From Providencia alcalifaciens (GTDB taxonomy: Bacteria > Pseudomonadota > Gammaproteobacteria > Enterobacterales > Enterobacteriaceae): 64,000 nucleotides of DNA. The notes beneath the pieces were generated by a model that was not told where the DNA came from, searched no databases, and saw only the letters and a list, made by a program, of their open reading frames with translations. Positions 1 through 64,000 of this stretch are shown piece by piece (position 1 is the first letter of the stretch; each line of letters opens with the position of its first letter). The DNA lies in contig NZ_CP084296.1 in assembly GCF_020271745.1 (NCBI RefSeq), positions 744,001-808,000 on the forward strand. Direction: 5' to 3'. A program made the translations under genes and the position numbers.

Positions 1-891
1 ATACAGCAGTGCTGCAATTAAGCCCGTGCTGCCTAAGCCAACAATGTAGGAAACTTCATGCCCCGCAAATTGATTACCTGCAAGCGCTGCTGCAAATACC
101 CCCAGAATCATCGAGGCTTGAGTCCCGATCACCGTGCCTGAACCCACCGCTAAAAACGCTTTAATGGTTGGGGTTTTGGTCGGCAAATAGCGGGAGTAAT
201 CCGCGACATAAGGGCCAAAAGCAATCTGCCAAGAAGCCGATAGCGACATAGCTAATAGGAAATTTGTCCAATCAAAATGACGATTTGCCAATAACACAGA
301 TACATCATTCATATAGAACAGGCGGAAGAATAGATAGAAGAATGCGATAACGCCGACGACACTCGCTACTTTACCGAGAATGTGGATGATGCGGTAACCG
401 CAGATAGTGATACCAATGATAACAATCCCAAAAATCACGATCCCCATCCAATCACTGACGTTCAGTAATTGCCCCACTGCCTGCCCCGCCAATACGGTTC
501 CACTGGCAGAAAACCCGACGTACATCATACAGACCAATAAAATCGGAATGACGGCACCATAAACCCCAAACTGAACACGGCTGGAGATCATTTGAGGTAG
601 ACCCAGCTTCGGGCCTTGCACAGCATGAAGTGCCATCACTGCGCCCCCCAGTAATTGACCGATAAACAAGCCAATCAACGACCAAAATACATCGCCCCCC
701 AGTACAACAGCTAGTGCGCCCGTAACGATCGCGGTGATTTGTAAGTTAGCCCCAAACCACAGTGTGAATTGGCTCGACAAAGTACCGTGTCGTTCAGATT
801 CAGGAATATAGTCAATGGAACGTGCTTCGATAAGCGGAACATTATCTTGGCGAGACTGCTTTTGCCCTATGATATCGTTAGAAACTGTCAT
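1..891 (-). CDS. NCS1-family cytosine/purine-type permease (3' end outside window)
   Basis: Reading the minus strand from ATG 889-891 gives an open frame of 297 codons that runs off the left edge, so the C-terminal part is missing. The N-terminus has an 'IDYIPESERHG' segment followed by 'LWFGANLQITAIVTGALAV' and then successive hydrophobic helices. This layout is typical of the nucleobase:cation symporter-1 (cytosine/purine/thiamine/hydantoin) permeases, inner-membrane proton or sodium symporters of about 430-490 residues. The substrate cannot be told from sequence. It lies on the same strand downstream of the urocanase operon but behind that operon's terminator, so it is probably a separate unit; a link to imidazole compounds is only a guess. 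Confidence 0.75.
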   Translation of the reverse strand, partial: MTVSNDIIGQKQSRQDNVPLIEARSIDYIPESERHGTLSSQFTLWFGANLQITAIVTGALAVVLGGDVFWSLIGLFIGQLLGGAVMALHAVQGPKLGLPQMISSRVQFGVYGAVIPILLVCMMYVGFSASGTVLAGQAVGQLLNVSDWMGIVIFGIVIIGITICGYRIIHILGKVASVVGVIAFFYLFFRLFYMNDVSVLLANRHFDWTNFLLAMSLSASWQIAFGPYVADYSRYLPTKTPTIKAFLAVGSGTVIGTQASMILGVFAAALAGNQFAGHEVSYIVGLGSTGLIAALLY

Positions 892-1125
892 GGTAATTCC
901 TCTTTAAGCAAGGCTGGCTTAAAGAATGGACCAATTAGTCGTCAGCAATGAATTCTCTATGTTATGAGCACAGATATTTGACGTGATACAGGTATATTAT
1001 TGTTTTATCTACCCATCATTAATAATTGAAATACATTCTTAAACCTGATTGTTGTTGTGTTTTTAAGTCCATGATCCTGTTGTCAGGGTAGTGCTCCTGT
1101 TATTGCTTAGAAACTAACTATCTGG

Positions 1126-1160
1126 AAAAACCCCGATAAGTCCTGTCTTACCTATCGGGT
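1126..1160 (-). terminator. Rho-independent terminator of the acyl-CoA dehydrogenase operon
   Basis: On the minus strand the sequence just after the dehydrogenase stop forms the stem CCCGATA...TATCGGG followed by GTTTTT. It closes the urocanase operon before the permease gene. Confidence 0.75.
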
Positions 1161-1174
1161 CGAACACATCAAAA

Positions 1175-2311
1175 TTAAGCGTCGAGAACGGCGCGCGAAA
1201 TAATGATTTTTTGAATTTCTGACGTCCCTTCAAAGATACGCAAAATACGGGCATCTCGTACATAGCGTTCTAGGGGTAGATCGCGAATATAACCATACCC
1301 CCCATGTAGTTGCAGCGCTGCATCCGTCACAAAACCGGCGCACTCCGCTGCAAACAATTTTGCAGTTGCTGATTGCAAACTAAAACGCTGTCCAGAGTCG
1401 CGCAGCTCAGCTGCATTCCATGTCAGCATACGCGCCGCCTCCAGTTGCGTGTGCATATCGGCAAGTTTCCATTGCGTCCCTTGATAGGCCGCCAGCGGCT
1501 TCTTACCAATTTGACGCTCTTTCACCCAGCCTAATGTGCTTTCCATGGCTGCACGGGCGATCCCCAATGAGGTTGCGGCCACTTCCACACGACCTTTATC
1601 CAACACTTCCATCGCCGTATGGAAACCTTTGCCCTCTTCTCCCAGTAATGCCGATTCAGGTAACCAGCAGTTGAGTGCTAATTCATAGATGGTACTACCA
1701 CGCAGCCCCATGGTTTTTTCTGGTTGAGAAAACGCGACGCCTTCCGTTCCTTTAGGGATCATAAACGCGCTAATGCCACGAGATCCGGCTTCAACATCCG
1801 TTTTGGCATACAGCACAATAAAATCCGCTTCTTTGGCATTAGTAATATAGTGTTTGTTACCACGAATACGCCAACCACCATTTTCACGGGTTGCTGTCGT
1901 GCGCATATCCGCGGGGTTTGAACCTGCGGCTGGCTCTGTTAATCCAAACGCACCCAGTAATTCACCGCTTGCTGCTTTAGGTAACCAATAATTTTTTTGC
2001 TCTTCCGTCCCGCCAATCAGGATAGAATCTGTCGCTAAGAAATGAGCAGTCAATGCGGATGATGTTGAGGCGCAAGCCGCTGCCACCGCTTCAACAATCA
2101 TGCTCATGGCAATACTGCCAATGCCAAAACCACCGTATTGCTCCGGTAAGTTAATTCCCCAACAGCCCATTTCACCCAGCGCGGTTAAGCTCTCCGCACA
2201 GAAAATTTCTTCTTCGTCATAGCGTTGAGCGTTCGTTTGCAGAATATCGCGACACACTTTTTCAACGGCATCTACAATAGCGTATTCGGTTTCATTAATA
2301 TCAAAACTCAT
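1175..2311 (-). CDS. Acyl-CoA dehydrogenase family protein
   Basis: A 378-residue soluble flavoprotein of normal family length. It carries the FAD/substrate-binding 'FGLTEPAAGSNPADMR' segment near residue 130 and the C-terminal 'RDARILRIFEGTSEIQ' block, which holds the usual catalytic Glu and the FAD-contacting TSEIQ. The family makes an alpha,beta double bond in an acyl-CoA and passes electrons to ETF. The start overlaps the upstream CoA-transferase stop by 4 bp, so the two are translationally coupled. With a CoA transferase and urocanase in the same operon, a plausible but unproven substrate is imidazolepropionyl-CoA, giving urocanoyl-CoA. A short-chain or branched-chain acyl-CoA is the conservative alternative. 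Confidence 0.9.
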   Translation of the reverse strand: MSFDINETEYAIVDAVEKVCRDILQTNAQRYDEEEIFCAESLTALGEMGCWGINLPEQYGGFGIGSIAMSMIVEAVAAACASTSSALTAHFLATDSILIGGTEEQKNYWLPKAASGELLGAFGLTEPAAGSNPADMRTTATRENGGWRIRGNKHYITNAKEADFIVLYAKTDVEAGSRGISAFMIPKGTEGVAFSQPEKTMGLRGSTIYELALNCWLPESALLGEEGKGFHTAMEVLDKGRVEVAATSLGIARAAMESTLGWVKERQIGKKPLAAYQGTQWKLADMHTQLEAARMLTWNAAELRDSGQRFSLQSATAKLFAAECAGFVTDAALQLHGGYGYIRDLPLERYVRDARILRIFEGTSEIQKIIISRAVLDA

Positions 2312-3510
2312 TGCATCGTCTCCGCGCTTTTTATTGTTGTGGTTGTAGTCGTAGCTGTGGCTATCGATTTATACCGTTCATTGCCTTCCCCAAGAGCGGG
2401 GGCTCTTTGGGTCACTTTCGGTTTCACGCCATTGAAGAAAACAGGCTGAGAAATCAAAGGGGTACCACCATCATTTAAGTGGGTTAATACCTGACGAACT
2501 TCGGCATGCTCGCTTTGCGTCGCTTGCTGTAAATTGTGGATAGGCGAGGCTGGAACCCCCGCATTAAGCAGTAAGTCACACACTTCCTCGACACGCTTGG
2601 TTCCTGTCCAGCTTTCAATCTCTTGGCGTAGCGCGGCTTGGTTGATAGTTCGAACTGGGTCGCTCAAGTAACGTGCATCTTGGGATAGCTCGGGTTTCCC
2701 CATACATTCACAGAAACGTTGAAACAGTTTTTCACTGGCAATCGCAATCACCACCAAACCATCTTTTGCTTGGTAGGTATCAAATGGTGTTGAAACAGGG
2801 TGACGATTCCCCACTAAACTTGGCGCCTTACCATTGGCAAATAAGTTGGATAATCCCGTAAGCTGCATACTGAGCAGCACATCCACCATGGCAACATCAA
2901 TATATTGCGCACCTTCACCGTGACGTTCGCGAGCAAACAGCGCGCTGCTAATCGCCCATGAGGCAAAAACCCCCGCACAGACATCACCGATGGATTCACC
3001 ACTGCGCGTAGGGCCTGACTCAGGGGAACCTGTCACGCTCATCAACCCAGACATGGCTTGCGCCACAATGTCATAGGCTGGGTAGCTCGCAAGGGGGCTA
3101 TTTTGTCCAAACCCTGAAATGCTGGCGTAGATAATATTGGGATTAAGCTGTTTAACACTGTCGAAATCGATCCCAAGACGCTTCGTGACGCCAGGGCGGA
3201 AGTTTTCCACCACCACATCACTCTCTTTGATCAATTGAAATAAAATCTGACGATCGCCATCGTCTTTAAGATCTAACTCAATGCTGCGTTTTCCGCGATT
3301 GATCAGTCCGTAATAAACACTTTCACCGTCAATAAAAGGACCAAGATGACGGCTATCATCACCATGATCAGGCACTTCGATTTTGATCACTTCTGCGCCC
3401 AAGTCTGCCATCATGCCAGTGCAGTAAGGCCCTGCTAGCACACGGCTTAAATCAATCACTTTGATCCCAGCCAGCGGTCCGTGTGGTCTTTGAGTCATTG
3501 CCGCATTCAT
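2308..3510 (-). CDS. CaiB/BaiF (family III) CoA transferase
   Basis: I take the ATG at 3508-3510 because AAGGA lies about 7 bases upstream; an upstream in-frame start at 3561 lacks that support. The 400-residue product starts with the family hallmark 'PLAGIKVIDLSRVLAGPYC', has 'ENFRPGVTKRLGID' near residue 100, and contains 'YIDVAMVDVLLS', which includes the region of the catalytic Asp that carries the CoA intermediate. Family III enzymes move CoA between two carboxylic acids. The gene sits 57 bp after hutU and overlaps the acyl-CoA dehydrogenase by 4 bp. The C-terminus is odd: a run of Ala/Thr codons (ATATTTTTT) encoded by a near-repetitive ACN tract, beyond the conserved domain. Confidence 0.88.
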   Translation of the reverse strand: MNAAMTQRPHGPLAGIKVIDLSRVLAGPYCTGMMADLGAEVIKIEVPDHGDDSRHLGPFIDGESVYYGLINRGKRSIELDLKDDGDRQILFQLIKESDVVVENFRPGVTKRLGIDFDSVKQLNPNIIYASISGFGQNSPLASYPAYDIVAQAMSGLMSVTGSPESGPTRSGESIGDVCAGVFASWAISSALFARERHGEGAQYIDVAMVDVLLSMQLTGLSNLFANGKAPSLVGNRHPVSTPFDTYQAKDGLVVIAIASEKLFQRFCECMGKPELSQDARYLSDPVRTINQAALRQEIESWTGTKRVEEVCDLLLNAGVPASPIHNLQQATQSEHAEVRQVLTHLNDGGTPLISQPVFFNGVKPKVTQRAPALGEGNERYKSIATATTTTTTIKSAETMQ

Positions 3511-3567
3511 CGTGAATTCCTTATGTGAGGCTAAAAGGTGCCGACTCCATAGAGCCGGCATTCGACA

Positions 3568-5235
3568 TTACTTGACCATTGGCAAGTTAAGGCCTTGTTG
3601 CTTAGCACAGTTAATGGCGATGTCATAACCGGCGTCCGCATGGCGCATTACCCCAGTTGCAGGGTCGTTGTGCAGCACACGAGCAAGACGTTTGTCTGCC
3701 GCGTCGGTGCCATCACACACAATCACCACGCCAGCGTGTTGCGAAAAGCCCATTCCGACACCACCACCGTGATGCAAGCTCACCCACGTTGCCCCACCTG
3801 CGGTGTTCAGCAACGCATTGAGTAATGGCCAATCAGAGACGGCATCAGAACCATCTTTCATAGATTCGGTTTCACGGTGCGGGCTAGCAACGGAACCAGA
3901 ATCAAGATGATCACGCCCAATCACGATAGGGCCTTTTAGCTCGCCGCTTTTCACCATTTCGTTAAAGGCGCGTCCCAATCTTTCACGGTCTTTCAGCCCC
4001 ACCCAACAAATACGCGCGGGCAAACCTTGGAATGCAATACGCTCACGCGCCATATCCAGCCAATTGTGTAAATGTTTATCATCTGGGAGCAGTTCTTTAA
4101 CTTTTTGGTCGGTTTTGTAGATATCTTCAGGGTCACCCGACAGCGCTACCCAACGGAATGGACCAATCCCCTCACAGAACAGTGGGCGAATATACGCCGG
4201 AACAAATCCTGGGAAATCAAAGGCATTATTCACACCTTCATCTTTGGCCATTTGGCGAATGTTGTTGCCGTAGTCAAACGCTGCTGAGCCACGTTTTTGC
4301 ATTTGCAGCATGGCATCCACCTGCACTGCCATACTTTTCTTCGCGGCTTTGGTCACTTCGGCTGGCGCGCTTTGTTGCTTGTCACGCCACTGGGCTAATG
4401 TCCAACCTTGTGGCAGATAACCGTGTACTGGGTCATGGGCACTGGTTTGGTCGGTGACTGAATCTGGCGTGATATTGCGTTTGACTAACTCGCTATACAC
4501 GTCAGCCGCATTACCCAATAAGCCCACGGAGACTGGCTTACCGCTCTCTTTGGCTTCTTCGATATAGCCCAACGCTTCATCGAGCGAAGTGGCTTTTTTA
4601 TCCACATAACGGGTTCTTAAACGGAAATCGATACGGCTTTCATCGCACTCAACCGCAATCATGCTAAAGCCAGCCATGGTGGCCGCTAAAGGCTGCGCCC
4701 CTCCCATACCGCCTAAGCCGCCCGTCAGAATCCAACGTCCTGCTGGGTTGCCGTTAAAATGCTGTTTTGCCAATGAAACGAAGGTTTCATAGGTACCTTG
4801 CACAATCCCTTGTGAACCGATGTAAATCCATGAGCCAGCTGTCATTTGCCCGTACATCATCAGACCTTTGCGATCTAATTCGTTGAAATGATCCCAATTC
4901 GCCCAATGAGGAACAATGTTTGAGTTAGCAATTAAAACGCGAGGCGCATCTACGTGAGTTGGGAAAACGCCGACCGGTTTACCTGATTGCACCAGCAATG
5001 TTTGGTCGTCTTCGAGGGTTTTTAAGACCTCTAAAATTTTGTCATAGCATTCCCAGTCACGGGCTGCACGCCCAATTCCACCGTACACCACCAAGCTTTG
5101 CGGATGCTCAGCGACATCTGGGTCTAAGTTATTTTGGATCATGCGGTAGACGGCTTCAGTCAGCCAGCTTTTGCAGCTCTTTTCGCTACCGTGCGGGGCA
5201 CGGATCACGCGCGTTGAATCTGTACGGTTTAACAT
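3568..5235 (-). CDS. hutU: Urocanate hydratase (urocanase)
   Basis: The 555-residue product matches the usual urocanase length. It shows the family's '[18 protein letters not shown]' NAD-binding stretch near residue 170, '[15 protein letters not shown]' near residue 260, and '[15 protein letters not shown]' near residue 480. Urocanase is a cytosolic enzyme that uses tightly bound NAD+ as an electrophile to convert urocanate to 4-imidazolone-5-propionate, the second step of histidine breakdown. No hutH, hutI or hutG lies beside it; instead the gene leads an operon with a CoA transferase and an acyl-CoA dehydrogenase. The long upstream gap carries TGTATATACA-type palindromes that resemble HutC operators. 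Function is secure; the role of this operon is open. Confidence 0.95.
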
Positions 5236-5433
5236 TCTTTTATCCCCTATCCATCCAATTGGTTTAACTCAAAATTAACAATTTTGGTTATTTATCATTG
5301 TTGAGATTGTGGCTGATAGATCATTTCAATACCGTAAAAAATTTTAATTTAAGATTAAAATCAATTCGTTAAATGGAAAATAAAAACGGTTGAAAGCGAT
5401 CTTTCTGCTGTGTTTGCTTAGTTGATAATTAAA

Positions 5434-5464
5434 TATATATACATTTAGTTCACAAAGTATATAC
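5434..5464. promoter_or_regulatory. Candidate HutC-like operator pair (weaker)
   Basis: Two partial repeats, TATATATACA (5434-5443) and AGTATATACA (5455-5464), lie about 20 bp apart upstream of hutU and share the core GTATATAC or TATATAC. They resemble half or degenerate copies of the better site at 5557-5566. The region is AT-rich, so chance matches are likely. Confidence 0.3.
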
Positions 5465-5556
5465 ATTAAAATTTTAATTTTTGTCTCTACAGTGGAGAAG
5501 GGAGATGGAGAAAAGTTAGACAACAAGAACTAGGGTGCTGTTTCTACACAAAAACT

Positions 5557-5566
5557 TGTATATACA
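5557..5566. promoter_or_regulatory. Candidate HutC operator (TGTATATACA palindrome)
   Basis: A perfect 10-bp palindrome TGTATATACA within CTTGTATATACATT, about 320 bp upstream of the hutU start. GntR-family HutC repressors recognise TTGTA-TACAA type palindromes and are released by urocanate. The assignment rests on motif likeness and on the adjacent hutU only. Confidence 0.4.
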
Positions 5567-5713
5567 TTTGATTTTCTATGTAGAAACAAGCAAATAACAG
5601 AAATGGGATAAGCCTCACATTAAGTTAACAAGCGTTGCAAGCGATACATACCCTCTATGCTTATCACTGTCTATTCATGGCGAAAAAATTTTACTTTTAT
5701 ATAATCACCAAAT

Positions 5714-5756
5714 AAAACACCCCATAAATATCCGATATATTTTATGGGGTGTTTTT
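5714..5756 (-). terminator. Terminator of livKHMGF operon
   Basis: A long inverted repeat, AAAACACCCCATAAA ... TTTATGGGGTGTTTT, lies just beyond the livF stop. On the minus strand it is followed by a T-rich tract. It could also stop plus-strand transcription. Confidence 0.85.
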
Positions 5757-5822
5757 GCACGATGCTTGTTAACTTACAACCATATTAACTGACGGTACGG
5801 TTAAGTTATTCGCCTAGCTAAG

Positions 5823-6524
5823 TTATCCGCCTAAATAGGCGCTGCGTACCGCTTCGTTCGCCAGTAAGGCTTTTCCACTATCTTCCAAAACAATATGTCC
5901 ATTTTCTAACACATACCCGCGATCAGCGAGCTTCAATGCTTGGTTGGCATTTTGCTCCACCAAAAAGATGGTCATCCCCTCTTCCCGTAGCTGCAAAATG
6001 GTGTCAAAAATTTGCATAATGATAATTGGCGCTAATCCCAATGAAGGTTCATCCAATAACAGTAATTCAGGTTGGCTCATCAGCGCCCGTCCAATGGCAA
6101 GCATCTGCTGCTCACCACCTGACATGGTTCCTGAACGCTGGCTACGCCGTTCATGCAACCTTGGAAATAACGAATAAACCCGTTCAATGCGTTCATGATA
6201 TTGGTGGCGATCCGCAAAAAAACCGCCCATCGCCAGGTTTTCTTCAACGGTCATACGAGAGAATACCCGTCGACCTTCCGGCACTAGCGCAATGTCTTTA
6301 CGCATAATTTGCGGTGTTGGTAGCTGCGTGATATCCGCTCCCCGATAAAGCACCTGGCCCGAGGATGCGCGAGGGTCACCACATAACGTACTGAGCAACG
6401 TGGTTTTTCCTGCACCATTAGCACCAATCAGCGTGACAATCTCACCTTTTTGAATATTTAAGCTGACATCATGCAGCGCCTGAATTTTCCCATAATGGGT
6501 GGAAACTTGTTTAAATTCCAGCAT
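5823..6524 (-). CDS. livF: High-affinity branched-chain amino acid ABC transporter ATP-binding protein LivF
   Basis: A 233-residue cytoplasmic ATPase. Walker A is 'GANGAGKTT' (about residue 34), the ABC signature is 'MSGGEQQM' (about 134), and Walker B is 'LLLLDEPSLGL'. With LivG it powers the LivHM channel for Leu/Ile/Val uptake. It is the last gene of livK-H-M-G-F, its start touches the livG stop, and a strong terminator follows. Length and order match E. coli. Confidence 0.95.
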   Translation of the reverse strand: MLEFKQVSTHYGKIQALHDVSLNIQKGEIVTLIGANGAGKTTLLSTLCGDPRASSGQVLYRGADITQLPTPQIMRKDIALVPEGRRVFSRMTVEENLAMGGFFADRHQYHERIERVYSLFPRLHERRSQRSGTMSGGEQQMLAIGRALMSQPELLLLDEPSLGLAPIIIMQIFDTILQLREEGMTIFLVEQNANQALKLADRGYVLENGHIVLEDSGKALLANEAVRSAYLGG

Positions 6525-7297
6525 CAGTAAGCTTCTCCCAAGTAGGCTTTTATCACATCAGGATGCTGGCGAATTTCGTTCGGTGTCCCGTTCGCCAGAG
6601 GCGTTCCTTGGTTCACCACATAAATTCGGTCAGAAATTCCCATCACTAATTTCATATCATGTTCTATCAATAAGATAGAGACATTATGATGAGTTCTCAG
6701 CTCCGCAATTAGCTCATCCAGATCGTTAGTTTCCTTCGGGTTTAACCCTGCCGCTGGCTCATCCAGCATCAAAACTTCAGGCCGCGTGACCATGCAGCGT
6801 GCAATTTCTAGACGACGCTGTTGACCATACGCCAGATTTCCGGCTTGACGGTTAGCAAATTCAGAAAGATTAACCCGCTCTAGCCATTTCACGGCGTTAT
6901 CCACTGCTTCGGCTTCTGCCCGGCGAAATGCAGGGGTTTTCAGTAAGCCAGAGAAAATACTGCTTTTAAGATGTTGATGCTGAGCCACTAATAAATTTTC
7001 AATCACCGTCATCTCTTTGAATAAGCGTACATGCTGAAACGTGCGGATTACCCCAAGGCGAGCAATGGCTTGACCCGGAAGCCCTTCAAGATGCTTGTCT
7101 CGATAGAGAATCGACCCGCTAGTTGGCTTATAAAAACCAGTTAAACAGTTAAATATAGTGGTCTTGCCTGCACCATTAGGGCCGATCAATGAAACAATTT
7201 CCCCTTGGTTCAACGTCAGTTCCACATTGTTGACGGCTAACAAACCACCAAAGCGCATGGTTAATCCACTGACTTGCAGTAAAGGTGTTGTCGTCAT
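6524..7297 (-). CDS. livG: Branched-chain amino acid ABC transporter ATP-binding protein LivG
   Basis: A 257-residue ABC ATPase with 'GPNGAGKTT' Walker A, the degenerate signature 'LAYGQQRR' typical of LivG, and '[13 protein letters not shown]' Walker B. It carries the LivG-specific insertion between Walker A and the signature and the C-terminal 'DVIKAYLGE' tail of the branched-chain family. It overlaps livM by 4 bp upstream, consistent with one polycistronic message. It works as a heterodimer with LivF at the inner face of the membrane. Confidence 0.95.
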
Positions 7298-8565
7298 TGT
7301 GATCCCCCTCCCTGCGCACTTTTCAGTTTCATTTGACGACGCTGCATCGGCAATAACCCTTGTGGGCGCCAGATCATCATCAGCACCATCAATGCACCCA
7401 GTAGCAACATGCTGTATTCATTCAGATCTCGCATCATCTCCCTTGATACCACCAAGATGATCGCGGCTAAAATCACCGATATTTGCGATCCCATTCCACC
7501 AAGCACCACGATCGCCAGTACAAAGGCAGATTCGGCAAAAGTGAAGGATTCAGGGCTGATAAACCCTTGTCGTGCGGCAAATAGCGCTCCAGCAAACCCT
7601 GCGAATGTTGCACTGATCGTAAAGGCGGTTAATTTAATACGCGTCGGGCTTAAGCCTAATGATCGACACGCAATTTCATCTTCACGTAGCGCTTCCCACG
7701 CACGCCCTAATGGCATTCGTAACAAGCGGCTGATGACGATCAAGGTGATCACCACCAGCAACAGCGCCACAAAATAGAGGAATATGATCCGGTCGCCGGG
7801 GTTGTAATCTAAGCCGAAGAAGTTATGGAATGTGTCCCAACCCTCTTTAGCAGTACGGCTAAATTCTAAGCCAAAGAAGGTCGGTTTTGGCAGTTGACTG
7901 ATCCCATTCGGACCACCAGTGATCTCCGTATTATTTAATAATAAAATACGCACGATCTCCCCAAAACCAAGGGTGACAATCGCCAAATAGTCGCCCCGCA
8001 GCCTCAGTACAGGAAAGCCCAATAAGAAACCCGCTAATGCTGCCGTTAAACCTGCAATGGGTAAACTTTCCCAGAAACCGAAATCATAATAGTGGTTGAG
8101 TAAGCCGAAAGTATAGGCGCCGATAGCGTAAAAACCCGCGTAGCCAAGTACCAGTAAACCTGATAACCCAACGACGACGTTTAAACCCAGCCCCAGCATC
8201 ACGTAAATTAAAGTTAATGTCGCAATATCGACGCTGCCGCGAGACACCAAAAATGGCCAGATGATCGCCCCAATAATGATAGCGATCCCGATAATTTTTT
8301 GTCTGAGCGAACCACCGTCAAAATCCGGTAACGCCCAAGATTTTTTGGGCACGCCTTGCCACACTTTGCTTAATGCAGGGCGAATCAATTGATACACAAA
8401 GATAATGGCGATGCCGACGAAGATCCAATTCCAACGAACGTCTCCCCCCGATTCCACCACCAACTTAGTACCATCGAGGCCTAATTTTAGCCCCATCATA
8501 AACACGGCTAAAATAAAGAAGGTGACGGAGGCAATAATGGCACTGATCCAATTTTCTTTTCTCAT
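7294..8565 (-). CDS. livM: Branched-chain amino acid ABC transporter permease LivM
   Basis: A 423-residue, strongly hydrophobic inner-membrane protein close to the E. coli length of 425. It has an N-terminal extension of several helices, then the permease core with '[22 protein letters not shown]' region helices and the cytoplasmic coupling segment '[19 protein letters not shown]' that contacts the ATPases. It partners LivH. It overlaps livH and livG by 4 bp each. Confidence 0.95.
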
Positions 8566-9488
8566 ACTTTTTCGACCTCCGGGCGACCCAGAATGCCAGT
8601 TGGCATGATCAACAGAACACCAATCAATAAACCAAATGAAACCACATCTTTATATTCAGTACTTAAATACGCTGAAGTCATGGCCTCTGATACGCCGAGG
8701 ATCAAGCCCCCCAACATAGCGCCAGGAATGCTACCAATTCCCCCTAATACTGCTGCGGTGAAAGCCTTCATACCCGCCATAAAGCCAATATACGGGTTGA
8801 TTACACCGTAAAATTGCCCTAATAATACCCCCGCAACGGCTGCCATCGTCGCGCCGATCACAAATGTCAAAGAGATCACGCGGTCAGTATTGATACCCAG
8901 TAGGCTTGCCATTTTTAAATCTTCCGCGCATGCACGACAAGCACGCCCCATACGGGAATAACGGATAAACAGCGTGAGTGCCAGCATCGCAAGGAAGGTC
9001 ACAATCCAGATAGTCAGCTGCATTTTGGTGACAATAGCAGAGAAGCCATCACTTTCACCTAATACCCACTGCCCAGTAATCAGGCTTGGCAATGCCAGAT
9101 CGCGGGATCCTTGAGATAAACTGACGTAGTTTTGTAAGAAGATGGACATCCCGATCGCCGAGATCAGTGCAATCAAGCGCTTAGAGTGACGAACGGGACG
9201 GTAAGCGACGCGCTCGATACTCCAACCATAGGAGCTTGATACCACAATTGCCGCCACAAACGCCGCCGCAATAAGGATCCAGCCCACATCGATACCGAGC
9301 ATCATTAAGCCCGCAATGACAATGAACGAAACGTAGCTACCAATCATGTACACTTCACCGTGGGCGAAGTTGATCATCCCGATGATGCCATACACCATGG
9401 TATAGCCGATAGCGATCAGCGCGTAAGTGCTTCCTAACGTTAAGCCATTGAGGAATTGCTGAATAAAATACAGAATTTGGTCTGACAT
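8562..9488 (-). CDS. livH: Branched-chain amino acid ABC transporter permease LivH
   Basis: A 308-residue membrane protein, the exact E. coli length. It begins with '[19 protein letters not shown]' and '[14 protein letters not shown]', hallmarks of the LivH family, and includes the '[18 protein letters not shown]' coupling loop near residue 183. It forms the translocation channel with LivM. It is separated from livK by about 120 bp that contain an inverted repeat, a layout often seen where a binding-protein gene needs higher expression than its permeases. Confidence 0.95.
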
Positions 9489-9530
9489 AAGATTATCCTT
9501 TCAAACTACTGTCCCTCTATGGAGAGCAGA

Positions 9531-9560
9531 AGCTGGAAGCCCGTTACCAAGCTCCCAGCT
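9531..9560 (-). promoter_or_regulatory. Intercistronic hairpin between livK and livH
   Basis: AGCTGGAAGC and GCTCCCAGCT flank a 10-base loop (9 of 10 pairs) between livK and livH. There is no T tract. It may stabilise the livK transcript end or attenuate read-through; that role is inferred from position. Confidence 0.45.
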
Positions 9561-9609
9561 CATCACTGAATATCATTTCTCAATGATCAATTATCAATAC
9601 AAGTGAGAA

Positions 9610-10719
9610 TTACTCTTGTGCAGTAGAGGTTCCATCTTTGTGCCATTCAAACACACCGAATTCGAAACCTTTCAGGTCACCATTTGGCTTCCAGCTTAAT
9701 TGCCCCATAACGGTATCCACTGGATTGGCTTTCAGATCTTTCGCCAGTACATCAGGTTCCGTGCTGCCTGTACGCTGCATCGCCGTGGTTAAGCCTTGGA
9801 TTGCTGCGTAAGTTGTCCATACAAATGGTCCTGTTGGATCTTCTTTTTTCTTTTTAATCGCATCGACGATGGATTGGTTAGCTGGAAGTTGGTCATAACG
9901 TTTCGGTAATGTCACCAACATACCTTCAGAGGCGTCGCCTGCAATATTTGACAGTGAGGAGTTACCCACACCTTCAGGTCCCATAAAGCGAATGTTCAGG
10001 CCTGATTGTTTCGCTTGGCGTAAAATTTGCCCCATTTCTGGATAGTAGCCACCGAAATAGACAAAATCGACGTTCTCTTTTTTCAGCTTAGCAACCAGTG
10101 CAGAGAAGTCTTTATCACCCGCAGTGACCCCTTCAAACATCACTTCCTTCACACCCGCTTTGTTCAAACTTTCACGTACTGAGCGAGCCAAACCTTCGCC
10201 GTATTGCTGCTTATCATGTACCACCGCAATACGCGTAGGTTTAATTTTTTCCATGATGTATTTTGCTGCGGTTGGACCTTGGTCAGAATCCAGCCCTGTT
10301 GTACGCATGATAAACTGATAGCCACGTGTGGTTAAATCCGCATTGGTCGCCGCAGGGGTGATCATCAGAACCCCTTCATCTTCATAAATATCGGAAGCTG
10401 GCTGAGTGGAGGAGGAGCAGAGGTGACCAATAACATGTTTGATGCCATCGTTAATCACTTTGTTGGCAACCGCAACCGCTTGTTTTGGGTCACAGGCATC
10501 ATCGTATTCAACGGCAACCAATGTATCACCGTTAATTCCACCCTTCGCATTAATATCCGCAATGGCTTGGCGAGCCCCCGTAAATTCCATATCACCATAC
10601 TGAGCAACAGGGCCTGACATAGCCCCAACGACGGCGATTTTAATCTCTTTCGCCCACCCTGCTGGGCTTAATGCCATTGCGATACAACCCGCTAATAATG
10701 CTTTATTAATATTCTTCAT
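9610..10719 (-). CDS. livK: Leucine/branched-chain amino acid periplasmic binding protein
   Basis: The start is set at ATG 10717-10719, giving 369 residues with a signal peptide (Lys-rich start, hydrophobic core, cleavage after 'AGWA'). The mature protein opens with '[20 protein letters not shown]' and has the conserved '[16 protein letters not shown]' and '[19 protein letters not shown]' blocks of the LivJ/LivK type I periplasmic fold. Details such as '[21 protein letters not shown]' and the position next to livH favour LivK (leucine-specific) over LivJ, but only one copy is present here and it could serve all three amino acids. It captures substrate for LivHMGF. Confidence 0.9.
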
Positions 10720-11109
10720 TCGTGCGTCCCCGCCATCAATATTGTGTATGATTGTGAGTGTTTGTGATTGATTTATAATCAATTATTATAAGTGACAGGT
10801 TCAATGCCTGATATTTCAAAACATAGCCAATAAGGCTATATATTTCAGACCATTAAACAAGAGAATTATGCTAAATAGCAAATGAATGAGGCAGCCATTT
10901 ACATCAATTGCAGAATAAAAAGCTAATGATAAAACGTGTATTTTTTGTAAATGCTAGTGTTATATTCCGGTTAAATTTGGCTTAATCCGAGGGAAACTCG
11001 GAAAATTCATCAATACCAAATTTTTCTCTTTGAAATTAAAAAATCGGTTACAGATCACTCTGCTGTTAGAATAGCGTGCAACATGCACCATGAAATGGAT
11101 CAAAACAAC
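10720..11109. other. Divergent promoter region livK / panM
   Basis: A 390-bp AT-rich gap between divergent livK and panM. It must hold both promoters. In E. coli liv genes answer to Lrp, and AT-rich tracts here would suit that, but I cannot mark a specific site. No gene is seen. Confidence 0.5.
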
Positions 11110-11526
11110 ATGAGACTTACCATCATCCCTCTGGTCAATCCTACTGAGCAACAATACATCGACTTATCGAAGATCTGGCTAGACCAGAATCGAATACAAC
11201 TCGAACAAAGCATTGAGTCTGGTGTGCTTTTTTATGGGGCGTGTTTTAATGAGCGATTATTAGCTGCGGCTAAAGTAGTTATTAATCAACAACAAGGTAC
11301 GGTCCGTGATTTTAATGTCCGTGAAATCACACGCCGTCGTGGCGTTGGGTTATATCTTTTACAGGACATTTGCCGTCAACAACCTGAAATTCGCCATTGG
11401 ATCTTTGACTTGCAGGGCGTGGAACCGCAAAATAAAATCGCTTTGGAGAAATTTCTTATCGCTTGTGGTTTTCAACCCACGGAAGAAACCCATCATTGGC
11501 AGCTAAACATCGAGCCATTAGTATGA
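11110..11526 (+). CDS. panM: Aspartate 1-decarboxylase maturation factor PanM (PanZ)
   Basis: A small GNAT-fold protein. The core 'FNERLLAAAKVV' and 'VREITRRRGVGLYLL' (acetyl-CoA binding loop) match the PanM family. The start at 11110 aligns with the family N-terminus 'MRLTIIPL', giving 138 residues; upstream ATGs at 11083 and 11092 would add nine or six residues and cannot be excluded because no clear Shine-Dalgarno stands out. PanM binds pro-PanD and triggers its self-cleavage to active aspartate decarboxylase (beta-alanine for pantothenate/CoA), sensing CoA via acetyl-CoA. Its stop overlaps the next start (ATGA). Confidence 0.88.
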   Translation: MRLTIIPLVNPTEQQYIDLSKIWLDQNRIQLEQSIESGVLFYGACFNERLLAAAKVVINQQQGTVRDFNVREITRRRGVGLYLLQDICRQQPEIRHWIFDLQGVEPQNKIALEKFLIACGFQPTEETHHWQLNIEPLV

Positions 11527-11909
11527 AACTTAATAAAATTCATCACGTTGCTATTATTTGCTCCGATTTTTCTAAGAGTAAACATTTTTACTGCCAAATC
11601 CTTGGATTACAGCTTCTCTCAGAATATTACCGTCCAGAGAATGACTCATGGAAAGCAGATTTAGCTTTTGGAGAGCATTATCAGATTGAGCTGTTTAGTT
11701 TTGCAAATCCGCCCAAAAGACTCAGTTATCCGGAAGCCACTGGATTACGTCATTTAGCGTTTGAAGTCGATAATATTGAAGGATGGATTGCCTATTTGGC
11801 ACAAAATCAGGTGGTGTGTGAGGAGATAAGAATCGATCCGTACACTCAGAAGCGTTTTACCTTCTTTACAGATCCGGATGGGCTACCTTTAGAGCTCTAT
11901 TCTCGCTAA
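11523..11909 (+). CDS. gloA2: VOC-family glyoxalase-like metalloprotein (YaeR/GloA2 type)
   Basis: The start is taken at 11523, where ATGA overlaps the panM stop and the family N-terminus 'MKLNKIHHVAIICSDF' begins. The 128-residue protein has two beta-alpha-beta-beta-beta modules of the vicinal oxygen chelate fold, with His in 'HHVAII', His in 'GLRHLAFEV' and Glu in 'DGLPLELY' as likely metal ligands. YaeR-like proteins resemble glyoxalase I, but their substrate is not firmly known. Coupling to panM is unusual compared with E. coli, where yaeR lies elsewhere. Confidence 0.8.
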   Translation: MKLNKIHHVAIICSDFSKSKHFYCQILGLQLLSEYYRPENDSWKADLAFGEHYQIELFSFANPPKRLSYPEATGLRHLAFEVDNIEGWIAYLAQNQVVCEEIRIDPYTQKRFTFFTDPDGLPLELYSR

Positions 11910-11940
11910 CGAAAATTATCAAAAATAATTAGTAAGTCAG

Positions 11941-11990
11941 TTATCTGCATTTATATTCCGTGCTAATAAAGCGGAAATAAATGCAGATAA
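11941..11990. terminator. Long hairpin between the VOC gene and rpoH
   Basis: TTATCTGCATTTAT (11941-11954) pairs with ATAAATGCAGATAA (11977-11990), with inner TCCG/CGGA pairs. It lies between the convergent VOC gene and rpoH, so a bidirectional terminator is likely, although the T tracts are weak. Confidence 0.6.
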
Positions 11991-12009
11991 CGTTGATGAA
12001 CAAGAGAGA

Positions 12010-12885
12010 TTACATCTCGTCGTCTTCATCTTCCATAGCAAGACGCAGCTTTTTCATAGCGTTCTTTTCAAGCTGACGAACCCGCTCGGCAGAAACGCCG
12101 TATTTATCGGCCAGCTCTTGCAGCGTCGTTTTATTGTCATCATCCAACCAACGAGCGCGAATGATATCTTGGCTGCGCTCATCTAATGAGGCTAACGCAT
12201 CGGCTAAACGGTCCGTTGCGTGACTTTCCCAGTTATCATCTTCAATGGTATTGGCAAAATCAGAAGACTTATCTTGGAGAAAAAGCACAGGTGCAACTGG
12301 ACCACCGAAATCACCGCTATCATCGTCGTCAGACATATCAAATGCCATGTCTTGCGCCGCCATACGGGATTCCATTTCCAGCACATCTTTGGTGCTCACC
12401 CCTAACTCTTGTGCAACCATATCCACCTCTTCTTGGTTAAACCAACCAAGGCGTTTTTTATTCTTTCTTAAATTAAAGAATAATTTACGCTGGGATTTTG
12501 TTGTTGCGACTTTGACGATACGCCAGTTACGTAAAACGTATTCATGAATTTCTGCTTTGATCCAATGCACTGCGAAAGACACCAGACGCACACCCACTTC
12601 AGGATTAAAGCGACGCACAGCCTTCATCAGGCCGATGTTGCCTTCCTGAATTAAGTCAGCTTGTGGTAAACCATAGCCTGCATAGCTACGCGCAATGTGA
12701 ATAACAAAGCGCAAATGGGATAAAATCAGTTGCTTAGCAGCTTCGAGGTCACCATCGTAATGCAGCCTTTCTGCCAGTTCCTTTTCTTCCTCTGCGGTCA
12801 GCATTGGGTAAGCATTGGCAGCTCGCATATAAGCTTCAATACTTCCTTGTGGAACAAGCGCTAATGATTGCATATCTTTGGTCAT
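12010..12885 (-). CDS. rpoH: RNA polymerase heat-shock sigma factor sigma-32
   Basis: A 291-residue sigma-70 family protein, close to E. coli (284). Region 2 includes '[29 protein letters not shown]' blocks and the RpoH box '[16 protein letters not shown]' near residue 132. Region 4 ends with the helix-turn-helix '[20 protein letters not shown]'. It directs polymerase to heat-shock promoters such as the one seen upstream of groES in this window. The start and N-terminus match E. coli closely, and the gene sits beside ftsX as in E. coli. Translation is expected to be temperature-controlled through mRNA structure; I did not fold it. Confidence 0.97.
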
Positions 12886-13086
12886 TAAGATCCTCTATGA
12901 ATTGTACTGAAATGGGAGAGATTCGATACAGACAAACCGTAGTCTATCAGCTTAGCCGCGTTAAATAAATTATATACAAGAATAGTTAATCGCAGGTCAA
13001 TATCTGACACATAATTAGAAAAGAAGTTCGCATAAATTCATTTTTCCATCGGTGCCAATAAGTTAGCACCGATAAGATCAATTACA

Positions 13087-14064
13087 TTATTCTGGTCTGA
13101 AATGGCGTAAATGTTGTAATGTTGCCAGCCATGCCGCTACCCAGCCCACAATTGCAGACATAAGAATGATCAACAGAGCCTCTTCCCACAATAACCCTTC
13201 AATGTGGAATTGCGTACCAAATACGCTTGCGACTTGCGCCACTAAATCAGACAACTGCCACACAAGTAAGAATGTCATAATGAGGGCGATCACCGCACCC
13301 AGGGCGCCTAACACAACCCCACCATTTAAGAACGGACGCATGATAAAGCCATCAGTGGCCCCAATCAGTTTCATCACATTGATGGTATCGCGACGAGCAA
13401 AGATATTTAACCGCACACTATTACCAATCACTAAGAACAATGAAACAATCATCAAAATGCCAATCACCGATGCCACTTGTCCTACCAACCGTGTTAATGC
13501 GGCTAGGCGAGAGAACCAGCTATCATCCATTCGTACTTCTTCTATGCCGTTAACTTGGCTGACACGGTCGCGCAGTGTTGCTAAGGCATTCGAACCTTCA
13601 AAATCCAGTTTCGGGGTAATAATTGCCACCGCTGGTAGTGGATTCTCTTCTAGCATATCTAATGCAGTACTAAAGCCAGACCAGCTACGAAATTCAGATA
13701 TCGCTTGGTCGCGAGATAAGTAATTCACATGGGCGACACCGTCAAGGGCTTCAAGTTGAGTCACCACATTTTGTCCCCCTTGCTCATCGAGAGACTTATC
13801 CAGATAAACTGTCAGCTGAGGCGTCGGGTACCATTGTTCAGCCGCTTGGGAAACGTTCTTCCAAACGATATAACACAAACTTGGCAGCGCTAATGAAATC
13901 GCTATGACCATCACAGTTAAAAAGGTTGCCAACGGTTGACGTAGCATGTCAGCCAGTGCATTTAACCAAGAGTAGCGCCACTGCTCACGCCAACCACCTT
14001 TGAGTGCTTTGCTTTTTGATTGCATGGCACGTTCTGGCTTCGCTTTGCGGACATTCTTAGCCAT
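13087..14064 (-). CDS. ftsX: Cell division ABC-transporter-like protein FtsX
   Basis: I choose ATG 14062-14064 because GGAGG lies 5 bases upstream, giving 325 residues; an in-frame ATG 12 bp earlier has no such site. The protein has a basic cytoplasmic N-tail, a first membrane helix at about residues 40-65, a large periplasmic loop, and three more helices, the FtsX topology. With FtsE it couples septal peptidoglycan hydrolysis (through EnvC/AmiA-B) to constriction. Its start overlaps the 3' end of ftsE, so the two are co-translated. Confidence 0.95.
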
Positions 14065-14722
14065 GTTGACCTCCAAGCATCCGACCTTCGCTTAAGGTCA
14101 ATACACGCAAATTACGGCGTTCAATCAACGCAATATCGTGGGTTGCCATTAATACCGTCACACCCACACGGTTAAACTCTTCAAATAAACGCATAATGCC
14201 TTCAGATAACTCGTTATCAAGGTTACCTGTCGGCTCATCCGCGAGAAGCATCGTTGGCTTATTCACCACTGCACGTGCAATGCCTACTCGCTGCTGTTCA
14301 CCACCAGACAGTTGGATTGGGAAGTTTTTCGCTTTATCCAACAAACCGACTTTATCCAATGCAGCGCTCACGCGTCGGCGAATATCTTCGCTACTTGCAC
14401 CAGAAATAATCAGCGGCATCGCCACGTTATCATAGACTGTGCGATCAAATAACAGATGGTGATCTTGGAAAATCATGCCGATCTGTCTGCGCAGAAAAGG
14501 GATCTCTCTGTCTTTGAGTCGGCTGATATCGTGACCATTAAACAGAATATGACCTGCACTTGGGCGCTCAATACCACAAATCAGTTTAAGCAATGTACTT
14601 TTACCTGCGCCTGAGTGACCCGTTAAAAATGCCATTTCCCCAGGGCGTAGATGGAAATCTACCCCTTGGAGTGCTTGGCGGCCACCGCGATAAGCTTTAC
14701 TCACATGTTCAAAGCGAATCAT
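14057..14722 (-). CDS. ftsE: Cell division ATP-binding protein FtsE
   Basis: A 221-residue ABC ATPase with 'GHSGAGKST' (Walker A, about residue 36), 'LSGGEQQR' (signature) and '[11 protein letters not shown]' (Walker B). FtsE binds FtsX and FtsZ at the septum on the cytoplasmic side. It lies in ftsY-ftsE-ftsX order, 6 bp after ftsY, as in E. coli. Confidence 0.96.
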
Positions 14723-14728
14723 CGAAAA

Positions 14729-16801
14729 TTATTCCTCTCGGGCAAATAGAGCCTCGATAAAGTCATCGGCTTTAAATGGGCGTAAATCTTCAATACCTTC
14801 ACCAATCCCGATATAACGGATTGGAATACCGAACTGATCGGCGATTGAGAAGATTACGCCACCTTTTGCTGTACCATCGAGTTTTGTCAGTGTAATACCG
14901 GTTAAACCTACGGCGTCATTGAAAATTTTAGCCTGACTAACCGCATTTTGTCCCGTGCTCGCATCGAGGGTCAGCATAATTTCATGAGGGGCTGACTCAT
15001 CAAGTTTCTTCATCACACGGACGATTTTTTTCAATTCTTCCATTAAGTGCGCTTTATTTTGTAAGCGCCCTGCGGTATCTGCTATCAAAACATCCACGCC
15101 TTTTGCTTGAGCAGATTGAATCGCATCAAAAATTACGGAAGCAGGATCCGCGCCAGTATGCTGAGCGACAACTGAAATATTGTTACGATCGCCCCACACT
15201 TGCAGTTGTTCAACCGCCGCGGCACGGAATGTATCACCCGCCGCCAACATGACGGACTTACCTTCTGATTGATACTGACGCGCTAATTTACCAATCGTTG
15301 TTGTTTTACCCACACCGTTAACACCAACCATCAGAATAACATAAGGTTTTTTACCTTCGATCTCTAATGGTTTATCTACAGTGGCTAAGATATCAGACAT
15401 TTCTTCACGCAGCTTGCCGTACAACGCTTCGGCATCTTTTAGTTCTTTACGGGAAGCGTGCTGCGTTAAGTTATCAATGATTTTACGGGTAGTTTCAACA
15501 CCGACATCCGCAATTAATAATTGCTCTTCTAGCTCTTCAAAAAGGTCGTCATCGATTTTTTTGCCCTTGAATAGACCAAGGAAACCAGAACCTAAATTTT
15601 GACGAGTTTTTAATAACCCTTTCTTTAAACGGCTAAAAAAACCTTCTTTTTTCGGTTTTTCCTGCTCAACTGGCTGAGCTTTAGCTGCTTCTTCCTCTGC
15701 TAAACGTGCCGCCTCGGCCTCTTCTTCTGCTATACGAGCAGCTTCTTCTTCCGCTAAGCGAGCTGCTTCTTCTTCCGCTAAGCGAGCTGCTTCCGCCTCT
15801 TGGCGTTCGCGTTCGGCTTTTTCTTCCGCTTCTTTGATAGCCGCGAGTTCAGCTTGGCGCTGGCGCTCTGCTTCTTCTTCCGCTAAGCGAGCTGCTTCCG
15901 CCTCTTGGCGTTCACGTTCGGCTTTTGCTTCCGCTTCTTTGATAGCCGCGAGTTCAGCTTGGCGCTGGCGCTCTGCTTCTTCTTCCGCTAAGCGAGCTGC
16001 TTCCGCCTCTTGGCGCTCGCGTTCGGCTTTTGCTTCCGCTTCTTTGATAGCGGCGAGTTCCGCTTGGCGTTGACGCTCTGCTTCTTCTTCCGCTAAACGA
16101 GCCGCTTCCGCCTCTTGGCGTTCGCGTTCGGCTTTTGCTTCCGCTTCTTTGATAGCAGCGAGTTCCGCTTGACGTTGGCGCTCCGCTTCTTCTTCCGCTA
16201 AACGAGCCGCTTCCGCCTCTTGACGCTCGCGTTCAGCTTGCTCTTGCGCTAAACGAGCGGCTTCCGCTGCTTGGTATTCACGTTCCGCTTTTTCTTCTGC
16301 GGCTTTGATAACGGCTAACTCAGCTTGATGCTGGCGCTCAGCTTCTTCTTCGGCAGCTTTAATCGCAGCTTGCTCAATTTGGCGTTGGCGTTCCGCGGCT
16401 TCTTCAGCTTGGCGTACAGCCTGCGCTTCTAATGCTTCTCTCGCCGCTTTTTCTTCTGCTATACGATTTTCTTCTGCCGCTTGGCGCTCTTGCTCTGCGT
16501 TTTCTGCCGCAATGCGCATCGCCTCTAATTGCGCTTTATGCTGGCGTTCAGCTTCTTCAGCGGCAGCCGTAATCGCATCTTGTTCAGCTTGATATTGGCG
16601 CTCAGCTTCATCTTCTGCCGCTTTAATTGCATCAAGCTCTGCCTGATGTTGACGCTCAGCTTCTGCTGTGGCGGCATCGCGTTGCTCAGTATCATGAACA
16701 ACATCATTTTTCAGTTCGCCATCCGGTTGCTGGGTTTCTTCTTCATTCTTACGACCAAATCCCAACCATGAGAAAAAGCCTTTTTTCTTATCTTTAGCCA
16801 T
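14729..16801 (-). CDS. ftsY: Signal recognition particle receptor FtsY with expanded acidic repeat domain
   Basis: A 690-residue SRP-receptor GTPase, versus about 497 in E. coli. It starts with 'KKKGFFSWLGFGRK', a basic amphipathic membrane-targeting sequence. Residues about 20-385 form a long Glu/Ala/Arg-rich A domain, strongly predicted coiled coil or single helix, that includes four near-identical 35-residue units. A second 'KKEGFFSRLKKGLL' amphipathic helix then precedes the NG domain with 'GVNGVGKTTTIGKLA' (G1), 'DTAGRLQ' (G3) and 'TKLDGTAKGG' (G4). It docks ribosome-SRP complexes at SecYEG. The NG domain is complete, so the expansion does not break the gene. It heads the ftsYEX operon. 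Confidence 0.97.
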   Translation of the reverse strand: MAKDKKKGFFSWLGFGRKNEEETQQPDGELKNDVVHDTEQRDAATAEAERQHQAELDAIKAAEDEAERQYQAEQDAITAAAEEAERQHKAQLEAMRIAAENAEQERQAAEENRIAEEKAAREALEAQAVRQAEEAAERQRQIEQAAIKAAEEEAERQHQAELAVIKAAEEKAEREYQAAEAARLAQEQAERERQEAEAARLAEEEAERQRQAELAAIKEAEAKAERERQEAEAARLAEEEAERQRQAELAAIKEAEAKAERERQEAEAARLAEEEAERQRQAELAAIKEAEAKAERERQEAEAARLAEEEAERQRQAELAAIKEAEEKAERERQEAEAARLAEEEAARLAEEEAARIAEEEAEAARLAEEEAAKAQPVEQEKPKKEGFFSRLKKGLLKTRQNLGSGFLGLFKGKKIDDDLFEELEEQLLIADVGVETTRKIIDNLTQHASRKELKDAEALYGKLREEMSDILATVDKPLEIEGKKPYVILMVGVNGVGKTTTIGKLARQYQSEGKSVMLAAGDTFRAAAVEQLQVWGDRNNISVVAQHTGADPASVIFDAIQSAQAKGVDVLIADTAGRLQNKAHLMEELKKIVRVMKKLDESAPHEIMLTLDASTGQNAVSQAKIFNDAVGLTGITLTKLDGTAKGGVIFSIADQFGIPIRYIGIGEGIEDLRPFKADDFIEALFAREE
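15771..16205. repeat. 105-bp in-frame tandem repeats within ftsY
   Basis: The anchor CGCTAAGCGA/CGCTAAACGA recurs at about 15776, 15881, 15986, 16091 and 16196, exactly 105 bp apart. Each unit encodes 35 residues of the form EAEAARLAEEEAERQRQAEL followed by AAIKEAEAKAERERQ. The copies differ by a few synonymous bases, so the array is older than a very recent slippage event but still able to recombine. Confidence 0.95.
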
Positions 16802-17018
16802 CAGCCACTACACTCCTCGCGGTAAAAACATGGCGTTTTAAAATTAAATCGCAATAAAATTACATGCAGTCTATCATTTCATCGCGCAGCAACACATATC
16901 TGAAAGAAAAATCCTGACAATTTATTCTTATTTTTCTGTTAAAACCGTGAAACTGAAGCGCTACAATAGTCCCCAATAATTTATACATTCCTCAATGAAC
17001 TAAGCAACTATACATATT

Positions 17019-17636
17019 ATGGCAAAAAAACCACAAACAGCCTCCTTGGGGCAAATTCGTGTCATTGGTGGTAAGTGGCGTGGGCGAAAACTGCCTGTAC
17101 GCGATAGTGAGGGCTTACGTCCCACCACTGATCGCATCAAAGAAACGCTCTTTAACTGGTTAATGCCAGTGATCCGTGATGCTCGCTGTCTTGATTGCTT
17201 CGCAGGTAGTGGCGCTTTAGGTTTTGAAGCCTTATCTCGCTTTGCCGAGCACGTCACGTTTATTGAACTTGATAAACAAAACGCCAAGCTTCTTAGCGAG
17301 AACAAAATTCGCTTAGCAGCAGATAATGCAACCGTTATTAATAACAGCAGCCTCACCGTTCTTAGCCAAGTGGGAACGCCTTGTGATGTGGTGTTTATCG
17401 ACCCACCTTTTCGTAAAGGGCTACTTGGAGAAACCATCACGCTGTTAGAAAAAAATCAGTGGTTAGCTGATGAAAGTTGGATTTATGTAGAGTCAGAAGC
17501 GGAGTTACCACTTACTGATATTCCCGCAAACTGGCAGCTACACCGTGAAAAGGTAGCAGGTCAAGTTGCGTATCGTCTGTTTATTCGTCAATCTGTTCAT
17601 TCATCAAGTATGCAGGGAGAAAAAGATGCTGATTAA
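17019..17636 (+). CDS. rsmD: 16S rRNA (guanine966-N2)-methyltransferase RsmD
   Basis: A 205-residue Rossmann-fold methyltransferase. 'CLDCFAGSGALGFEALSR' near residue 60 is the SAM-binding motif, and 'DVVFIDPPF' near residue 128 carries the DPPF catalytic motif of N2-guanine/N6-adenine enzymes. It methylates G966 of 16S rRNA in the 30S subunit. It is divergent from ftsY, as in E. coli, and overlaps the next gene by 11 bp. The C-terminus runs a few residues past the usual end. Confidence 0.95.
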   Translation: MAKKPQTASLGQIRVIGGKWRGRKLPVRDSEGLRPTTDRIKETLFNWLMPVIRDARCLDCFAGSGALGFEALSRFAEHVTFIELDKQNAKLLSENKIRLAADNATVINNSSLTVLSQVGTPCDVVFIDPPFRKGLLGETITLLEKNQWLADESWIYVESEAELPLTDIPANWQLHREKVAGQVAYRLFIRQSVHSSSMQGEKDAD

Positions 17637-17910
17637 TATCGGACGTCTGCTTATGATTTGTGTTTGGGGCTTTATGATCTTTAATATTGTGCATCCATTC
17701 CCTAAACCATTGAAATACTTCATGGATGTCGCAATGGTATTTATGATTTTCATGCATGCATTGCAGACTATCTTCCTAAAAGCCAGCTTACCTAAAGATC
17801 AAAAGCTAACAGGGCTCCAGCAGACAAAAATTTTCTTTTTTGGTGTATTTGAAATGCTCGCCATGCATAAAAAAACAAAAGCGGCTATTGAAGCCGCTAA
17901 AAAGAAATAA
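17626..17910 (+). CDS. yhhL: DUF1145 small membrane protein YhhL
   Basis: The start at 17626 has GGGAGA about 6 bases upstream and lies inside the rsmD 3' end. The 94-residue product has two or three hydrophobic helices and a Lys-rich tail, and matches the DUF1145 family (E. coli YhhL) that always follows rsmD. The function is unknown. Coupling to rsmD is suggested by the overlap. Confidence 0.85.
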   Translation: MLINIGRLLMICVWGFMIFNIVHPFPKPLKYFMDVAMVFMIFMHALQTIFLKASLPKDQKLTGLQQTKIFFFGVFEMLAMHKKTKAAIEAAKKK

Positions 17911-17914
17911 CCGT

Positions 17915-18268
17915 TTATTCAGAAGGTTCGAAGCGAATAAATCGCGTACCTTGTAGAGTTAGCTTACCTTTAGCCCCCAACTCAACACCTTGGTACTGCT
18001 CTTCGCTGACGATCACCTTAATCGTTTCTCCTGAAGCTTGAGTCTGGAAATAAATTTCATAGCGAAAAGTTTCAGGGGATACCACATCGCGCTCCCGGGA
18101 ACGCATATTTGGATAAGGGTAATCCTTTTTCTCTTTAACGAGCACTAACTGACTGACAGGCAATGAATTATCATTAATTTCATTCTGTTTCTTTTGGTCA
18201 AAAAAACGCTTTGTGGCTAACACGGCGATAATCGCGAGAACAATAATTAAGAGAATTGGCTTATTCAT
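17915..18268 (-). CDS. yhhM: DUF2500 protein YhhM
   Basis: A 117-residue protein with one N-terminal membrane anchor (about residues 4-22) and a soluble domain containing 'YPYPNMRSRERDVVSPETFR' and 'RFEPSE' at the end, as in the DUF2500 family. E. coli yhhM has the same position between yhhL and yhhN. It is convergent with yhhL with almost no gap. The function is unknown. Confidence 0.85.
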   Translation of the reverse strand: MNKPILLIIVLAIIAVLATKRFFDQKKQNEINDNSLPVSQLVLVKEKKDYPYPNMRSRERDVVSPETFRYEIYFQTQASGETIKVIVSEEQYQGVELGAKGKLTLQGTRFIRFEPSE

Positions 18269-18451
18269 AATTTATATATTTAGCTTAGAATTATCATAAG
18301 TATATACCCTCTATCGCTCAAATTGCAGATAAACGCCATACTATTTCAATAAGACGCGGTATAGTTTCAATAAAACTTGGTATAGTTTATTTATCCATCT
18401 TAAATCGCTATCAGTGATTTTTCTTTTCCAGAAGCTTTTAAGGATATGTGT

Positions 18452-19081
18452 ATGATTAGTTGGCCATTCCTCGCTGTTTTATTTTCTGGCTGGCTGTATG
18501 TTGATGCAGCCTATCGTGGTCCTGAGTGGCAACGTTGGTTATTCCTCCCTATCACTTTGCTTCTTCTATTATTCTGGGGATGGAGTTCTGACGACTTAAA
18601 TGTGCAAACCTACCTAATTTTAGGCGGTTTAGTGCTTTCCTTAGTTGCCGACCTCTCTAGAATATTTTCTAGTGAGCACTTGCTTACCTCTTTAGGACTT
18701 ATGTTCTTAAGTTATTTGGTTTACACCATTAGCTTTGGAATGCAATTCAACTTTGGCCTGTATCTACCTTGGCTTATCGCCCCAATCGCTATCGCAGCCA
18801 TCACCTTTGTGCTAATTTGGGGAAAACTGGAAAGCCAGCAACCTGTTGTTTTCGCTTCTATTATTATGAGCATGATTATGATGTGGGTAGCTGGAGACCA
18901 ATACTTTGGGCTAGGTCGAGAGTTTAACTTCTCGATTATGGTGGGCGCTTCTCTGCTATTTTTATCTCACTGTATCTGGTTAATTGCCCATTTCCGTTTC
19001 CCATTCAAAGCCTCTAAAGCCGTCGTGGCAGCATTCTACTTCCTCGGTCAGTTCTTTATTGTTCGCGCCATTTACTTGTAA
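18452..19081 (+). CDS. yhhN: TMEM86/YhhN-family lysoplasmalogenase-like membrane protein
   Basis: The start is placed at ATG 18452, 8 bases after AAGGA; an ATG two codons earlier is too close to it. The 209-residue product has about eight hydrophobic helices and matches E. coli YhhN in length and in 'VDAAYRGPEWQRW' near the N-terminus and 'FFIVRAIYL' at the end. Eukaryotic TMEM86B homologues hydrolyse lysoplasmalogens; the bacterial substrate is not established. A terminator follows. Confidence 0.88.
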   Translation: MISWPFLAVLFSGWLYVDAAYRGPEWQRWLFLPITLLLLLFWGWSSDDLNVQTYLILGGLVLSLVADLSRIFSSEHLLTSLGLMFLSYLVYTISFGMQFNFGLYLPWLIAPIAIAAITFVLIWGKLESQQPVVFASIIMSMIMMWVAGDQYFGLGREFNFSIMVGASLLFLSHCIWLIAHFRFPFKASKAVVAAFYFLGQFFIVRAIYL

Positions 19082-19088
19082 TTCCCCG

Positions 19089-19134
19089 CCAATTGATAAA
19101 ACGTGCTGTTTGAGAATTTTATCAATTGGCCTCC
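19089..19134 (+). terminator. yhhN terminator
   Basis: CCAATTGATAAAA (19089-19101) pairs with TTTTATCAATTGG (19117-19129), followed by CCTCCCCTTTTT. It separates yhhN from the zntA promoter. Confidence 0.75.
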
Positions 19135-19144
19135 CCTTTTTCGT

Positions 19145-19176
19145 TTGACTCTAGAGTCTACTCCAAAGTGTAGACT
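19145..19176 (+). promoter_or_regulatory. ZntR-type zntA promoter and operator
   Basis: TTGACT (19145-19150) and TAGACT (19171-19176) are separated by a 20-bp spacer that contains the dyad CTCTAGAGTCTACTCCAAAG. The long spacer with an internal dyad is the signature of MerR-family promoters, and the bases closely follow the E. coli zntA operator. ZntR with Zn(II), Cd(II) or Pb(II) would underwind this DNA to turn on zntA. No zntR gene lies in the window. Confidence 0.88.
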
Positions 19177-19229
19177 TAACCTTAATTAGAGAACATGGTT
19201 AAAAACGCATCTAGAAAAAGGGGGCGCTT

Positions 19230-21569
19230 ATGCACTCACACTCTCATAAAGATACCCATGCACACAGCACGTCTTGCTGCTCAGGAAACACTTGCTCATC
19301 AGCATCTGTAGAGAATAGCAAAGCGGTGAGCCATGACGCATCATCCCATGAACATCATCATGGCGATGACAAAAATCATGCTCATGATGATGATGAAAAA
19401 TCCCATCAACATGGTAGCTGCTGTAGCTCAACATCTGCTGCAAATGATGATGTAGAGCCTACCCAAACCGCTAAACAGCGTTTTAGCTGGATTGTACGCG
19501 GGATGGATTGCCCAAGCTGCGCGAGTAAAATCGAAAATGCGATTTCCCAAATTCACGAAGTCGCTCAAGCCAAAGTCATCTTTGCTACTGAAAAACTCGT
19601 CGTCGATGCTGACAAAGACGTCACCGCCGTCGTTCGTTCAACTGTCGAAGCCGCAGGTTACGAACTACATGATGTGGGTAGCGCGAGTGCAGCGTCAGCA
19701 CCGCCACCAAGCTTACTGAGTGAAGCGAAGCCCGTCATCATTTTAGCTATCCTGATGGCTATCAGCTGGGGACTTGAGTTTGTTAACCCGCAGCTGGGCA
19801 ACGTTGCGTTTATCCTAACCACGTTATTTGGGTTATACCCTATCGCGCGTAAATCGTTACGTTTGATCCGTACTGGTACACCATTTGCGATTGAAACCTT
19901 GATGACCGTTGCCGCTGTAGGGGCGATTTTCATCCAAGCAACTGAAGAAGCCGCCATGGTTATCTTGCTGTTTATGCTGGGTGAAATGCTTGAATCCTAC
20001 TCTGCTGGGCGTGCTCGCCGAGGTGTTAGCGCACTCATGGCTTTGGTCCCTGAAGATGCCGTGCTTATCAAGGATGGACAAAAAACGTCGGTTCCTGTCG
20101 CACAGTTACGCCCTGGTGACATCATTGAAATTGCACCTGGCGGCCGATTACCAACCGATGCAATGCTTGTTACTGGGTTCGCGAGTTTTGATGAAAGCGC
20201 ATTAACGGGTGAATCCGTCCCTGTAGAACGCAGTGCCGGAGAAAAAGTGGCTGCGGGCTGCTTATCCGTCGACAAAGCAGTACAAATGGAAGTGGTGTCA
20301 GAGCAAGGCCAAAATGCTATCGACCGTATCTTACAACTGATTGAAGAAGCGGAAGAGCGCCGCGCGCCTATTGAGCGATTTATCGACCGCTTCAGCCGTA
20401 TCTATACCCCAATTATCATGCTGATTTCGGCCTTGGTGATAGTGATTCCACCAATGTTCTTCGGCGCAGCATGGGACACTTGGATTTACCGTGGTCTGAC
20501 TCTGTTGTTAATTGGTTGCCCTTGTGCACTGGTTATCTCAACCCCTGCGGCAATCACCTCAGCACTGGCAACGGCTACTCGCCGTGGAGCTTTAATTAAA
20601 GGTGGCGCTGCATTAGAGCTATTGGGAACAGTCACCACCATTGCACTGGATAAAACAGGCACACTGACGGAAGGCAAACCACACGTCACCGATGTCGTCC
20701 CAGTTGAAGGTCTGAGTGAAAGCGAGTTGATTCGTGTCACGGCATCGGTTGAAGTCGGCTCTCATCACCCGCTGGCTAAAGCTATCGTCAACAAAGCTGA
20801 AGAGTTATCTATCATTGTTGAAGAAGCGTTAGAGCGTAAAGCGCTAGCGGGTAAAGGGGTTGAAGGTTCCTTTAATGGTAAGCAAGTGTTAGTCAGCGCA
20901 CCATCAAGGGTAGAGCCGCCATTAAACAGTCAATGGCAAGCAAAAGTGGAAGCGTTAGAGGCACAAGGTAAAACAGTTGTCGTCACGTTAGAAGATAACC
21001 ACGTTATTGGCTTAACCGCCCTGCAAGATACCTTACGTGGCGATGCTGCTGATGCGATAGCTATGTTGAAATCCCTGAATGTCAATGCAGTGATGCTAAC
21101 AGGTGATAACCCGCGAGCCGCCAGCGCCATCGCAAATCAACTCGGCATGGAGTTCCGTGCAGGATTATTACCAGAAGATAAAGTCACCGCGGTGATGGAG
21201 CTTAATCGCGATCACAACACCATGATGGTAGGTGACGGTATCAACGATGCCCCAGCCATGAAAGCGTCAAGCATTGGTGTTGCCATGGGTGGCGGTACTG
21301 ACGTTGCTTTAGAAACTGCGGATGCCGCTTTAACTCATAACCGTTTGACTGGATTACCTGAAATCGTCGCATTATCCAGAGCCACACGGAAGATCATCCG
21401 CGAGAACATCACTATCGCCTTGGGCTTAAAAGCCGTTTTCTTGGTGACCAGCTTGTTAGGTATCACTGGATTATGGGTTGCCGTGTTAGCGGATTCTGGT
21501 GCCACCGCATTAGTCACCGCCAACGCGGTTCGCTTACTGCGCGTTAAGCTGCCCGAAATCAAAAAATAG
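19230..21569 (+). CDS. zntA: Zn(II)/Cd(II)/Pb(II)-exporting P1B-type ATPase
   Basis: A 779-residue inner-membrane metal pump. After a His- and Cys-rich N-terminal extension (about residues 1-65, with 'HEHHHGDD' and two 'SCCS' clusters) comes a heavy-metal domain with 'GMDCPSC' (residues 91-97). The transport site 'CPCALVIST', phosphorylation motif 'DKTGTLTEG', 'MLTGDNPRAA' and 'GDGINDAPAMK' are all intact. The His-rich extension is longer than in E. coli ZntA (732 residues) and may buffer zinc. A GGGGGC ribosome site precedes the ATG. Expression is from the ZntR-like promoter upstream. Confidence 0.97.
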   Translation: MHSHSHKDTHAHSTSCCSGNTCSSASVENSKAVSHDASSHEHHHGDDKNHAHDDDEKSHQHGSCCSSTSAANDDVEPTQTAKQRFSWIVRGMDCPSCASKIENAISQIHEVAQAKVIFATEKLVVDADKDVTAVVRSTVEAAGYELHDVGSASAASAPPPSLLSEAKPVIILAILMAISWGLEFVNPQLGNVAFILTTLFGLYPIARKSLRLIRTGTPFAIETLMTVAAVGAIFIQATEEAAMVILLFMLGEMLESYSAGRARRGVSALMALVPEDAVLIKDGQKTSVPVAQLRPGDIIEIAPGGRLPTDAMLVTGFASFDESALTGESVPVERSAGEKVAAGCLSVDKAVQMEVVSEQGQNAIDRILQLIEEAEERRAPIERFIDRFSRIYTPIIMLISALVIVIPPMFFGAAWDTWIYRGLTLLLIGCPCALVISTPAAITSALATATRRGALIKGGAALELLGTVTTIALDKTGTLTEGKPHVTDVVPVEGLSESELIRVTASVEVGSHHPLAKAIVNKAEELSIIVEEALERKALAGKGVEGSFNGKQVLVSAPSRVEPPLNSQWQAKVEALEAQGKTVVVTLEDNHVIGLTALQDTLRGDAADAIAMLKSLNVNAVMLTGDNPRAASAIANQLGMEFRAGLLPEDKVTAVMELNRDHNTMMVGDGINDAPAMKASSIGVAMGGGTDVALETADAALTHNRLTGLPEIVALSRATRKIIRENITIALGLKAVFLVTSLLGITGLWVAVLADSGATALVTANAVRLLRVKLPEIKK

Positions 21570-21591
21570 CCTTTCTTTAGTTTGATATCTC

Positions 21592-21625
21592 AACGCCGTA
21601 ATGGTCATCATTACGGCGTTTTTTT
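21592..21625 (+). terminator. zntA terminator
   Basis: AACGCCGTAATG (21592-21603), a 5-base loop and CATTACGGCGTT (21609-21620), then a run of T. Confidence 0.92.
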
Positions 21626-21767
21626 ATGTATGGGAAATTTAAAATCATCAATTACAGCAAAGAGTTACATGAACCATTCACCGTCTGAATTTAGGACTAA
21701 CTTTTCTCCCGCACACAGAAATATTGGGTAATATCTCGCTCATCGACAACATTTGCTGAGCGTGGAT

Positions 21768-22670
21768 ATGGCGAATAATGCAAGTTCAATACCTCATGAT
21801 GCCGCCTTTAAAGGCTTTATGACAAAGCAGGGTAATGCCCGAGATTTCTTTGAGCTTCATTTACCTGAGCAAATTAAACGCTTGTGCGATTTCGATACGC
21901 TTACCCTCATTAATTCAGCTTTTATTGATAGCAAACTGAGAACTCGGTTTTCCGATGTTCTCTATTCTGTACAAACAAAAATGGGAGATAGCTATATCTA
22001 TTTGTTAGTCGAGCATCAGTCGACACCTGACAAGTTGATGGGTTGGCGTTTAATGCACTACGCATTTATGGCGATGAATCAACATCTACAGCAAGGGCAT
22101 AAAACCTTACCGCTCGTTGTCCCCATTCTGTTTTATCACGGGGAAACATCCCCCTATCCTTATGACGGTACATGGACACAATGCTTGCCCCACTCAGAAA
22201 TAGCTCATGACCTGTATAGCAGCCCATTCCCGTTGGTGGATATCACCATAGTCGAGGATACCGAAATAGTTAGTCACCGCAAAATTGCTGTGATGGAACT
22301 CGCAATGAAACACAAAAAACTACGAAATGACCACCAGAGAGTCACTGAACACTTCGTTCAAATATTAAACAGCCACTATAATGACAAAGATGATGTGATC
22401 ACTATCTTGAATTACTTATTTATCATCCTGGATTCACCTTATTACACTCATATCGTTAAGACGTTAGTCGATCAAGCCGAAAACCATCGAGGAGCTATTA
22501 TGAATATTGCACAGCGGTTAAAAAATGAAGGAATAGAGGAAGGAATAGAGAAAGGAGAAAAAAAGAATCAACTCAAAGTGGCATTGATGAGCTTACAACT
22601 TGGTTTAAGCATCGACGTTATCAGCAAACTCACTGGGTTATCAGCCAGTGAAATTCAAGCGCTCAATTAA
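21768..22670 (+). CDS. Rpn-family recombination-promoting nuclease (PD-(D/E)XK, Transposase_31)
   Basis: ATG 21768 is chosen because 'SIPHDAAFKGFM' is the usual family N-terminus; the product has 300 residues. The nuclease core reads 'RFSDVLYSV' (Asp63), then 'IYLLVEHQS' (Glu82, Gln84), the D...ExQ arrangement of Rpn enzymes. RpnA-type proteins cut DNA and several act as toxic anti-phage nucleases. The C-terminal segment begins with an internal in-frame ATG (22500) preceded by GAGGAG, predicted to give a separate 56-residue protein. A paralogue of that C-terminal segment follows as its own gene at 22706. All catalytic residues are present, so the nuclease looks functional. Confidence 0.88.
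   Translation: MANNASSIPHDAAFKGFMTKQGNARDFFELHLPEQIKRLCDFDTLTLINSAFIDSKLRTRFSDVLYSVQTKMGDSYIYLLVEHQSTPDKLMGWRLMHYAFMAMNQHLQQGHKTLPLVVPILFYHGETSPYPYDGTWTQCLPHSEIAHDLYSSPFPLVDITIVEDTEIVSHRKIAVMELAMKHKKLRNDHQRVTEHFVQILNSHYNDKDDVITILNYLFIILDSPYYTHIVKTLVDQAENHRGAIMNIAQRLKNEGIEEGIEKGEKKNQLKVALMSLQLGLSIDVISKLTGLSASEIQALN
22500..22670 (+). CDS. Candidate intragenic small Rpn protein (RpnS-like)
   Basis: Inside the Rpn frame, ATG 22500-22502 is preceded at 5-6 bases by GAGGAG, a strong Shine-Dalgarno for a mid-gene position. Starting there gives 56 residues beginning 'MNIAQRLKNEG' and ending 'LTGLSASEIQALN'. Published work on E. coli Rpn genes describes exactly such short C-terminal products made from internal starts, which bind and neutralise the full nuclease. 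Actual translation here is inferred from the RBS and from the separately encoded paralogue downstream. Confidence 0.55.
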   Translation: MNIAQRLKNEGIEEGIEKGEKKNQLKVALMSLQLGLSIDVISKLTGLSASEIQALN

Positions 22671-22705
22671 ACAACAAATTATGTAAGCATCGAGGATAAA
22701 TAGTT

Positions 22706-22999
22706 ATGAATATTGCCACACGTTTAAGATATGAAGGATATAAGAAAGGATTTGCACAAGGATTTGTAGAAGGATTTGAGGAAGAATTCACTGTGGGATT
22801 AGAAACAGCACTCAAAGTAGGTAAAGCCATCTGCCAACAAGAGGTAACTTTAAATGCACTACAACTTGGCTTAAACATAGAAACTATCAGTAAAATCACT
22901 GAATTATCAATCAGTGAAATTCAAGCACTTACTGACCGCCCATCAACAATAGCCTCCTGCGAAGCAAAAAGGCTATCTCTCATCAATGCCACTGGCTAG
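22706..22999 (+). CDS. Free-standing paralogue of the Rpn C-terminal (RpnS-like) domain
   Basis: A 97-residue product with its own GAGGA-containing leader before ATG 22706. Its start 'MNIATRLRYEGYKKG' and its 'LQLGLNIETISKITELSISEIQAL' region parallel the C-terminus of the upstream Rpn protein, with about 25 extra Gly/Phe/Glu-rich residues between them and a unique tail. It has no nuclease residues. It may be a remnant of a second rpn copy, or an independent antitoxin-like protein for the nuclease next door. It ends 3 bp from the convergent tusA stop. Confidence 0.6.
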   Translation: MNIATRLRYEGYKKGFAQGFVEGFEEEFTVGLETALKVGKAICQQEVTLNALQLGLNIETISKITELSISEIQALTDRPSTIASCEAKRLSLINATG

Positions 23000-23002
23000 G
23001 TA

Positions 23003-23257
23003 TTACAAGCCGCTGGATTTTTTGCGCAATAAATAACGATACGGCGCATTCTCCGCTTCAACCGCCAGCAGCTCGTGCTCCATAAAACGGCAAAAACCGG
23101 GGATATCGCGGGTGGTGGCAGGGTCATCTGCAATAATTAACAGAGTATCACCGTCCGCCATATTGCGCACAGTTTTACGCACTAGCATCACAGGTTCAGG
23201 GCAGCGTAGCCCTAGCGTATCAAGGGTTTTCGTTGGATTAGAAAATAAATCAGACAT
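23003..23257 (-). CDS. tusA: Sulfurtransferase TusA
   Basis: An 84-residue SirA/TusA-fold protein with the invariant '[11 protein letters not shown]' motif, whose Cys accepts sulfur from IscS. It passes persulfide to TusBCD/TusE for mnm5s2U34 tRNA thiolation and affects sulfur flow to other pathways. It is divergent from yhhQ, matching E. coli gene order between zntA and yhhQ. Confidence 0.95.
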
Positions 23258-23378
23258 AACACCACATTCTCTTGGTCATCAATGGGCTTATTGTAAAGCC
23301 ACGCGCAGTGGATGAACAGTTTTGATTTTGTTGCGCAACGAGAGTATGATGCGCTCTTCCCAATTTAGGGATGTTATT

Positions 23379-23412
23379 CATGGGTTCCCTCACCCCATTG
23401 CGACTAAAAAGG
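23379..23412 (+). promoter_or_regulatory. Candidate preQ1-I riboswitch controlling yhhQ translation
   Basis: Directly before yhhQ, ATGGG (23380-23384) can pair with CCCAT (23394-23398) around the loop TTCCCTCAC. A short A-rich linker, GACTAAAA, then leads to AAGG, the yhhQ Shine-Dalgarno. CCT in the loop (23388-23390) can pair with AGG (23410-23412), forming the H-type pseudoknot of preQ1-I aptamers and hiding the ribosome site. The GGTTC...ACCC core and tiny size match the class. YhhQ imports preQ0/preQ1-type precursors, so the ligand makes sense. I have not tested it against a covariance model. Confidence 0.6.
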
Positions 23413-23418
23413 TACAAT

Positions 23419-24087
23419 ATGTTTACGTTTACTCCGCAGCAAAAAGCCACTGCGTTAATTTGGCTATCGTTATTTCATATTTTAATTATTACATCCAGCA
23501 ACTACTTGGTGCAGTTACCCATTAATATTTTTGGGTTTCATACTACCTGGGGTGCGTTTACCTTTCCCTTTATTTTCCTTGCTACGGATTTAACCGTTCG
23601 TATCTATGGTGCACCATTAGCGCGTCGAATTATCACCGCGGTCATGCTACCAGCATTATTAATTTCGTATGTGATTTCAGCTCTGTTTTTCCAAGGAGAA
23701 TGGCAAGGTTTCGCAGCTATCATGACATTTAACCTGTTTGTTGCGCGTATCGCGGCGGCAAGTTTTATGGCATATGTCCTCGGCCAAATCTTGGATGTCA
23801 GCGTATTTAACCGCCTGCGCCAAAACAAACGCTGGTTTGTGGCTCCCGCCTGCGCCATGTTTTTTGGTAACTTGATTGATACTATCGCGTTCTTCTTTAT
23901 CGCGTTTTATCACAGCAGCGATCCGTTTATGGCAGCAAACTGGATGGAAATCGCTCTCGTTGATTACGTCTTCAAGTTATTAATTTGTATGCTGTTCTTC
24001 TTGCCTGCTTATGGTTTATTACTGAACTTTATTTTAAAAGCGTTCTTCGCTACCGCCAGCAAGAAGCAATTATCCCCGCAGCACTGA
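23419..24087 (+). CDS. yhhQ: Queuosine precursor transporter YhhQ
   Basis: ATG 23419 gives 222 residues, matching E. coli YhhQ (221) and its N-terminus. About six membrane helices are visible, with the conserved 'ITSSNYLVQLP', 'GFHTTWGAFTFPFIFLATDL' region and 'FFGNLIDTIAFFFIAF'. YhhQ-family proteins import 7-cyano-7-deazaguanine or related bases for tRNA queuosine. Further upstream in-frame ATGs lie inside the candidate riboswitch and are not supported. Confidence 0.93.
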   Translation: MFTFTPQQKATALIWLSLFHILIITSSNYLVQLPINIFGFHTTWGAFTFPFIFLATDLTVRIYGAPLARRIITAVMLPALLISYVISALFFQGEWQGFAAIMTFNLFVARIAAASFMAYVLGQILDVSVFNRLRQNKRWFVAPACAMFFGNLIDTIAFFFIAFYHSSDPFMAANWMEIALVDYVFKLLICMLFFLPAYGLLLNFILKAFFATASKKQLSPQH

Positions 24088-24090
24088 GAT

Positions 24091-24122
24091 AAAAAAGGGA
24101 GATAAGCCATCACTTATCTCCC
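24091..24122 (-). terminator. glpACB operon terminator
   Basis: GGGAGATAAG (24097-24106) and CTTATCTCCC (24113-24122) form a 10-bp stem, followed on the minus strand by TTTTTT. It lies beyond glpC and may also end yhhQ transcripts. Confidence 0.85.
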
Positions 24123-24179
24123 AAAGGGTTAACTTAACAAAACCTAACTATCTTTCACATAACTCAACACAACAATTAA

Positions 24180-25376
24180 TTATTCGAGCGCGCGAGCCAG
24201 TAGTGAAATTGGGTGATCACATTTCTTACTGGTGGACATTTCAATTTGCCATTTACAGGTTTCACAGTCGGTGATCACCATATCCGCGCCGCTCTCTTCA
24301 ATTTGGCGGAACAGCCCCGCACCAATACCTTGGGAAACTTCGTAGTTCTCTTTTTTGAACCCGTAAGTTCCTGCGATACCACAACATTGTGAATCTAAAA
24401 CAATTAGTTCTACACCCGGTACACGCTTAATCAGCTCAAGGGTGTAGGATGTCCAACCCATTTTTTCCATATGGCACGGTGTGTGGTACGCCACTTTTAA
24501 CGGTGTGTGTTTCAGTTTCAGCTCGCGCCCTTCTTCCAGAAGACGATAAATATAGCGGGTCGCTAATTCAATGTTATCGCGCATCTCAGAAGTATCGACA
24601 TCCAGCACATGGGTATACTCATCACGAATGGTAAATGTACAGGTCGATGAAGTCGCCACGACGGGAATATGTTTCTCCAAAATCGTCTCTTGGAGTGATT
24701 CCAAATTCACATTCGCTTGGCGTTTCGCTTGCTTCATAAATCCGTTTGCGATCAGTGCCACACCACAACATTTTTCACGTTTTAACAGCTGAACACCGAT
24801 GTTCATTCCATTGAAAACTTTGATTAAATCTTTACCGAGTTGCGGATGGTTATAATTCACATAGCAGCCATGGAAGAATGCTACCTGCTCCTCAAATTTT
24901 GCCTGCTCTGCGGCGTGTTTACCGTACCAACGACGGAAAGTACCGAATGAGTATTTCGGCAGCTCACGGCGATGGTCAATTTTCAGGGCTTTATCCAGAA
25001 TTTGGCGAACGGGTTTTAAGCCAGTAATGGTATTGACTACAGGTGCAAATGGGGTCGATAAGGAGCCCATAATGTCCGTATGGCTTAAAATCGCATCACG
25101 CAGTTTCGGTTTCTGCTGGCTATAGGTATTACGAGCACGTGCGATAATGTCGCCAATCTTCACATCAGACGGACACGCCACTTCACAACGCTTACAGTTG
25201 GTACAGAATTTCAATGCATCATCGTACATCATCGGATCTTTTAAGCGTAAACGCTCACCATCAGGACCCGCTTGTTTTGGTCCCGGATACAGTGGGTTCG
25301 CCTTTGCCACTGGGCAATAGGTGGTACAAACGGTGCATTTTATACAGCTTTCAAAGCTTGCATCTTGAATACTCAT
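24180..25376 (-). CDS. glpC: Anaerobic glycerol-3-phosphate dehydrogenase subunit C
   Basis: A 398-residue iron-sulfur subunit. Two ferredoxin-type clusters, 'CIKCTVCTTYCPVAKANP' and 'CTNCKRCEVACPSDVK', lie in the first 70 residues. Two CCG-type domains follow ('CCGVALIA' and 'CCGIAGTYG', with 'CETCKWQIE'). GlpC links the GlpAB dehydrogenase to the membrane and menaquinone under anaerobic conditions. Its start overlaps glpB by 4 bp. Confidence 0.95.
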   Translation of the reverse strand: MSIQDASFESCIKCTVCTTYCPVAKANPLYPGPKQAGPDGERLRLKDPMMYDDALKFCTNCKRCEVACPSDVKIGDIIARARNTYSQQKPKLRDAILSHTDIMGSLSTPFAPVVNTITGLKPVRQILDKALKIDHRRELPKYSFGTFRRWYGKHAAEQAKFEEQVAFFHGCYVNYNHPQLGKDLIKVFNGMNIGVQLLKREKCCGVALIANGFMKQAKRQANVNLESLQETILEKHIPVVATSSTCTFTIRDEYTHVLDVDTSEMRDNIELATRYIYRLLEEGRELKLKHTPLKVAYHTPCHMEKMGWTSYTLELIKRVPGVELIVLDSQCCGIAGTYGFKKENYEVSQGIGAGLFRQIEESGADMVITDCETCKWQIEMSTSKKCDHPISLLARALE

Positions 25377-26668
25377 TGCGCCACCTCCGCCTGCATGGCT
25401 TTATCTTTAGCAAATTCATTCACGATTTCATTCGCGGCATATAAGCCACTAACCAGCGAAACCCCGGCACCACAACCTTGAGTGAGCGGATCAAACCCGC
25501 TTAATACTGCACCCGCAACATACAGGTTTTCGATGGTTTCACCGTGTTTTTTACCGCGTAAATTCCCGTCTGTTTGTACACCGAACGCCATATACGGTTG
25601 GGAAGCAAAGAACTCTTTATTCGTCCATTTGGCGCGATCGCCGATTTCGCCTAAATCCAAATTCATCAAGGGTTCATACACTTGGTCAAATTTCGCCACC
25701 AAGCCGTTATTAAAGAAACTCCCCGTCGCCAACACAAAGTGTTTAGCTTTCAATGAAATATTGCCGTGATTACGGGTTTGCACAGATTCAATACGTGACC
25801 CCACGAAATTGACTGAAGTGACTTTATCCCCTGGCATCATGATCCCGCCCTGATGGCGGAATTGGCGTAATAGCATTTCATGAAGGCGAATACCTAATAA
25901 AGATGGTGGCAATGTTGGCAGTAAAAATAACGGCTTACCTAAGCGTTTTTGTAACTCTAACATTGGCTCTTCACTGTCTAGACCAATACACGCAGGCATA
26001 AACACTGCATCCGCATTGGCGACTAACGGTGCAATTTCTTCCACGATTTGCGCCATATTTTCAGGTCTATCTAACCAGCGCGCCACGTTAATCGCCCGGA
26101 ACTCGCTTGGGTTTTCTCTTAAACGATCAAGCAGTGGTAAGTGAACATAGCACGCTTCTGCTTCTAACCCTTGACGGTCTAACTCATCCGCCACCATTTG
26201 CGGTTGAAAATCGAGAAAACCTTCAATGCCCACAACCGCAATTTTGCCTAATTCCATCGGTTGATGGAGCGCGGTTGTTGGCACCGATTCAGGGCTAAGC
26301 CATGTCATTCGCTTATGGCCTAACGGCGTAATACGGTAATGGTTTTCTTCGCACGAACCTTTCAAATGCAGCCCGGCTTGCTGTAGTGTAGTCTGTGCCA
26401 ATTTAGCCAGCTCAGTGACTTTTTCTGCCCCAATCAAACTGTATGGATGACTCGGTGCTTGTTGTTTTAGTGCTTCCAGCATGGATAGCGGTTGCTCGAC
26501 TTGGGTACCATCAGGAAGATGCGTTAATAAATCCAATGACCCTGACGAGAAATGCAGTGCGTTCTGCCCTGCACTCACAATGGCACAAGAGAGCCCTGAC
26601 TGAGTCAGGCGAATTCCACAGATAAGGCCGGCTAAGCCTCCGCCCATCACCACTGCATCATATTTCAT
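25373..26668 (-). CDS. glpB: Anaerobic glycerol-3-phosphate dehydrogenase subunit B
   Basis: A 431-residue flavoprotein with an N-terminal dinucleotide-binding motif 'DAVVMGGGLAGLICGIRL' and a second FAD contact 'FVLATGSFFNNGL' near residue 310. It forms the catalytic dimer with GlpA. It overlaps glpA by 11 bp and glpC by 4 bp. Confidence 0.95.
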   Translation of the reverse strand: MKYDAVVMGGGLAGLICGIRLTQSGLSCAIVSAGQNALHFSSGSLDLLTHLPDGTQVEQPLSMLEALKQQAPSHPYSLIGAEKVTELAKLAQTTLQQAGLHLKGSCEENHYRITPLGHKRMTWLSPESVPTTALHQPMELGKIAVVGIEGFLDFQPQMVADELDRQGLEAEACYVHLPLLDRLRENPSEFRAINVARWLDRPENMAQIVEEIAPLVANADAVFMPACIGLDSEEPMLELQKRLGKPLFLLPTLPPSLLGIRLHEMLLRQFRHQGGIMMPGDKVTSVNFVGSRIESVQTRNHGNISLKAKHFVLATGSFFNNGLVAKFDQVYEPLMNLDLGEIGDRAKWTNKEFFASQPYMAFGVQTDGNLRGKKHGETIENLYVAGAVLSGFDPLTQGCGAGVSLVSGLYAANEIVNEFAKDKAMQAEVAQ

Positions 26669-28313
26669 TCTCTGCCTCCTTCTGAGCAGGCTGGCTCAAT
26701 GTACTTTCACTCATGCCACATAATCCGTGATAGACCCAACTGGTAAACTCGCTTTCACGCAAAGCATCCCCCCAAGCAATCGGTCTCACCCCTTTCCAAC
26801 GCTCATTTAAGAAATGCCCCAGCTGCTGCTCGGTTTCATGTGGTGTGGTGACGTTAAAGCGATTGAGTAATCCAGCAGCACGGCAAGCACAAAGTTCACC
26901 TTGGCATGTACCCATACCCACACGGGTACGACGGCGTAAGTCGAGCAAGTTGTTGACGGTTAAAGACTCCACTGCATAGCGAACTTCACCTGCCGTCACC
27001 GCTTCACACTCACACACTAAGCTTTTATCTAAACGGTTAGCACTGAGGATAGCAGACGCTCTATCACCATGGCGATAAACCGCAGAACCGCGAATAGGTG
27101 CAGGGATAGAAACCACATTGCGCAGCGCTTCTTCTGCACTGTGTTGAGAACCCGGTAATGGCGCTTGCGCCGTCGTGCATGGGGTTGTGACACCCAATTT
27201 TTCACAGACTTTGTTAGTCGCCCATTCCGCCATTAAGCGATAAGTCATTAACTTACCGCCCGTAATGGTAATGAAACCCTCTAAGCCATCGCGTTTTGCG
27301 TGGTCGAGTAACACGATACCGCGGCTTACGTTACGACCAGAAGGGTCATCATCACTCGCCACTAATGGGCGAACACCCGCATACGCGCGTAAAATTCGCG
27401 TTGTCGCTAACGCAGGGGATAACATAGAGCCTTCGCGGATCAAAATATCCACTTCTTCTGGTGTCACATACATATTATCGATTTGGTCATATTCGATATG
27501 CGTTGACGTAGTACCAATCAGAGAAATGGTATCCCCCGGAACCAAAATATCCGCATCCGCCGGTTTTCGGCAACGGTTGATTACCATGTTGTTAAGACGG
27601 TGACCTAAAATAAGTAATGCCCCTTTCGCTGGGAACATTTTGATTTTCAGATCGGCGTATTCGGCAATTTTTTGTCCCCAAATACCGCCAGCATTCACCA
27701 CGATTTGTGCATGAATATCATATTGGCGTTTAGCTTGATGGTCATAAACCGTCACGCCGCGGACTTTATCCCCTTGGCGGATCAAGCCAATCACTTCATG
27801 GTAAGTCAGCACTTTAGCGCCATGTTCGCGCGCATCAAGCATATTGGCTGCAGTTAGACGGAATGGATCAACGGTACCATCAGGCACGCGCACCGCGCCA
27901 ATCAAATGCGGGTTAACTGAAGGCTCTAAGCGAATGGCTTCTGCGGGATCAATCGCTTGAGCATCAATGCCAGCAGATTGACAAGCTGTGATAAATTGCT
28001 GCTGATATTCGAGACTATCTTCAGGTAAGGTAATAAAGAGCCCATCCGTTTTTTCAATACAATGATGGGCAATACGCTTAAGAATTTTGTTTTCTTCTAT
28101 GCACTCTCTTGCCGATTCACTATCTGTCACGGCATAACGAGCACCACTGTGTAGCAAGCCATGGTTACGCCCTGTTGCACCTGTCGCAATATCATGCCGT
28201 TCTAGCAAAACTGCTTTTAATCCACGGCGAGCGCAGTCACGAGCGACACCTGCACCTGTTGCGCCACCACCGATAATGATGACATCCGTTTCAGTCACAG
28301 ATGAGCCATTCAT
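26658..28313 (-). CDS. glpA: Anaerobic glycerol-3-phosphate dehydrogenase subunit A
   Basis: A 551-residue FAD enzyme with 'IIIGGGATGAGVARDCARRG' at residues 12-31 and a C-terminal BFD-like [2Fe-2S] domain that includes 'CECEAVTAGEV' and 'GMGTCQGELCACR'. It oxidises sn-glycerol-3-phosphate to dihydroxyacetone phosphate during anaerobic growth. AGGAA precedes the ATG. It is divergent from glpT across a 434-bp control region, as in E. coli. Confidence 0.96.
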   Translation of the reverse strand: MNGSSVTETDVIIIGGGATGAGVARDCARRGLKAVLLERHDIATGATGRNHGLLHSGARYAVTDSESARECIEENKILKRIAHHCIEKTDGLFITLPEDSLEYQQQFITACQSAGIDAQAIDPAEAIRLEPSVNPHLIGAVRVPDGTVDPFRLTAANMLDAREHGAKVLTYHEVIGLIRQGDKVRGVTVYDHQAKRQYDIHAQIVVNAGGIWGQKIAEYADLKIKMFPAKGALLILGHRLNNMVINRCRKPADADILVPGDTISLIGTTSTHIEYDQIDNMYVTPEEVDILIREGSMLSPALATTRILRAYAGVRPLVASDDDPSGRNVSRGIVLLDHAKRDGLEGFITITGGKLMTYRLMAEWATNKVCEKLGVTTPCTTAQAPLPGSQHSAEEALRNVVSIPAPIRGSAVYRHGDRASAILSANRLDKSLVCECEAVTAGEVRYAVESLTVNNLLDLRRRTRVGMGTCQGELCACRAAGLLNRFNVTTPHETEQQLGHFLNERWKGVRPIAWGDALRESEFTSWVYHGLCGMSESTLSQPAQKEAENEI

Positions 28314-28747
28314 GTCGCATTCCTCACGTTAATCAATATTCACTATTCGATAAGTATAGTTTCTATTTTTATAGTCTATAGTTAATATAAGCGCAAAAAT
28401 ACGCTCAATGTTTGATAAGGAACAAAAACGAAAGTCAAAAGTACAAATTAGGTACATTAAAGCGTAGAAGCGTGATGATACTCACAAAATAATTCACAAT
28501 TTCAGTTCCATTCCATTCACAAATCGCATTAACTATGCAGCCAGATAAACAAAATCAATAATTGTGCGTTAGATTACAGATAAAATGTTTTTTAACGATT
28601 AAGATTTAGCGCAATTGGAAAATAAAAGCGCTCAAAGAAACTCGATTGTTTTCGTTTTTGTTACTTACCCCATAATAAACGCTCAACAACTTCACAACAT
28701 ATGTGAAATGAAGAGCATATAACTACTGACATGCCATCGGAGGCTTT
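28314..28747. other. Shared glpA / glpT control region
   Basis: A 434-bp AT-rich divergent promoter region without a gene. In E. coli this gap binds GlpR, CRP and FNR. One good GlpR-like site is marked separately; AATGTTTTTTAACGATTAAG near 28583 is a weaker copy. The TGTGA and TCACA half-sites present are not clear CRP palindromes. Confidence 0.6.
28407..28426. promoter_or_regulatory. Candidate GlpR operator
   Basis: AATGTTTGATAAGGAACAAA matches the GlpR consensus WATGTTCGWTAWCGAACATW at most positions and lies about 95 bp upstream of the glpA start. GlpR represses glp genes until glycerol-3-phosphate is present. Confidence 0.55.
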
Positions 28748-30097
28748 ATGTTACGCATGTTTAAACCCGCCGCTCATATCGAGAGGCTGCCAGCGGATAA
28801 AATAGACCCCGTCTATCGTAAATTACGTTGGCAGATTTTCCTGGGGATTTTCTTCGGTTACGCAGCATACTATTTAGTTAGAAAGAACTTCGCCCTCGCA
28901 ATGCCTTACCTCGTTGAACAAGGTTTCTCTAAAGGTGACCTTGGTTTCGCATTATCTGGGATTTCAATCGCCTATGGTTTCTCCAAATTTATCATGGGCT
29001 CATTTTCTGACCGTGCTAACCCTCGGTACTTCTTACCGGCAGGTTTGATCCTCGCTTCACTTGTCATGCTATTCATGGGCTTCGTACCATGGGCAACCTC
29101 TAGCATCATGGTTATGTTCGTGCTGCTGTTCTTATGTGGTTGGTTCCAAGGTATGGGTTGGCCTCCTTGTGGACGTACCATGGTTCACTGGTGGTCACAA
29201 AAAGAACGTGGCGGTATCGTCTCTGTTTGGAACTGTGCGCATAACGTCGGTGGTGGTCTGCCTCCATTACTGTTCCTGTTAGGTATGGCATGGTTTAACG
29301 ACTGGAAAGCGGCGCTGTATATGCCTGCATTGGCGGCAATTTTAGTTGCACTGATTGCCTTCGCATTAATGCGTGATACTCCGCAATCTTGTGGCCTGCC
29401 ACCAATTGAAGAGTACAAAAACGACTATCCAACAGACTATAAAGCCTCTGATGAAGAAGAATTAACAGCTAAAGCTATCTTCATGAAGTATGTATTCCCT
29501 AACAAACTTCTGTGGATGATTGCTATCGCTAACGTGTTCGTATACTTACTGCGTTACGGTGTTCTGGACTGGTCACCAACTTACCTGCGTGAAGTTAAAC
29601 ACTTCACCATGGACAAATCTTCATGGGCTTATTTCCTGTATGAATATGCGGGTATCCCAGGAACCCTGTTGTGCGGTTGGATGTCGGATAAAGTCTTCCG
29701 TGGTAACCGTGGTGCGACAGGTGTGTTCTTCATGACCTTAGTGACTATTGCAACTATCGTCTTCTGGATGAACCCTCCGGGTAACCCAGGCGTTGATATG
29801 GCATGTATGTTGATTATCGGTTTCTTAATCTATGGCCCAGTCATGCTAATTGGTCTGCACGCTCTTGAGCTTGCACCTAAGAAAGCAGCGGGTACCGCCG
29901 CAGGCTTCACCGGTTTATTCGGTTATCTTGGTGGTTCTGTTGCTGCAAGTGCTATCGTCGGTTATACCGTTGACTACTTCGGTTGGAACGGCGGTTTTGC
30001 TGTGATGATCGGTGGTTCTGCACTGTCTGTTGTTTTACTGTTCATCGTTATGCTGAGCGAAAGTAAACATAAACGTGAACTCGCTCAAAACCAATAA
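28748..30097 (+). CDS. glpT: Glycerol-3-phosphate:phosphate antiporter GlpT
   Basis: A 449-residue, 12-helix major facilitator protein close to the E. coli length (452). It shows '[15 protein letters not shown]' between helices 2 and 3 and the '[15 protein letters not shown]' substrate-site helix. It imports G3P in exchange for Pi (also fosfomycin). GGAGG precedes the start, a terminator follows, and glpQ lies downstream in the same direction. Confidence 0.96.
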
Positions 30098-30131
30098 GCC
30101 ACCACATATGTTGAGTTGATTCGCTAGATTG

Positions 30132-30169
30132 ATGGGTTATATCAAGAAAAGGATATAGCCCATTTTTTT
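30132..30169 (+). terminator. Terminator/attenuator between glpT and glpQ
   Basis: ATGGGTTATATC pairs with GATATAGCCCAT (one G-U), followed by seven T. It may only partly reduce read-through into glpQ, which in E. coli is co-transcribed with glpT. Confidence 0.8.
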
Positions 30170-30297
30170 ACCCAAAATTTGTTATCGGCACAATTTATTA
30201 TCTGTAAAAGTATTTATTTATAAATTTATTTATCTAAAAAACTGTTTAGCTATAAAGCTCTTTACCTACAAATAATGAGTACCAAGGAGATTTACTG

Positions 30298-31371
30298 ATG
30301 AATTTTCAATTAAAAACATTAGTCGCAAGTATGGTCTTAGTGATGTCCGTCTCTGCTGCTGCCGAAACGGCAGGTAAAGTGGTGATTGCACATCGTGGTG
30401 CAAGTGGTTATTTACCGGAACATACCCTTCCAGCGAAAGCGATGGCGTATGCGCAAGGTGCAGATTTCCTCGAACAAGATTTAGTGATGACCAAAGATAA
30501 TGAGCTGGTTGTTCTTCATGACCATTATCTGGATCGCGTCACTGATGTGGCAGATAAATTTCCAAATCGCGCACGTAAAGATGGTCGCTATTACGCGATT
30601 GATTTTACGCTGCCAGAAATTAAATCCCTGAAATTCACGGAAGGTTTTGACATTGTTGATGGCAAAAAAGTCCAAAGCTATCCAAACCGTTTCCCAATGG
30701 GTAAATCCGATTTCCGTGTCCACACCTTCCAAGAAGAGATTGAATTTATTCAAGGTTTGAACAAATCTACGGGTAAAAATATCGGTATCTATCCTGAAAT
30801 TAAAGCCCCTTGGTTCCATCAACAAGAAGGCAAGGATATCACCAAGAAAACCTTAGAAGTCCTGAAAGAATATGGCTATACCAACAAAGATTCTAACGTT
30901 TATCTGCAATCTTTCGACCCAATTGACCTAAAACGCATCAAAACGAAACTGATGCCAGAAATGGGAATGGATTTAAAACTAATCCAATTAATCGCTTATA
31001 CCGATTGGGAAGAGACGCAAGAACAGAAGCCAGATGGCACTTGGGTAAACTATAACTATGATTGGATGATGAAGCCGGGTGCGATGAAAGAGATTGCGAC
31101 CTACGCAGATGGGATTGGTCCTGATTACCATATGCTCATTAGCGAAGATTCTACGCCAACCAATATCAAAGTGAACGGTATGGTGAAGGAAGCCCACGCA
31201 AACCATATGGCGGTGCACCCATTTACTATCCGTGTGGACAAATTACCTAAATATGCGAAAGATGGTCAGCAGTTATATGACATTATTTATAACCAAGCTG
31301 ATGTTGATGGTGTTTTCACAGACTTCCCTGATTTAGGGGTTAAGTTCTTAGAGCAGCAAAAGCAGAAGTAA
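30298..31371 (+). CDS. glpQ: Periplasmic glycerophosphodiester phosphodiesterase GlpQ
   Basis: A 357-residue secreted enzyme. A signal peptide ends near 'SVSAAAETAGK', and 'IAHRGASGYLPEHT' with 'FLEQDLVMTKDNELVVLHD' supply the catalytic His pair and the metal-binding Glu/Asp of the GDPD TIM barrel. It hydrolyses glycerophosphodiesters to G3P, which GlpT imports. AAGGAG precedes the ATG. Confidence 0.95.
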   Translation: MNFQLKTLVASMVLVMSVSAAAETAGKVVIAHRGASGYLPEHTLPAKAMAYAQGADFLEQDLVMTKDNELVVLHDHYLDRVTDVADKFPNRARKDGRYYAIDFTLPEIKSLKFTEGFDIVDGKKVQSYPNRFPMGKSDFRVHTFQEEIEFIQGLNKSTGKNIGIYPEIKAPWFHQQEGKDITKKTLEVLKEYGYTNKDSNVYLQSFDPIDLKRIKTKLMPEMGMDLKLIQLIAYTDWEETQEQKPDGTWVNYNYDWMMKPGAMKEIATYADGIGPDYHMLISEDSTPTNIKVNGMVKEAHANHMAVHPFTIRVDKLPKYAKDGQQLYDIIYNQADVDGVFTDFPDLGVKFLEQQKQK

Positions 31372-31393
31372 AATAGAAGGTTAGACGATATAA

Positions 31394-31425
31394 AAAATCC
31401 CAGCCTTGCTGGGATTTTCTCTTTT
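31394..31425. terminator. Bidirectional terminator between glpQ and epmA
   Basis: AAAATCCCAGC (31394-31404), a 3-base loop and GCTGGGATTTT (31408-31418), with T-rich flanks on both strands between convergent genes. Confidence 0.9.
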
Positions 31426-31445
31426 TAACATACCCTATAGGAGTA

Positions 31446-32423
31446 CTAAGCAATCGTCACAGGGAATGCAATCACATCACTGATTCGTTCGGCATTCAGT
31501 GCCAGCATGATTAAGCGATCAACACCAACAGCCACACCGGAACATGCCGGTAAACCGTGTTCAAGCGCTGCAAGCAAGTTTTCATCAATCGGTTGAACAG
31601 GTAAACCCATAGCAGCACGTTTACGATTATCTTGCTCGAAACGTTGGCGCTGTTCGCCCACATCCGTCAGCTCATGGAAGCCATTTGCCAGCTCCATGCC
31701 TTTAAAATAGACTTCAAAACGCTCTGCTACACGGTGATCTTCCGTGCTAATCACCGCTAATGACGCTTGCGTTGCCGGGAAGTGATAAACCACCGCAGGC
31801 TTCTCTTTACCAATATGTGGCTCCACGCCCATGGTAAACAGTAGCTGCAACAAAGTGTCGCGGTCTTCTTCATTGTCCGCCACATTGCTTAAATCTAAGC
31901 GGGCAGCCACTTCGCGTAGCTCGCTTTTTTCCGCAGAGAGCGGGTCAATATCTAGATGGCGTAAAAATGCTTGCTGATAAGAGAGTAGCTCAGCACTTTC
32001 GCATTCCAGCACTTGTTGCAGAAGGTCATCCACTTCATTGATTAAGCGATACATATCAAAGTGTGGTCGGTACCACTCGAGCATCGTAAATTCAGGGTTA
32101 TGGTGTCTTCCCGCTTCTTCATTACGAAAGCTTCGGCACATTTGATAGATAGGCCCACTTCCCGCCGCCAATAAGCGCTTCATATGGTATTCAGGGCTAG
32201 TCATCAAATATAAATTAATGCCCTGAGCAGCACCGGGTCCCACAAAGCGTGTCTCAAATGGAACAAGATGAATGTCAGTCACTGTCGCCTGACTCATTGC
32301 GGGTGTGTCTACCTCAAGTACACAGCGATCAGCGAAAAAACGTCTGATTTCCGCAACAATTTTTGCGCGCTGTAACAGGTTAGCGATGGGGGCTGTAGGC
32401 AGCCAATTCGCTACTTCACTCAT
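31446..32423 (-). CDS. epmA: EF-P-(R)-beta-lysine ligase EpmA (PoxA/GenX)
   Basis: A 325-residue paralogue of the class II lysyl-tRNA synthetase catalytic core. It lacks the anticodon-binding domain and keeps motif 2 '[17 protein letters not shown]' and motif 3 '[12 protein letters not shown]'. It attaches (R)-beta-lysine, made by EpmB, to Lys34 of EF-P. It is divergent from frdABCD, the E. coli arrangement, and GGAG lies before its start. epmB and efp are also in this window. Confidence 0.96.
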
Positions 32424-33207
32424 TAAAATAACTCCAAAATAAACTTAGTCGTGCAGTGTACTCACCTCCCCCTTAACACACAATGGAATATTGTGGATAT
32501 TATGCGCTATCTGAGTATCGATAGGGGATATGATTCAAGGCGAGAAAAGATGACGTGATTATCTCCTGCTTTATACGATTAGGCAAAAAAGCTTTATTAT
32601 TCACTTTTAACATTGAGTTAAAAAAACAAAAACATGATTTTTTCTTATAACTTGTGATGCAAATGTTAAAACCGAACTTTACCACTCACCTTATTGATAC
32701 AATTTAAATCTATTTTTTAGTATTAAAAATTAAACGACCTACTAAACAGTGAGCTCTTTCGCAATTTTATCTTCGATATGATTCTAGAGCTTCCTCGAGG
32801 AATACCAGATTATCCACTGTTAGAAAGAATAATTTGACGATTTTAGTTGGTTTTAAATGCTAGGAATTCTGTTAAATTTAATGATAATTATTTGAAATTC
32901 CTTTTTATTATTTCCGGTTTCTCTACAATCCCTTCACACCTAAAAACAATTTACAAAAAGAAGATGCAGATCACATTTTAAGGGTAATATCACCCAAAAC
33001 ACCTTTCTATATCAAATTTATCCCTGCCACTATTCGTTATAATTCCCAACATAATAAGTCGTTATTAGCTATTATATATTTACGATTAAAAAAAGATTCT
33101 TTGCAGATTTGCCTAAATGCAAACTGAAACTGAAATAGCTAAGCACTAAAAGTATTTAAAAGAATTTATTAATTTAACACTTTACACTTGAACAATGGAG
33201 AAGCGCA
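32424..33207. other. Long epmA / frdA intergenic region
   Basis: A 784-bp AT-rich gap, longer than in E. coli, holding the epmA and frdA promoters. I see no supported gene; a minus frame at 32500-32685 has no RBS. No convincing FNR or NarL box could be marked by eye; TTGATACAATTTAA (about 32695) is a weak FNR-like match far from frdA. Confidence 0.5.
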
Positions 33208-35004
33208 GTGCAAACCTTCAATGCCGATTTAGCGATTATCGGGGCCGGGGGCGCAGGCTTACGTGCAGCAATTGCTGCTGCTGAAGCAAATCCCAATATC
33301 AAGATTGCTCTGGTCTCAAAAGTTTACCCAATGCGTAGCCACACCGTGGCCGCAGAGGGGGGATCAGCCGCAGTTACTCAAGCCCATGATTCCTATGACT
33401 ATCATTTTAATGATACCGTTTCTGGTGGTGACTGGCTGTGTGAGCAAGATGTCGTCGATTATTTCGTCGAACACTGCCCAACAGAAATGACCCAACTAGA
33501 ACAATGGGGATGCCCTTGGAGCCGTAAACCAGATGGTTCAGTTAACGTTCGCCGTTTCGGTGGGATGAAAATTGAACGTACTTGGTTCGCAGCCGATAAG
33601 ACTGGCTTCCACATGCTGCATACCCTGTTCCAAACTTCATTAAAATATCCTCAAATCCAACGTTTCGACGAACACTTTGTTCTCGACATCATCGTGGACG
33701 AAGGTCAGGCGCGTGGTCTGGTTGCTCTGAACATGATGGAAGGTACGAAAGTTCAAATTCGTGCCAATGCTATCGTTATGGCCACGGGTGGTGCGGGTCG
33801 TGTTTACCGCTATAACACCAACGGCGGTATCGTAACCGGTGACGGTATGGGTATGGCGCTGCGTCATGGTGTGCCATTACGTGATATGGAATTCGTTCAG
33901 TATCACCCTACTGGTCTGCCAGGTTCCGGTATCCTGATGACTGAAGGTTGTCGTGGTGAAGGCGGTATCTTAGTCAACAAAGATGGCTATCGCTATCTGC
34001 AAGACTACGGTATGGGTCCTGAAACGCCACTGGGCAAACCAGAAAACAAATATATGGAACTGGGTCCTCGTGACAAAGTTTCACAAGCATTCTGGCACGA
34101 ATGGCGTGCAGGTCGCACTATCAGCACTCACCGTGGTGATGTTGTGTATCTGGATTTACGTCACTTAGGTGCTGAAAAACTGCATGAACGTCTACCATTT
34201 ATCTGTGAGCTGGCAAAAGCTTACGTGGGTGTTGACCCTGTAAATGAACCAATTCCTGTTCGTCCAACAGCTCACTACACCATGGGTGGTATTGAAACTG
34301 ATCAACGCACAGAAACCCGCATTAAAGGTCTGTTCGCGGTAGGTGAGTGTTCATCTGTTGGCTTACACGGTGCAAACCGTTTAGGTTCTAACTCACTGGC
34401 AGAATTAGTGGTATTTGGTCGCTTAGCGGGTGAAGAAGCGGCACGTCATGCGGCTGAAGCAACGCCTGCAAATGCAAGCGCTATCGAAGCACGTACTCGT
34501 GACATCGAAAATGACCTGCAAAAACTTCTGAACCAAAAAGGTAAAGAGAGCTGGTCGAAAATCCGTGATGAAATGGGTATTTCGATGGAAGAAGGTTGCG
34601 GTATCTACCGTACCCCTGAATTAATGCAGAAAACCGTTGATAAACTGGCAGAGCTGAAAGAGCGCTTCAAGCATGTTGAAATCACTGACCATAGCAGCGT
34701 CTTCAACACTGACTTACTGTACACCATCGAGTTAGGCTTCGGCTTAGACGTAGCGGAATGTATGGCTCACTCTGCGATTAACCGTAAAGAGTCTCGCGGT
34801 GCGCACCAACGTCTTGACGAAGGTTGCACTGAGCGTGATGACGTCAACTTCCTGAAACATACTCTGGCGTTCTATAACCCAGAAGGTGCACCACGCCTTG
34901 AGTACTCTGATGTGAAAATCACTAAATCACAACCAGCGAAACGTGTGTATGGTGCTGAAGGGGCAGCTCAAGATAAGGCGAATAAGGAGCAAGCTAATGG
35001 ATGA
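33208..35004 (+). CDS. frdA: Fumarate reductase flavoprotein subunit
   Basis: A 598-residue catalytic subunit that begins at GTG 33208 (GGAG 8 bases upstream), as in E. coli. His45 in '[11 protein letters not shown]' is the covalent FAD site, and '[14 protein letters not shown]' and '[13 protein letters not shown]' form the active site. It reduces fumarate to succinate at the cytoplasmic face in anaerobic respiration with menaquinol. First gene of frdABCD; it overlaps frdB by 8 bp. Confidence 0.97.
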
Positions 35005-35731
35005 TATGAAACACTTAAAAATGGAGATCATGCGTTTCAATCCAGAAACGGACAATGAACCCCATTTAGTGACTTATGATGTCCCTTATGACGAGCAAAC
35101 CTCTTTGTTAGATGCTTTGGGCTACATCAAAGATAACCTCGCGCCAGACCTGTCTTACCGTTGGTCTTGCCGTATGGCTATCTGTGGCTCTTGCGGCATG
35201 ATGGTAGACAATGTTCCTAAACTGGCTTGTAAAACATTCCTGCGTGACTATCCGCAAGGAGTCAAAATTGAGCCACTGGGTAACTTCCCTATCGAGCGTG
35301 ACCTTGTTGTTGATATGACAAGCTTTATCGAACGTCTAGAAGCTATCAAGCCTTACATTATTGGTAATGATCGCAAACCATCTGACGGTCCGAACAAGCA
35401 AACTCCAGCTCAGATGGAGAAATACCATCAGTTCTCTGGCTGTATTAACTGCGGTCTGTGCTATGCAGCGTGCCCACAGTTTGGTCTGAACCCTGAGTTC
35501 TTAGGCCCTGCGGCAATCACCTTAGCAGAGCGCTACAACCTCGATAACCGTGACCACGGCGCGAAAGAGCGTATGCCATTATTAAATGGTGACAACGGTG
35601 TATGGAGCTGTACGTTTGTAGGTTACTGCTCTGAAGTCTGTCCTAAGCATGTCGACCCGGCGGCGGCTATCCAACAAGGTAAAGTTGCGAGTGCGCAAGA
35701 CTTTGTTATCGCCATGCTGAAGCCACGATAA
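34997..35731 (+). CDS. frdB: Fumarate reductase iron-sulfur subunit
   Basis: The ATG at 34997 (AAGGAG upstream) gives 244 residues, the E. coli length. The [2Fe-2S] ligands are in '[13 protein letters not shown]', and the [4Fe-4S]/[3Fe-4S] ligands in '[12 protein letters not shown]' and '[11 protein letters not shown]'. It relays electrons from the FrdCD quinol site to FrdA. An upstream in-frame start at 34943 lies deep in frdA and is not needed. Confidence 0.97.
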
Positions 35732-35745
35732 GGAGAATTGAAGTC

Positions 35746-36141
35746 ATGACAACTAAACGTAAACCCTATGTCAGGGAAATGAAAGGCGACTGGTGGCAAA
35801 AGCTGGGTTTCTACCGCTTTTACATCATGCGTGAAAGCACTTCCGTGCTTCAGGTTTGGTTCAGTATTTTAGTCCTGTACGGCGTATTTGCGCTGAAAAA
35901 TGGACCTGAATCATGGGCGGGCTTTGTTGGGTTCTTAAGTAACCCAATCATTCTGATCATTAACATCGTGACACTGGCTGCAACCCTGCTGCATACCACA
36001 ACGTGGTTCAAGCTAGCACCAAAAGCCGTGGCTATCATAGTTAAAGATAAGAAACTGCCAGATGAGCCAATCGTAAAAGGCTTCTGGGCACTCACTATAG
36101 TCGTGACTGCGGCTATTTTAGCAATCGCATTACTATTTTAA
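35746..36141 (+). CDS. frdC: Fumarate reductase membrane anchor subunit C
   Basis: A 131-residue protein with three hydrophobic helices and the basic N-terminus '[20 protein letters not shown]', matching FrdC in length (E. coli 131). It anchors FrdAB and helps form the menaquinol site. Confidence 0.96.
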
Positions 36142-36156
36142 TCGAAGGAGAATCTG

Positions 36157-36510
36157 ATGAATCTAACGCCTAAACGTTCCGATGAGCCGATTTTCTGGGG
36201 ATTATTTGGTGCAGGTGGTATGTGGAGCGCCGTTATTGGTCCTGCAATCATCCTTTTACTGGGTATTTTAATCCCATTAGGTGTCGCACCAGAAATGCTG
36301 AGCTATGAGCGCATCATGGCATTTAGCCAAAGCTTTATTGGTCGTATTTTCTTATTACTGATGATTATTCTGCCAGTATGGTGTGGTATGCACCGTATTC
36401 ACCACACTCTGCACGATTTTAAAGTGCATGTTCCAGCAACAAAATGGGTGTTCTACGGCAGCTCTGCAATCATTAGCGTAATCGCGATTATCGGTGTATT
36501 CACACTGTAA
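36157..36510 (+). CDS. frdD: Fumarate reductase membrane anchor subunit D
   Basis: A 117-residue, three-helix protein with '[19 protein letters not shown]' at the N-terminus and '[12 protein letters not shown]' before the last helix, both typical of FrdD. A GAAGGAG site precedes it, and a strong terminator follows. Confidence 0.96.
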
Positions 36511-36539
36511 TTATTGATTAGCAAAATATATTAATAACA

Positions 36540-36577
36540 AATACCCCATCAGCGCACTGCGTGGTGGGGTATTTTTT
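36540..36577 (+). terminator. frdABCD terminator
   Basis: AATACCCCATC pairs with GGTGGGGTATT (one G-U), followed by T7. Confidence 0.92.
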
Positions 36578-36583
36578 TGTCTA

Positions 36584-36868
36584 TTGATAACGTTACTGGC
36601 TGCGTTATTAGTCACTGACACTCACTTTAATATTCAATCAAACATTCATTATTTGGGATGGTTGGGTCTGGATAATTGGCACGCAGAACCGCATGAGCTT
36701 ATCTCCACGATGATTTATCATGCAATGCATGCAGCCGTGGATAACCTCGCCACAACCAGCGAATACAACCAAAGCAATTTGGGCGAATTGCTGTATAAGC
36801 GTTTTTCAAAATTACTCTGTCTAATAGAAAATAACCCCATAGATTTTATCTACGGGGCTAATCATTAA
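36584..36868 (+). CDS. Doubtful small ORF, possible gene remnant
   Basis: An open frame of 94 codons that would start at TTG in the tail of the frdD terminator, with no ribosome site. The first clear ATG is at about 36710, giving 52 residues ('MIYHAMHAAVDNLATTSEYN' and on). No domain is recognised. It converges on the MHS transporter, overlapping it by 4 bp. It may be a decayed gene or chance. Confidence 0.2.
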   Translation: MITLLAALLVTDTHFNIQSNIHYLGWLGLDNWHAEPHELISTMIYHAMHAAVDNLATTSEYNQSNLGELLYKRFSKLLCLIENNPIDFIYGANH

Positions 36869-38058
36869 GTGCATCCCAATTCTTGCGATTTCGGTAGCCA
36901 ACGTGTCAGGAAGAATAATGCTCCGCAAAATGCGATAAAACAGCCTGCATAACCTAAGTGAAAATCGCTCAAGTAGATAATGGCTAACGGTGTTATCCCC
37001 CCAATGCACACAGAAGCCCCGTTATAGCCAGCGCCTAGCATTGCGGTATTACCATGAACAGCACTTGCCAGTACGGCCGGTAAATTTGCAATAATCATTG
37101 CAGAACACCCCGCAATCACCAACTGCGCAACGCCAACTAACATGAGGCTATCGAGCTGAAGTGTAAAATAAACAGGGACGGATAAGAGCACTAACGCAGC
37201 GACTCCCATCCGATATATTTTCGATGGCGTACTGCATTTCGTTGTGAACCAGCAAGTTAAAACAATCAGTACTAGCAGAAGCCCAGAAGATATCAGAGGA
37301 TAAATATCCTTTAATACCTCATGCTTCAAGTGGTTAACAATAATTGTTCCAGAAAGGTTTTGTGAATAAAAGGCCACTGAGGCAGGCGCGGTTAACAAAA
37401 ATAAATAAACGATCCCCTGCCAATTAAACGCTCGCTTTTCTGCTTTATTTTCCGGTTTTTCTGGTAACCTCGCGCGAAACCAAAAACTGATTCCTATATT
37501 GAGTAAGCCTACCAATAATGGAATACGCCAACCAATACTGTGCATCGTTTCTTTATCAAGGATTTTCTGTAAAAACGTGATTAATCCTACGGAAAGAATA
37601 ACCCCTACCACTACACTTCCAGAGATCAGTGCCGCAATTCTGGCTCGCTCGTTATTTTTCGCATCAGAAAATAAGTAAGTCACTACCGATGGGTACTCAC
37701 CACCAAAACTAAAAGTAAGAGCCAACTGAAGTATTAAAATAGCGATTGGGGTATAAATGCCTAATAATTGGATCGGTAATAATGCCATGCATAATGTCGC
37801 AATACCGGTAATAAAACTCGTCAAGACTAACGCCGCTTTTTTCCCTGCAATATCTGCATAGCGCCCTATAACAACCCCACCAATAGGTCGAATTAAAAAA
37901 CGTAGCGCAAAAATACCCCATACCATTATGGTGGATTGTGAATAACCTAATTTTTCCAACTCTGCACTCAAATAAACTGATATTGCAGCAAATACTGCAA
38001 TACCATAATATTCCAACGCATTTCCTATGGCGATACCAAAGCGATATTTCCATTTCAT
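36865..38058 (-). CDS. MHS-family (ProP/ShiA-like) MFS transporter, copy 1
   Basis: ATG 38056-38058 is preceded by AAGGAT, giving 397 residues beginning 'MKWKYRFGIAIGNALEYYG'. Twelve hydrophobic helices and the motif 'RPIGGVVIGRYADIAGKKAAL' between helices 2 and 3 place it in the metabolite:H+ symporter family. Known members carry osmolytes, shikimate, citrate or 2-oxoglutarate; the substrate here is unknown. It is clearly paralogous to the gene at 38878-40074. It lies 51 bp after a LuxR-type regulator gene. Confidence 0.85.
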   Translation of the reverse strand: MKWKYRFGIAIGNALEYYGIAVFAAISVYLSAELEKLGYSQSTIMVWGIFALRFLIRPIGGVVIGRYADIAGKKAALVLTSFITGIATLCMALLPIQLLGIYTPIAILILQLALTFSFGGEYPSVVTYLFSDAKNNERARIAALISGSVVVGVILSVGLITFLQKILDKETMHSIGWRIPLLVGLLNIGISFWFRARLPEKPENKAEKRAFNWQGIVYLFLLTAPASVAFYSQNLSGTIIVNHLKHEVLKDIYPLISSGLLLVLIVLTCWFTTKCSTPSKIYRMGVAALVLLSVPVYFTLQLDSLMLVGVAQLVIAGCSAMIIANLPAVLASAVHGNTAMLGAGYNGASVCIGGITPLAIIYLSDFHLGYAGCFIAFCGALFFLTRWLPKSQELGCT

Positions 38059-38109
38059 CGCATCATCCTTGTTGTAAAATTTTCGTCCTAAATACACACG
38101 GTCGGAAAA

Positions 38110-38874
38110 TTACGGATAGCTCACCAATGTTTCTAAACACGCTAATGTAATGCCATGTTCTTTCAAAACTGCAAATAACCCACTTGAAGAAACATAAGGA
38201 CATCCTAGTTTTTCTTTAATACGTTGAATCCGTTTATGCTCATTGGCTTCTGCACAACCTTGGATATAACTAATTTCTTTTACTTTGCAGTGGGAAAGTA
38301 ATAAACGAATAGTAATCATTTCTTTGCGAGTAAAACGAATATTACCAAAGCGCATATATTGGTGAGTATCTAATATTTCCCTTTTAGGATTTCTAGACTC
38401 ACTCAATGCATTAAGCTCCGCTCGAAGTGGTAAAATTATTTCTTCATTATCCTTCCATAAATTATGGGCATAATCCGAAACAACGGCCCTTAATTTATAC
38501 AATTCTAGTAAATTCTTACTCTCCAATTTTTTATTTGAATTTACAGAAATAATTTCATAAACACTGCCATATTTCGTGCAAAAATCCACTTTAATTTCAC
38601 TCTTATGGCTTTTAGATAATGTTTTTTTGAACAAATCAGAATAATTATTCCAATATTGAACACCGTTCACCAGCCTTTCTTCCACCTTTTTATCTAAATC
38701 ATCATCCCAAAAAATTAAAATCCATTCATATTGGTTTGAGAGAGTTCTAACAACATTATTACTTAAATCTATTCGACTATAAGTAACATCCACCTCATTC
38801 CAATCAAAATAATTAAGGAATTTACGATTAAAATCAGCACACGAAGATTCAAGATATTTATTTTCCACATCCAT
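38110..38874 (-). CDS. LuxR-type HTH regulator with undescribed N-terminal domain, copy 1
   Basis: A 254-residue protein. The C-terminal third, 'RFTRKEMITIRLLLSHCKVK' followed by 'EISYIQGCAEAN', has the spacing of a LuxR/FixJ-type helix-turn-helix. The N-terminal ~170 residues match no family I know; shared marks with its paralogue at 40119 include 'NYFDW', 'SNQYEW'-like, 'YWNNYSD', and 'FC.KY..V.EI.SVNS'. No acyl-homoserine lactone domain motif is obvious. It starts 3 bp after the upstream transporter stop. It probably controls its partner transporter in response to an unknown signal. Confidence 0.65.
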   Translation of the reverse strand: MDVENKYLESSCADFNRKFLNYFDWNEVDVTYSRIDLSNNVVRTLSNQYEWILIFWDDDLDKKVEERLVNGVQYWNNYSDLFKKTLSKSHKSEIKVDFCTKYGSVYEIISVNSNKKLESKNLLELYKLRAVVSDYAHNLWKDNEEIILPLRAELNALSESRNPKREILDTHQYMRFGNIRFTRKEMITIRLLLSHCKVKEISYIQGCAEANEHKRIQRIKEKLGCPYVSSSGLFAVLKEHGITLACLETLVSYP

Positions 38875-38877
38875 ATT

Positions 38878-40074
38878 TCACCCCTTAATTCTGATTAAAG
38901 AATTTTTTCTTCTTAAAAATAATGAAAGAAACAATGACAATGAGCTCAACATAACAAAAACACCCACTAGAGAAACATGAAAACTCACCAAATTACTTAT
39001 AATCATAGGCGTTACCCCTCCGATAATAACTGATGCAATGTTATATCCCATACTTAATGTGGTCACATGCCCATCAGCAGGTTTTGTCATTGCGTAATTC
39101 CAATTGCATAAAACCATTGCGGATATAATGAGCATTATTATTTGTGATACAACTGTTATAACCAAACCATAATTAGATATAAAAAAATAAATCGGAATAG
39201 AAAATACAAACGCAAGCTTAACACCATATTCAAATACTTTTCCAGGAGTACTGTATTTATCTGTCAACACACCAACTAAAATTATGAAAAACAATAAAAA
39301 TATAGAAGATGCAATTGAATATACGCTTTTAAACTCATCTAAATTTAATTCTTTAATTATAAAAGATGATGAGAAATTTAATGTATAGAAAATAACTGAA
39401 CCAGGAATAACGATAAGAAAAATATTCAATGATTTAAACCAGTCAATTTTATCTTTCACTTTCTCTATAGGCTGATTCGGTAGTCGGTACCTAAACCAAA
39501 AACAGATGAGTATATTCGCTAATCCTAATAGCAATGGAATGCGCCAGCCAAATTTTTGCATAGATTCAGCATCTAAAATACTTTCAAGTAATAAGACAAT
39601 CGCTAGTGAACCAATCACGCCGACGACAGCACTCCCTGTCAGCAAACCCGATATGCGCCCCCGTTCATGAGGCTGAGAGTCTTTATATAAATAAGTCGAT
39701 AATGATGGAGCCTCACCTGCATAGCTAAAAGATAATGCCATTTGAAGTATTAAAATTACTAATGGCGCATATGCTCCAAGCAAATGAATTGGAAGTAGCC
39801 CCATCATCAGTGTTGCACTACCTGTAATAATACTCACTAAAATTAACGCAGATTTTTTACCTACTTTATCTGCATATCGTCCTATAACATATCCGCCAAT
39901 TGGACGCATAAGAAAACGTAACGCAAAGATTGCCCAAACCATTTCCGTTGCTTGTTGATAACCTAGCCGAGCCAATTCTGCACTTAAATACGATGAAATA
40001 GCTGCAAAAATAGCAAGATCATAAAACTCTAAAGCATTGCCTGTCACTGCGCCAAATCTTAACTTCCATTTCAT
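38878..40074 (-). CDS. MHS-family (ProP/ShiA-like) MFS transporter, copy 2
   Basis: A 398-residue, 12-helix symporter whose N-terminus 'MKWKLRFGAVTGNALEFYDL' and motif 'RPIGGYVIGRYADKVGKKSAL' parallel the copy at 36865-38058. The second halves have diverged more. AAGGAA precedes its start, and it lies 44 bp after its own regulator and 3 bp before the next. Its substrate is unknown. Together the four genes form two tandem regulator-transporter cassettes, AT-rich compared with the flanking frd and gdx genes. Confidence 0.85.
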   Translation of the reverse strand: MKWKLRFGAVTGNALEFYDLAIFAAISSYLSAELARLGYQQATEMVWAIFALRFLMRPIGGYVIGRYADKVGKKSALILVSIITGSATLMMGLLPIHLLGAYAPLVILILQMALSFSYAGEAPSLSTYLYKDSQPHERGRISGLLTGSAVVGVIGSLAIVLLLESILDAESMQKFGWRIPLLLGLANILICFWFRYRLPNQPIEKVKDKIDWFKSLNIFLIVIPGSVIFYTLNFSSSFIIKELNLDEFKSVYSIASSIFLLFFIILVGVLTDKYSTPGKVFEYGVKLAFVFSIPIYFFISNYGLVITVVSQIIMLIISAMVLCNWNYAMTKPADGHVTTLSMGYNIASVIIGGVTPMIISNLVSFHVSLVGVFVMLSSLSLFLSLFLRRKNSLIRIKG

Positions 40075-40118
40075 AAGTTAATTCCTTTTCCTTATAGAAA
40101 TTCGATGAAATCTATTTA

Positions 40119-40874
40119 TTACAACTCAATCCCACCCAAACTGTTCAATGTAATACAGTGTTCCTCCATAACATTGAATAATTTATTATTAACTTCACCT
40201 TTATACTTTAATTTATCCTTAATATTTTCAACCCTTAAAGTTTCAATAGCTTCTGTACAGCCTTGAATTTGGCTAATCTCTTTTATACTCCGATGAGAAA
40301 GTAATAATTTAACCGTCAAAATTTCTCTATTTGAAAAGGAGATATTGCCGAATCGAATATAATCATGAACTTCCTTTATTCCTCTAAGTGAATTTTCATT
40401 TTGTATTACATTTATTTCCTGCCTAATTGGAATTGGAACATACCCATCTTCATTCCATTTTTCATAAGCGTAACTCGCCATTACTGTTCGCCACTTACAT
40501 AGTGATAGTAAATCCAAAGATGGCACCGTTTCGAAAGAATTAACTGAGAGTATTTCGAAGACATTATTATATCGATTACAAAAATCTATTTTTTTATTTT
40601 TAAAGTCCAACTTTGATAATATTTCCCTGTAAGCATTCGAATAGTTTTTCCAATATTGAATTCCCACATGCAATCTTTCATCTAAATTCAAGTCCATATC
40701 TTCATGCCAATAAATCAATTGCCATTCATAATTACTTGACAGTGCATATATTTTTTTATTATCAACATCTACTACAGTATAATGAACATCAAAACTATCC
40801 CAATCAAAATAATTAAATAAATCCTTTCTCATATTTTTACTCAAAGCTTCCATTTCAATGCTTTCTACATTCAT
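40119..40874 (-). CDS. LuxR-type HTH regulator with undescribed N-terminal domain, copy 2
   Basis: A 251-residue paralogue of the protein at 38110-38874. It has the same 'NYFDW', 'LSSNYEW', 'YWKNYS' and 'FEILSVNS' marks in the N-terminal domain and 'RFGNISFSNREILTVKLLLS' then 'KEISQIQGCTEA' in the C-terminal HTH. It is the first gene of the four-gene unit, so its promoter in 40875-41096 may drive everything. Codon use is very AT-rich, suggesting acquisition. The signal it senses is unknown. Confidence 0.65.
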   Translation of the reverse strand: MNVESIEMEALSKNMRKDLFNYFDWDSFDVHYTVVDVDNKKIYALSSNYEWQLIYWHEDMDLNLDERLHVGIQYWKNYSNAYREILSKLDFKNKKIDFCNRYNNVFEILSVNSFETVPSLDLLSLCKWRTVMASYAYEKWNEDGYVPIPIRQEINVIQNENSLRGIKEVHDYIRFGNISFSNREILTVKLLLSHRSIKEISQIQGCTEAIETLRVENIKDKLKYKGEVNNKLFNVMEEHCITLNSLGGIEL

Positions 40875-41096
40875 TTTATACCTCTACCAAGAATTAAATT
40901 AAAAATACACCAATGGAAAATTAACGACATATCTTTAACATAGAAATTTTTCATGTCAAAGATTAATTTAATTGACATTTAAAAAGATAATTTATTTTTT
41001 TAATTTAATATCCCAGAAAAACCCTACGGTGAATTTAATTAAAATATATTTAATTAAATTTAATAATTAATTATTTTAGAATTATTGGAGAATAAT

Positions 41097-41339
41097 ATGA
41101 AACAAGATTGGCATCCTGCGGACATTATTGCCGCCATTCGAAAGAAAGGAACCACATTATCCGCAATATCAAGATCTGTCGGCTTAAACCCTTCAACATT
41201 GAATAATGCATTGTCACGCCGTTGGCCTAAAGGAGAAAGAATTATTGCTGAGTTTTTAGAAATGGCACCCGATGAAATATGGCCATCTCGTTATTTGCAC
41301 CATCAACCTAAAAGCAAAGAAGTCAGTTCTATTGATTGA
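41097..41339 (+). CDS. Ner/Nlp (SfsB) family winged-helix regulator
   Basis: ATG 41097 with GGAG 6 bases upstream gives 80 residues. 'DIIAAIRKKGTTLSAISRSV' and 'NPSTLNNALSRRWPKGERII' are the DNA-binding signature of the Mu Ner / E. coli SfsB (Nlp) family. Such proteins derive from phage repressors but are common as chromosomal genes. It is divergent from the regulator/MHS block, so it might regulate that block; this is inference from position. Confidence 0.8.
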   Translation: MKQDWHPADIIAAIRKKGTTLSAISRSVGLNPSTLNNALSRRWPKGERIIAEFLEMAPDEIWPSRYLHHQPKSKEVSSID

Positions 41340-41398
41340 GGAAACAAAACAAATATAACGACCATGTTATTTAAATTATATTATGCTGCAATGGCCCA

Positions 41399-41424
41399 AA
41401 CGGGTGAACCATCGCTCACCCGTT
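41399..41424. terminator. Hairpin between the Ner-like gene and gdx
   Basis: AACGGGTGA and TCACCCGTT form a 9-bp stem between convergent genes; the T tracts are modest on both strands. Confidence 0.65.
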
Positions 41425-41439
41425 CTTATTCTCATAGGC

Positions 41440-41754
41440 TTAACTAGAAAGTTTTAACCCAATTAGCCCCATCACAATCAAGCCAAGGCTCAATAAGCGG
41501 AACATATTGGCGGATTCGCCAAGGAAAATAATCCCGAAAATTGCGGTACCAACAGCACCGATACCCGTCCAAATCGCGTAAGCAGTTCCTGCAGGTAAGT
41601 CACGCATCGCATAAGCGAGTAAGCCCATGCTGGCGATAATGGCGGCGATAGTGATAACACTTGGGGTTAGGCGCGTAAAACCATGGGTATACTTTAAACC
41701 CACTGCCCAAACAACTTCTAATAAACCGGCAAATAATAAGATGATCCAAGCCAT
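41440..41754 (-). CDS. gdx: Guanidinium exporter Gdx (SugE), SMR family
   Basis: A 104-residue, four-helix small multidrug resistance protein. Glu13 in '[15 protein letters not shown]' is the central coupling residue, and '[11 protein letters not shown]' marks the SugE/Gdx subgroup rather than EmrE. It exports guanidinium in exchange for protons as an antiparallel dimer. The guanidine-II riboswitch directly upstream confirms the functional class. ACGGAG lies before the ATG. Confidence 0.95.
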
Positions 41755-41775
41755 GGTGGATGTACTCCGTCAACT

Positions 41776-41826
41776 TCTCGGGGTCGTCCCCATTACTTAA
41801 ACGTGATGGTTTCAGGTCGTCCTGAA
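41776..41826 (-). promoter_or_regulatory. Guanidine-II (mini-ykkC) riboswitch
   Basis: Reading the minus strand, two hairpins with identical ACGA loops occur in tandem: TTCAGG-ACGA-CCTGAA (41826-41811) and GGGG-ACGA-CCCC (41791-41780). They are joined by about 19 bases and followed by the gdx Shine-Dalgarno. Paired ACGR-loop stems define the guanidine-II class, where ligand binding promotes loop-loop kissing and frees the ribosome site. Confidence 0.9.
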
Positions 41827-42022
41827 CACGCGAAATGAAACCGTATTATAAACGTTCAATTTCAGAGACTCAAGTCACTTAAAATAATAATTAACGCTAA
41901 ATTAACACCCATATTTATCCTATTCATGCTGAATTTGAGTCCTGACATGCAATATCGTCGCACAAATCCCAAAGCACAGGTAAAGTAGAGGTCCACCGCC
42001 AATTCTGTACCGAGAAAACACC

Positions 42023-42928
42023 ATGCGAATCAAAGATATATTACTTGCCCTGTGTGTCGTGATTATTTGGGGCGTCAACTTCGTGATCATCAAACTTGGC
42101 GTAACCGCCTTACCCCCACTACTCCTCGGTGCCTTACGTTTTGTGTTTGTGGCTTTCCCTGCTATTTTTCTATTCAAGCGCCCCAAAATTCCGCTGAAGC
42201 TATTACTGATTTATGGGCTAACCATTAGCTTTGGGCAGTTTGCATTTCTATTTTGTGCCTTGCGTGTGGGTATGCCAGCAGGGATTGCCTCAGTGATTTT
42301 ACAATCACAAGCTTTCTTCACGATCTTGCTCGGTGCCGTGATCCTTAAAGAATCCCTACAGCCAACCCATTTTCTCGGTATGTTTATCGCTATCGCTGGG
42401 CTTGGGATTTTAGCCAATGGCGCAACCTCTGGCGGCATCGATGATATCCCCCTGTTAGGCTTGATCTTTATTTTGATCGCAGGGCTCTCTTGGGCGTTTG
42501 GTAATATCACCAACCGCATCATTATGCAGCACCAAGGCGAAGAAAAATGCAGCGCACTTTCCTTGGTCAGTTGGAGTGCCCTAATTCCGATTATTCCTTT
42601 CTTATTAAGCTCTTGGATTTTCGAAGGTGAAGATGCCATTGCACAAGGCTTAGCGGGGTTTGATTGGTCTGTGCTCGGCGTGATTTTGTATCTTGCCTAC
42701 CTTTCCACTTTTGTGGGTTATGGATTGTGGGGCGTTCTGCTCGGACGTTATGAGGCTTGGCGCGTCGCACCATTCTCTTTATTGGTGCCCGTTTTTGGGT
42801 TAAGTAGCAGCGCGTTATTCCTTGGTGAGCATATTAACGGCATACAAATTGCTGGGTTAGTTTTGATTATGTTCGGACTAATCACGACACTATTTGGTAA
42901 AAAAATCATTCAGATGATCAGAAAATAA
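42023..42928 (+). CDS. eamA: EamA-family amino-acid metabolite exporter
   Basis: A 301-residue, ten-helix protein with two EamA repeats, similar along its length to E. coli EamA/YdeD (299): 'VIIWGVNFVIIKLGV', 'YGLTISFGQFAFLFCALR', and 'GYGLWGVLLGRYEAWRVAP'. E. coli EamA exports O-acetylserine and cysteine. The start is the ATG at 42023; a clear ribosome site is not seen. A good terminator follows. Confidence 0.85.
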   Translation: MRIKDILLALCVVIIWGVNFVIIKLGVTALPPLLLGALRFVFVAFPAIFLFKRPKIPLKLLLIYGLTISFGQFAFLFCALRVGMPAGIASVILQSQAFFTILLGAVILKESLQPTHFLGMFIAIAGLGILANGATSGGIDDIPLLGLIFILIAGLSWAFGNITNRIIMQHQGEEKCSALSLVSWSALIPIIPFLLSSWIFEGEDAIAQGLAGFDWSVLGVILYLAYLSTFVGYGLWGVLLGRYEAWRVAPFSLLVPVFGLSSSALFLGEHINGIQIAGLVLIMFGLITTLFGKKIIQMIRK

Positions 42929-43277
42929 CCGCTAACATATTAAAATACCGGAAATTTTCTTCCGGTATTTTTTGTCTTTTATATCATTTACAGCCTCCCA
43001 CCCCAAAAAAATAAATTGGAATTATAATCTAAGAAACAATAATTAATCAGAATATAAATTCAATCAATGGATTAACGCTAGACCAAAACAAGATAAAATC
43101 CAATATTAATTTCAATTTTAGTGATGCCAATTGCAATATTGAAATTTATCTACAATTTCAATTAAGTGTCTCGATTTAGCTACTTTTTCTTTTCCGTAAC
43201 TCTCGCTATATCTGTTTGGGTTTTTACTTATATAAATAACTAATAAAGCTCGTTAACGAAATGGATGGGGAAAGGCT
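42929..43277. other. eamA-cstA intergenic region
   Basis: A 349-bp gap with the eamA terminator at its start and an AT-rich cstA leader. No gene is seen. E. coli cstA is CRP-activated and CsrA-repressed; I could not mark a clear CRP palindrome here. Confidence 0.55.
42941..42973 (+). terminator. eamA terminator
   Basis: AAAATACCGGAA and TTCCGGTATTTT form a 12-bp stem with a 6-base loop, followed by more T. Confidence 0.92.
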
Positions 43278-45371
43278 ATGGGTAAACAATTGATTTGGAT
43301 TGTTCTCGCTCTGCTCGGCGCGTTTTCACTCGGTTATATTGCATTAAACCGAGGCGAACAAATTAACGCCCTGTGGATCGTGGTCGCCGCGGTCTGTATT
43401 TATTTGATCGCATATCGTTACTATGGACTGTTTATTGCAAAAAAAGTCCTGCAAGTGGACTCCACTCGTATGACGCCAGCCATTCGTCACAACGATGGTC
43501 TGGATTATGTACCAACCGACAAAAAAGTGTTATTTGGTCACCACTTCGCTGCCATTGCAGGCGCGGGTCCATTAGTGGGGCCTGTACTTGCTGCACAAAT
43601 GGGGTATTTACCGGGTATGCTGTGGCTGCTCGCAGGGGTGGTACTGGCAGGGGCTGTACAAGATTTTATGGTGCTATTCGTTTCAACTCGCCGCGATGGC
43701 CGCTCTTTGGGTGAACTCGTTAAAGAGGAAATGGGTAATACCGCTGGCGTCATTGCATTAATTGCCTGCTTTATGATCATGGTGATTATCCTTGCCGTGC
43801 TCGCGATGATTGTCGTGAAAGCGTTAACACACAGTCCTTGGGGAACTTATACCGTTGCCTTTACCATCCCACTGGCTATTTTTATGGGGATTTATACCCG
43901 CTATATTCGCCCGGGTCGTATTGGTGAAGTTTCTATTATTGGTCTGATTTTCTTAGTTTTTGCGATTATTTCAGGTGGCTGGGTCGCAGAGAGTGAGACA
44001 TGGGCGCCTTATTTTGACTACACTGGCGTACAGCTAACGTGGATGCTAGTTGGCTATGGTTTTGTGGCTGCAGTTCTGCCTGTTTGGCTGTTATTAGCCC
44101 CTCGTGATTATCTTTCTACTTTCTTGAAAATCGGGACAATTATTGGTCTGGCGATTGGTATTTTGATTTTAAATCCAAATCTGCAAATGCCGTCGTTAAC
44201 TAAGTATATTGATGGAACTGGCCCTGTATGGGCAGGGGATTTATTCCCATTCTTATTTATTACTATCGCTTGTGGTGCCGTTTCTGGCTTCCACGCCTTA
44301 ATCTCTTCCGGTACCACACCGAAAATGCTCGCTAATGAAAACCAAGCTTGTTTTATCGGTTATGGCGGGATGTTGATGGAGTCATTCGTGGCTATCATGG
44401 CGTTAGTCGCGGCTTGTGTGATTGACCCGGGCGTTTATTTCGCGATGAACAGCCCAATGGCGATGTTAGCGCCTGCGGGTACCACAGATGTAGTGGCTTC
44501 AGCGGCCCAAGTGGTTAGCAGTTGGGGCTTCCAGATTACCCCTGAACAGTTGACCCAAATTGCCAATGATGTCGGTGAAACCAGTATTATTTCCCGCGCA
44601 GGGGGCGCACCAACCCTCGCAGTAGGTATGGCGTATATTCTTCATGGCGCGCTAGGCGGGTTGATGAATGTGGCATTCTGGTACCACTTCGCCATTTTGT
44701 TTGAAGCGCTGTTTATCCTGACTGCAGTGGATGCCGGAACCCGCGCAGCACGCTTTATGCTGCAAGATTTGCTGGGTGTGATTTCGCCATCCTTGAAAAG
44801 GACGGATTCTCTGCCTGCTAACCTAATAGCCACTGCATTGTGTGTGCTGGCATGGGGATATTTCTTGCATCAGGGCGTCGTTGACCCACTCGGTGGTATT
44901 AACACCTTATGGCCGCTGTTTGGTATCGCCAACCAGATGCTAGCCGGTATGGCATTGATGCTATGCGCGGTCGTTCTGTTCAAGATGAAGCGCCAAGCCT
45001 ATGCATGGGTCGCTCTATTACCAACTTCGTGGCTATTGGTGTGTACAATGACCGCTGGCTGGGAAAAGACCTTCAGTGAAGATGCCCGCGTTGGTTTCTT
45101 AGCGGTCGCGAATAAATTCCAAGCGATGTTAGATAGCGGCAACTTGCCACCGCAATATACGGAATCACAGTTAACTCAGTTGGTTTTCAATAACCGTTTA
45201 GATGCTGGCTTAACGATTTTCTTTATGATTGTGGTTGTGGTTCTCGCCCTGTTCTCTATCCGTACCGCGTTAAAAGCATTGAAATCTAAGGAACCAACTG
45301 CCAACGAAGTTCCTTACGAACCAATGCCAGCCAACTACGAAGAGATCGTGGCGAATACCCGCCATCATTAA
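43278..45371 (+). CDS. cstA: Carbon starvation protein / pyruvate transporter CstA
   Basis: A 697-residue membrane protein, nearly collinear with E. coli CstA (701): 'LNRGEQINALWIVVA', 'RHNDGLDYVPTDKKVLFGHH', and the C-terminal 'EVPYEPMPANYEEIV'. CstA imports pyruvate (and is linked to peptides) on carbon starvation. The leader just before the ATG reads ATGGATGGGGAAAGG, with two GGA motifs over the Shine-Dalgarno, consistent with the CsrA repression known in E. coli. ybdD follows after an ERIC-like element. Confidence 0.95.
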   Translation: MGKQLIWIVLALLGAFSLGYIALNRGEQINALWIVVAAVCIYLIAYRYYGLFIAKKVLQVDSTRMTPAIRHNDGLDYVPTDKKVLFGHHFAAIAGAGPLVGPVLAAQMGYLPGMLWLLAGVVLAGAVQDFMVLFVSTRRDGRSLGELVKEEMGNTAGVIALIACFMIMVIILAVLAMIVVKALTHSPWGTYTVAFTIPLAIFMGIYTRYIRPGRIGEVSIIGLIFLVFAIISGGWVAESETWAPYFDYTGVQLTWMLVGYGFVAAVLPVWLLLAPRDYLSTFLKIGTIIGLAIGILILNPNLQMPSLTKYIDGTGPVWAGDLFPFLFITIACGAVSGFHALISSGTTPKMLANENQACFIGYGGMLMESFVAIMALVAACVIDPGVYFAMNSPMAMLAPAGTTDVVASAAQVVSSWGFQITPEQLTQIANDVGETSIISRAGGAPTLAVGMAYILHGALGGLMNVAFWYHFAILFEALFILTAVDAGTRAARFMLQDLLGVISPSLKRTDSLPANLIATALCVLAWGYFLHQGVVDPLGGINTLWPLFGIANQMLAGMALMLCAVVLFKMKRQAYAWVALLPTSWLLVCTMTAGWEKTFSEDARVGFLAVANKFQAMLDSGNLPPQYTESQLTQLVFNNRLDAGLTIFFMIVVVVLALFSIRTALKALKSKEPTANEVPYEPMPANYEEIVANTRHH

Positions 45372-45477
45372 TACACCGGAGATTGAGAGCTGAGCAATTT
45401 TGTTTTAAATATTTTTCAAAACTCACTCTCTTTCTCCAAAATCGCTAGCTACAGTGCAATCCTCTAAATAGTTTGTA

Positions 45478-45583
45478 TTGTAGCTAGGCAGCAAACGAGG
45501 ATATCCCTAGGAGCATACACAAGTATGTGACTAGGGTAGCCAAGTGAAGCTAACAACGCGACAAAACAAAATATGACGAGGAT
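45478..45583 (+). repeat. ERIC-like (IRU) repeat between cstA and ybdD
   Basis: The segment with GGAGCATACACAAGTATGTG and then ACTAGGGTAGCCAAGTGAAG and CTAACAACGCGACAAAACAA closely follows the ERIC core (AGTAAGTGACTGGGGTGAGCG ... AGCCAACAACGC ... TATGACG). The right end TATGACGAGG is present; the left inverted end is diverged or missing. The centre can fold into a hairpin (CATACACAAGTATG). Its right end supplies the GACGAGG ribosome site of ybdD. Confidence 0.7.
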
Positions 45584-45585
45584 TT

Positions 45586-45789
45586 ATGTTTGGAAACTTA
45601 GGGAAAGCGGCCCGTTACTTAGGCCAAGCCGCCAAAATGATGGTCGGCGTCCCCGACTACGACAACTACGTCGCTCACATGCAACGCACCCATCCTGACC
45701 AAACGCCGATGACTTATGAAGAGTTTTTCAAAGAGCGGCAGGATGCTCGCTACGGTGGTAAGGGTAAAGGCGGGTTTAAATGTTGTTAA
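45586..45789 (+). CDS. ybdD: YbdD/YjiX family small protein (DUF466)
   Basis: A 67-residue cytosolic protein of the family that always accompanies CstA/BtsT transporters: '[19 protein letters not shown]' near residue 19 and a C-terminal 'KGGFKCC'. Members appear to be needed for full CstA-type pyruvate transport, but the mechanism is not known. The gene is 214 bp after cstA because of the ERIC element. Confidence 0.9.
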
Positions 45790-45816
45790 TCATTGCTCTG
45801 TCCGAGCCCCACAAAT

Positions 45817-45852
45817 AAAAAAGCCGAATACAGTGCGAAACTGCATTCGGCT
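45817..45852 (-). terminator. efp terminator
   Basis: AGCCGAATACAGT (45822-45834) pairs with ACTGCATTCGGCT (45840-45852) with one mismatch; on the minus strand T6 follows. It may also end the cstA-ybdD message. Confidence 0.88.
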
Positions 45853-45906
45853 CTTCTTGATCTCACTTCACCACTCACTATAATGGCGGGCTTGATCTGT
45901 CGGCGA

Positions 45907-46473
45907 TTATTTTACGCGTGAAACGTATTCGCCTGAACGAGTGTCAACTTTGATCACTTCGCCAATCTGAACGAACAGAGGAACTTTAACCACTGCACCA
46001 GTGCTTAACGTTGCTGGTTTACCACCAGTACCTGCTGTATCGCCTTTCAGACCTGGATCTGTTTCAACAACTTCTAACTCAACGAAGTTAGGTGGTGTAA
46101 CCGCGATTGGGCGACCATCCCACAGAGTTAAAATACACTCAGCTTGGTCGATCAGCCATTTGTCGTTATCACCGATAGCTTTAGCATCTGCTGCCAGCTG
46201 TTCGAAAGTTTCGTTGTTCATGAAGTGCCAGAACTCACCGTCGTTGTACAGGTAAGTTAAGTTCATATCCATGACATCTGCACCTTCGCAAGAGTCAGTA
46301 GATTTAAAGGTTTTTTCCAACAACTTGTTAGAAAGCAGTTTACGCAGACGAACGCGTGCGAACGCTTGACCTTTACCCGGTTTAACGAATTCACTTTCAA
46401 GAATTGCACACGGCTCACCATCTAACATGATTTTAAGACCTGAGCGGAATTCATTGGTACTATAAGTAGCCAT
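45907..46473 (-). CDS. efp: Translation elongation factor P
   Basis: A 188-residue three-domain OB protein, the exact E. coli length. Lys34 in '[11 protein letters not shown]' is the site modified with beta-lysine by EpmA/EpmB, and '[20 protein letters not shown]' marks domain III. It rescues ribosomes stalled at polyproline. It is divergent from epmB with 42 bp between. Confidence 0.98.
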
Positions 46474-46515
46474 GGAGATCCTCTATTTATAAACTAAAAA
46501 TGGCATAGCCAAAAA

Positions 46516-47544
46516 ATGGTCGATATTATAACTCAAAATACCTCATCCAGAGAAGTCTGGATACAACAACTTGCCGAAGCAGTCACTAATCCGGATGAAT
46601 TGCTGCAATTACTAAACTTAGAAGACCATCAGCCATCGCGAGAAGGTCATGAAGCACGTAAGTTATTCCCCTTACGCGTTCCGCGTCCTTTTATTTCTCG
46701 AATGAAAAAAGGTGATCCACTAGACCCTCTGTTATTGCAAGTATTAACCGCAAAAGCAGAGTTCGATATACATCCAGGTTTTTCTACTGATCCACTAGAA
46801 GAGCAGGATAACGCGATCCCGAGTTTACTCCACAAGTACCGTAACCGCGCATTAATGCTGGTTAAAGGGGGTTGTGCAGTGAACTGTCGATACTGCTTTC
46901 GCCGGCATTTTCCTTATGAAGATAACAAAGGAAATAAAAATAACTGGTTGATGGCTGTGGATTATATAAAAAACCACAGTGAACTCAATGAAATCATCTT
47001 CTCTGGCGGTGATCCATTAATGGCAAAAGACCACGAACTTGACTGGTTAATTAGCCAACTTGAGGAAATTCCACATATTACGCGCTTGCGAATTCATTCT
47101 CGCTTACCGGTGGTGATCCCTGAAAGAATTACAGATACCCTATGCCAGCGCTTATCCCAGTCACGTTTGCAGGTCATTATGGTGACCCACGTTAACCACG
47201 CTAACGAGATTGATGATGAGTTTACGAAAGCGATGCAGAGATTAAAACGCGCGGGCGTCACGCTACTCAACCAAAGCGTATTACTCCGCCAAGTTAATGA
47301 CAATGTCACTGCGTTGGCAAACCTGAGCAATGCCCTATTTGATGCGGGAATTTTACCGTATTACTTGCATGTGCTCGATAAAGTCCAAGGCGCAGCCCAC
47401 TTCTTAGTGAGTGATATTGAAGCACGACAATTAATTCGTGAATTGTTAAGTCAGGTTTCAGGGTATTTAGTGCCGAAATTAGCGAGAGAAATTGGCGGAG
47501 AGCCAAGCAAAACCTTGCTCGATTTAAACTTACGTCAAAGCTAG
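46516..47544 (+). CDS. epmB: EF-P post-translational modification lysine 2,3-aminomutase EpmB
   Basis: A 342-residue radical-SAM enzyme with the cluster motif 'CAVNCRYC' (Cys120, 124, 127) and 'FSGGDPLMAKD' for SAM binding; the PLP lysine lies toward the C-terminus. It turns (S)-alpha-lysine into (R)-beta-lysine for EpmA. The gene is divergent from efp, the usual arrangement. Confidence 0.95.
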   Translation: MVDIITQNTSSREVWIQQLAEAVTNPDELLQLLNLEDHQPSREGHEARKLFPLRVPRPFISRMKKGDPLDPLLLQVLTAKAEFDIHPGFSTDPLEEQDNAIPSLLHKYRNRALMLVKGGCAVNCRYCFRRHFPYEDNKGNKNNWLMAVDYIKNHSELNEIIFSGGDPLMAKDHELDWLISQLEEIPHITRLRIHSRLPVVIPERITDTLCQRLSQSRLQVIMVTHVNHANEIDDEFTKAMQRLKRAGVTLLNQSVLLRQVNDNVTALANLSNALFDAGILPYYLHVLDKVQGAAHFLVSDIEARQLIRELLSQVSGYLVPKLAREIGGEPSKTLLDLNLRQS

Positions 47545-47579
47545 CATAAGTTAATAGACATAGAAGTTTATAGGTATAA

Positions 47580-47607
47580 AAAAACCCGCTTAACTGATTA
47601 AGCGGGT
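47580..47607 (-). terminator. yjeI terminator (between convergent epmB and yjeI)
   Basis: ACCCGCTTAA-CTGA-TTAAGCGGGT, with T7 on the minus strand. Confidence 0.9.
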
Positions 47608-47622
47608 CTTATTGATGCATTA

Positions 47623-47979
47623 TTATTGACACTTATAAACTTGGCCAACCATTTTGCTATCAACAGGAACAAAGCTAGACAAGACAGTTTCGCTTGGGCT
47701 TGATGCACCAAAAATTACGTTACCACCCATTGCAGCAGCTTTGTTACGTAAATCATTTGCTGCGCCGCGCATAGAGCTAGAATCATTATTAACGCCGCTC
47801 AACCAGTTGCTTTGAGTTCCAGTGACTTGACCAAGAAGTTGGCATTCGCTTCCAGGTTGATTTTCAACAAAACGAACTTGTGAGCCTGCCGCAGTCAGAT
47901 CATTGGTTGATGTACAACCTGCTAAAGTTAGTAATGCAGCAGCACCAAGCAAGACTTTAATTCGCATGTTTTCCCTCAT
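47623..47979 (-). CDS. yjeI: YjeI-like DUF4156 lipoprotein
   Basis: A 118-residue secreted lipoprotein: a signal peptide with lipobox 'LTLAGC' (Cys at about residue 22), then 'GSECQLLGQVTG' and 'RNKAAAMGGNVIFGASSP', as in the DUF4156 family. The function is unknown. In E. coli, yjeI lies just after groEL; here the two are separated by about 9.8 kb of accessory genes. Confidence 0.85.
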   Translation of the reverse strand: MRENMRIKVLLGAAALLTLAGCTSTNDLTAAGSQVRFVENQPGSECQLLGQVTGTQSNWLSGVNNDSSSMRGAANDLRNKAAAMGGNVIFGASSPSETVLSSFVPVDSKMVGQVYKCQ

Positions 47980-48299
47980 TTTTCATTGTGTTTTTGCAGC
48001 TGGTTGTTGAACCTTCATAGCTCCAATCACTCAAAATTCTGATTTATGACAGTAAATTAGCGTACTAGATATCCCAGTAGGTTTGATAAAAACTGTCAAT
48101 CGCTCAGAGTTTATCACAAAACCATCAAGACGCTCGTGATGTTCTTTACTTATTTAAACTATTTTTTACCTTGGATTAAATATAACCCGATGAGTCACCT
48201 TAACGCAAAAATAAGTCATGGACCCCATAAATACAAAAAATAAAATCATTTATTTTATTAGTGATAGGCCCCATTTCTTAGTCTTTCTACTACCTAAAA
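47980..48299. other. yjeI promoter side / left end of accessory block
   Basis: A 320-bp AT-rich gap between yjeI and the DUF262 operon. It must contain the yjeI promoter. I looked for a copy of the groEL 3' repeat here and found none, nor any integrase remnant or tRNA. Confidence 0.5.
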
Positions 48300-50330
48300 T
48301 CAATCATCTGCATACTTTACCTTAGAGTCAGCAATGAGTACCGCCAGCATCGCCTTCTCATGCACTGCAATTTCAATCTCTGTCCACTTCTGTGCCCGGT
48401 CCATTAACTTAATCATTTCATACAGTTTAAGTGTATCAATGCGTTTAGCGTCAATAGCAGCCTGAAAATGGTCGCGTTTAGCTGTTGGCTGTAAATTGCT
48501 TAACTTTGAGTTTTTACTGTGACTAATTAAGCACAAATTACCAAAACGGTGTAATTCATGTTCAGCAAGATTACGATGTCCATCTATCGGGTGTTGGGGA
48601 TAAAAGTGCTCAACTGAGCTTCTGAACGTAAACTCAAACTGAGTAATCACCTCTTTTTCTTTTTTCTGTACTCCATCACACCAAAGTAAATAATCTAGAT
48701 AATTAAATACTAAATTATTCTTAATCATCCCATACTTAAGTAATTTCATGATGCTGGTGTCATTTGAATCCAACTCACTGTAATTAAAATTATTATAAAT
48801 TAATTTATAATAATCAGTATCCTCAGTGCTTAAAATACCACCGTATACGAACTGGCGAGCTAAACGTTCTAATTTCTGTAAATATAAGCGAGCCGTAATT
48901 TTATCCATTTCGAATAAATGGAATAACGCACCATTTAACCAATGCTTGTACACTAATGTCGGTGTTGAAACATGCAGCGCACTTAATAACATTAAAATTT
49001 GGCGGTTAATTCCATCAAAACCATCTTCACAATCCTGATCTTGGCTATCATCAAACGTATTTATGTAACTTTGACTACTAGGATTATAAAAATGCAGCTT
49101 TTTCAAGCTCCATTTATCCTTACCATCACTATATTCACGCTTAATAACGTATTGGTCGAATAAGTATTTGCATTTCAATAATGCAAATACAAAATCATGT
49201 ACAGCTTGAACCTTATTATTCGCGTTATCTTTTAAATAGCTGTCAAATTGCTCTAACAAACGCTTATCGTCTAAAGCAATATTTTTTTTTGTTAAAATCC
49301 GCAGAACATGCAGTAAAAAATTGGAGAAATTAATCACGCTATTAAAGCGCTCTGACCCAACACTCGTATCATTATTAGGTAATGATTGATGTGGTTTCAC
49401 AAGTATCTCATTCAGCGTCAAAGCGATATTGTTATCGTCTTCAGTGCTTTTAATACCTAAACTCGAGGCTAACTCAGTGTAATTTTTGGGTATGAACTGC
49501 CCCCAATCATCCTTGCCAAATATACAGTGTCGTTCATCTGGGCTAAAACCATACTGAACATAACGCTCCATGTTTGCCGTTGAATCCCACACTTTACTCA
49601 GTATTTTCTTACTTTGCTCGCATTCCTTTGAGTCATTAATGTCATTTAAAATCGACATCAACCTTGCTTTAACAACTTCGTGTTTTTCAAGTTGTTCACC
49701 TCGATTATTCATTACTTCAAAATAATGATTTAAATCAGTATGTTTTGGTACTGAAACACGGGCAATTTCTACCTTATTAAAAAGGTAGTCACAGAAACTT
49801 TCTAACTTACCATCAAGGCTTTCAAGCCCCTTTTTAATTAACGTATAGCCATTAATCACATCTTGGTTGTACTCATCAGTTCTTAGGTGCTCTAAAGCCA
49901 CGCCTTGTATTATGCTATCAAACGTATTTGACGACTTAGGCCGACTTTCAAAATTCAAGTTGAGCGCTTTATACCAGCTCATATCAACTGCGGATTCACT
50001 TGTAGAAAATAACCGTTTGAGTGCAAAAGTGAGCAATGTCAGGGTTGTGAATCGCTGTTGACCATCAATAACTTCAAAACGGCCATCGTCACGCTCAAAT
50101 ACCACTAATGTGCCAATATAGTATGTCTGCTCGGGTTTATGCTCTTGATAATCTAAAACATCTTGTATCAGCTGATTTATTTCCCCCTCGCCCCACGCAT
50201 AATTGCGTTGATACATAGGGATCAAATAACAGCTTTCATCACTTAAAAGTGCTTTAACTTTATAGCTCTGTATTTGATTGTTTGCTCTCCCATTACGGCT
50301 ATGGGATCCCGCTGTTATAACATTACTCAT
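48300..50330 (-). CDS. DUF262 + DUF1524 (HNH) protein, GmrSD/type IV restriction-like
   Basis: A 676-residue protein. The N-terminal DUF262 domain shows 'IPMYQRNYAWGEGEINQLIQ' (about residues 37-56) and 'FEVIDGQQRFTTLTLL' (about 84-99); the IDGQQR motif is the NTPase signature of GmrS/ParB-like proteins. The far C-terminus has the DUF1524 HNH nuclease pattern: 'VEHFYPQHP', then 'HRFGNLCLISHSKNSKLSN' and a following Lys/Arg. Fused DUF262-DUF1524 proteins include GmrSD, BrxU and SspE, nucleases that attack modified or unmodified phage DNA. It overlaps the DUF262-only gene by 8 bp. An anti-phage role is inferred. Confidence 0.85.
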   Translation of the reverse strand: MSNVITAGSHSRNGRANNQIQSYKVKALLSDESCYLIPMYQRNYAWGEGEINQLIQDVLDYQEHKPEQTYYIGTLVVFERDDGRFEVIDGQQRFTTLTLLTFALKRLFSTSESAVDMSWYKALNLNFESRPKSSNTFDSIIQGVALEHLRTDEYNQDVINGYTLIKKGLESLDGKLESFCDYLFNKVEIARVSVPKHTDLNHYFEVMNNRGEQLEKHEVVKARLMSILNDINDSKECEQSKKILSKVWDSTANMERYVQYGFSPDERHCIFGKDDWGQFIPKNYTELASSLGIKSTEDDNNIALTLNEILVKPHQSLPNNDTSVGSERFNSVINFSNFLLHVLRILTKKNIALDDKRLLEQFDSYLKDNANNKVQAVHDFVFALLKCKYLFDQYVIKREYSDGKDKWSLKKLHFYNPSSQSYINTFDDSQDQDCEDGFDGINRQILMLLSALHVSTPTLVYKHWLNGALFHLFEMDKITARLYLQKLERLARQFVYGGILSTEDTDYYKLIYNNFNYSELDSNDTSIMKLLKYGMIKNNLVFNYLDYLLWCDGVQKKEKEVITQFEFTFRSSVEHFYPQHPIDGHRNLAEHELHRFGNLCLISHSKNSKLSNLQPTAKRDHFQAAIDAKRIDTLKLYEMIKLMDRAQKWTEIEIAVHEKAMLAVLIADSKVKYADD

Positions 50331-51765
50331 AGTATTTCATTTCCTTAAACAGCTCGGTAATTTTATTCAGCTTAGTTCCTTTACAATCAGATGCTTTGAG
50401 CGTTGCTAAAGGCCAATTTAAAACATCACTTGGCTGTACCGCCAATTTTATCCGCTCGAACACATTATGCGTAAGTGCATGCTTATCCATGCGTTCTATG
50501 ACCATCACTTGCATTTGCAATCGGCAGCTATATGCCCAGATAAACAATTTCTCAATAGCTTGCGATAACATATGCTCACCAAATTTATCGAAGTAAAAGA
50601 TCACGGCACAATCAAATAGAGTTCGAGCATAACCGTCACCAGTACGGGTGCGAGAGGGGTAAGTGTTGAGGGTATGTAAAATTTTACAAGCGAGCGGCTC
50701 TAAACAATGCCCCCCGATGCGAATAGAAAGCTTAGACTCTTTACTTTCATTACTATACTCACAGCTGACTATCTCTGTAATTTTATGTTGGTAATGGCTC
50801 GTCATTTCAAAAAAACGTCTGCCATTGATAATCATCTGGTCAAGATGAAAAGGGAAATGCATATGTTGATGGTCAATGTGGCGCTGATAATGCCCGTTAT
50901 AATTGTCAACGAAATGATGGGCAATGCGAAGTGACTCAACATAAGGATAGAGCCCAACCTTATCAAGGTTTACACCTTTGAATAATCCAACTTGCGATTT
51001 ACTAAAATACTGTGCTGATTTACCTTGTGCCCAATTACGAATACGGAATAAATAGTTAGCAAATAATTGTACTAGCTGCTTACTCTCTAAACTTTCCCAG
51101 TGACTCACTGAATCGGCTTTTAAATCAGATTCACGTTGAGAAAATTCCCGTAAATGAAACGCTTTGAGTAAATCATGAGGTTCGAGATCTCGGCCTCTTG
51201 CATTTTGAGAATCAAAAAACTGAAATGCTTCAGATACATCATCAAGCACAAAAGTCACAACTTCACAGCGTTCTAATAGAAATGCAATATCTGATTCAGT
51301 GAAATCACTTCGTGCAACTGCACGTTTTGCTGCCATAAAATTCTGATGCAAATTCCGCTTTGAAATATCACTATTAAATTTCTGGCGTTGTAAAAACTGA
51401 TCAATAGGCTCTTCGAGAGCGCCCAGCATCTCTTTTACATCCACCCTTTTTAGGTCAGACAAGCGTTCTTCTAGCAGCGCTTTAACGAGTAATACCAGCG
51501 TTAATGTGCGCTGCTGACCATCAACAATATCGAGTATTTCTTGAGTATTTTTAACATGCTTATCTAAATTATCTTTTGGACGTGCATGAAACACGATAGA
51601 GCCAAGGCGGTAGGCTGGCTTATCTCGATAGACTTTCAAGTCATTGAGTAAATCAGCTAAGTTTGCTTGTGACCATTTATAAGGCCGTTGGTAATCAGGA
51701 ATCGAGAGATTAGGCAAAGATAAAAGTGTCTTTACCTGTATAACTTGTTTATCAATACTATTCAT
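50323..51765 (-). CDS. DUF262-only protein, partner of the DUF262-HNH nuclease
   Basis: A 480-residue protein with 'IPDYQRPYKWSQANLADLLN' (residues 22-41), 'ILDIVDGQQRTLTLVLL' (about 79-95) and 'NARGRDLEPHDLLKAF' (about 190-205), the three conserved DUF262 blocks. No DUF1524/HNH motif is visible in its C-terminal half. It is transcribed first and overlaps the nuclease gene by 8 bp, so the two are probably made together. It may act as an NTPase or sensor subunit. The role is unknown. Confidence 0.8.
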   Translation of the reverse strand: MNSIDKQVIQVKTLLSLPNLSIPDYQRPYKWSQANLADLLNDLKVYRDKPAYRLGSIVFHARPKDNLDKHVKNTQEILDIVDGQQRTLTLVLLVKALLEERLSDLKRVDVKEMLGALEEPIDQFLQRQKFNSDISKRNLHQNFMAAKRAVARSDFTESDIAFLLERCEVVTFVLDDVSEAFQFFDSQNARGRDLEPHDLLKAFHLREFSQRESDLKADSVSHWESLESKQLVQLFANYLFRIRNWAQGKSAQYFSKSQVGLFKGVNLDKVGLYPYVESLRIAHHFVDNYNGHYQRHIDHQHMHFPFHLDQMIINGRRFFEMTSHYQHKITEIVSCEYSNESKESKLSIRIGGHCLEPLACKILHTLNTYPSRTRTGDGYARTLFDCAVIFYFDKFGEHMLSQAIEKLFIWAYSCRLQMQVMVIERMDKHALTHNVFERIKLAVQPSDVLNWPLATLKASDCKGTKLNKITELFKEMKYYE

Positions 51766-51792
51766 AGCCGTTATTCTGTATCGTGAGCAACA

Positions 51793-51828
51793 AAAAAGCC
51801 TGTAAACTATAAGCTTACAGGCTTTTTT
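51793..51828 (-). terminator. Terminator downstream of dalR (duplicated groEL terminator)
   Basis: The stem AAAAAGCCTGTAA / TTACAGGCTTTTT lies within repeat copy A. It would stop dalR transcription and insulate the DUF262 operon; symmetric A/T tracts make it bidirectional. Confidence 0.8.
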
Positions 51829-51873
51829 AGGAAGCAGTAGCGTTTAGACTACATGATACATTATGCCGCCCAT
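51793..51873. repeat. Direct repeat copy A: duplicated groEL 3' end plus terminator
   Basis: This segment matches 57763-57844: 65 bases (51793-51857) are identical, and the alignment continues with one deletion and one substitution through remnants of the last groEL codons. It lies between the DUF262 operon and dalR, with no groEL beside it. It looks like an attachment-site-type duplication left by insertion of the arabitol cassette. Confidence 0.92.
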
Positions 51874-51992
51874 AGAAACTTAATAAATTGATTTAAATGA
51901 TATTTAAAATATTAAAAATTATTATACCCTTTTAAATACCCTATACATTCAAGGAGCATATCTAAAAAGCGGTCGTGTATTCAATATAGAGA

Positions 51993-52937
51993 TCATCGCA
52001 ATAATTGATGGGCTGTCGCTTCATCGGTCACGAGTCCGGTGACCCAGCTACCATTTAATACCGCTTGGATAGCTTGGGTTTTATGGGCGCCACCTGCAAA
52101 AGCAATTACTGGCTTGCTTGGTGAGGTGAACAGAGGAACGCTTGTGTGAGTTTCATCTAACGCTGTCGATAGCCGCTCGCCATTGGCTTGAATAAAATGG
52201 CCTAATAGTTCAGCCGCAACGCCTTTTTCCAGCAACATTTCCAGTTGCTCATCAGTGACAAAACCTTCTGAATTTAATGGGCAACCTTTGCCCACCTCAC
52301 CAATACCAATAAATGTAATATCTGCGTTCAGGGCTTTTTCCGTAACTTCTTTATAGACGCGGTGCTGACACCACATAGCCTTATCTTCTGGGCTATCAGC
52401 GTACAGTGGTGCAGGTAAAATATAGTGGCGACATTGCAGTTTTTCTGCAAAGCGTAGGGGAATGTCATATCGAGTTGCCGAACTGTCACGGGCGATAGCA
52501 CCAATTAATGACACACATTGATGCTGCGGGGTTTCTAAATAAGGTAGGGCATCAATAATACTACGCAATGTCCGGCCAGAGCCAATACCAATAACTTGGG
52601 GTTTATCCGGCTCGATTAACTGCGCCATTAATTCGGTACCTGCCACAGAAATCATATCCAGCGTTGAGTCGGTATCCAGCTGACCCGATGGGACAACAAC
52701 ACAATGGCTTAACTGATATTTTTGCTGGATTTCATTGGCTAACCGTAAACACTCGGTAATTGGGTGAGTGATTTGAACATGGACCATACCTTGTTCTTTT
52801 GCCAGTGAAATCAGGCGTTGTGCGACTTGCCGCGATAGGCCCAGTTCATGAGCGATTTCTTGTTGAGTTTTACCCGCCACAAAATATAACCACGCCGCAC
52901 GTGCGGCTTGTTCCATTTTTTTTAATTCTTTCTGCAT
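51993..52937 (-). CDS. dalR: SorC/DeoR-type sugar-responsive regulator of the arabitol operon
   Basis: A 314-residue protein. The N-terminal HTH 'FVAGKTQQEIAHELGLSRQV' is of the SorC type, and the C-terminal sugar-phosphate-binding domain has 'VIGIGSGRTLRSIIDALPYL' and 'FAGGAHKTQAIQAVL'. It is divergent from dalDKT across 175 bp containing a perfect palindrome. By position and family it should control D-arabitol use, probably responding to arabitol or xylulose 5-phosphate. The gene name is by analogy with Klebsiella. Confidence 0.8.
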   Translation of the reverse strand: MQKELKKMEQAARAAWLYFVAGKTQQEIAHELGLSRQVAQRLISLAKEQGMVHVQITHPITECLRLANEIQQKYQLSHCVVVPSGQLDTDSTLDMISVAGTELMAQLIEPDKPQVIGIGSGRTLRSIIDALPYLETPQHQCVSLIGAIARDSSATRYDIPLRFAEKLQCRHYILPAPLYADSPEDKAMWCQHRVYKEVTEKALNADITFIGIGEVGKGCPLNSEGFVTDEQLEMLLEKGVAAELLGHFIQANGERLSTALDETHTSVPLFTSPSKPVIAFAGGAHKTQAIQAVLNGSWVTGLVTDEATAHQLLR

Positions 52938-53059
52938 GGACGCTCTCCTGCTTTTTTACTTATTGTAATTCTGGGCAATTGCTTATTAAAAGGGAAAAAG
53001 TCAATATCGTGAGCAGTATCGCAGTAATTCCGCTCAAATTGAAACTAAAATATAACAAA

Positions 53060-53073
53060 TGGGCATATGCCCA
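53060..53073. promoter_or_regulatory. Candidate DalR operator
   Basis: TGGGCATATGCCCA is a perfect 14-bp palindrome about 40 bp upstream of dalD in the dalR-dalD gap, where it would overlap the dalD promoter. No other palindrome of this quality lies in the gap. Confidence 0.5.
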
Positions 53074-53112
53074 AAAAAATAGCTAATATTTAATTTTAGG
53101 TAAGGAGTCACA

Positions 53113-54501
53113 ATGCTAAAGCAGAAATCAGTGTGGATGCACATCGGTGCTGGGTCATTTCATCGTGCTCACCAAGCGTGGTATTTACACCGCCTGTGTC
53201 AACAAGGGGATGACAGTTGGTCAATTGCATTAGGTAACATTCGTAATGATGCCAATGCATTGCTAGATAACTTAGCTAAACAAAATGGTGAATACACACT
53301 TGAAACCGTTTCGCCAGAAGGGGAGCGCCAGTACGAAAAAATCACATCGGTGCGTAAAGTATTACATTGGGATGAAAATTTAAGCCAATTAGTTGAACAG
53401 GGTTGTGAACCAGCCACTCGTGTGATTGCTTTTACTGTCACGGAAGCGGGGTATTATTTAACGCCTCAGCACCAATTAGATGCTGAGCAGCCGGATATTA
53501 AAGCTGATTTAGCCGGTGAAATGTGCACGATTTATGGTGCTTTAACGCAAATTTTACGTGCACGTTTAGCGGCTCATGGTGAACCGGTGACCTTGTTAAA
53601 TTGTGATAATTTACGTCATAACGGTGAGCGCTTTAGACACGGCTTTTTATCTTTCTTAGAGTTAAAAGGTGAAAAAGAGTTATATCAGTGGGTGAAAGAA
53701 CATACCCGCTCACCGAATACCATGGTGGATAGGATCACACCTCGGCCAACACCAGATGTGGCTGAACGTGTAAAACAGCATACAGGTTGGGATGATAAAG
53801 CACCGGTCATGGGGGAAGCATTCATTCAGTGGGTGATTGAAGATGACTTCATTAATGGGCGCCCTGCATTAGAAAATGTAGGTGTTGAGATGGTGGAGTC
53901 AGTTTTACCATGGGAAGAGGCTAAAATTCGTATTCTGAATGCGAGCCACAGCTGTATTGCTTGGGCTGGCACCTTGATTGGCTTGAATTTTATTGATGAC
54001 AGCACCCGCGAGTCTGCAATCAAGCAGATGGCATGGAATTATGTCACACAAGATGTGATCCCTTCGTTATCACCAAGTCCGTTAGATTTAGCACAGTACC
54101 GTGATGTGGTCTTGGATCGCTTTAGTAACCCTTACATTAAAGACACCAACCAACGAGTTGCCGCTGATGGGTTATCTAAAATCCCCGGGTTTATCACACC
54201 GACCCTGCAAGAATGTTACCAACGCAATCAAATTCCAGCGGCCACTGCGGTGTTGCCAGCTTTATTCTTCGTGTTTTTACAGCGCTGGGCACAGGGCAAA
54301 TTACCCTATGAGTACCAAGATGGGGTGTTGGATGTCGAATACTATCAGTCGCTAATGAACGCGAGTGATGCGTTGGCACAATTTGTGTCGAGTGAAATGT
54401 TATTTGGTTCACTGGCAAACTCAACGCAATTTCATGAACTTATGCAAAAAACAGTGGCAGATGTTGAACGTTGGCTACAATCACCACAACAGCCTCTGTA
54501 A
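53113..54501 (+). CDS. dalD: D-arabinitol 4-dehydrogenase (mannitol dehydrogenase family)
   Basis: A 462-residue long-chain polyol dehydrogenase, close to Klebsiella DalD. '[19 protein letters not shown]' near residue 11 is the N-terminal NAD-binding start, '[11 protein letters not shown]' near residue 170 is conserved, and '[16 protein letters not shown]' near residue 275 carries the catalytic Lys/Asn/His set. It should oxidise D-arabitol to D-xylulose. AAGGAG precedes the ATG. The next gene is a xylulokinase 11 bp downstream, supporting arabitol over mannitol. Confidence 0.88.
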
Positions 54502-54512
54502 GGAGAAAGGCC

Positions 54513-55982
54513 ATGTATCTTGGAATTGACCTCGGCACGTCAGAACTCAAGGCGGTTCTCATTAATGCGCAGGGTGAGATAGTTGCCTCAAGCCATATGG
54601 CCTTGACTGTGCAAAGGCCACATCCTCAATGGGCAGAGCAATCACCAGATAGCTGGTGGGAGGCGACCAATGCGGTTGCAGCAACATTGCGTCAAAAAGC
54701 CCCTGAAGCATGGGCAGCGGTGAAAGGGATTGGTTTATCAGGGCAAATGCATGGTGCAGTACTGCTTGATGAGCAAAACCAAGTGCTGCGTGACTGCATT
54801 TTATGGAATGACACCCGTAGCGCCAAAGAATGCGAATGGCTGATGGAAAAACACCCTGAGTTTTTAACCATCGGAGCCAACCTTGTGATGCCAGGTTTTA
54901 CTGCCCCGAAATTATTGTGGGTAGAGCGCCATGAGCCTGAAATTTTTGCAAAAGTGGCTAAGGTATTGCTGCCAAAAGACTATTTGCGCTGGAAAATGAC
55001 AGAGTTATTTATCAGTGAAATGTCTGATGCTTCGGGCACATTATGGCTAGATGTCGCTAAACGCGATTGGTCAGATGAATTATTATCCGCGACAAATTTA
55101 ACTCGTGAACAGATGCCTCGTTTAGTGGAAGGCGCAGAAAAAAGCGGGGTATTACGTGCCGATCTTGCATCCCAATGGGGGTTAAGTGCCGACGTAATTA
55201 TTGCCGGTGGTGGGGGTGATAATGCGGCTTCTGCTGTCGGTGTTGGGGCGGTTAATGAAGGTGATGCCCTGATTTCCCTAGGAACATCCGGTGTTATTTT
55301 TGTGGTTAATAACCAACTACAAGCAGCACCTCACCAAGGTGTTCACGCCTTTGCTCATGCGTTGCCTAACCGTTGGCATCAAATGAGTGTGATGCTAAGT
55401 GCTGCGAACTGTCTGCGTTGGCTCTGCCAGTTACTGTCTACCACCGAAAACCAACTGATGGACGAAGTTGGCCAATTGACTGAACAGCAAAAAAAACAAG
55501 CACCTGTATTTCTACCCTATCTTTCGGGGGAACGGACACCACATAACGACCCTTATGCCATGGGATCATTTTTTGCATTAAAAAATGAAACAACCCGAGC
55601 ACAGTTAGGTTATGCCGTCATTGAAGGTGTGACTTTTGCGCTGGCGGATGGCATGCATGTACTTAAACAAACGGGAACGCAGGTGAGTTGTTGTAGTTTA
55701 ACAGGAGGCGGTGCGCGTAGTCCTGTTTGGGCACAACTTATCGCGGATGTGATTGATATACCGATAGTGACTCACCCAGCCAGTTCTTCTGGCGCACTCG
55801 GCGCAGCGCGTTTAGCGTGGCTGGCAAATGGTGGGGACATAGAAACGGTGTGCCAAAAACCAGATGTATTAGACACCTATTCACCACAAAAACAGCACCA
55901 AAATTGGTTGAATCAACGGCTTGATGTATTCCGTTTATTATATCAACAGCAAAAACAAGCAAGAGAATTACTGCCACAGTAA
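54513..55982 (+). CDS. dalK: D-xylulose kinase
   Basis: ATG 54513 is chosen for its AAGGAG site and the family start 'MYLGIDLGTSELKAVLI'; a frame extending upstream into dalD is not used. The 489-residue FGGY kinase has 'GLSGQMHGAVLLDEQNQVL' (residues ~70-90), 'GGGGDNAASAVGVGAV' and 'GEALISLGTSG'-like phosphate loops, and 'LTGGGARSPVWAQLIADV'. It phosphorylates D-xylulose for the pentose phosphate pathway. It could also be read as XylB; the operon favours DalK. Confidence 0.9.
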   Translation: MYLGIDLGTSELKAVLINAQGEIVASSHMALTVQRPHPQWAEQSPDSWWEATNAVAATLRQKAPEAWAAVKGIGLSGQMHGAVLLDEQNQVLRDCILWNDTRSAKECEWLMEKHPEFLTIGANLVMPGFTAPKLLWVERHEPEIFAKVAKVLLPKDYLRWKMTELFISEMSDASGTLWLDVAKRDWSDELLSATNLTREQMPRLVEGAEKSGVLRADLASQWGLSADVIIAGGGGDNAASAVGVGAVNEGDALISLGTSGVIFVVNNQLQAAPHQGVHAFAHALPNRWHQMSVMLSAANCLRWLCQLLSTTENQLMDEVGQLTEQQKKQAPVFLPYLSGERTPHNDPYAMGSFFALKNETTRAQLGYAVIEGVTFALADGMHVLKQTGTQVSCCSLTGGGARSPVWAQLIADVIDIPIVTHPASSSGALGAARLAWLANGGDIETVCQKPDVLDTYSPQKQHQNWLNQRLDVFRLLYQQQKQARELLPQ

Positions 55983-56071
55983 GTCAGTATGGCGGTGTTT
56001 CCCTACTCGCCGCCATCACTGTTATCTCGCGTAATTGATTAAAATAACAAAATAACAATGAGGAAACTGCA

Positions 56072-57361
56072 ATGGAACAGAAGCAGTATTGGCTTGGTTT
56101 ACCTAAGCATTTGTTCTGGGGGTTCATCGCCATCGCTATTTTTATGAGTGGCGACGGATTTGAAATGGCTTTTTTATCAAAACATATTACTGATTTAGGC
56201 TTTACACCTGCCCAATCCGCGATGGTATTTACGGTATACGGTTTAATGGCGGCTTTGGCGGCGTGGGCATCTGGCGTGGTGGCGGAAATTATTACACCAT
56301 TAAAAGCCATGATGATTGGTTTTATCTTATGGATTATCATGCATGCCTTATTTATGGCGTTTGGTCTCGGCATGAAAAGCTACAGTATGATGCTGTTATT
56401 CTATGGTATCCGTGGGCTGGCTTATCCATTGTTTATTTATTCCTTCATGATGATGCTGGTACAGGTGATTCCTCGAGCTCATTTGGCCGCGGCAACAGGC
56501 TGGTTCTGGGCAATGTACTCGGTAGGTATTGGTGTCATCGGCAGCTATCTACCAAGCTTTTCTATCCCAATGATGGGAGAGACGGGCACATTATGGATGG
56601 CAATTGGTTGGGTTGCACTTGGCGGAGCCATTGCTTATTTTAGCCTACGTAACATCCCTGTTGATCGCTCTAAAGTCAATTTACCGATGAAAGATAAAAT
56701 GGCCGAATTATCACGGGCTGCCACCATTTTATTTACTAACAAAGACATCTTTATGGCGAGTTTAATTCGCATTATCAACACTATTTCGTTGTTTGGTTTT
56801 GCGATTATCATGCCATTATTGTTTGTTGATCGATTAGGCTTTACGATTTCAGAATGGCTACAAATTTGGGCGGTGTTCTTCTTTGTGACTATCTTTACCA
56901 ATATTTTTTGGGGCATTGTTGGCGAGCACATTGGCTGGGTTCGCCAAGTTCGCTGGTTTGGTTGCCTTGGTATGGCGATATCTAGCCTGATGTTCTATTA
57001 CTTACCGGTTTACTTTGGCCATAACTTTGCGGTTGCCTTGATACCCGCGATTTTACTGGGGATCTTTGTGGCGGCTTTCGTACCGATGACCGCGGTTTTC
57101 CCAAGTATTGAACCTCACCATAAAGGTGCAGCGGTTTCAATTTATAATCTGTCTGCGGGATTAAGTAATTTCGCGGCTCCTGCTATCGCAAGTCTAGTTT
57201 TACCCTTCTTTGATATTGTGGGAGTTGTGTGGGCATACACGGGGTTATATATTTTTGCAGGTGTCCTGACCTTCTTTATTAAGGTGCCACAACCAGGTTT
57301 TGAAAATAATCGCAAAATCAAAACCGAGAAGGCAATAACGAAACCGCAAATTAGCAATTAA
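56072..57361 (+). CDS. dalT: D-arabitol MFS transporter (RbtT/DalT/CsbX family)
   Basis: A 429-residue, 12-helix transporter near the length of Klebsiella DalT (425). It starts 'YWLGLPKHLFWGFIAIAIFM' then 'SGDGFEMAFLSKHITDLGFT' and contains 'YGIRGLAYPLFIYSFMMMLV', hallmarks of the RbtT/DalT/CsbX pentitol family. It imports D-arabitol by proton symport. It is the last gene of dalDKT and is followed by a terminator. Confidence 0.88.
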   Translation: MEQKQYWLGLPKHLFWGFIAIAIFMSGDGFEMAFLSKHITDLGFTPAQSAMVFTVYGLMAALAAWASGVVAEIITPLKAMMIGFILWIIMHALFMAFGLGMKSYSMMLLFYGIRGLAYPLFIYSFMMMLVQVIPRAHLAAATGWFWAMYSVGIGVIGSYLPSFSIPMMGETGTLWMAIGWVALGGAIAYFSLRNIPVDRSKVNLPMKDKMAELSRAATILFTNKDIFMASLIRIINTISLFGFAIIMPLLFVDRLGFTISEWLQIWAVFFFVTIFTNIFWGIVGEHIGWVRQVRWFGCLGMAISSLMFYYLPVYFGHNFAVALIPAILLGIFVAAFVPMTAVFPSIEPHHKGAAVSIYNLSAGLSNFAAPAIASLVLPFFDIVGVVWAYTGLYIFAGVLTFFIKVPQPGFENNRKIKTEKAITKPQISN

Positions 57362-57391
57362 GTCATTTTACTTGTGCTGGTGATTTATCTG

Positions 57392-57427
57392 AACCCCGTC
57401 GATATTATTCTATCTACGGGGTTTTCT
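57392..57427 (+). terminator. dalDKT terminator
   Basis: AACCCCGTCGATA pairs with TATCTACGGGGTT (one mismatch), followed by TTCTC. Confidence 0.8.
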
Positions 57428-57762
57428 CATATTAAGTGTAAATAACTGCGTTGAGGTATTACCCAAACAAAAACACGTAACTAGTAAGTTTTATACACAA
57501 CGAATAGAAAGAGAGAATTTAAACTTAAGAAATCGCTTAAAGCGTCTTAACCGTAAGACGTTAGGTTATTCGAAGTCACCTGAAATGCATGACAAAATCA
57601 TCGGCACATTCATAGAGCATGAACACTACCTATTGTGATGATCTCTATATTGAATACACGACCCTAAAAACAAGTTACACTTAAAAAGATGCCCCTACCT
57701 ATAACCTCTAAAATATAAGAAATTATGGAACAGTATTAGACATCACAGGACTATAAGTAAAC

Positions 57763-59482
<1,720 letters not shown>

Positions 59483-59523
59483 TTAAATTCTTTTCGTTTG
59501 ATGAAAGTTTTAAGTGAAAATTC

Positions 59524-59814
59524 TTATTCAACGATTGCTAAGATGTCGCTCTCGGACATGATTAACACTTCTTCGTTGTCGATTTTTTCAGCTTTTACGC
59601 CATAACCGTCGTTAAAAATTACGATATCGCCAACTTTCACATCCAGCGCTTTAATGTCGCCATTTTCAAGGATGCGGCCTTGGCCCACAGCGATAACTTC
59701 ACCACGAGTTGATTTGCCCGCAGCACTGCCAGTTAACACGATACCACCAGCAGATTTAGATTCGATTTCTTTACGTTTAACGATAACACGGTCATGCAAT
59801 GGACGAATTTTCAT
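59524..59814 (-). CDS. groES: Co-chaperonin GroES (Hsp10)
   Basis: ATG 59812-59814 with AGGAG 7 bases upstream gives 96 residues starting '[16 protein letters not shown]'. The mobile loop '[18 protein letters not shown]' that binds GroEL is present. A longer in-frame extension upstream crosses the promoter and is not real. Confidence 0.98.
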
Positions 59815-59893
59815 TAATAGTTCTCCTACAAATAAAGTCCATACGGGTAAAAGGTCGATACCAAGGTGATCTTCACCAGTACCATGATTCAGG

Positions 59894-59922
59894 AGATTGG
59901 GATGAATAACTAAGACTTCAAG
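59894..59922 (-). promoter_or_regulatory. Sigma-32 heat-shock promoter of groESL
   Basis: On the minus strand, CCCCTTGAAG (-35, core 59922-59917) is followed about 15 bases later by CCCAATCT (-10, 59901-59894), close to the sigma-32 consensus CTTGAAA / CCCCATNT and to the E. coli groE promoter. It implies a 5' leader of about 75 bases before groES. Confidence 0.85.
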
Positions 59923-59926
59923 GGGT

Positions 59927-59957
59927 GGGAGATAAATTTTTTTATTATTTATCTCCC
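59927..59957 (-). terminator. fxsA terminator / hairpin ahead of the groESL promoter
   Basis: GGGAGATAAAT and ATTTATCTCCC form an 11-bp stem between fxsA and the groESL -35 box; an external T tract is lacking. Confidence 0.6.
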
Positions 59958-59972
59958 TACAGAACAAAGGAA

Positions 59973-60515
59973 TTAAGGTTTAGGCGGGTTATCTTGGTTG
60001 GAATCTGAAGATTTATCGTCAGGAACACGATGGCTTTCACCATCAATAGTTCTTTCACGATCAATAGTATAAGAAGGGTCATCTTGCTTGCGTTGGTACT
60101 CACCTTCAAAGGTATTGCCATTTTGATAGCCACCACCTTGAAAACCACTTCCAGGTTGGTAAAACTTGATATGCGGGATTAAGCGCATCACAAATAATTT
60201 TTGTACTGGTGGTAGTAATAAAAGAAGTCCAATAAAATCAGTGAAGAATCCGGGAACAATAAGTAAAAATCCTGCTAACACTAACGCCACACTTTTAATC
60301 ATTTCAGCGGCAGGACTTTCACCACTCATTAATTTTTGTTGTATTTGCATGACATTTTTCATCCCTTGGTTCTTCACAAGTGAAACCCCTAAACAGGATG
60401 TGAGCACCACTAAAATCAATGTCATCAATACACCAATTTCAGCCGCAACTCGGACAAAAATGACCGACTCTATATATACCAAAACACATATCAGAATTAG
60501 TGGTAACCAGCGCAC
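59973..60515 (-). CDS. fxsA: FxsA inner-membrane protein
   Basis: A 180-residue protein with hydrophobic helices at about residues 3-20, 27-45 and 75-105 and a long polar C-terminal tail rich in Gly, Asp and Ser. The '[16 protein letters not shown]' segment and position between groES and aspA match FxsA (E. coli 158). In E. coli, overproduced FxsA relieves exclusion of phage T7 by the F plasmid, through binding PifA. The tail is somewhat longer here. Confidence 0.9.
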
Positions 60516-60917
60516 AAGTACTCCTTTATATCAATAAGCTACTGCATTTTTCGGGGTTAAATGAAAACCTTTGTGAACTATCTCTAAGAGACTACTATTC
60601 ATATTCGCTTTTTTCATTAGTATAGCCATAATAATTGGGTCTCTGATCGTGATTTTCAACTCATGGACTAAGATCATTAGCATGGCTTATCTGTGATTTA
60701 AATCACACAATATAAATTCTATTGCACTAATCAATCCATAAAATGATCTAGGTTCAAGGTATGGGGTGATAAAGGGCATATGATCACCCCATAAATCAGT
60801 AGAACATAGTACTGATAAAGGAGTAATAGGTGGTAATCACCTAGAAGTTTAGTTTTAGGATATATTTTTAAAAGCGCATAAACGGACAGTAACTGTAATC
60901 TAATTAAGAAGGTTCTC
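60516..60917. other. fxsA / aspA divergent promoter region
   Basis: A 402-bp gap with a CRP site (60692-60707) and, at 60761-60792, an inverted repeat ATGGGGTGAT ... ATCACCCCAT in the aspA leader region. No gene is seen. FNR control of aspA is expected but no clear site was found by eye. Confidence 0.6.
60692..60707. promoter_or_regulatory. CRP binding site upstream of aspA
   Basis: TGTGATTTAAATCACA is a perfect palindrome matching the CRP consensus TGTGA-N6-TCACA. It is about 210 bp upstream of aspA and 180 bp from fxsA. E. coli aspA is CRP-activated. Confidence 0.88.
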
Positions 60918-62342
60918 ATGTCAAACAATACTCGTATCGAAGAAGACCTGTTAGGTAAAAAAGAAGTTCCAGCTGATGCCTATTATGGTGTTCATACCCT
61001 GCGTGCGATTGAAAACTTTTATATCAGCGACCGCACCATTAACGATGTCCCAGAATTTATTCGCGGCATGGTAATGGTAAAAAAAGCAGCCGCTCTAGCT
61101 AACAAAGAACTGCACACTATTCCTCGTAATATCGCAGATACCATCATCAAAGCGTGTGACGTTGTTTTGAATGAAGGCAAATGCATGGATCAGTTCCCAG
61201 TTGACGTATTCCAAGGTGGTGCGGGCACATCACTGAACATGAATACCAACGAAGTTCTGGCAAACATCGGTCTTGAACTGATGGGTCATAAAAAAGGTGA
61301 ATATGAATTCTTAAACCCAAATGACCATCTGAACAAAAGCCAATCTACCAACGATGCATACCCTACCGGTTTCCGTATCGCGGTTTATAACTCTGTTCTG
61401 AAATTAATCGATTCTGTTACTTACCTGAAAAAAGGTTTTGAAAGCAAAGCAGAAGAGTACAAAGACATCCTGAAAATGGGTCGTACTCAATTACAAGACG
61501 CAGTACCAATGACTGTTGGTCAGGAATTCCATGCTTTCGCAACTCTTCTTAAAGAAGAAGAGAAAAATCTGAAACGTAGCATCGATTTACTGCTCGAAGT
61601 TAACCTAGGCGCAACTGCTATCGGTACTGGCCTGAACACAGCCCCTGGTTACCAAGAACTGGCGGTTAAAAAATTAGCTGAAGTCACAGGTTTAGCATGT
61701 GTACCATCAGAAGACTTAATCGAAGCAACGTCTGACTGTGGTGCTTACATCACTGTTCACGCTAGCCTGAAACGTTTAGCCGTTAAACTGTCTAAAATCT
61801 GTAACGACTTACGTTTACTTTCCTCTGGTCCTCGTGCGGCACTGAAAGAAATTAACCTGCCAGAATTACAAGCAGGTTCTTCTATCATGCCAGCAAAAGT
61901 TAACCCAGTAATCCCTGAAGTTGTTAACCAAGCATGCTTCAAAGTTATGGGTAACGACATCTGCGTAACGATGGCTGCTGAAGCAGGTCAATTACAATTA
62001 AACGTAATGGAACCAGCAATTGGTCAAGCGATGTTCGAATCCATTTCTCTGATGAGCAATGCATGCCGCAACTTAGTAGAAAAATGCGTTAACGGCATTA
62101 CTGTTAACAAAGAAATCTGCGAAGCGTTTGTATTCAACTCTATCGGTATCGTAACTTACCTGAACCCATTCATCGGTCACCACAACGGTGATATCGTGGG
62201 TAAAATCTGTGCTGAAACAGGTAAGAGCGTACGTGAAGTTGTCCTAGAACGTGGACTACTGACCGAAGCGCAACTGGATGATATCTTCTCTGTTGAGAAC
62301 CTAAAACATCCAGAATATAAAGCAAAAAGATTTGACGACTAA
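60918..62342 (+). CDS. aspA: Aspartate ammonia-lyase
   Basis: A 474-residue fumarase/aspartase-superfamily enzyme (E. coli 478). '[19 protein letters not shown]' near residue 95, '[14 protein letters not shown]' near 138 and the catalytic loop '[15 protein letters not shown]' near 318 are intact. It converts aspartate to fumarate and ammonia, feeding FrdABCD. The adjacent dcuA supplies the C4-dicarboxylate exchange. GAAGG precedes the ATG. Confidence 0.97.
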
Positions 62343-62377
62343 TTATTTATGTTTAGCATAAATAATTCTTAAGAATA

Positions 62378-62413
62378 AGGGCACGACTTTCCACCGGATA
62401 GCGTGCCTTTTTT
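62378..62413 (+). terminator. Terminator between aspA and dcuA
   Basis: AAGGGCACG pairs with CGTGCCTTT followed by TTTT. A weaker hairpin AATTATTTA/TAAATAATT (62341-62367) lies just before it. Partial read-through into dcuA is likely. Confidence 0.8.
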
Positions 62414-62482
62414 CATGAATACACACACAAATAATTAACATAACAGTTTCATAATTTTCATTTTTGTCGAGGAGTAAACATT

Positions 62483-63805
62483 ATGTTAGCCGTAGAATTT
62501 ATCATTGTTCTGCTGGCCATTTTTTTAGGGGCCCGTCTTGGAGGGATAGGTATCGGTTTTGCCGGTGGCCTTGGTGTTCTGGTACTCGCTGCAATTGGCG
62601 TGAAACCGGGAACCATTCCTTTTGACGTAATCTCTATTATCATGGCTGTTATTGCCGCCATCTCTGCAATGCAAATTGCCGGTGGTCTGGATTACTTGGT
62701 TGCTCAAACAGAAAAATTACTGCGTCGCAATCCCAAATACATCACTATCCTTGCCCCTATCGTGACCTATTTCCTGACTCTGTTCGCAGGTACAGGTAAT
62801 ATCTCATTAGCAACTCTGCCAGTTATCGCAGAAGTGGCGAAAGAACAAGGCGTGAAACCATGTCGCCCACTGTCTACGGCGGTTGTTGCAGCTCAGATTG
62901 GTATTACAGCATCGCCAATTTCTGCGGCGGTTGTTTACATGGCATCTGTCATGGAAAACCCAGCAATGGTTGGCGCAGGTAACACCGTTAGCTATATCAC
63001 GCTGTTAGGTATTTTATTACCAGCAACTTTCTTAGCTATCATCCTGATGTCTTTCATTGTCTCTTGGACATTTAACTCTAAGCTGTCTGATGACCCAATC
63101 TACCAAAAACGTTTAGCTGAAGGCTTAGTTGAACTGCGCGGTAGCCAAGTTAAAGAGATCAAACCAGGTGCTAAAGCGTCTGTTCTGCTGTTCTTATTCG
63201 GCGTTGTTGGGGTAGTTTGCTACGCAATTATCAACAGCCCAAGTTTAGGCATTGTGGCAACCCCACTGATGAACACCACTAACGCTATCCTGATTATCAT
63301 GCTGACTGTGGCAACGTTAATCACTGTACTGTGCCGTGTAAACACTGATGCAATCCTGAACTCAAGTACCTTCAAAGCAGGTATGAGCGCATGTATTTGT
63401 ATCTTAGGTGTTGCATGGTTAGGTGATACTTTCGTACAGCACAACATTGATTGGATCAAAGAAACTGCGGGTGACTTAATCCACGAACACTCATGGATGT
63501 TAGCAGTTATCTTCTTCTTCTGTTCTGCGCTTCTGTACTCTCAAGCAGCAACAGCGAAAGCGTTGATGCCTATGGCACTGGCACTGAACGTTAGCCCATT
63601 AACCGCTATCGCTTCATTCTCAGCAGTATCTGGTCTGTTCATTCTGCCTACTTACCCAACTCTGGTTGCGGCGGTACAAATGGATGACACTGGTACAACT
63701 CGCATCGGTAAATTCGTCTTTAACCACCCATTCTTTATTCCGGGTACCATCGCTGTGGCATTGGCCGTTACCTTCGGCTTCCTATTCGGCGGTATGATCC
63801 TGTAG
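62483..63805 (+). CDS. dcuA: Anaerobic C4-dicarboxylate transporter DcuA
   Basis: A 440-residue, roughly ten-helix membrane protein. 'ARLGGIGIGFAGGLGVLVLA' near residue 18, 'FAGTGNISLATLPVIAEVAK' near residue 110 and 'ASPISAAVVYMASVM' are DcuA/DcuB hallmarks. It exchanges aspartate, fumarate or malate for succinate. GGAG lies before the ATG. It pairs with aspA as in E. coli. Confidence 0.95.
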   Translation: MLAVEFIIVLLAIFLGARLGGIGIGFAGGLGVLVLAAIGVKPGTIPFDVISIIMAVIAAISAMQIAGGLDYLVAQTEKLLRRNPKYITILAPIVTYFLTLFAGTGNISLATLPVIAEVAKEQGVKPCRPLSTAVVAAQIGITASPISAAVVYMASVMENPAMVGAGNTVSYITLLGILLPATFLAIILMSFIVSWTFNSKLSDDPIYQKRLAEGLVELRGSQVKEIKPGAKASVLLFLFGVVGVVCYAIINSPSLGIVATPLMNTTNAILIIMLTVATLITVLCRVNTDAILNSSTFKAGMSACICILGVAWLGDTFVQHNIDWIKETAGDLIHEHSWMLAVIFFFCSALLYSQAATAKALMPMALALNVSPLTAIASFSAVSGLFILPTYPTLVAAVQMDDTGTTRIGKFVFNHPFFIPGTIAVALAVTFGFLFGGMIL

Positions 63806-63834
63806 TCATCAATGCAATGACTTAGGAACAAAAG

Positions 63835-63864
63835 AACCGTGGCTTTCGAGTCACGGTTTTTTTA
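63835..63864 (+). terminator. dcuA terminator
   Basis: AACCGTGGCT-TTCG-AGTCACGGTT (one G-T pair) followed by T7. Confidence 0.92.
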
Positions 63865-63896
63865 TGTCTGTGCTCGCAATATCTATACTGACCAAA

Positions 63897-64000
63897 TTAC
63901 CTAACCCCTTCCCCTGTGCCCATTCGCTTTAAAAACCGCTGCTGATAACGCCACAAAGTTTTGGCATCAACACAGTGATAATCCATGCCAAATTGCGCGG
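63897..64000 (-). CDS. Unidentified gene, C-terminal 33 residues only
   Basis: On the minus strand one frame enters from the right edge and ends at the stop 63897-63899, reading 'AQFGMDYHCVDAKTLWRYQQ' then 'RFLKRMGTGEGVR'. The composition looks coding, and it converges on dcuA. The piece is too short to identify; the E. coli neighbours (cutA, dsbD) do not match by eye. Confidence 0.4.
   Translation of the reverse strand, partial: AQFGMDYHCVDAKTLWRYQQRFLKRMGTGEGVR

Follow-up and report, generated by a model that had tools for sequence, protein, structure and literature searches.

The Rpn proteins (PF04754/COG5464) have only recently been recognised as a family of gene-within-gene toxin-antitoxin systems that act in phage defence and whose specificity is set by repeats in the dimerisation helix. 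Free-standing copies of the small internal product, RpnS, have been described in E. coli downstream of rpnE, where the gene is called ypaA, and downstream of rpnC; the study (Zhong et al. 2023, PMC10327210) further reports that YpaA is produced as a protein, that the downstream copy is lost by deletion or fusion, and that one extra repeat abolishes neutralisation, the last being shown for RpnC only.

The locus described here lies in a window of 64,000 nucleotides from Providencia alcalifaciens (contig NZ_CP084296.1, positions 744,001 to 808,000). It resembles E. coli rpnE/ypaA and rpnC with its downstream copy in that a separate RpnS gene lies downstream of an intact, internal-start-bearing rpn in the same orientation, and in that the arrangement is recurrent, the repeat number differs between the two copies and the free copy is lost by recombination. 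YpaA is a young near-copy lacking an aromatic ladder, whereas the window copy has a longer helix, a ladder, and a core only 69% identical to that of its neighbour; a ladder like that of the window copy is present in the copies that follow rpnC in E. coli. Classical two-gene type II toxin-antitoxin operons likewise place a separate antitoxin-like gene beside the toxin. Here, in contrast, that gene lies downstream and is paralogous to the tail of the toxin itself, and the antitoxin is not encoded solely outside the toxin gene, as the intragenic RpnS start and its Shine-Dalgarno sequence are retained. The arrangement itself is thus already published for E. coli, a precedent that the preliminary description of this DNA had missed. 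What is new is an additional member with an unusual helix: the free copy has a longer, apparently aromatic-lined helix that we saw in no intragenic copy examined.

The nuclease gene, its internal start and the downstream gene

The features of the locus are as follows.

21768..22670, + strand: rpn (RpnL), 300 aa, PD-(D/E)XK YhgA-like nuclease (Pfam PF04754, E=3.5e-70)
22489..22494, + strand: Shine-Dalgarno GAGGAG of the internal start, 5 nt before ATG 22500, conserved family-wide
22500..22670, + strand: RpnS encoded within rpn, 56 aa, with roughly two 4-aa repeat units (sequence; C-terminal part of TIGR01784, E=1.2e-8)
22692..22696, + strand: Shine-Dalgarno GAGGA of the free copy, 9 nt before ATG 22706, duplicated with the coding segment (alignment from 22685)
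22706..22930, + strand: body of the free-standing rpnS paralogue, conserved over 75 codons (uninterrupted in three species; dN/dS, profile match, AF2)
22736..22807, + strand: six 12-nt units GYKK-GFAQ-GFVE-GFEE-EFTV-GLET, a Gly/aromatic ladder (sequence, class statistics)
22931..22999, + strand: C-terminal extension, not conserved, the last 23 codons, reading through former intergenic DNA
22949..22976, no strand: hairpin ATAGCCT...AGGCTAT inside the read-through, common to species without the free copy

The preliminary description had recognised an intact Rpn nuclease with Asp63, Glu82 and Gln84. This holds: the 300-residue RpnL has the Transposase_31 domain (PF04754) and, besides these three residues, Asp11. 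The activity of E. coli RpnA is abolished by D11A, D63A, E82A and Q84K (PMC5350276). The 56-residue product initiated at ATG 22500 behind GAGGAG, and a separate gene at 22706-22999 (97 aa, with its own ribosome binding site), were likewise correctly placed.

We surveyed the internal start over 179 distinct rpn loci, almost all from Enterobacterales. At least 4 nt of AAGGAGG stand just 5' of the internal-start codon in 94% of these loci, compared with 4% of 1267 other in-frame internal ATGs; the codon itself is ATG in 166 loci, GTG in 9, and another in the rest. Judged from these sequences, the internal start is more than chance; amino-acid constraint at this position may contribute, yet the contrast is large. 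The rpn gene of the window also carries an internal start with a Shine-Dalgarno sequence, from which RpnS would be made. Neither the ribosome binding site of the internal start nor that of the free copy has RNA structure beyond chance, a consensus scan for a promoter of the free gene did no better than on shuffled sequences, and PADLOC gave no meaningful match at the locus.

A profile built from free and intragenic segments matches E. coli RpnA-S (7TH0; E=3.5e-6), placing the free copy in the same small helical family, while a PDB sequence search with the full protein gave no match. AlphaFold2 predicts helices at residues 3-53, 58-65 and 69-74 of the free protein (pLDDT 86, pTM 0.53). Searching with this model, Foldseek placed 7TH0 at rank 12 with a TM-score of 0.70 on the target, but with E-values above 1, and thus the fold assignment rests mainly on sequence. 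RpnA-S is made from within its rpn gene and its first helix is short, in contrast to the long one predicted for the window's free copy.

Origin, selection and history of the free copy

The intragenic and free copies are homologous at the DNA level (22482-22663 against 22685-22929, local score 121, the maximum of 1000 shuffles being 49). The duplicated block begins just before the Shine-Dalgarno sequence: the antitoxin cistron was copied in tandem along with its ribosome binding site, and the second gene is not a decayed rpn. We rejected the alternative, which the preliminary description had named as part of one refuting case, that the 22706 ORF is a truncated full-length second rpn, since homology starts only ∼20 nt before its ATG and the orthologues share an identical boundary. 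These alignments and the profile match show that the duplicated block carried its ribosome binding site along, without the nuclease part, and belongs to the RpnS family. The earlier suggestion that the antitoxin-like part may exist both within rpn and as its own gene was right as to the two copies. Near-identity, which had been noted for the opening 'MNIATRLRYEG', is confined to the 11 N-terminal residues and the final ∼28; core identity is 69%, the free copy has 20 additional residues in the repeat helix, and its 23 final codons are unconserved. Core motifs and the shared Shine-Dalgarno block point to the neighbouring intragenic copy as the relative, although the cores are short and their identity is modest.

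Over its 75 conserved codons, the free copy has pairwise dN/dS values of 0.06-0.17, compared with 0.10-0.14 for the nuclease domain. The three-species tree gives 7 synonymous and 3 nonsynonymous changes (p=0.0014 against neutrality), these counts being obtained by halving pairwise sums. Substitution patterns thus show the free copy to be maintained by purifying selection in three Providencia species. The DNA of 22931..22999 is in another frame in G002, and is non-coding, 3' of the rpn stop, in G022 and G023; the hairpin within it is not more stable than shuffled sequences (z -0.99).

The rpn gene adjoins tusA in 22 of 24 Providencia genomes, and the history of the locus was compared over the seven closest orthologues. 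The free copy is intact in the source genome, in G002 and in G009, each a different species. In the outgroup P. rustigianii (G014, ∼82% DNA identity) it is degraded to a pseudogene with the spacer unchanged, and it is absent from G022 (P. rettgeri PROV023), G023 and the P. alcalifaciens genome G001. The simplest reading of this distribution is that the free copy is ancestral and was lost later.

Several further observations concern rpn genes elsewhere. The source genome has two others, L002 (C1:848512-849450) and L003 (C1:2676558-2677562), 1.8 Mb apart, whose nuclease-domain proteins are identical up to the internal start and whose RpnS tails differ, as if the toxin part had been homogenised while the tails were exchanged. 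We rejected the idea that the free copy is the cognate antitoxin of either gene, since the start-to-core lengths are mismatched. Broken rpn genes, split or with stops, are found in Providencia relatives (G012 C1:2681130-2682037; G019 C2:418777-419528), as are several orphan C-terminal fragments of ∼90-120 aa.

Repeat length and the aromatic ladder

The preliminary description had proposed searching other Providencia and Proteus genomes for free-standing short copies 3' of rpn. Such copies were found in G002 and G009, and tblastn together with a profile scan of downstream DNA over 182 distinct rpn loci revealed ∼20 loci with a free copy or a remnant of one. Such copies thus recur widely in Enterobacterales, and their breakpoints differ, which indicates several independent origins. 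The internal Shine-Dalgarno sequence is retained at 16 of 18 loci bearing a free copy and at 154 of 161 others, so that loss of the internal start is not in excess where a free copy is present. At one locus (L097, G150 C11), rpn is followed by two tandem free-standing RpnS genes with unlike repeat numbers.

In the window, the repeat helix of the free copy is 20-24 residues (5-6 repeat units) longer than that of the neighbouring RpnL/RpnS. Its length is the same in all three species, whereas that of the intragenic copy varies among those genomes. More widely, none of the 17 pairs that have an intact free copy and could be scored is matched in repeat length (three of these pairs being orthologous). 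In E. coli rpnE/ypaA, with strains picked across the similarity ranking, the 11 allele pairs show no correlation between the cis and free repeat numbers (rho 0.29, p 0.39), and in no pair are the two equal. These data support the view that, at the level of sequence, the helix length of the free copy does not follow that of its intragenic neighbour. They do not reveal selection for mismatch, which we rejected: control intragenic tails from different loci at equal core identity differ in length in 77-89% of pairs, and a permutation test on the E. coli alleles expects 0.8 matches, with P(0 matches)=0.39. Hypervariability alone predicts almost as much mismatch as is seen.

The aromatic residues of the window's free protein, at positions 12, 16, 20, 24 and 28, form one stripe of the predicted helix 3-53. 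Position 2 of the repeat unit stays aromatic while positions 3-4 vary. Similar ladders, with the unit consensus G-[FY]-[QR]-[EK], occur in free copies of other lineages: L216, L358, L374, one from Klebsiella grimontii (L204) and those downstream of rpnC in E. coli. Defining a ladder as at least three F/Y/W between residue 11 and the last 34, we found it in 7 of 55 unique free copies, some of which are remnants of broken rpn genes, and in 0 of 281 unique intragenic tails (p=2.3e-6); this is a post hoc value, the pattern having been spotted in four cases before testing and the test made partly on the same loci. Clustering to lineages leaves six, with p of 7e-5 to 2.5e-4. Among loci added later, ∼2 of ∼22 free copies and 0 of 56 intragenic tails have a ladder, a difference not significant alone; these loci were found partly with an aromatic-rich query, which was equally able to find aromatic intragenic tails. 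One query was a composite sequence used for searching only.

In a free copy the antitoxin is no longer forced to co-evolve with the toxin tail, and so such copies may reveal what changes once that constraint is lifted. It is possible, though we put this forward tentatively, that some RpnS proteins, once free of the nuclease, repeatedly evolve on their dimerisation helix a G-[FY]-x-x ladder that intragenic RpnS lacks, and would make up an orthogonal, self-pairing class insulated from the neighbouring toxin. If so, ladder-bearing RpnS proteins would be antitoxins directed against other RpnL alleles, or would have a new function, and orthogonal pairing is to be predicted.

Possible roles of the free-standing protein

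Our preferred explanation, which we hold with slightly better than even confidence, is that the 22706 gene encodes a free-standing paralogue of RpnS whose specificity has changed. The antitoxin segment of rpn was duplicated in tandem together with its ribosome binding site, from which the free protein would now be translated. Dimerisation through the lengthened, aromatic/Gly-lined first helix is predicted. By the published repeat rule for RpnC, pairing with the neighbouring RpnL is likely to be poor, the helix being 20-24 residues longer and unchanged when that of the neighbour changes. The free protein would then be an antitoxin that pairs with itself or acts on a non-cognate partner, such as a different or incoming RpnL allele. 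Being diverged, and having a longer helix lined by aromatics, it probably does not simply restrain the neighbouring nuclease. Of the two readings offered in the preliminary description, these comparisons better support that of a spare inhibitor of different specificity.

It is unlikely that the free copy merely raises the dose of antitoxin against the neighbouring RpnL. Its membership of the same family, its own ribosome binding site and its position beside rpn on the same strand would all suit such a role, as would the existence of E. coli YpaA as a protein (Zhong et al. 2023, PMC10327210); however, the helix length is off by 5-6 repeat units and does not track the neighbour, the helix surface is changed, and a single extra repeat abolishes neutralisation in the RpnC experiments of the same source.

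We similarly regard as improbable that the gene is a silent cassette or a relic of duplication, produced because the tail is unstable and mainly serving for, or lost through, recombination with the intragenic copy that swaps the RpnL tail. In favour of this, the RpnL tail of G001 ends in free-type DNA, 28 nt exactly as in the window's free copy, as expected from recombination of the intragenic with the free copy, and in E. coli strains without ypaA (L277, L278) the free-type C-terminus sits on RpnE. The pseudogene in G014 and the clean losses in G001, G022 and G023 also speak for it. Against this stand the excess of synonymous changes in the three species and the retention of the aromatic position while neighbouring codons of the repeat unit differ.

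The other earlier reading, a transition to a conventional two-gene layout in which the free gene replaces the intragenic one, is very unlikely and favoured only by G009, where the internal Shine-Dalgarno sequence is weakened to GAGAAA and the free copy kept, since free copies are gained and lost repeatedly (the outgroup P. rustigianii having a dead one and some closer relatives none), the internal start is generally retained, and no locus among those surveyed combines a dead internal start with a length-matched free copy.

Two further points concern the surroundings and annotation of such genes. In the window, glpCB (24180-26668) lies ∼1.2 kb past the locus, and E. coli rpnE is directly 3' of glpABC, which is probably coincidence. 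RefSeq mostly marks the ypaA-type gene in the E. coli loci L065 and L266-L276 as a pseudogene ('missing N-terminus') despite a ribosome binding site and ATG, and with such calls, made in the majority of the E. coli records examined, annotation pipelines miss a real gene class. Some E. coli records instead name the gene Rpn/YhgA-type helix-turn-helix domain-containing protein.
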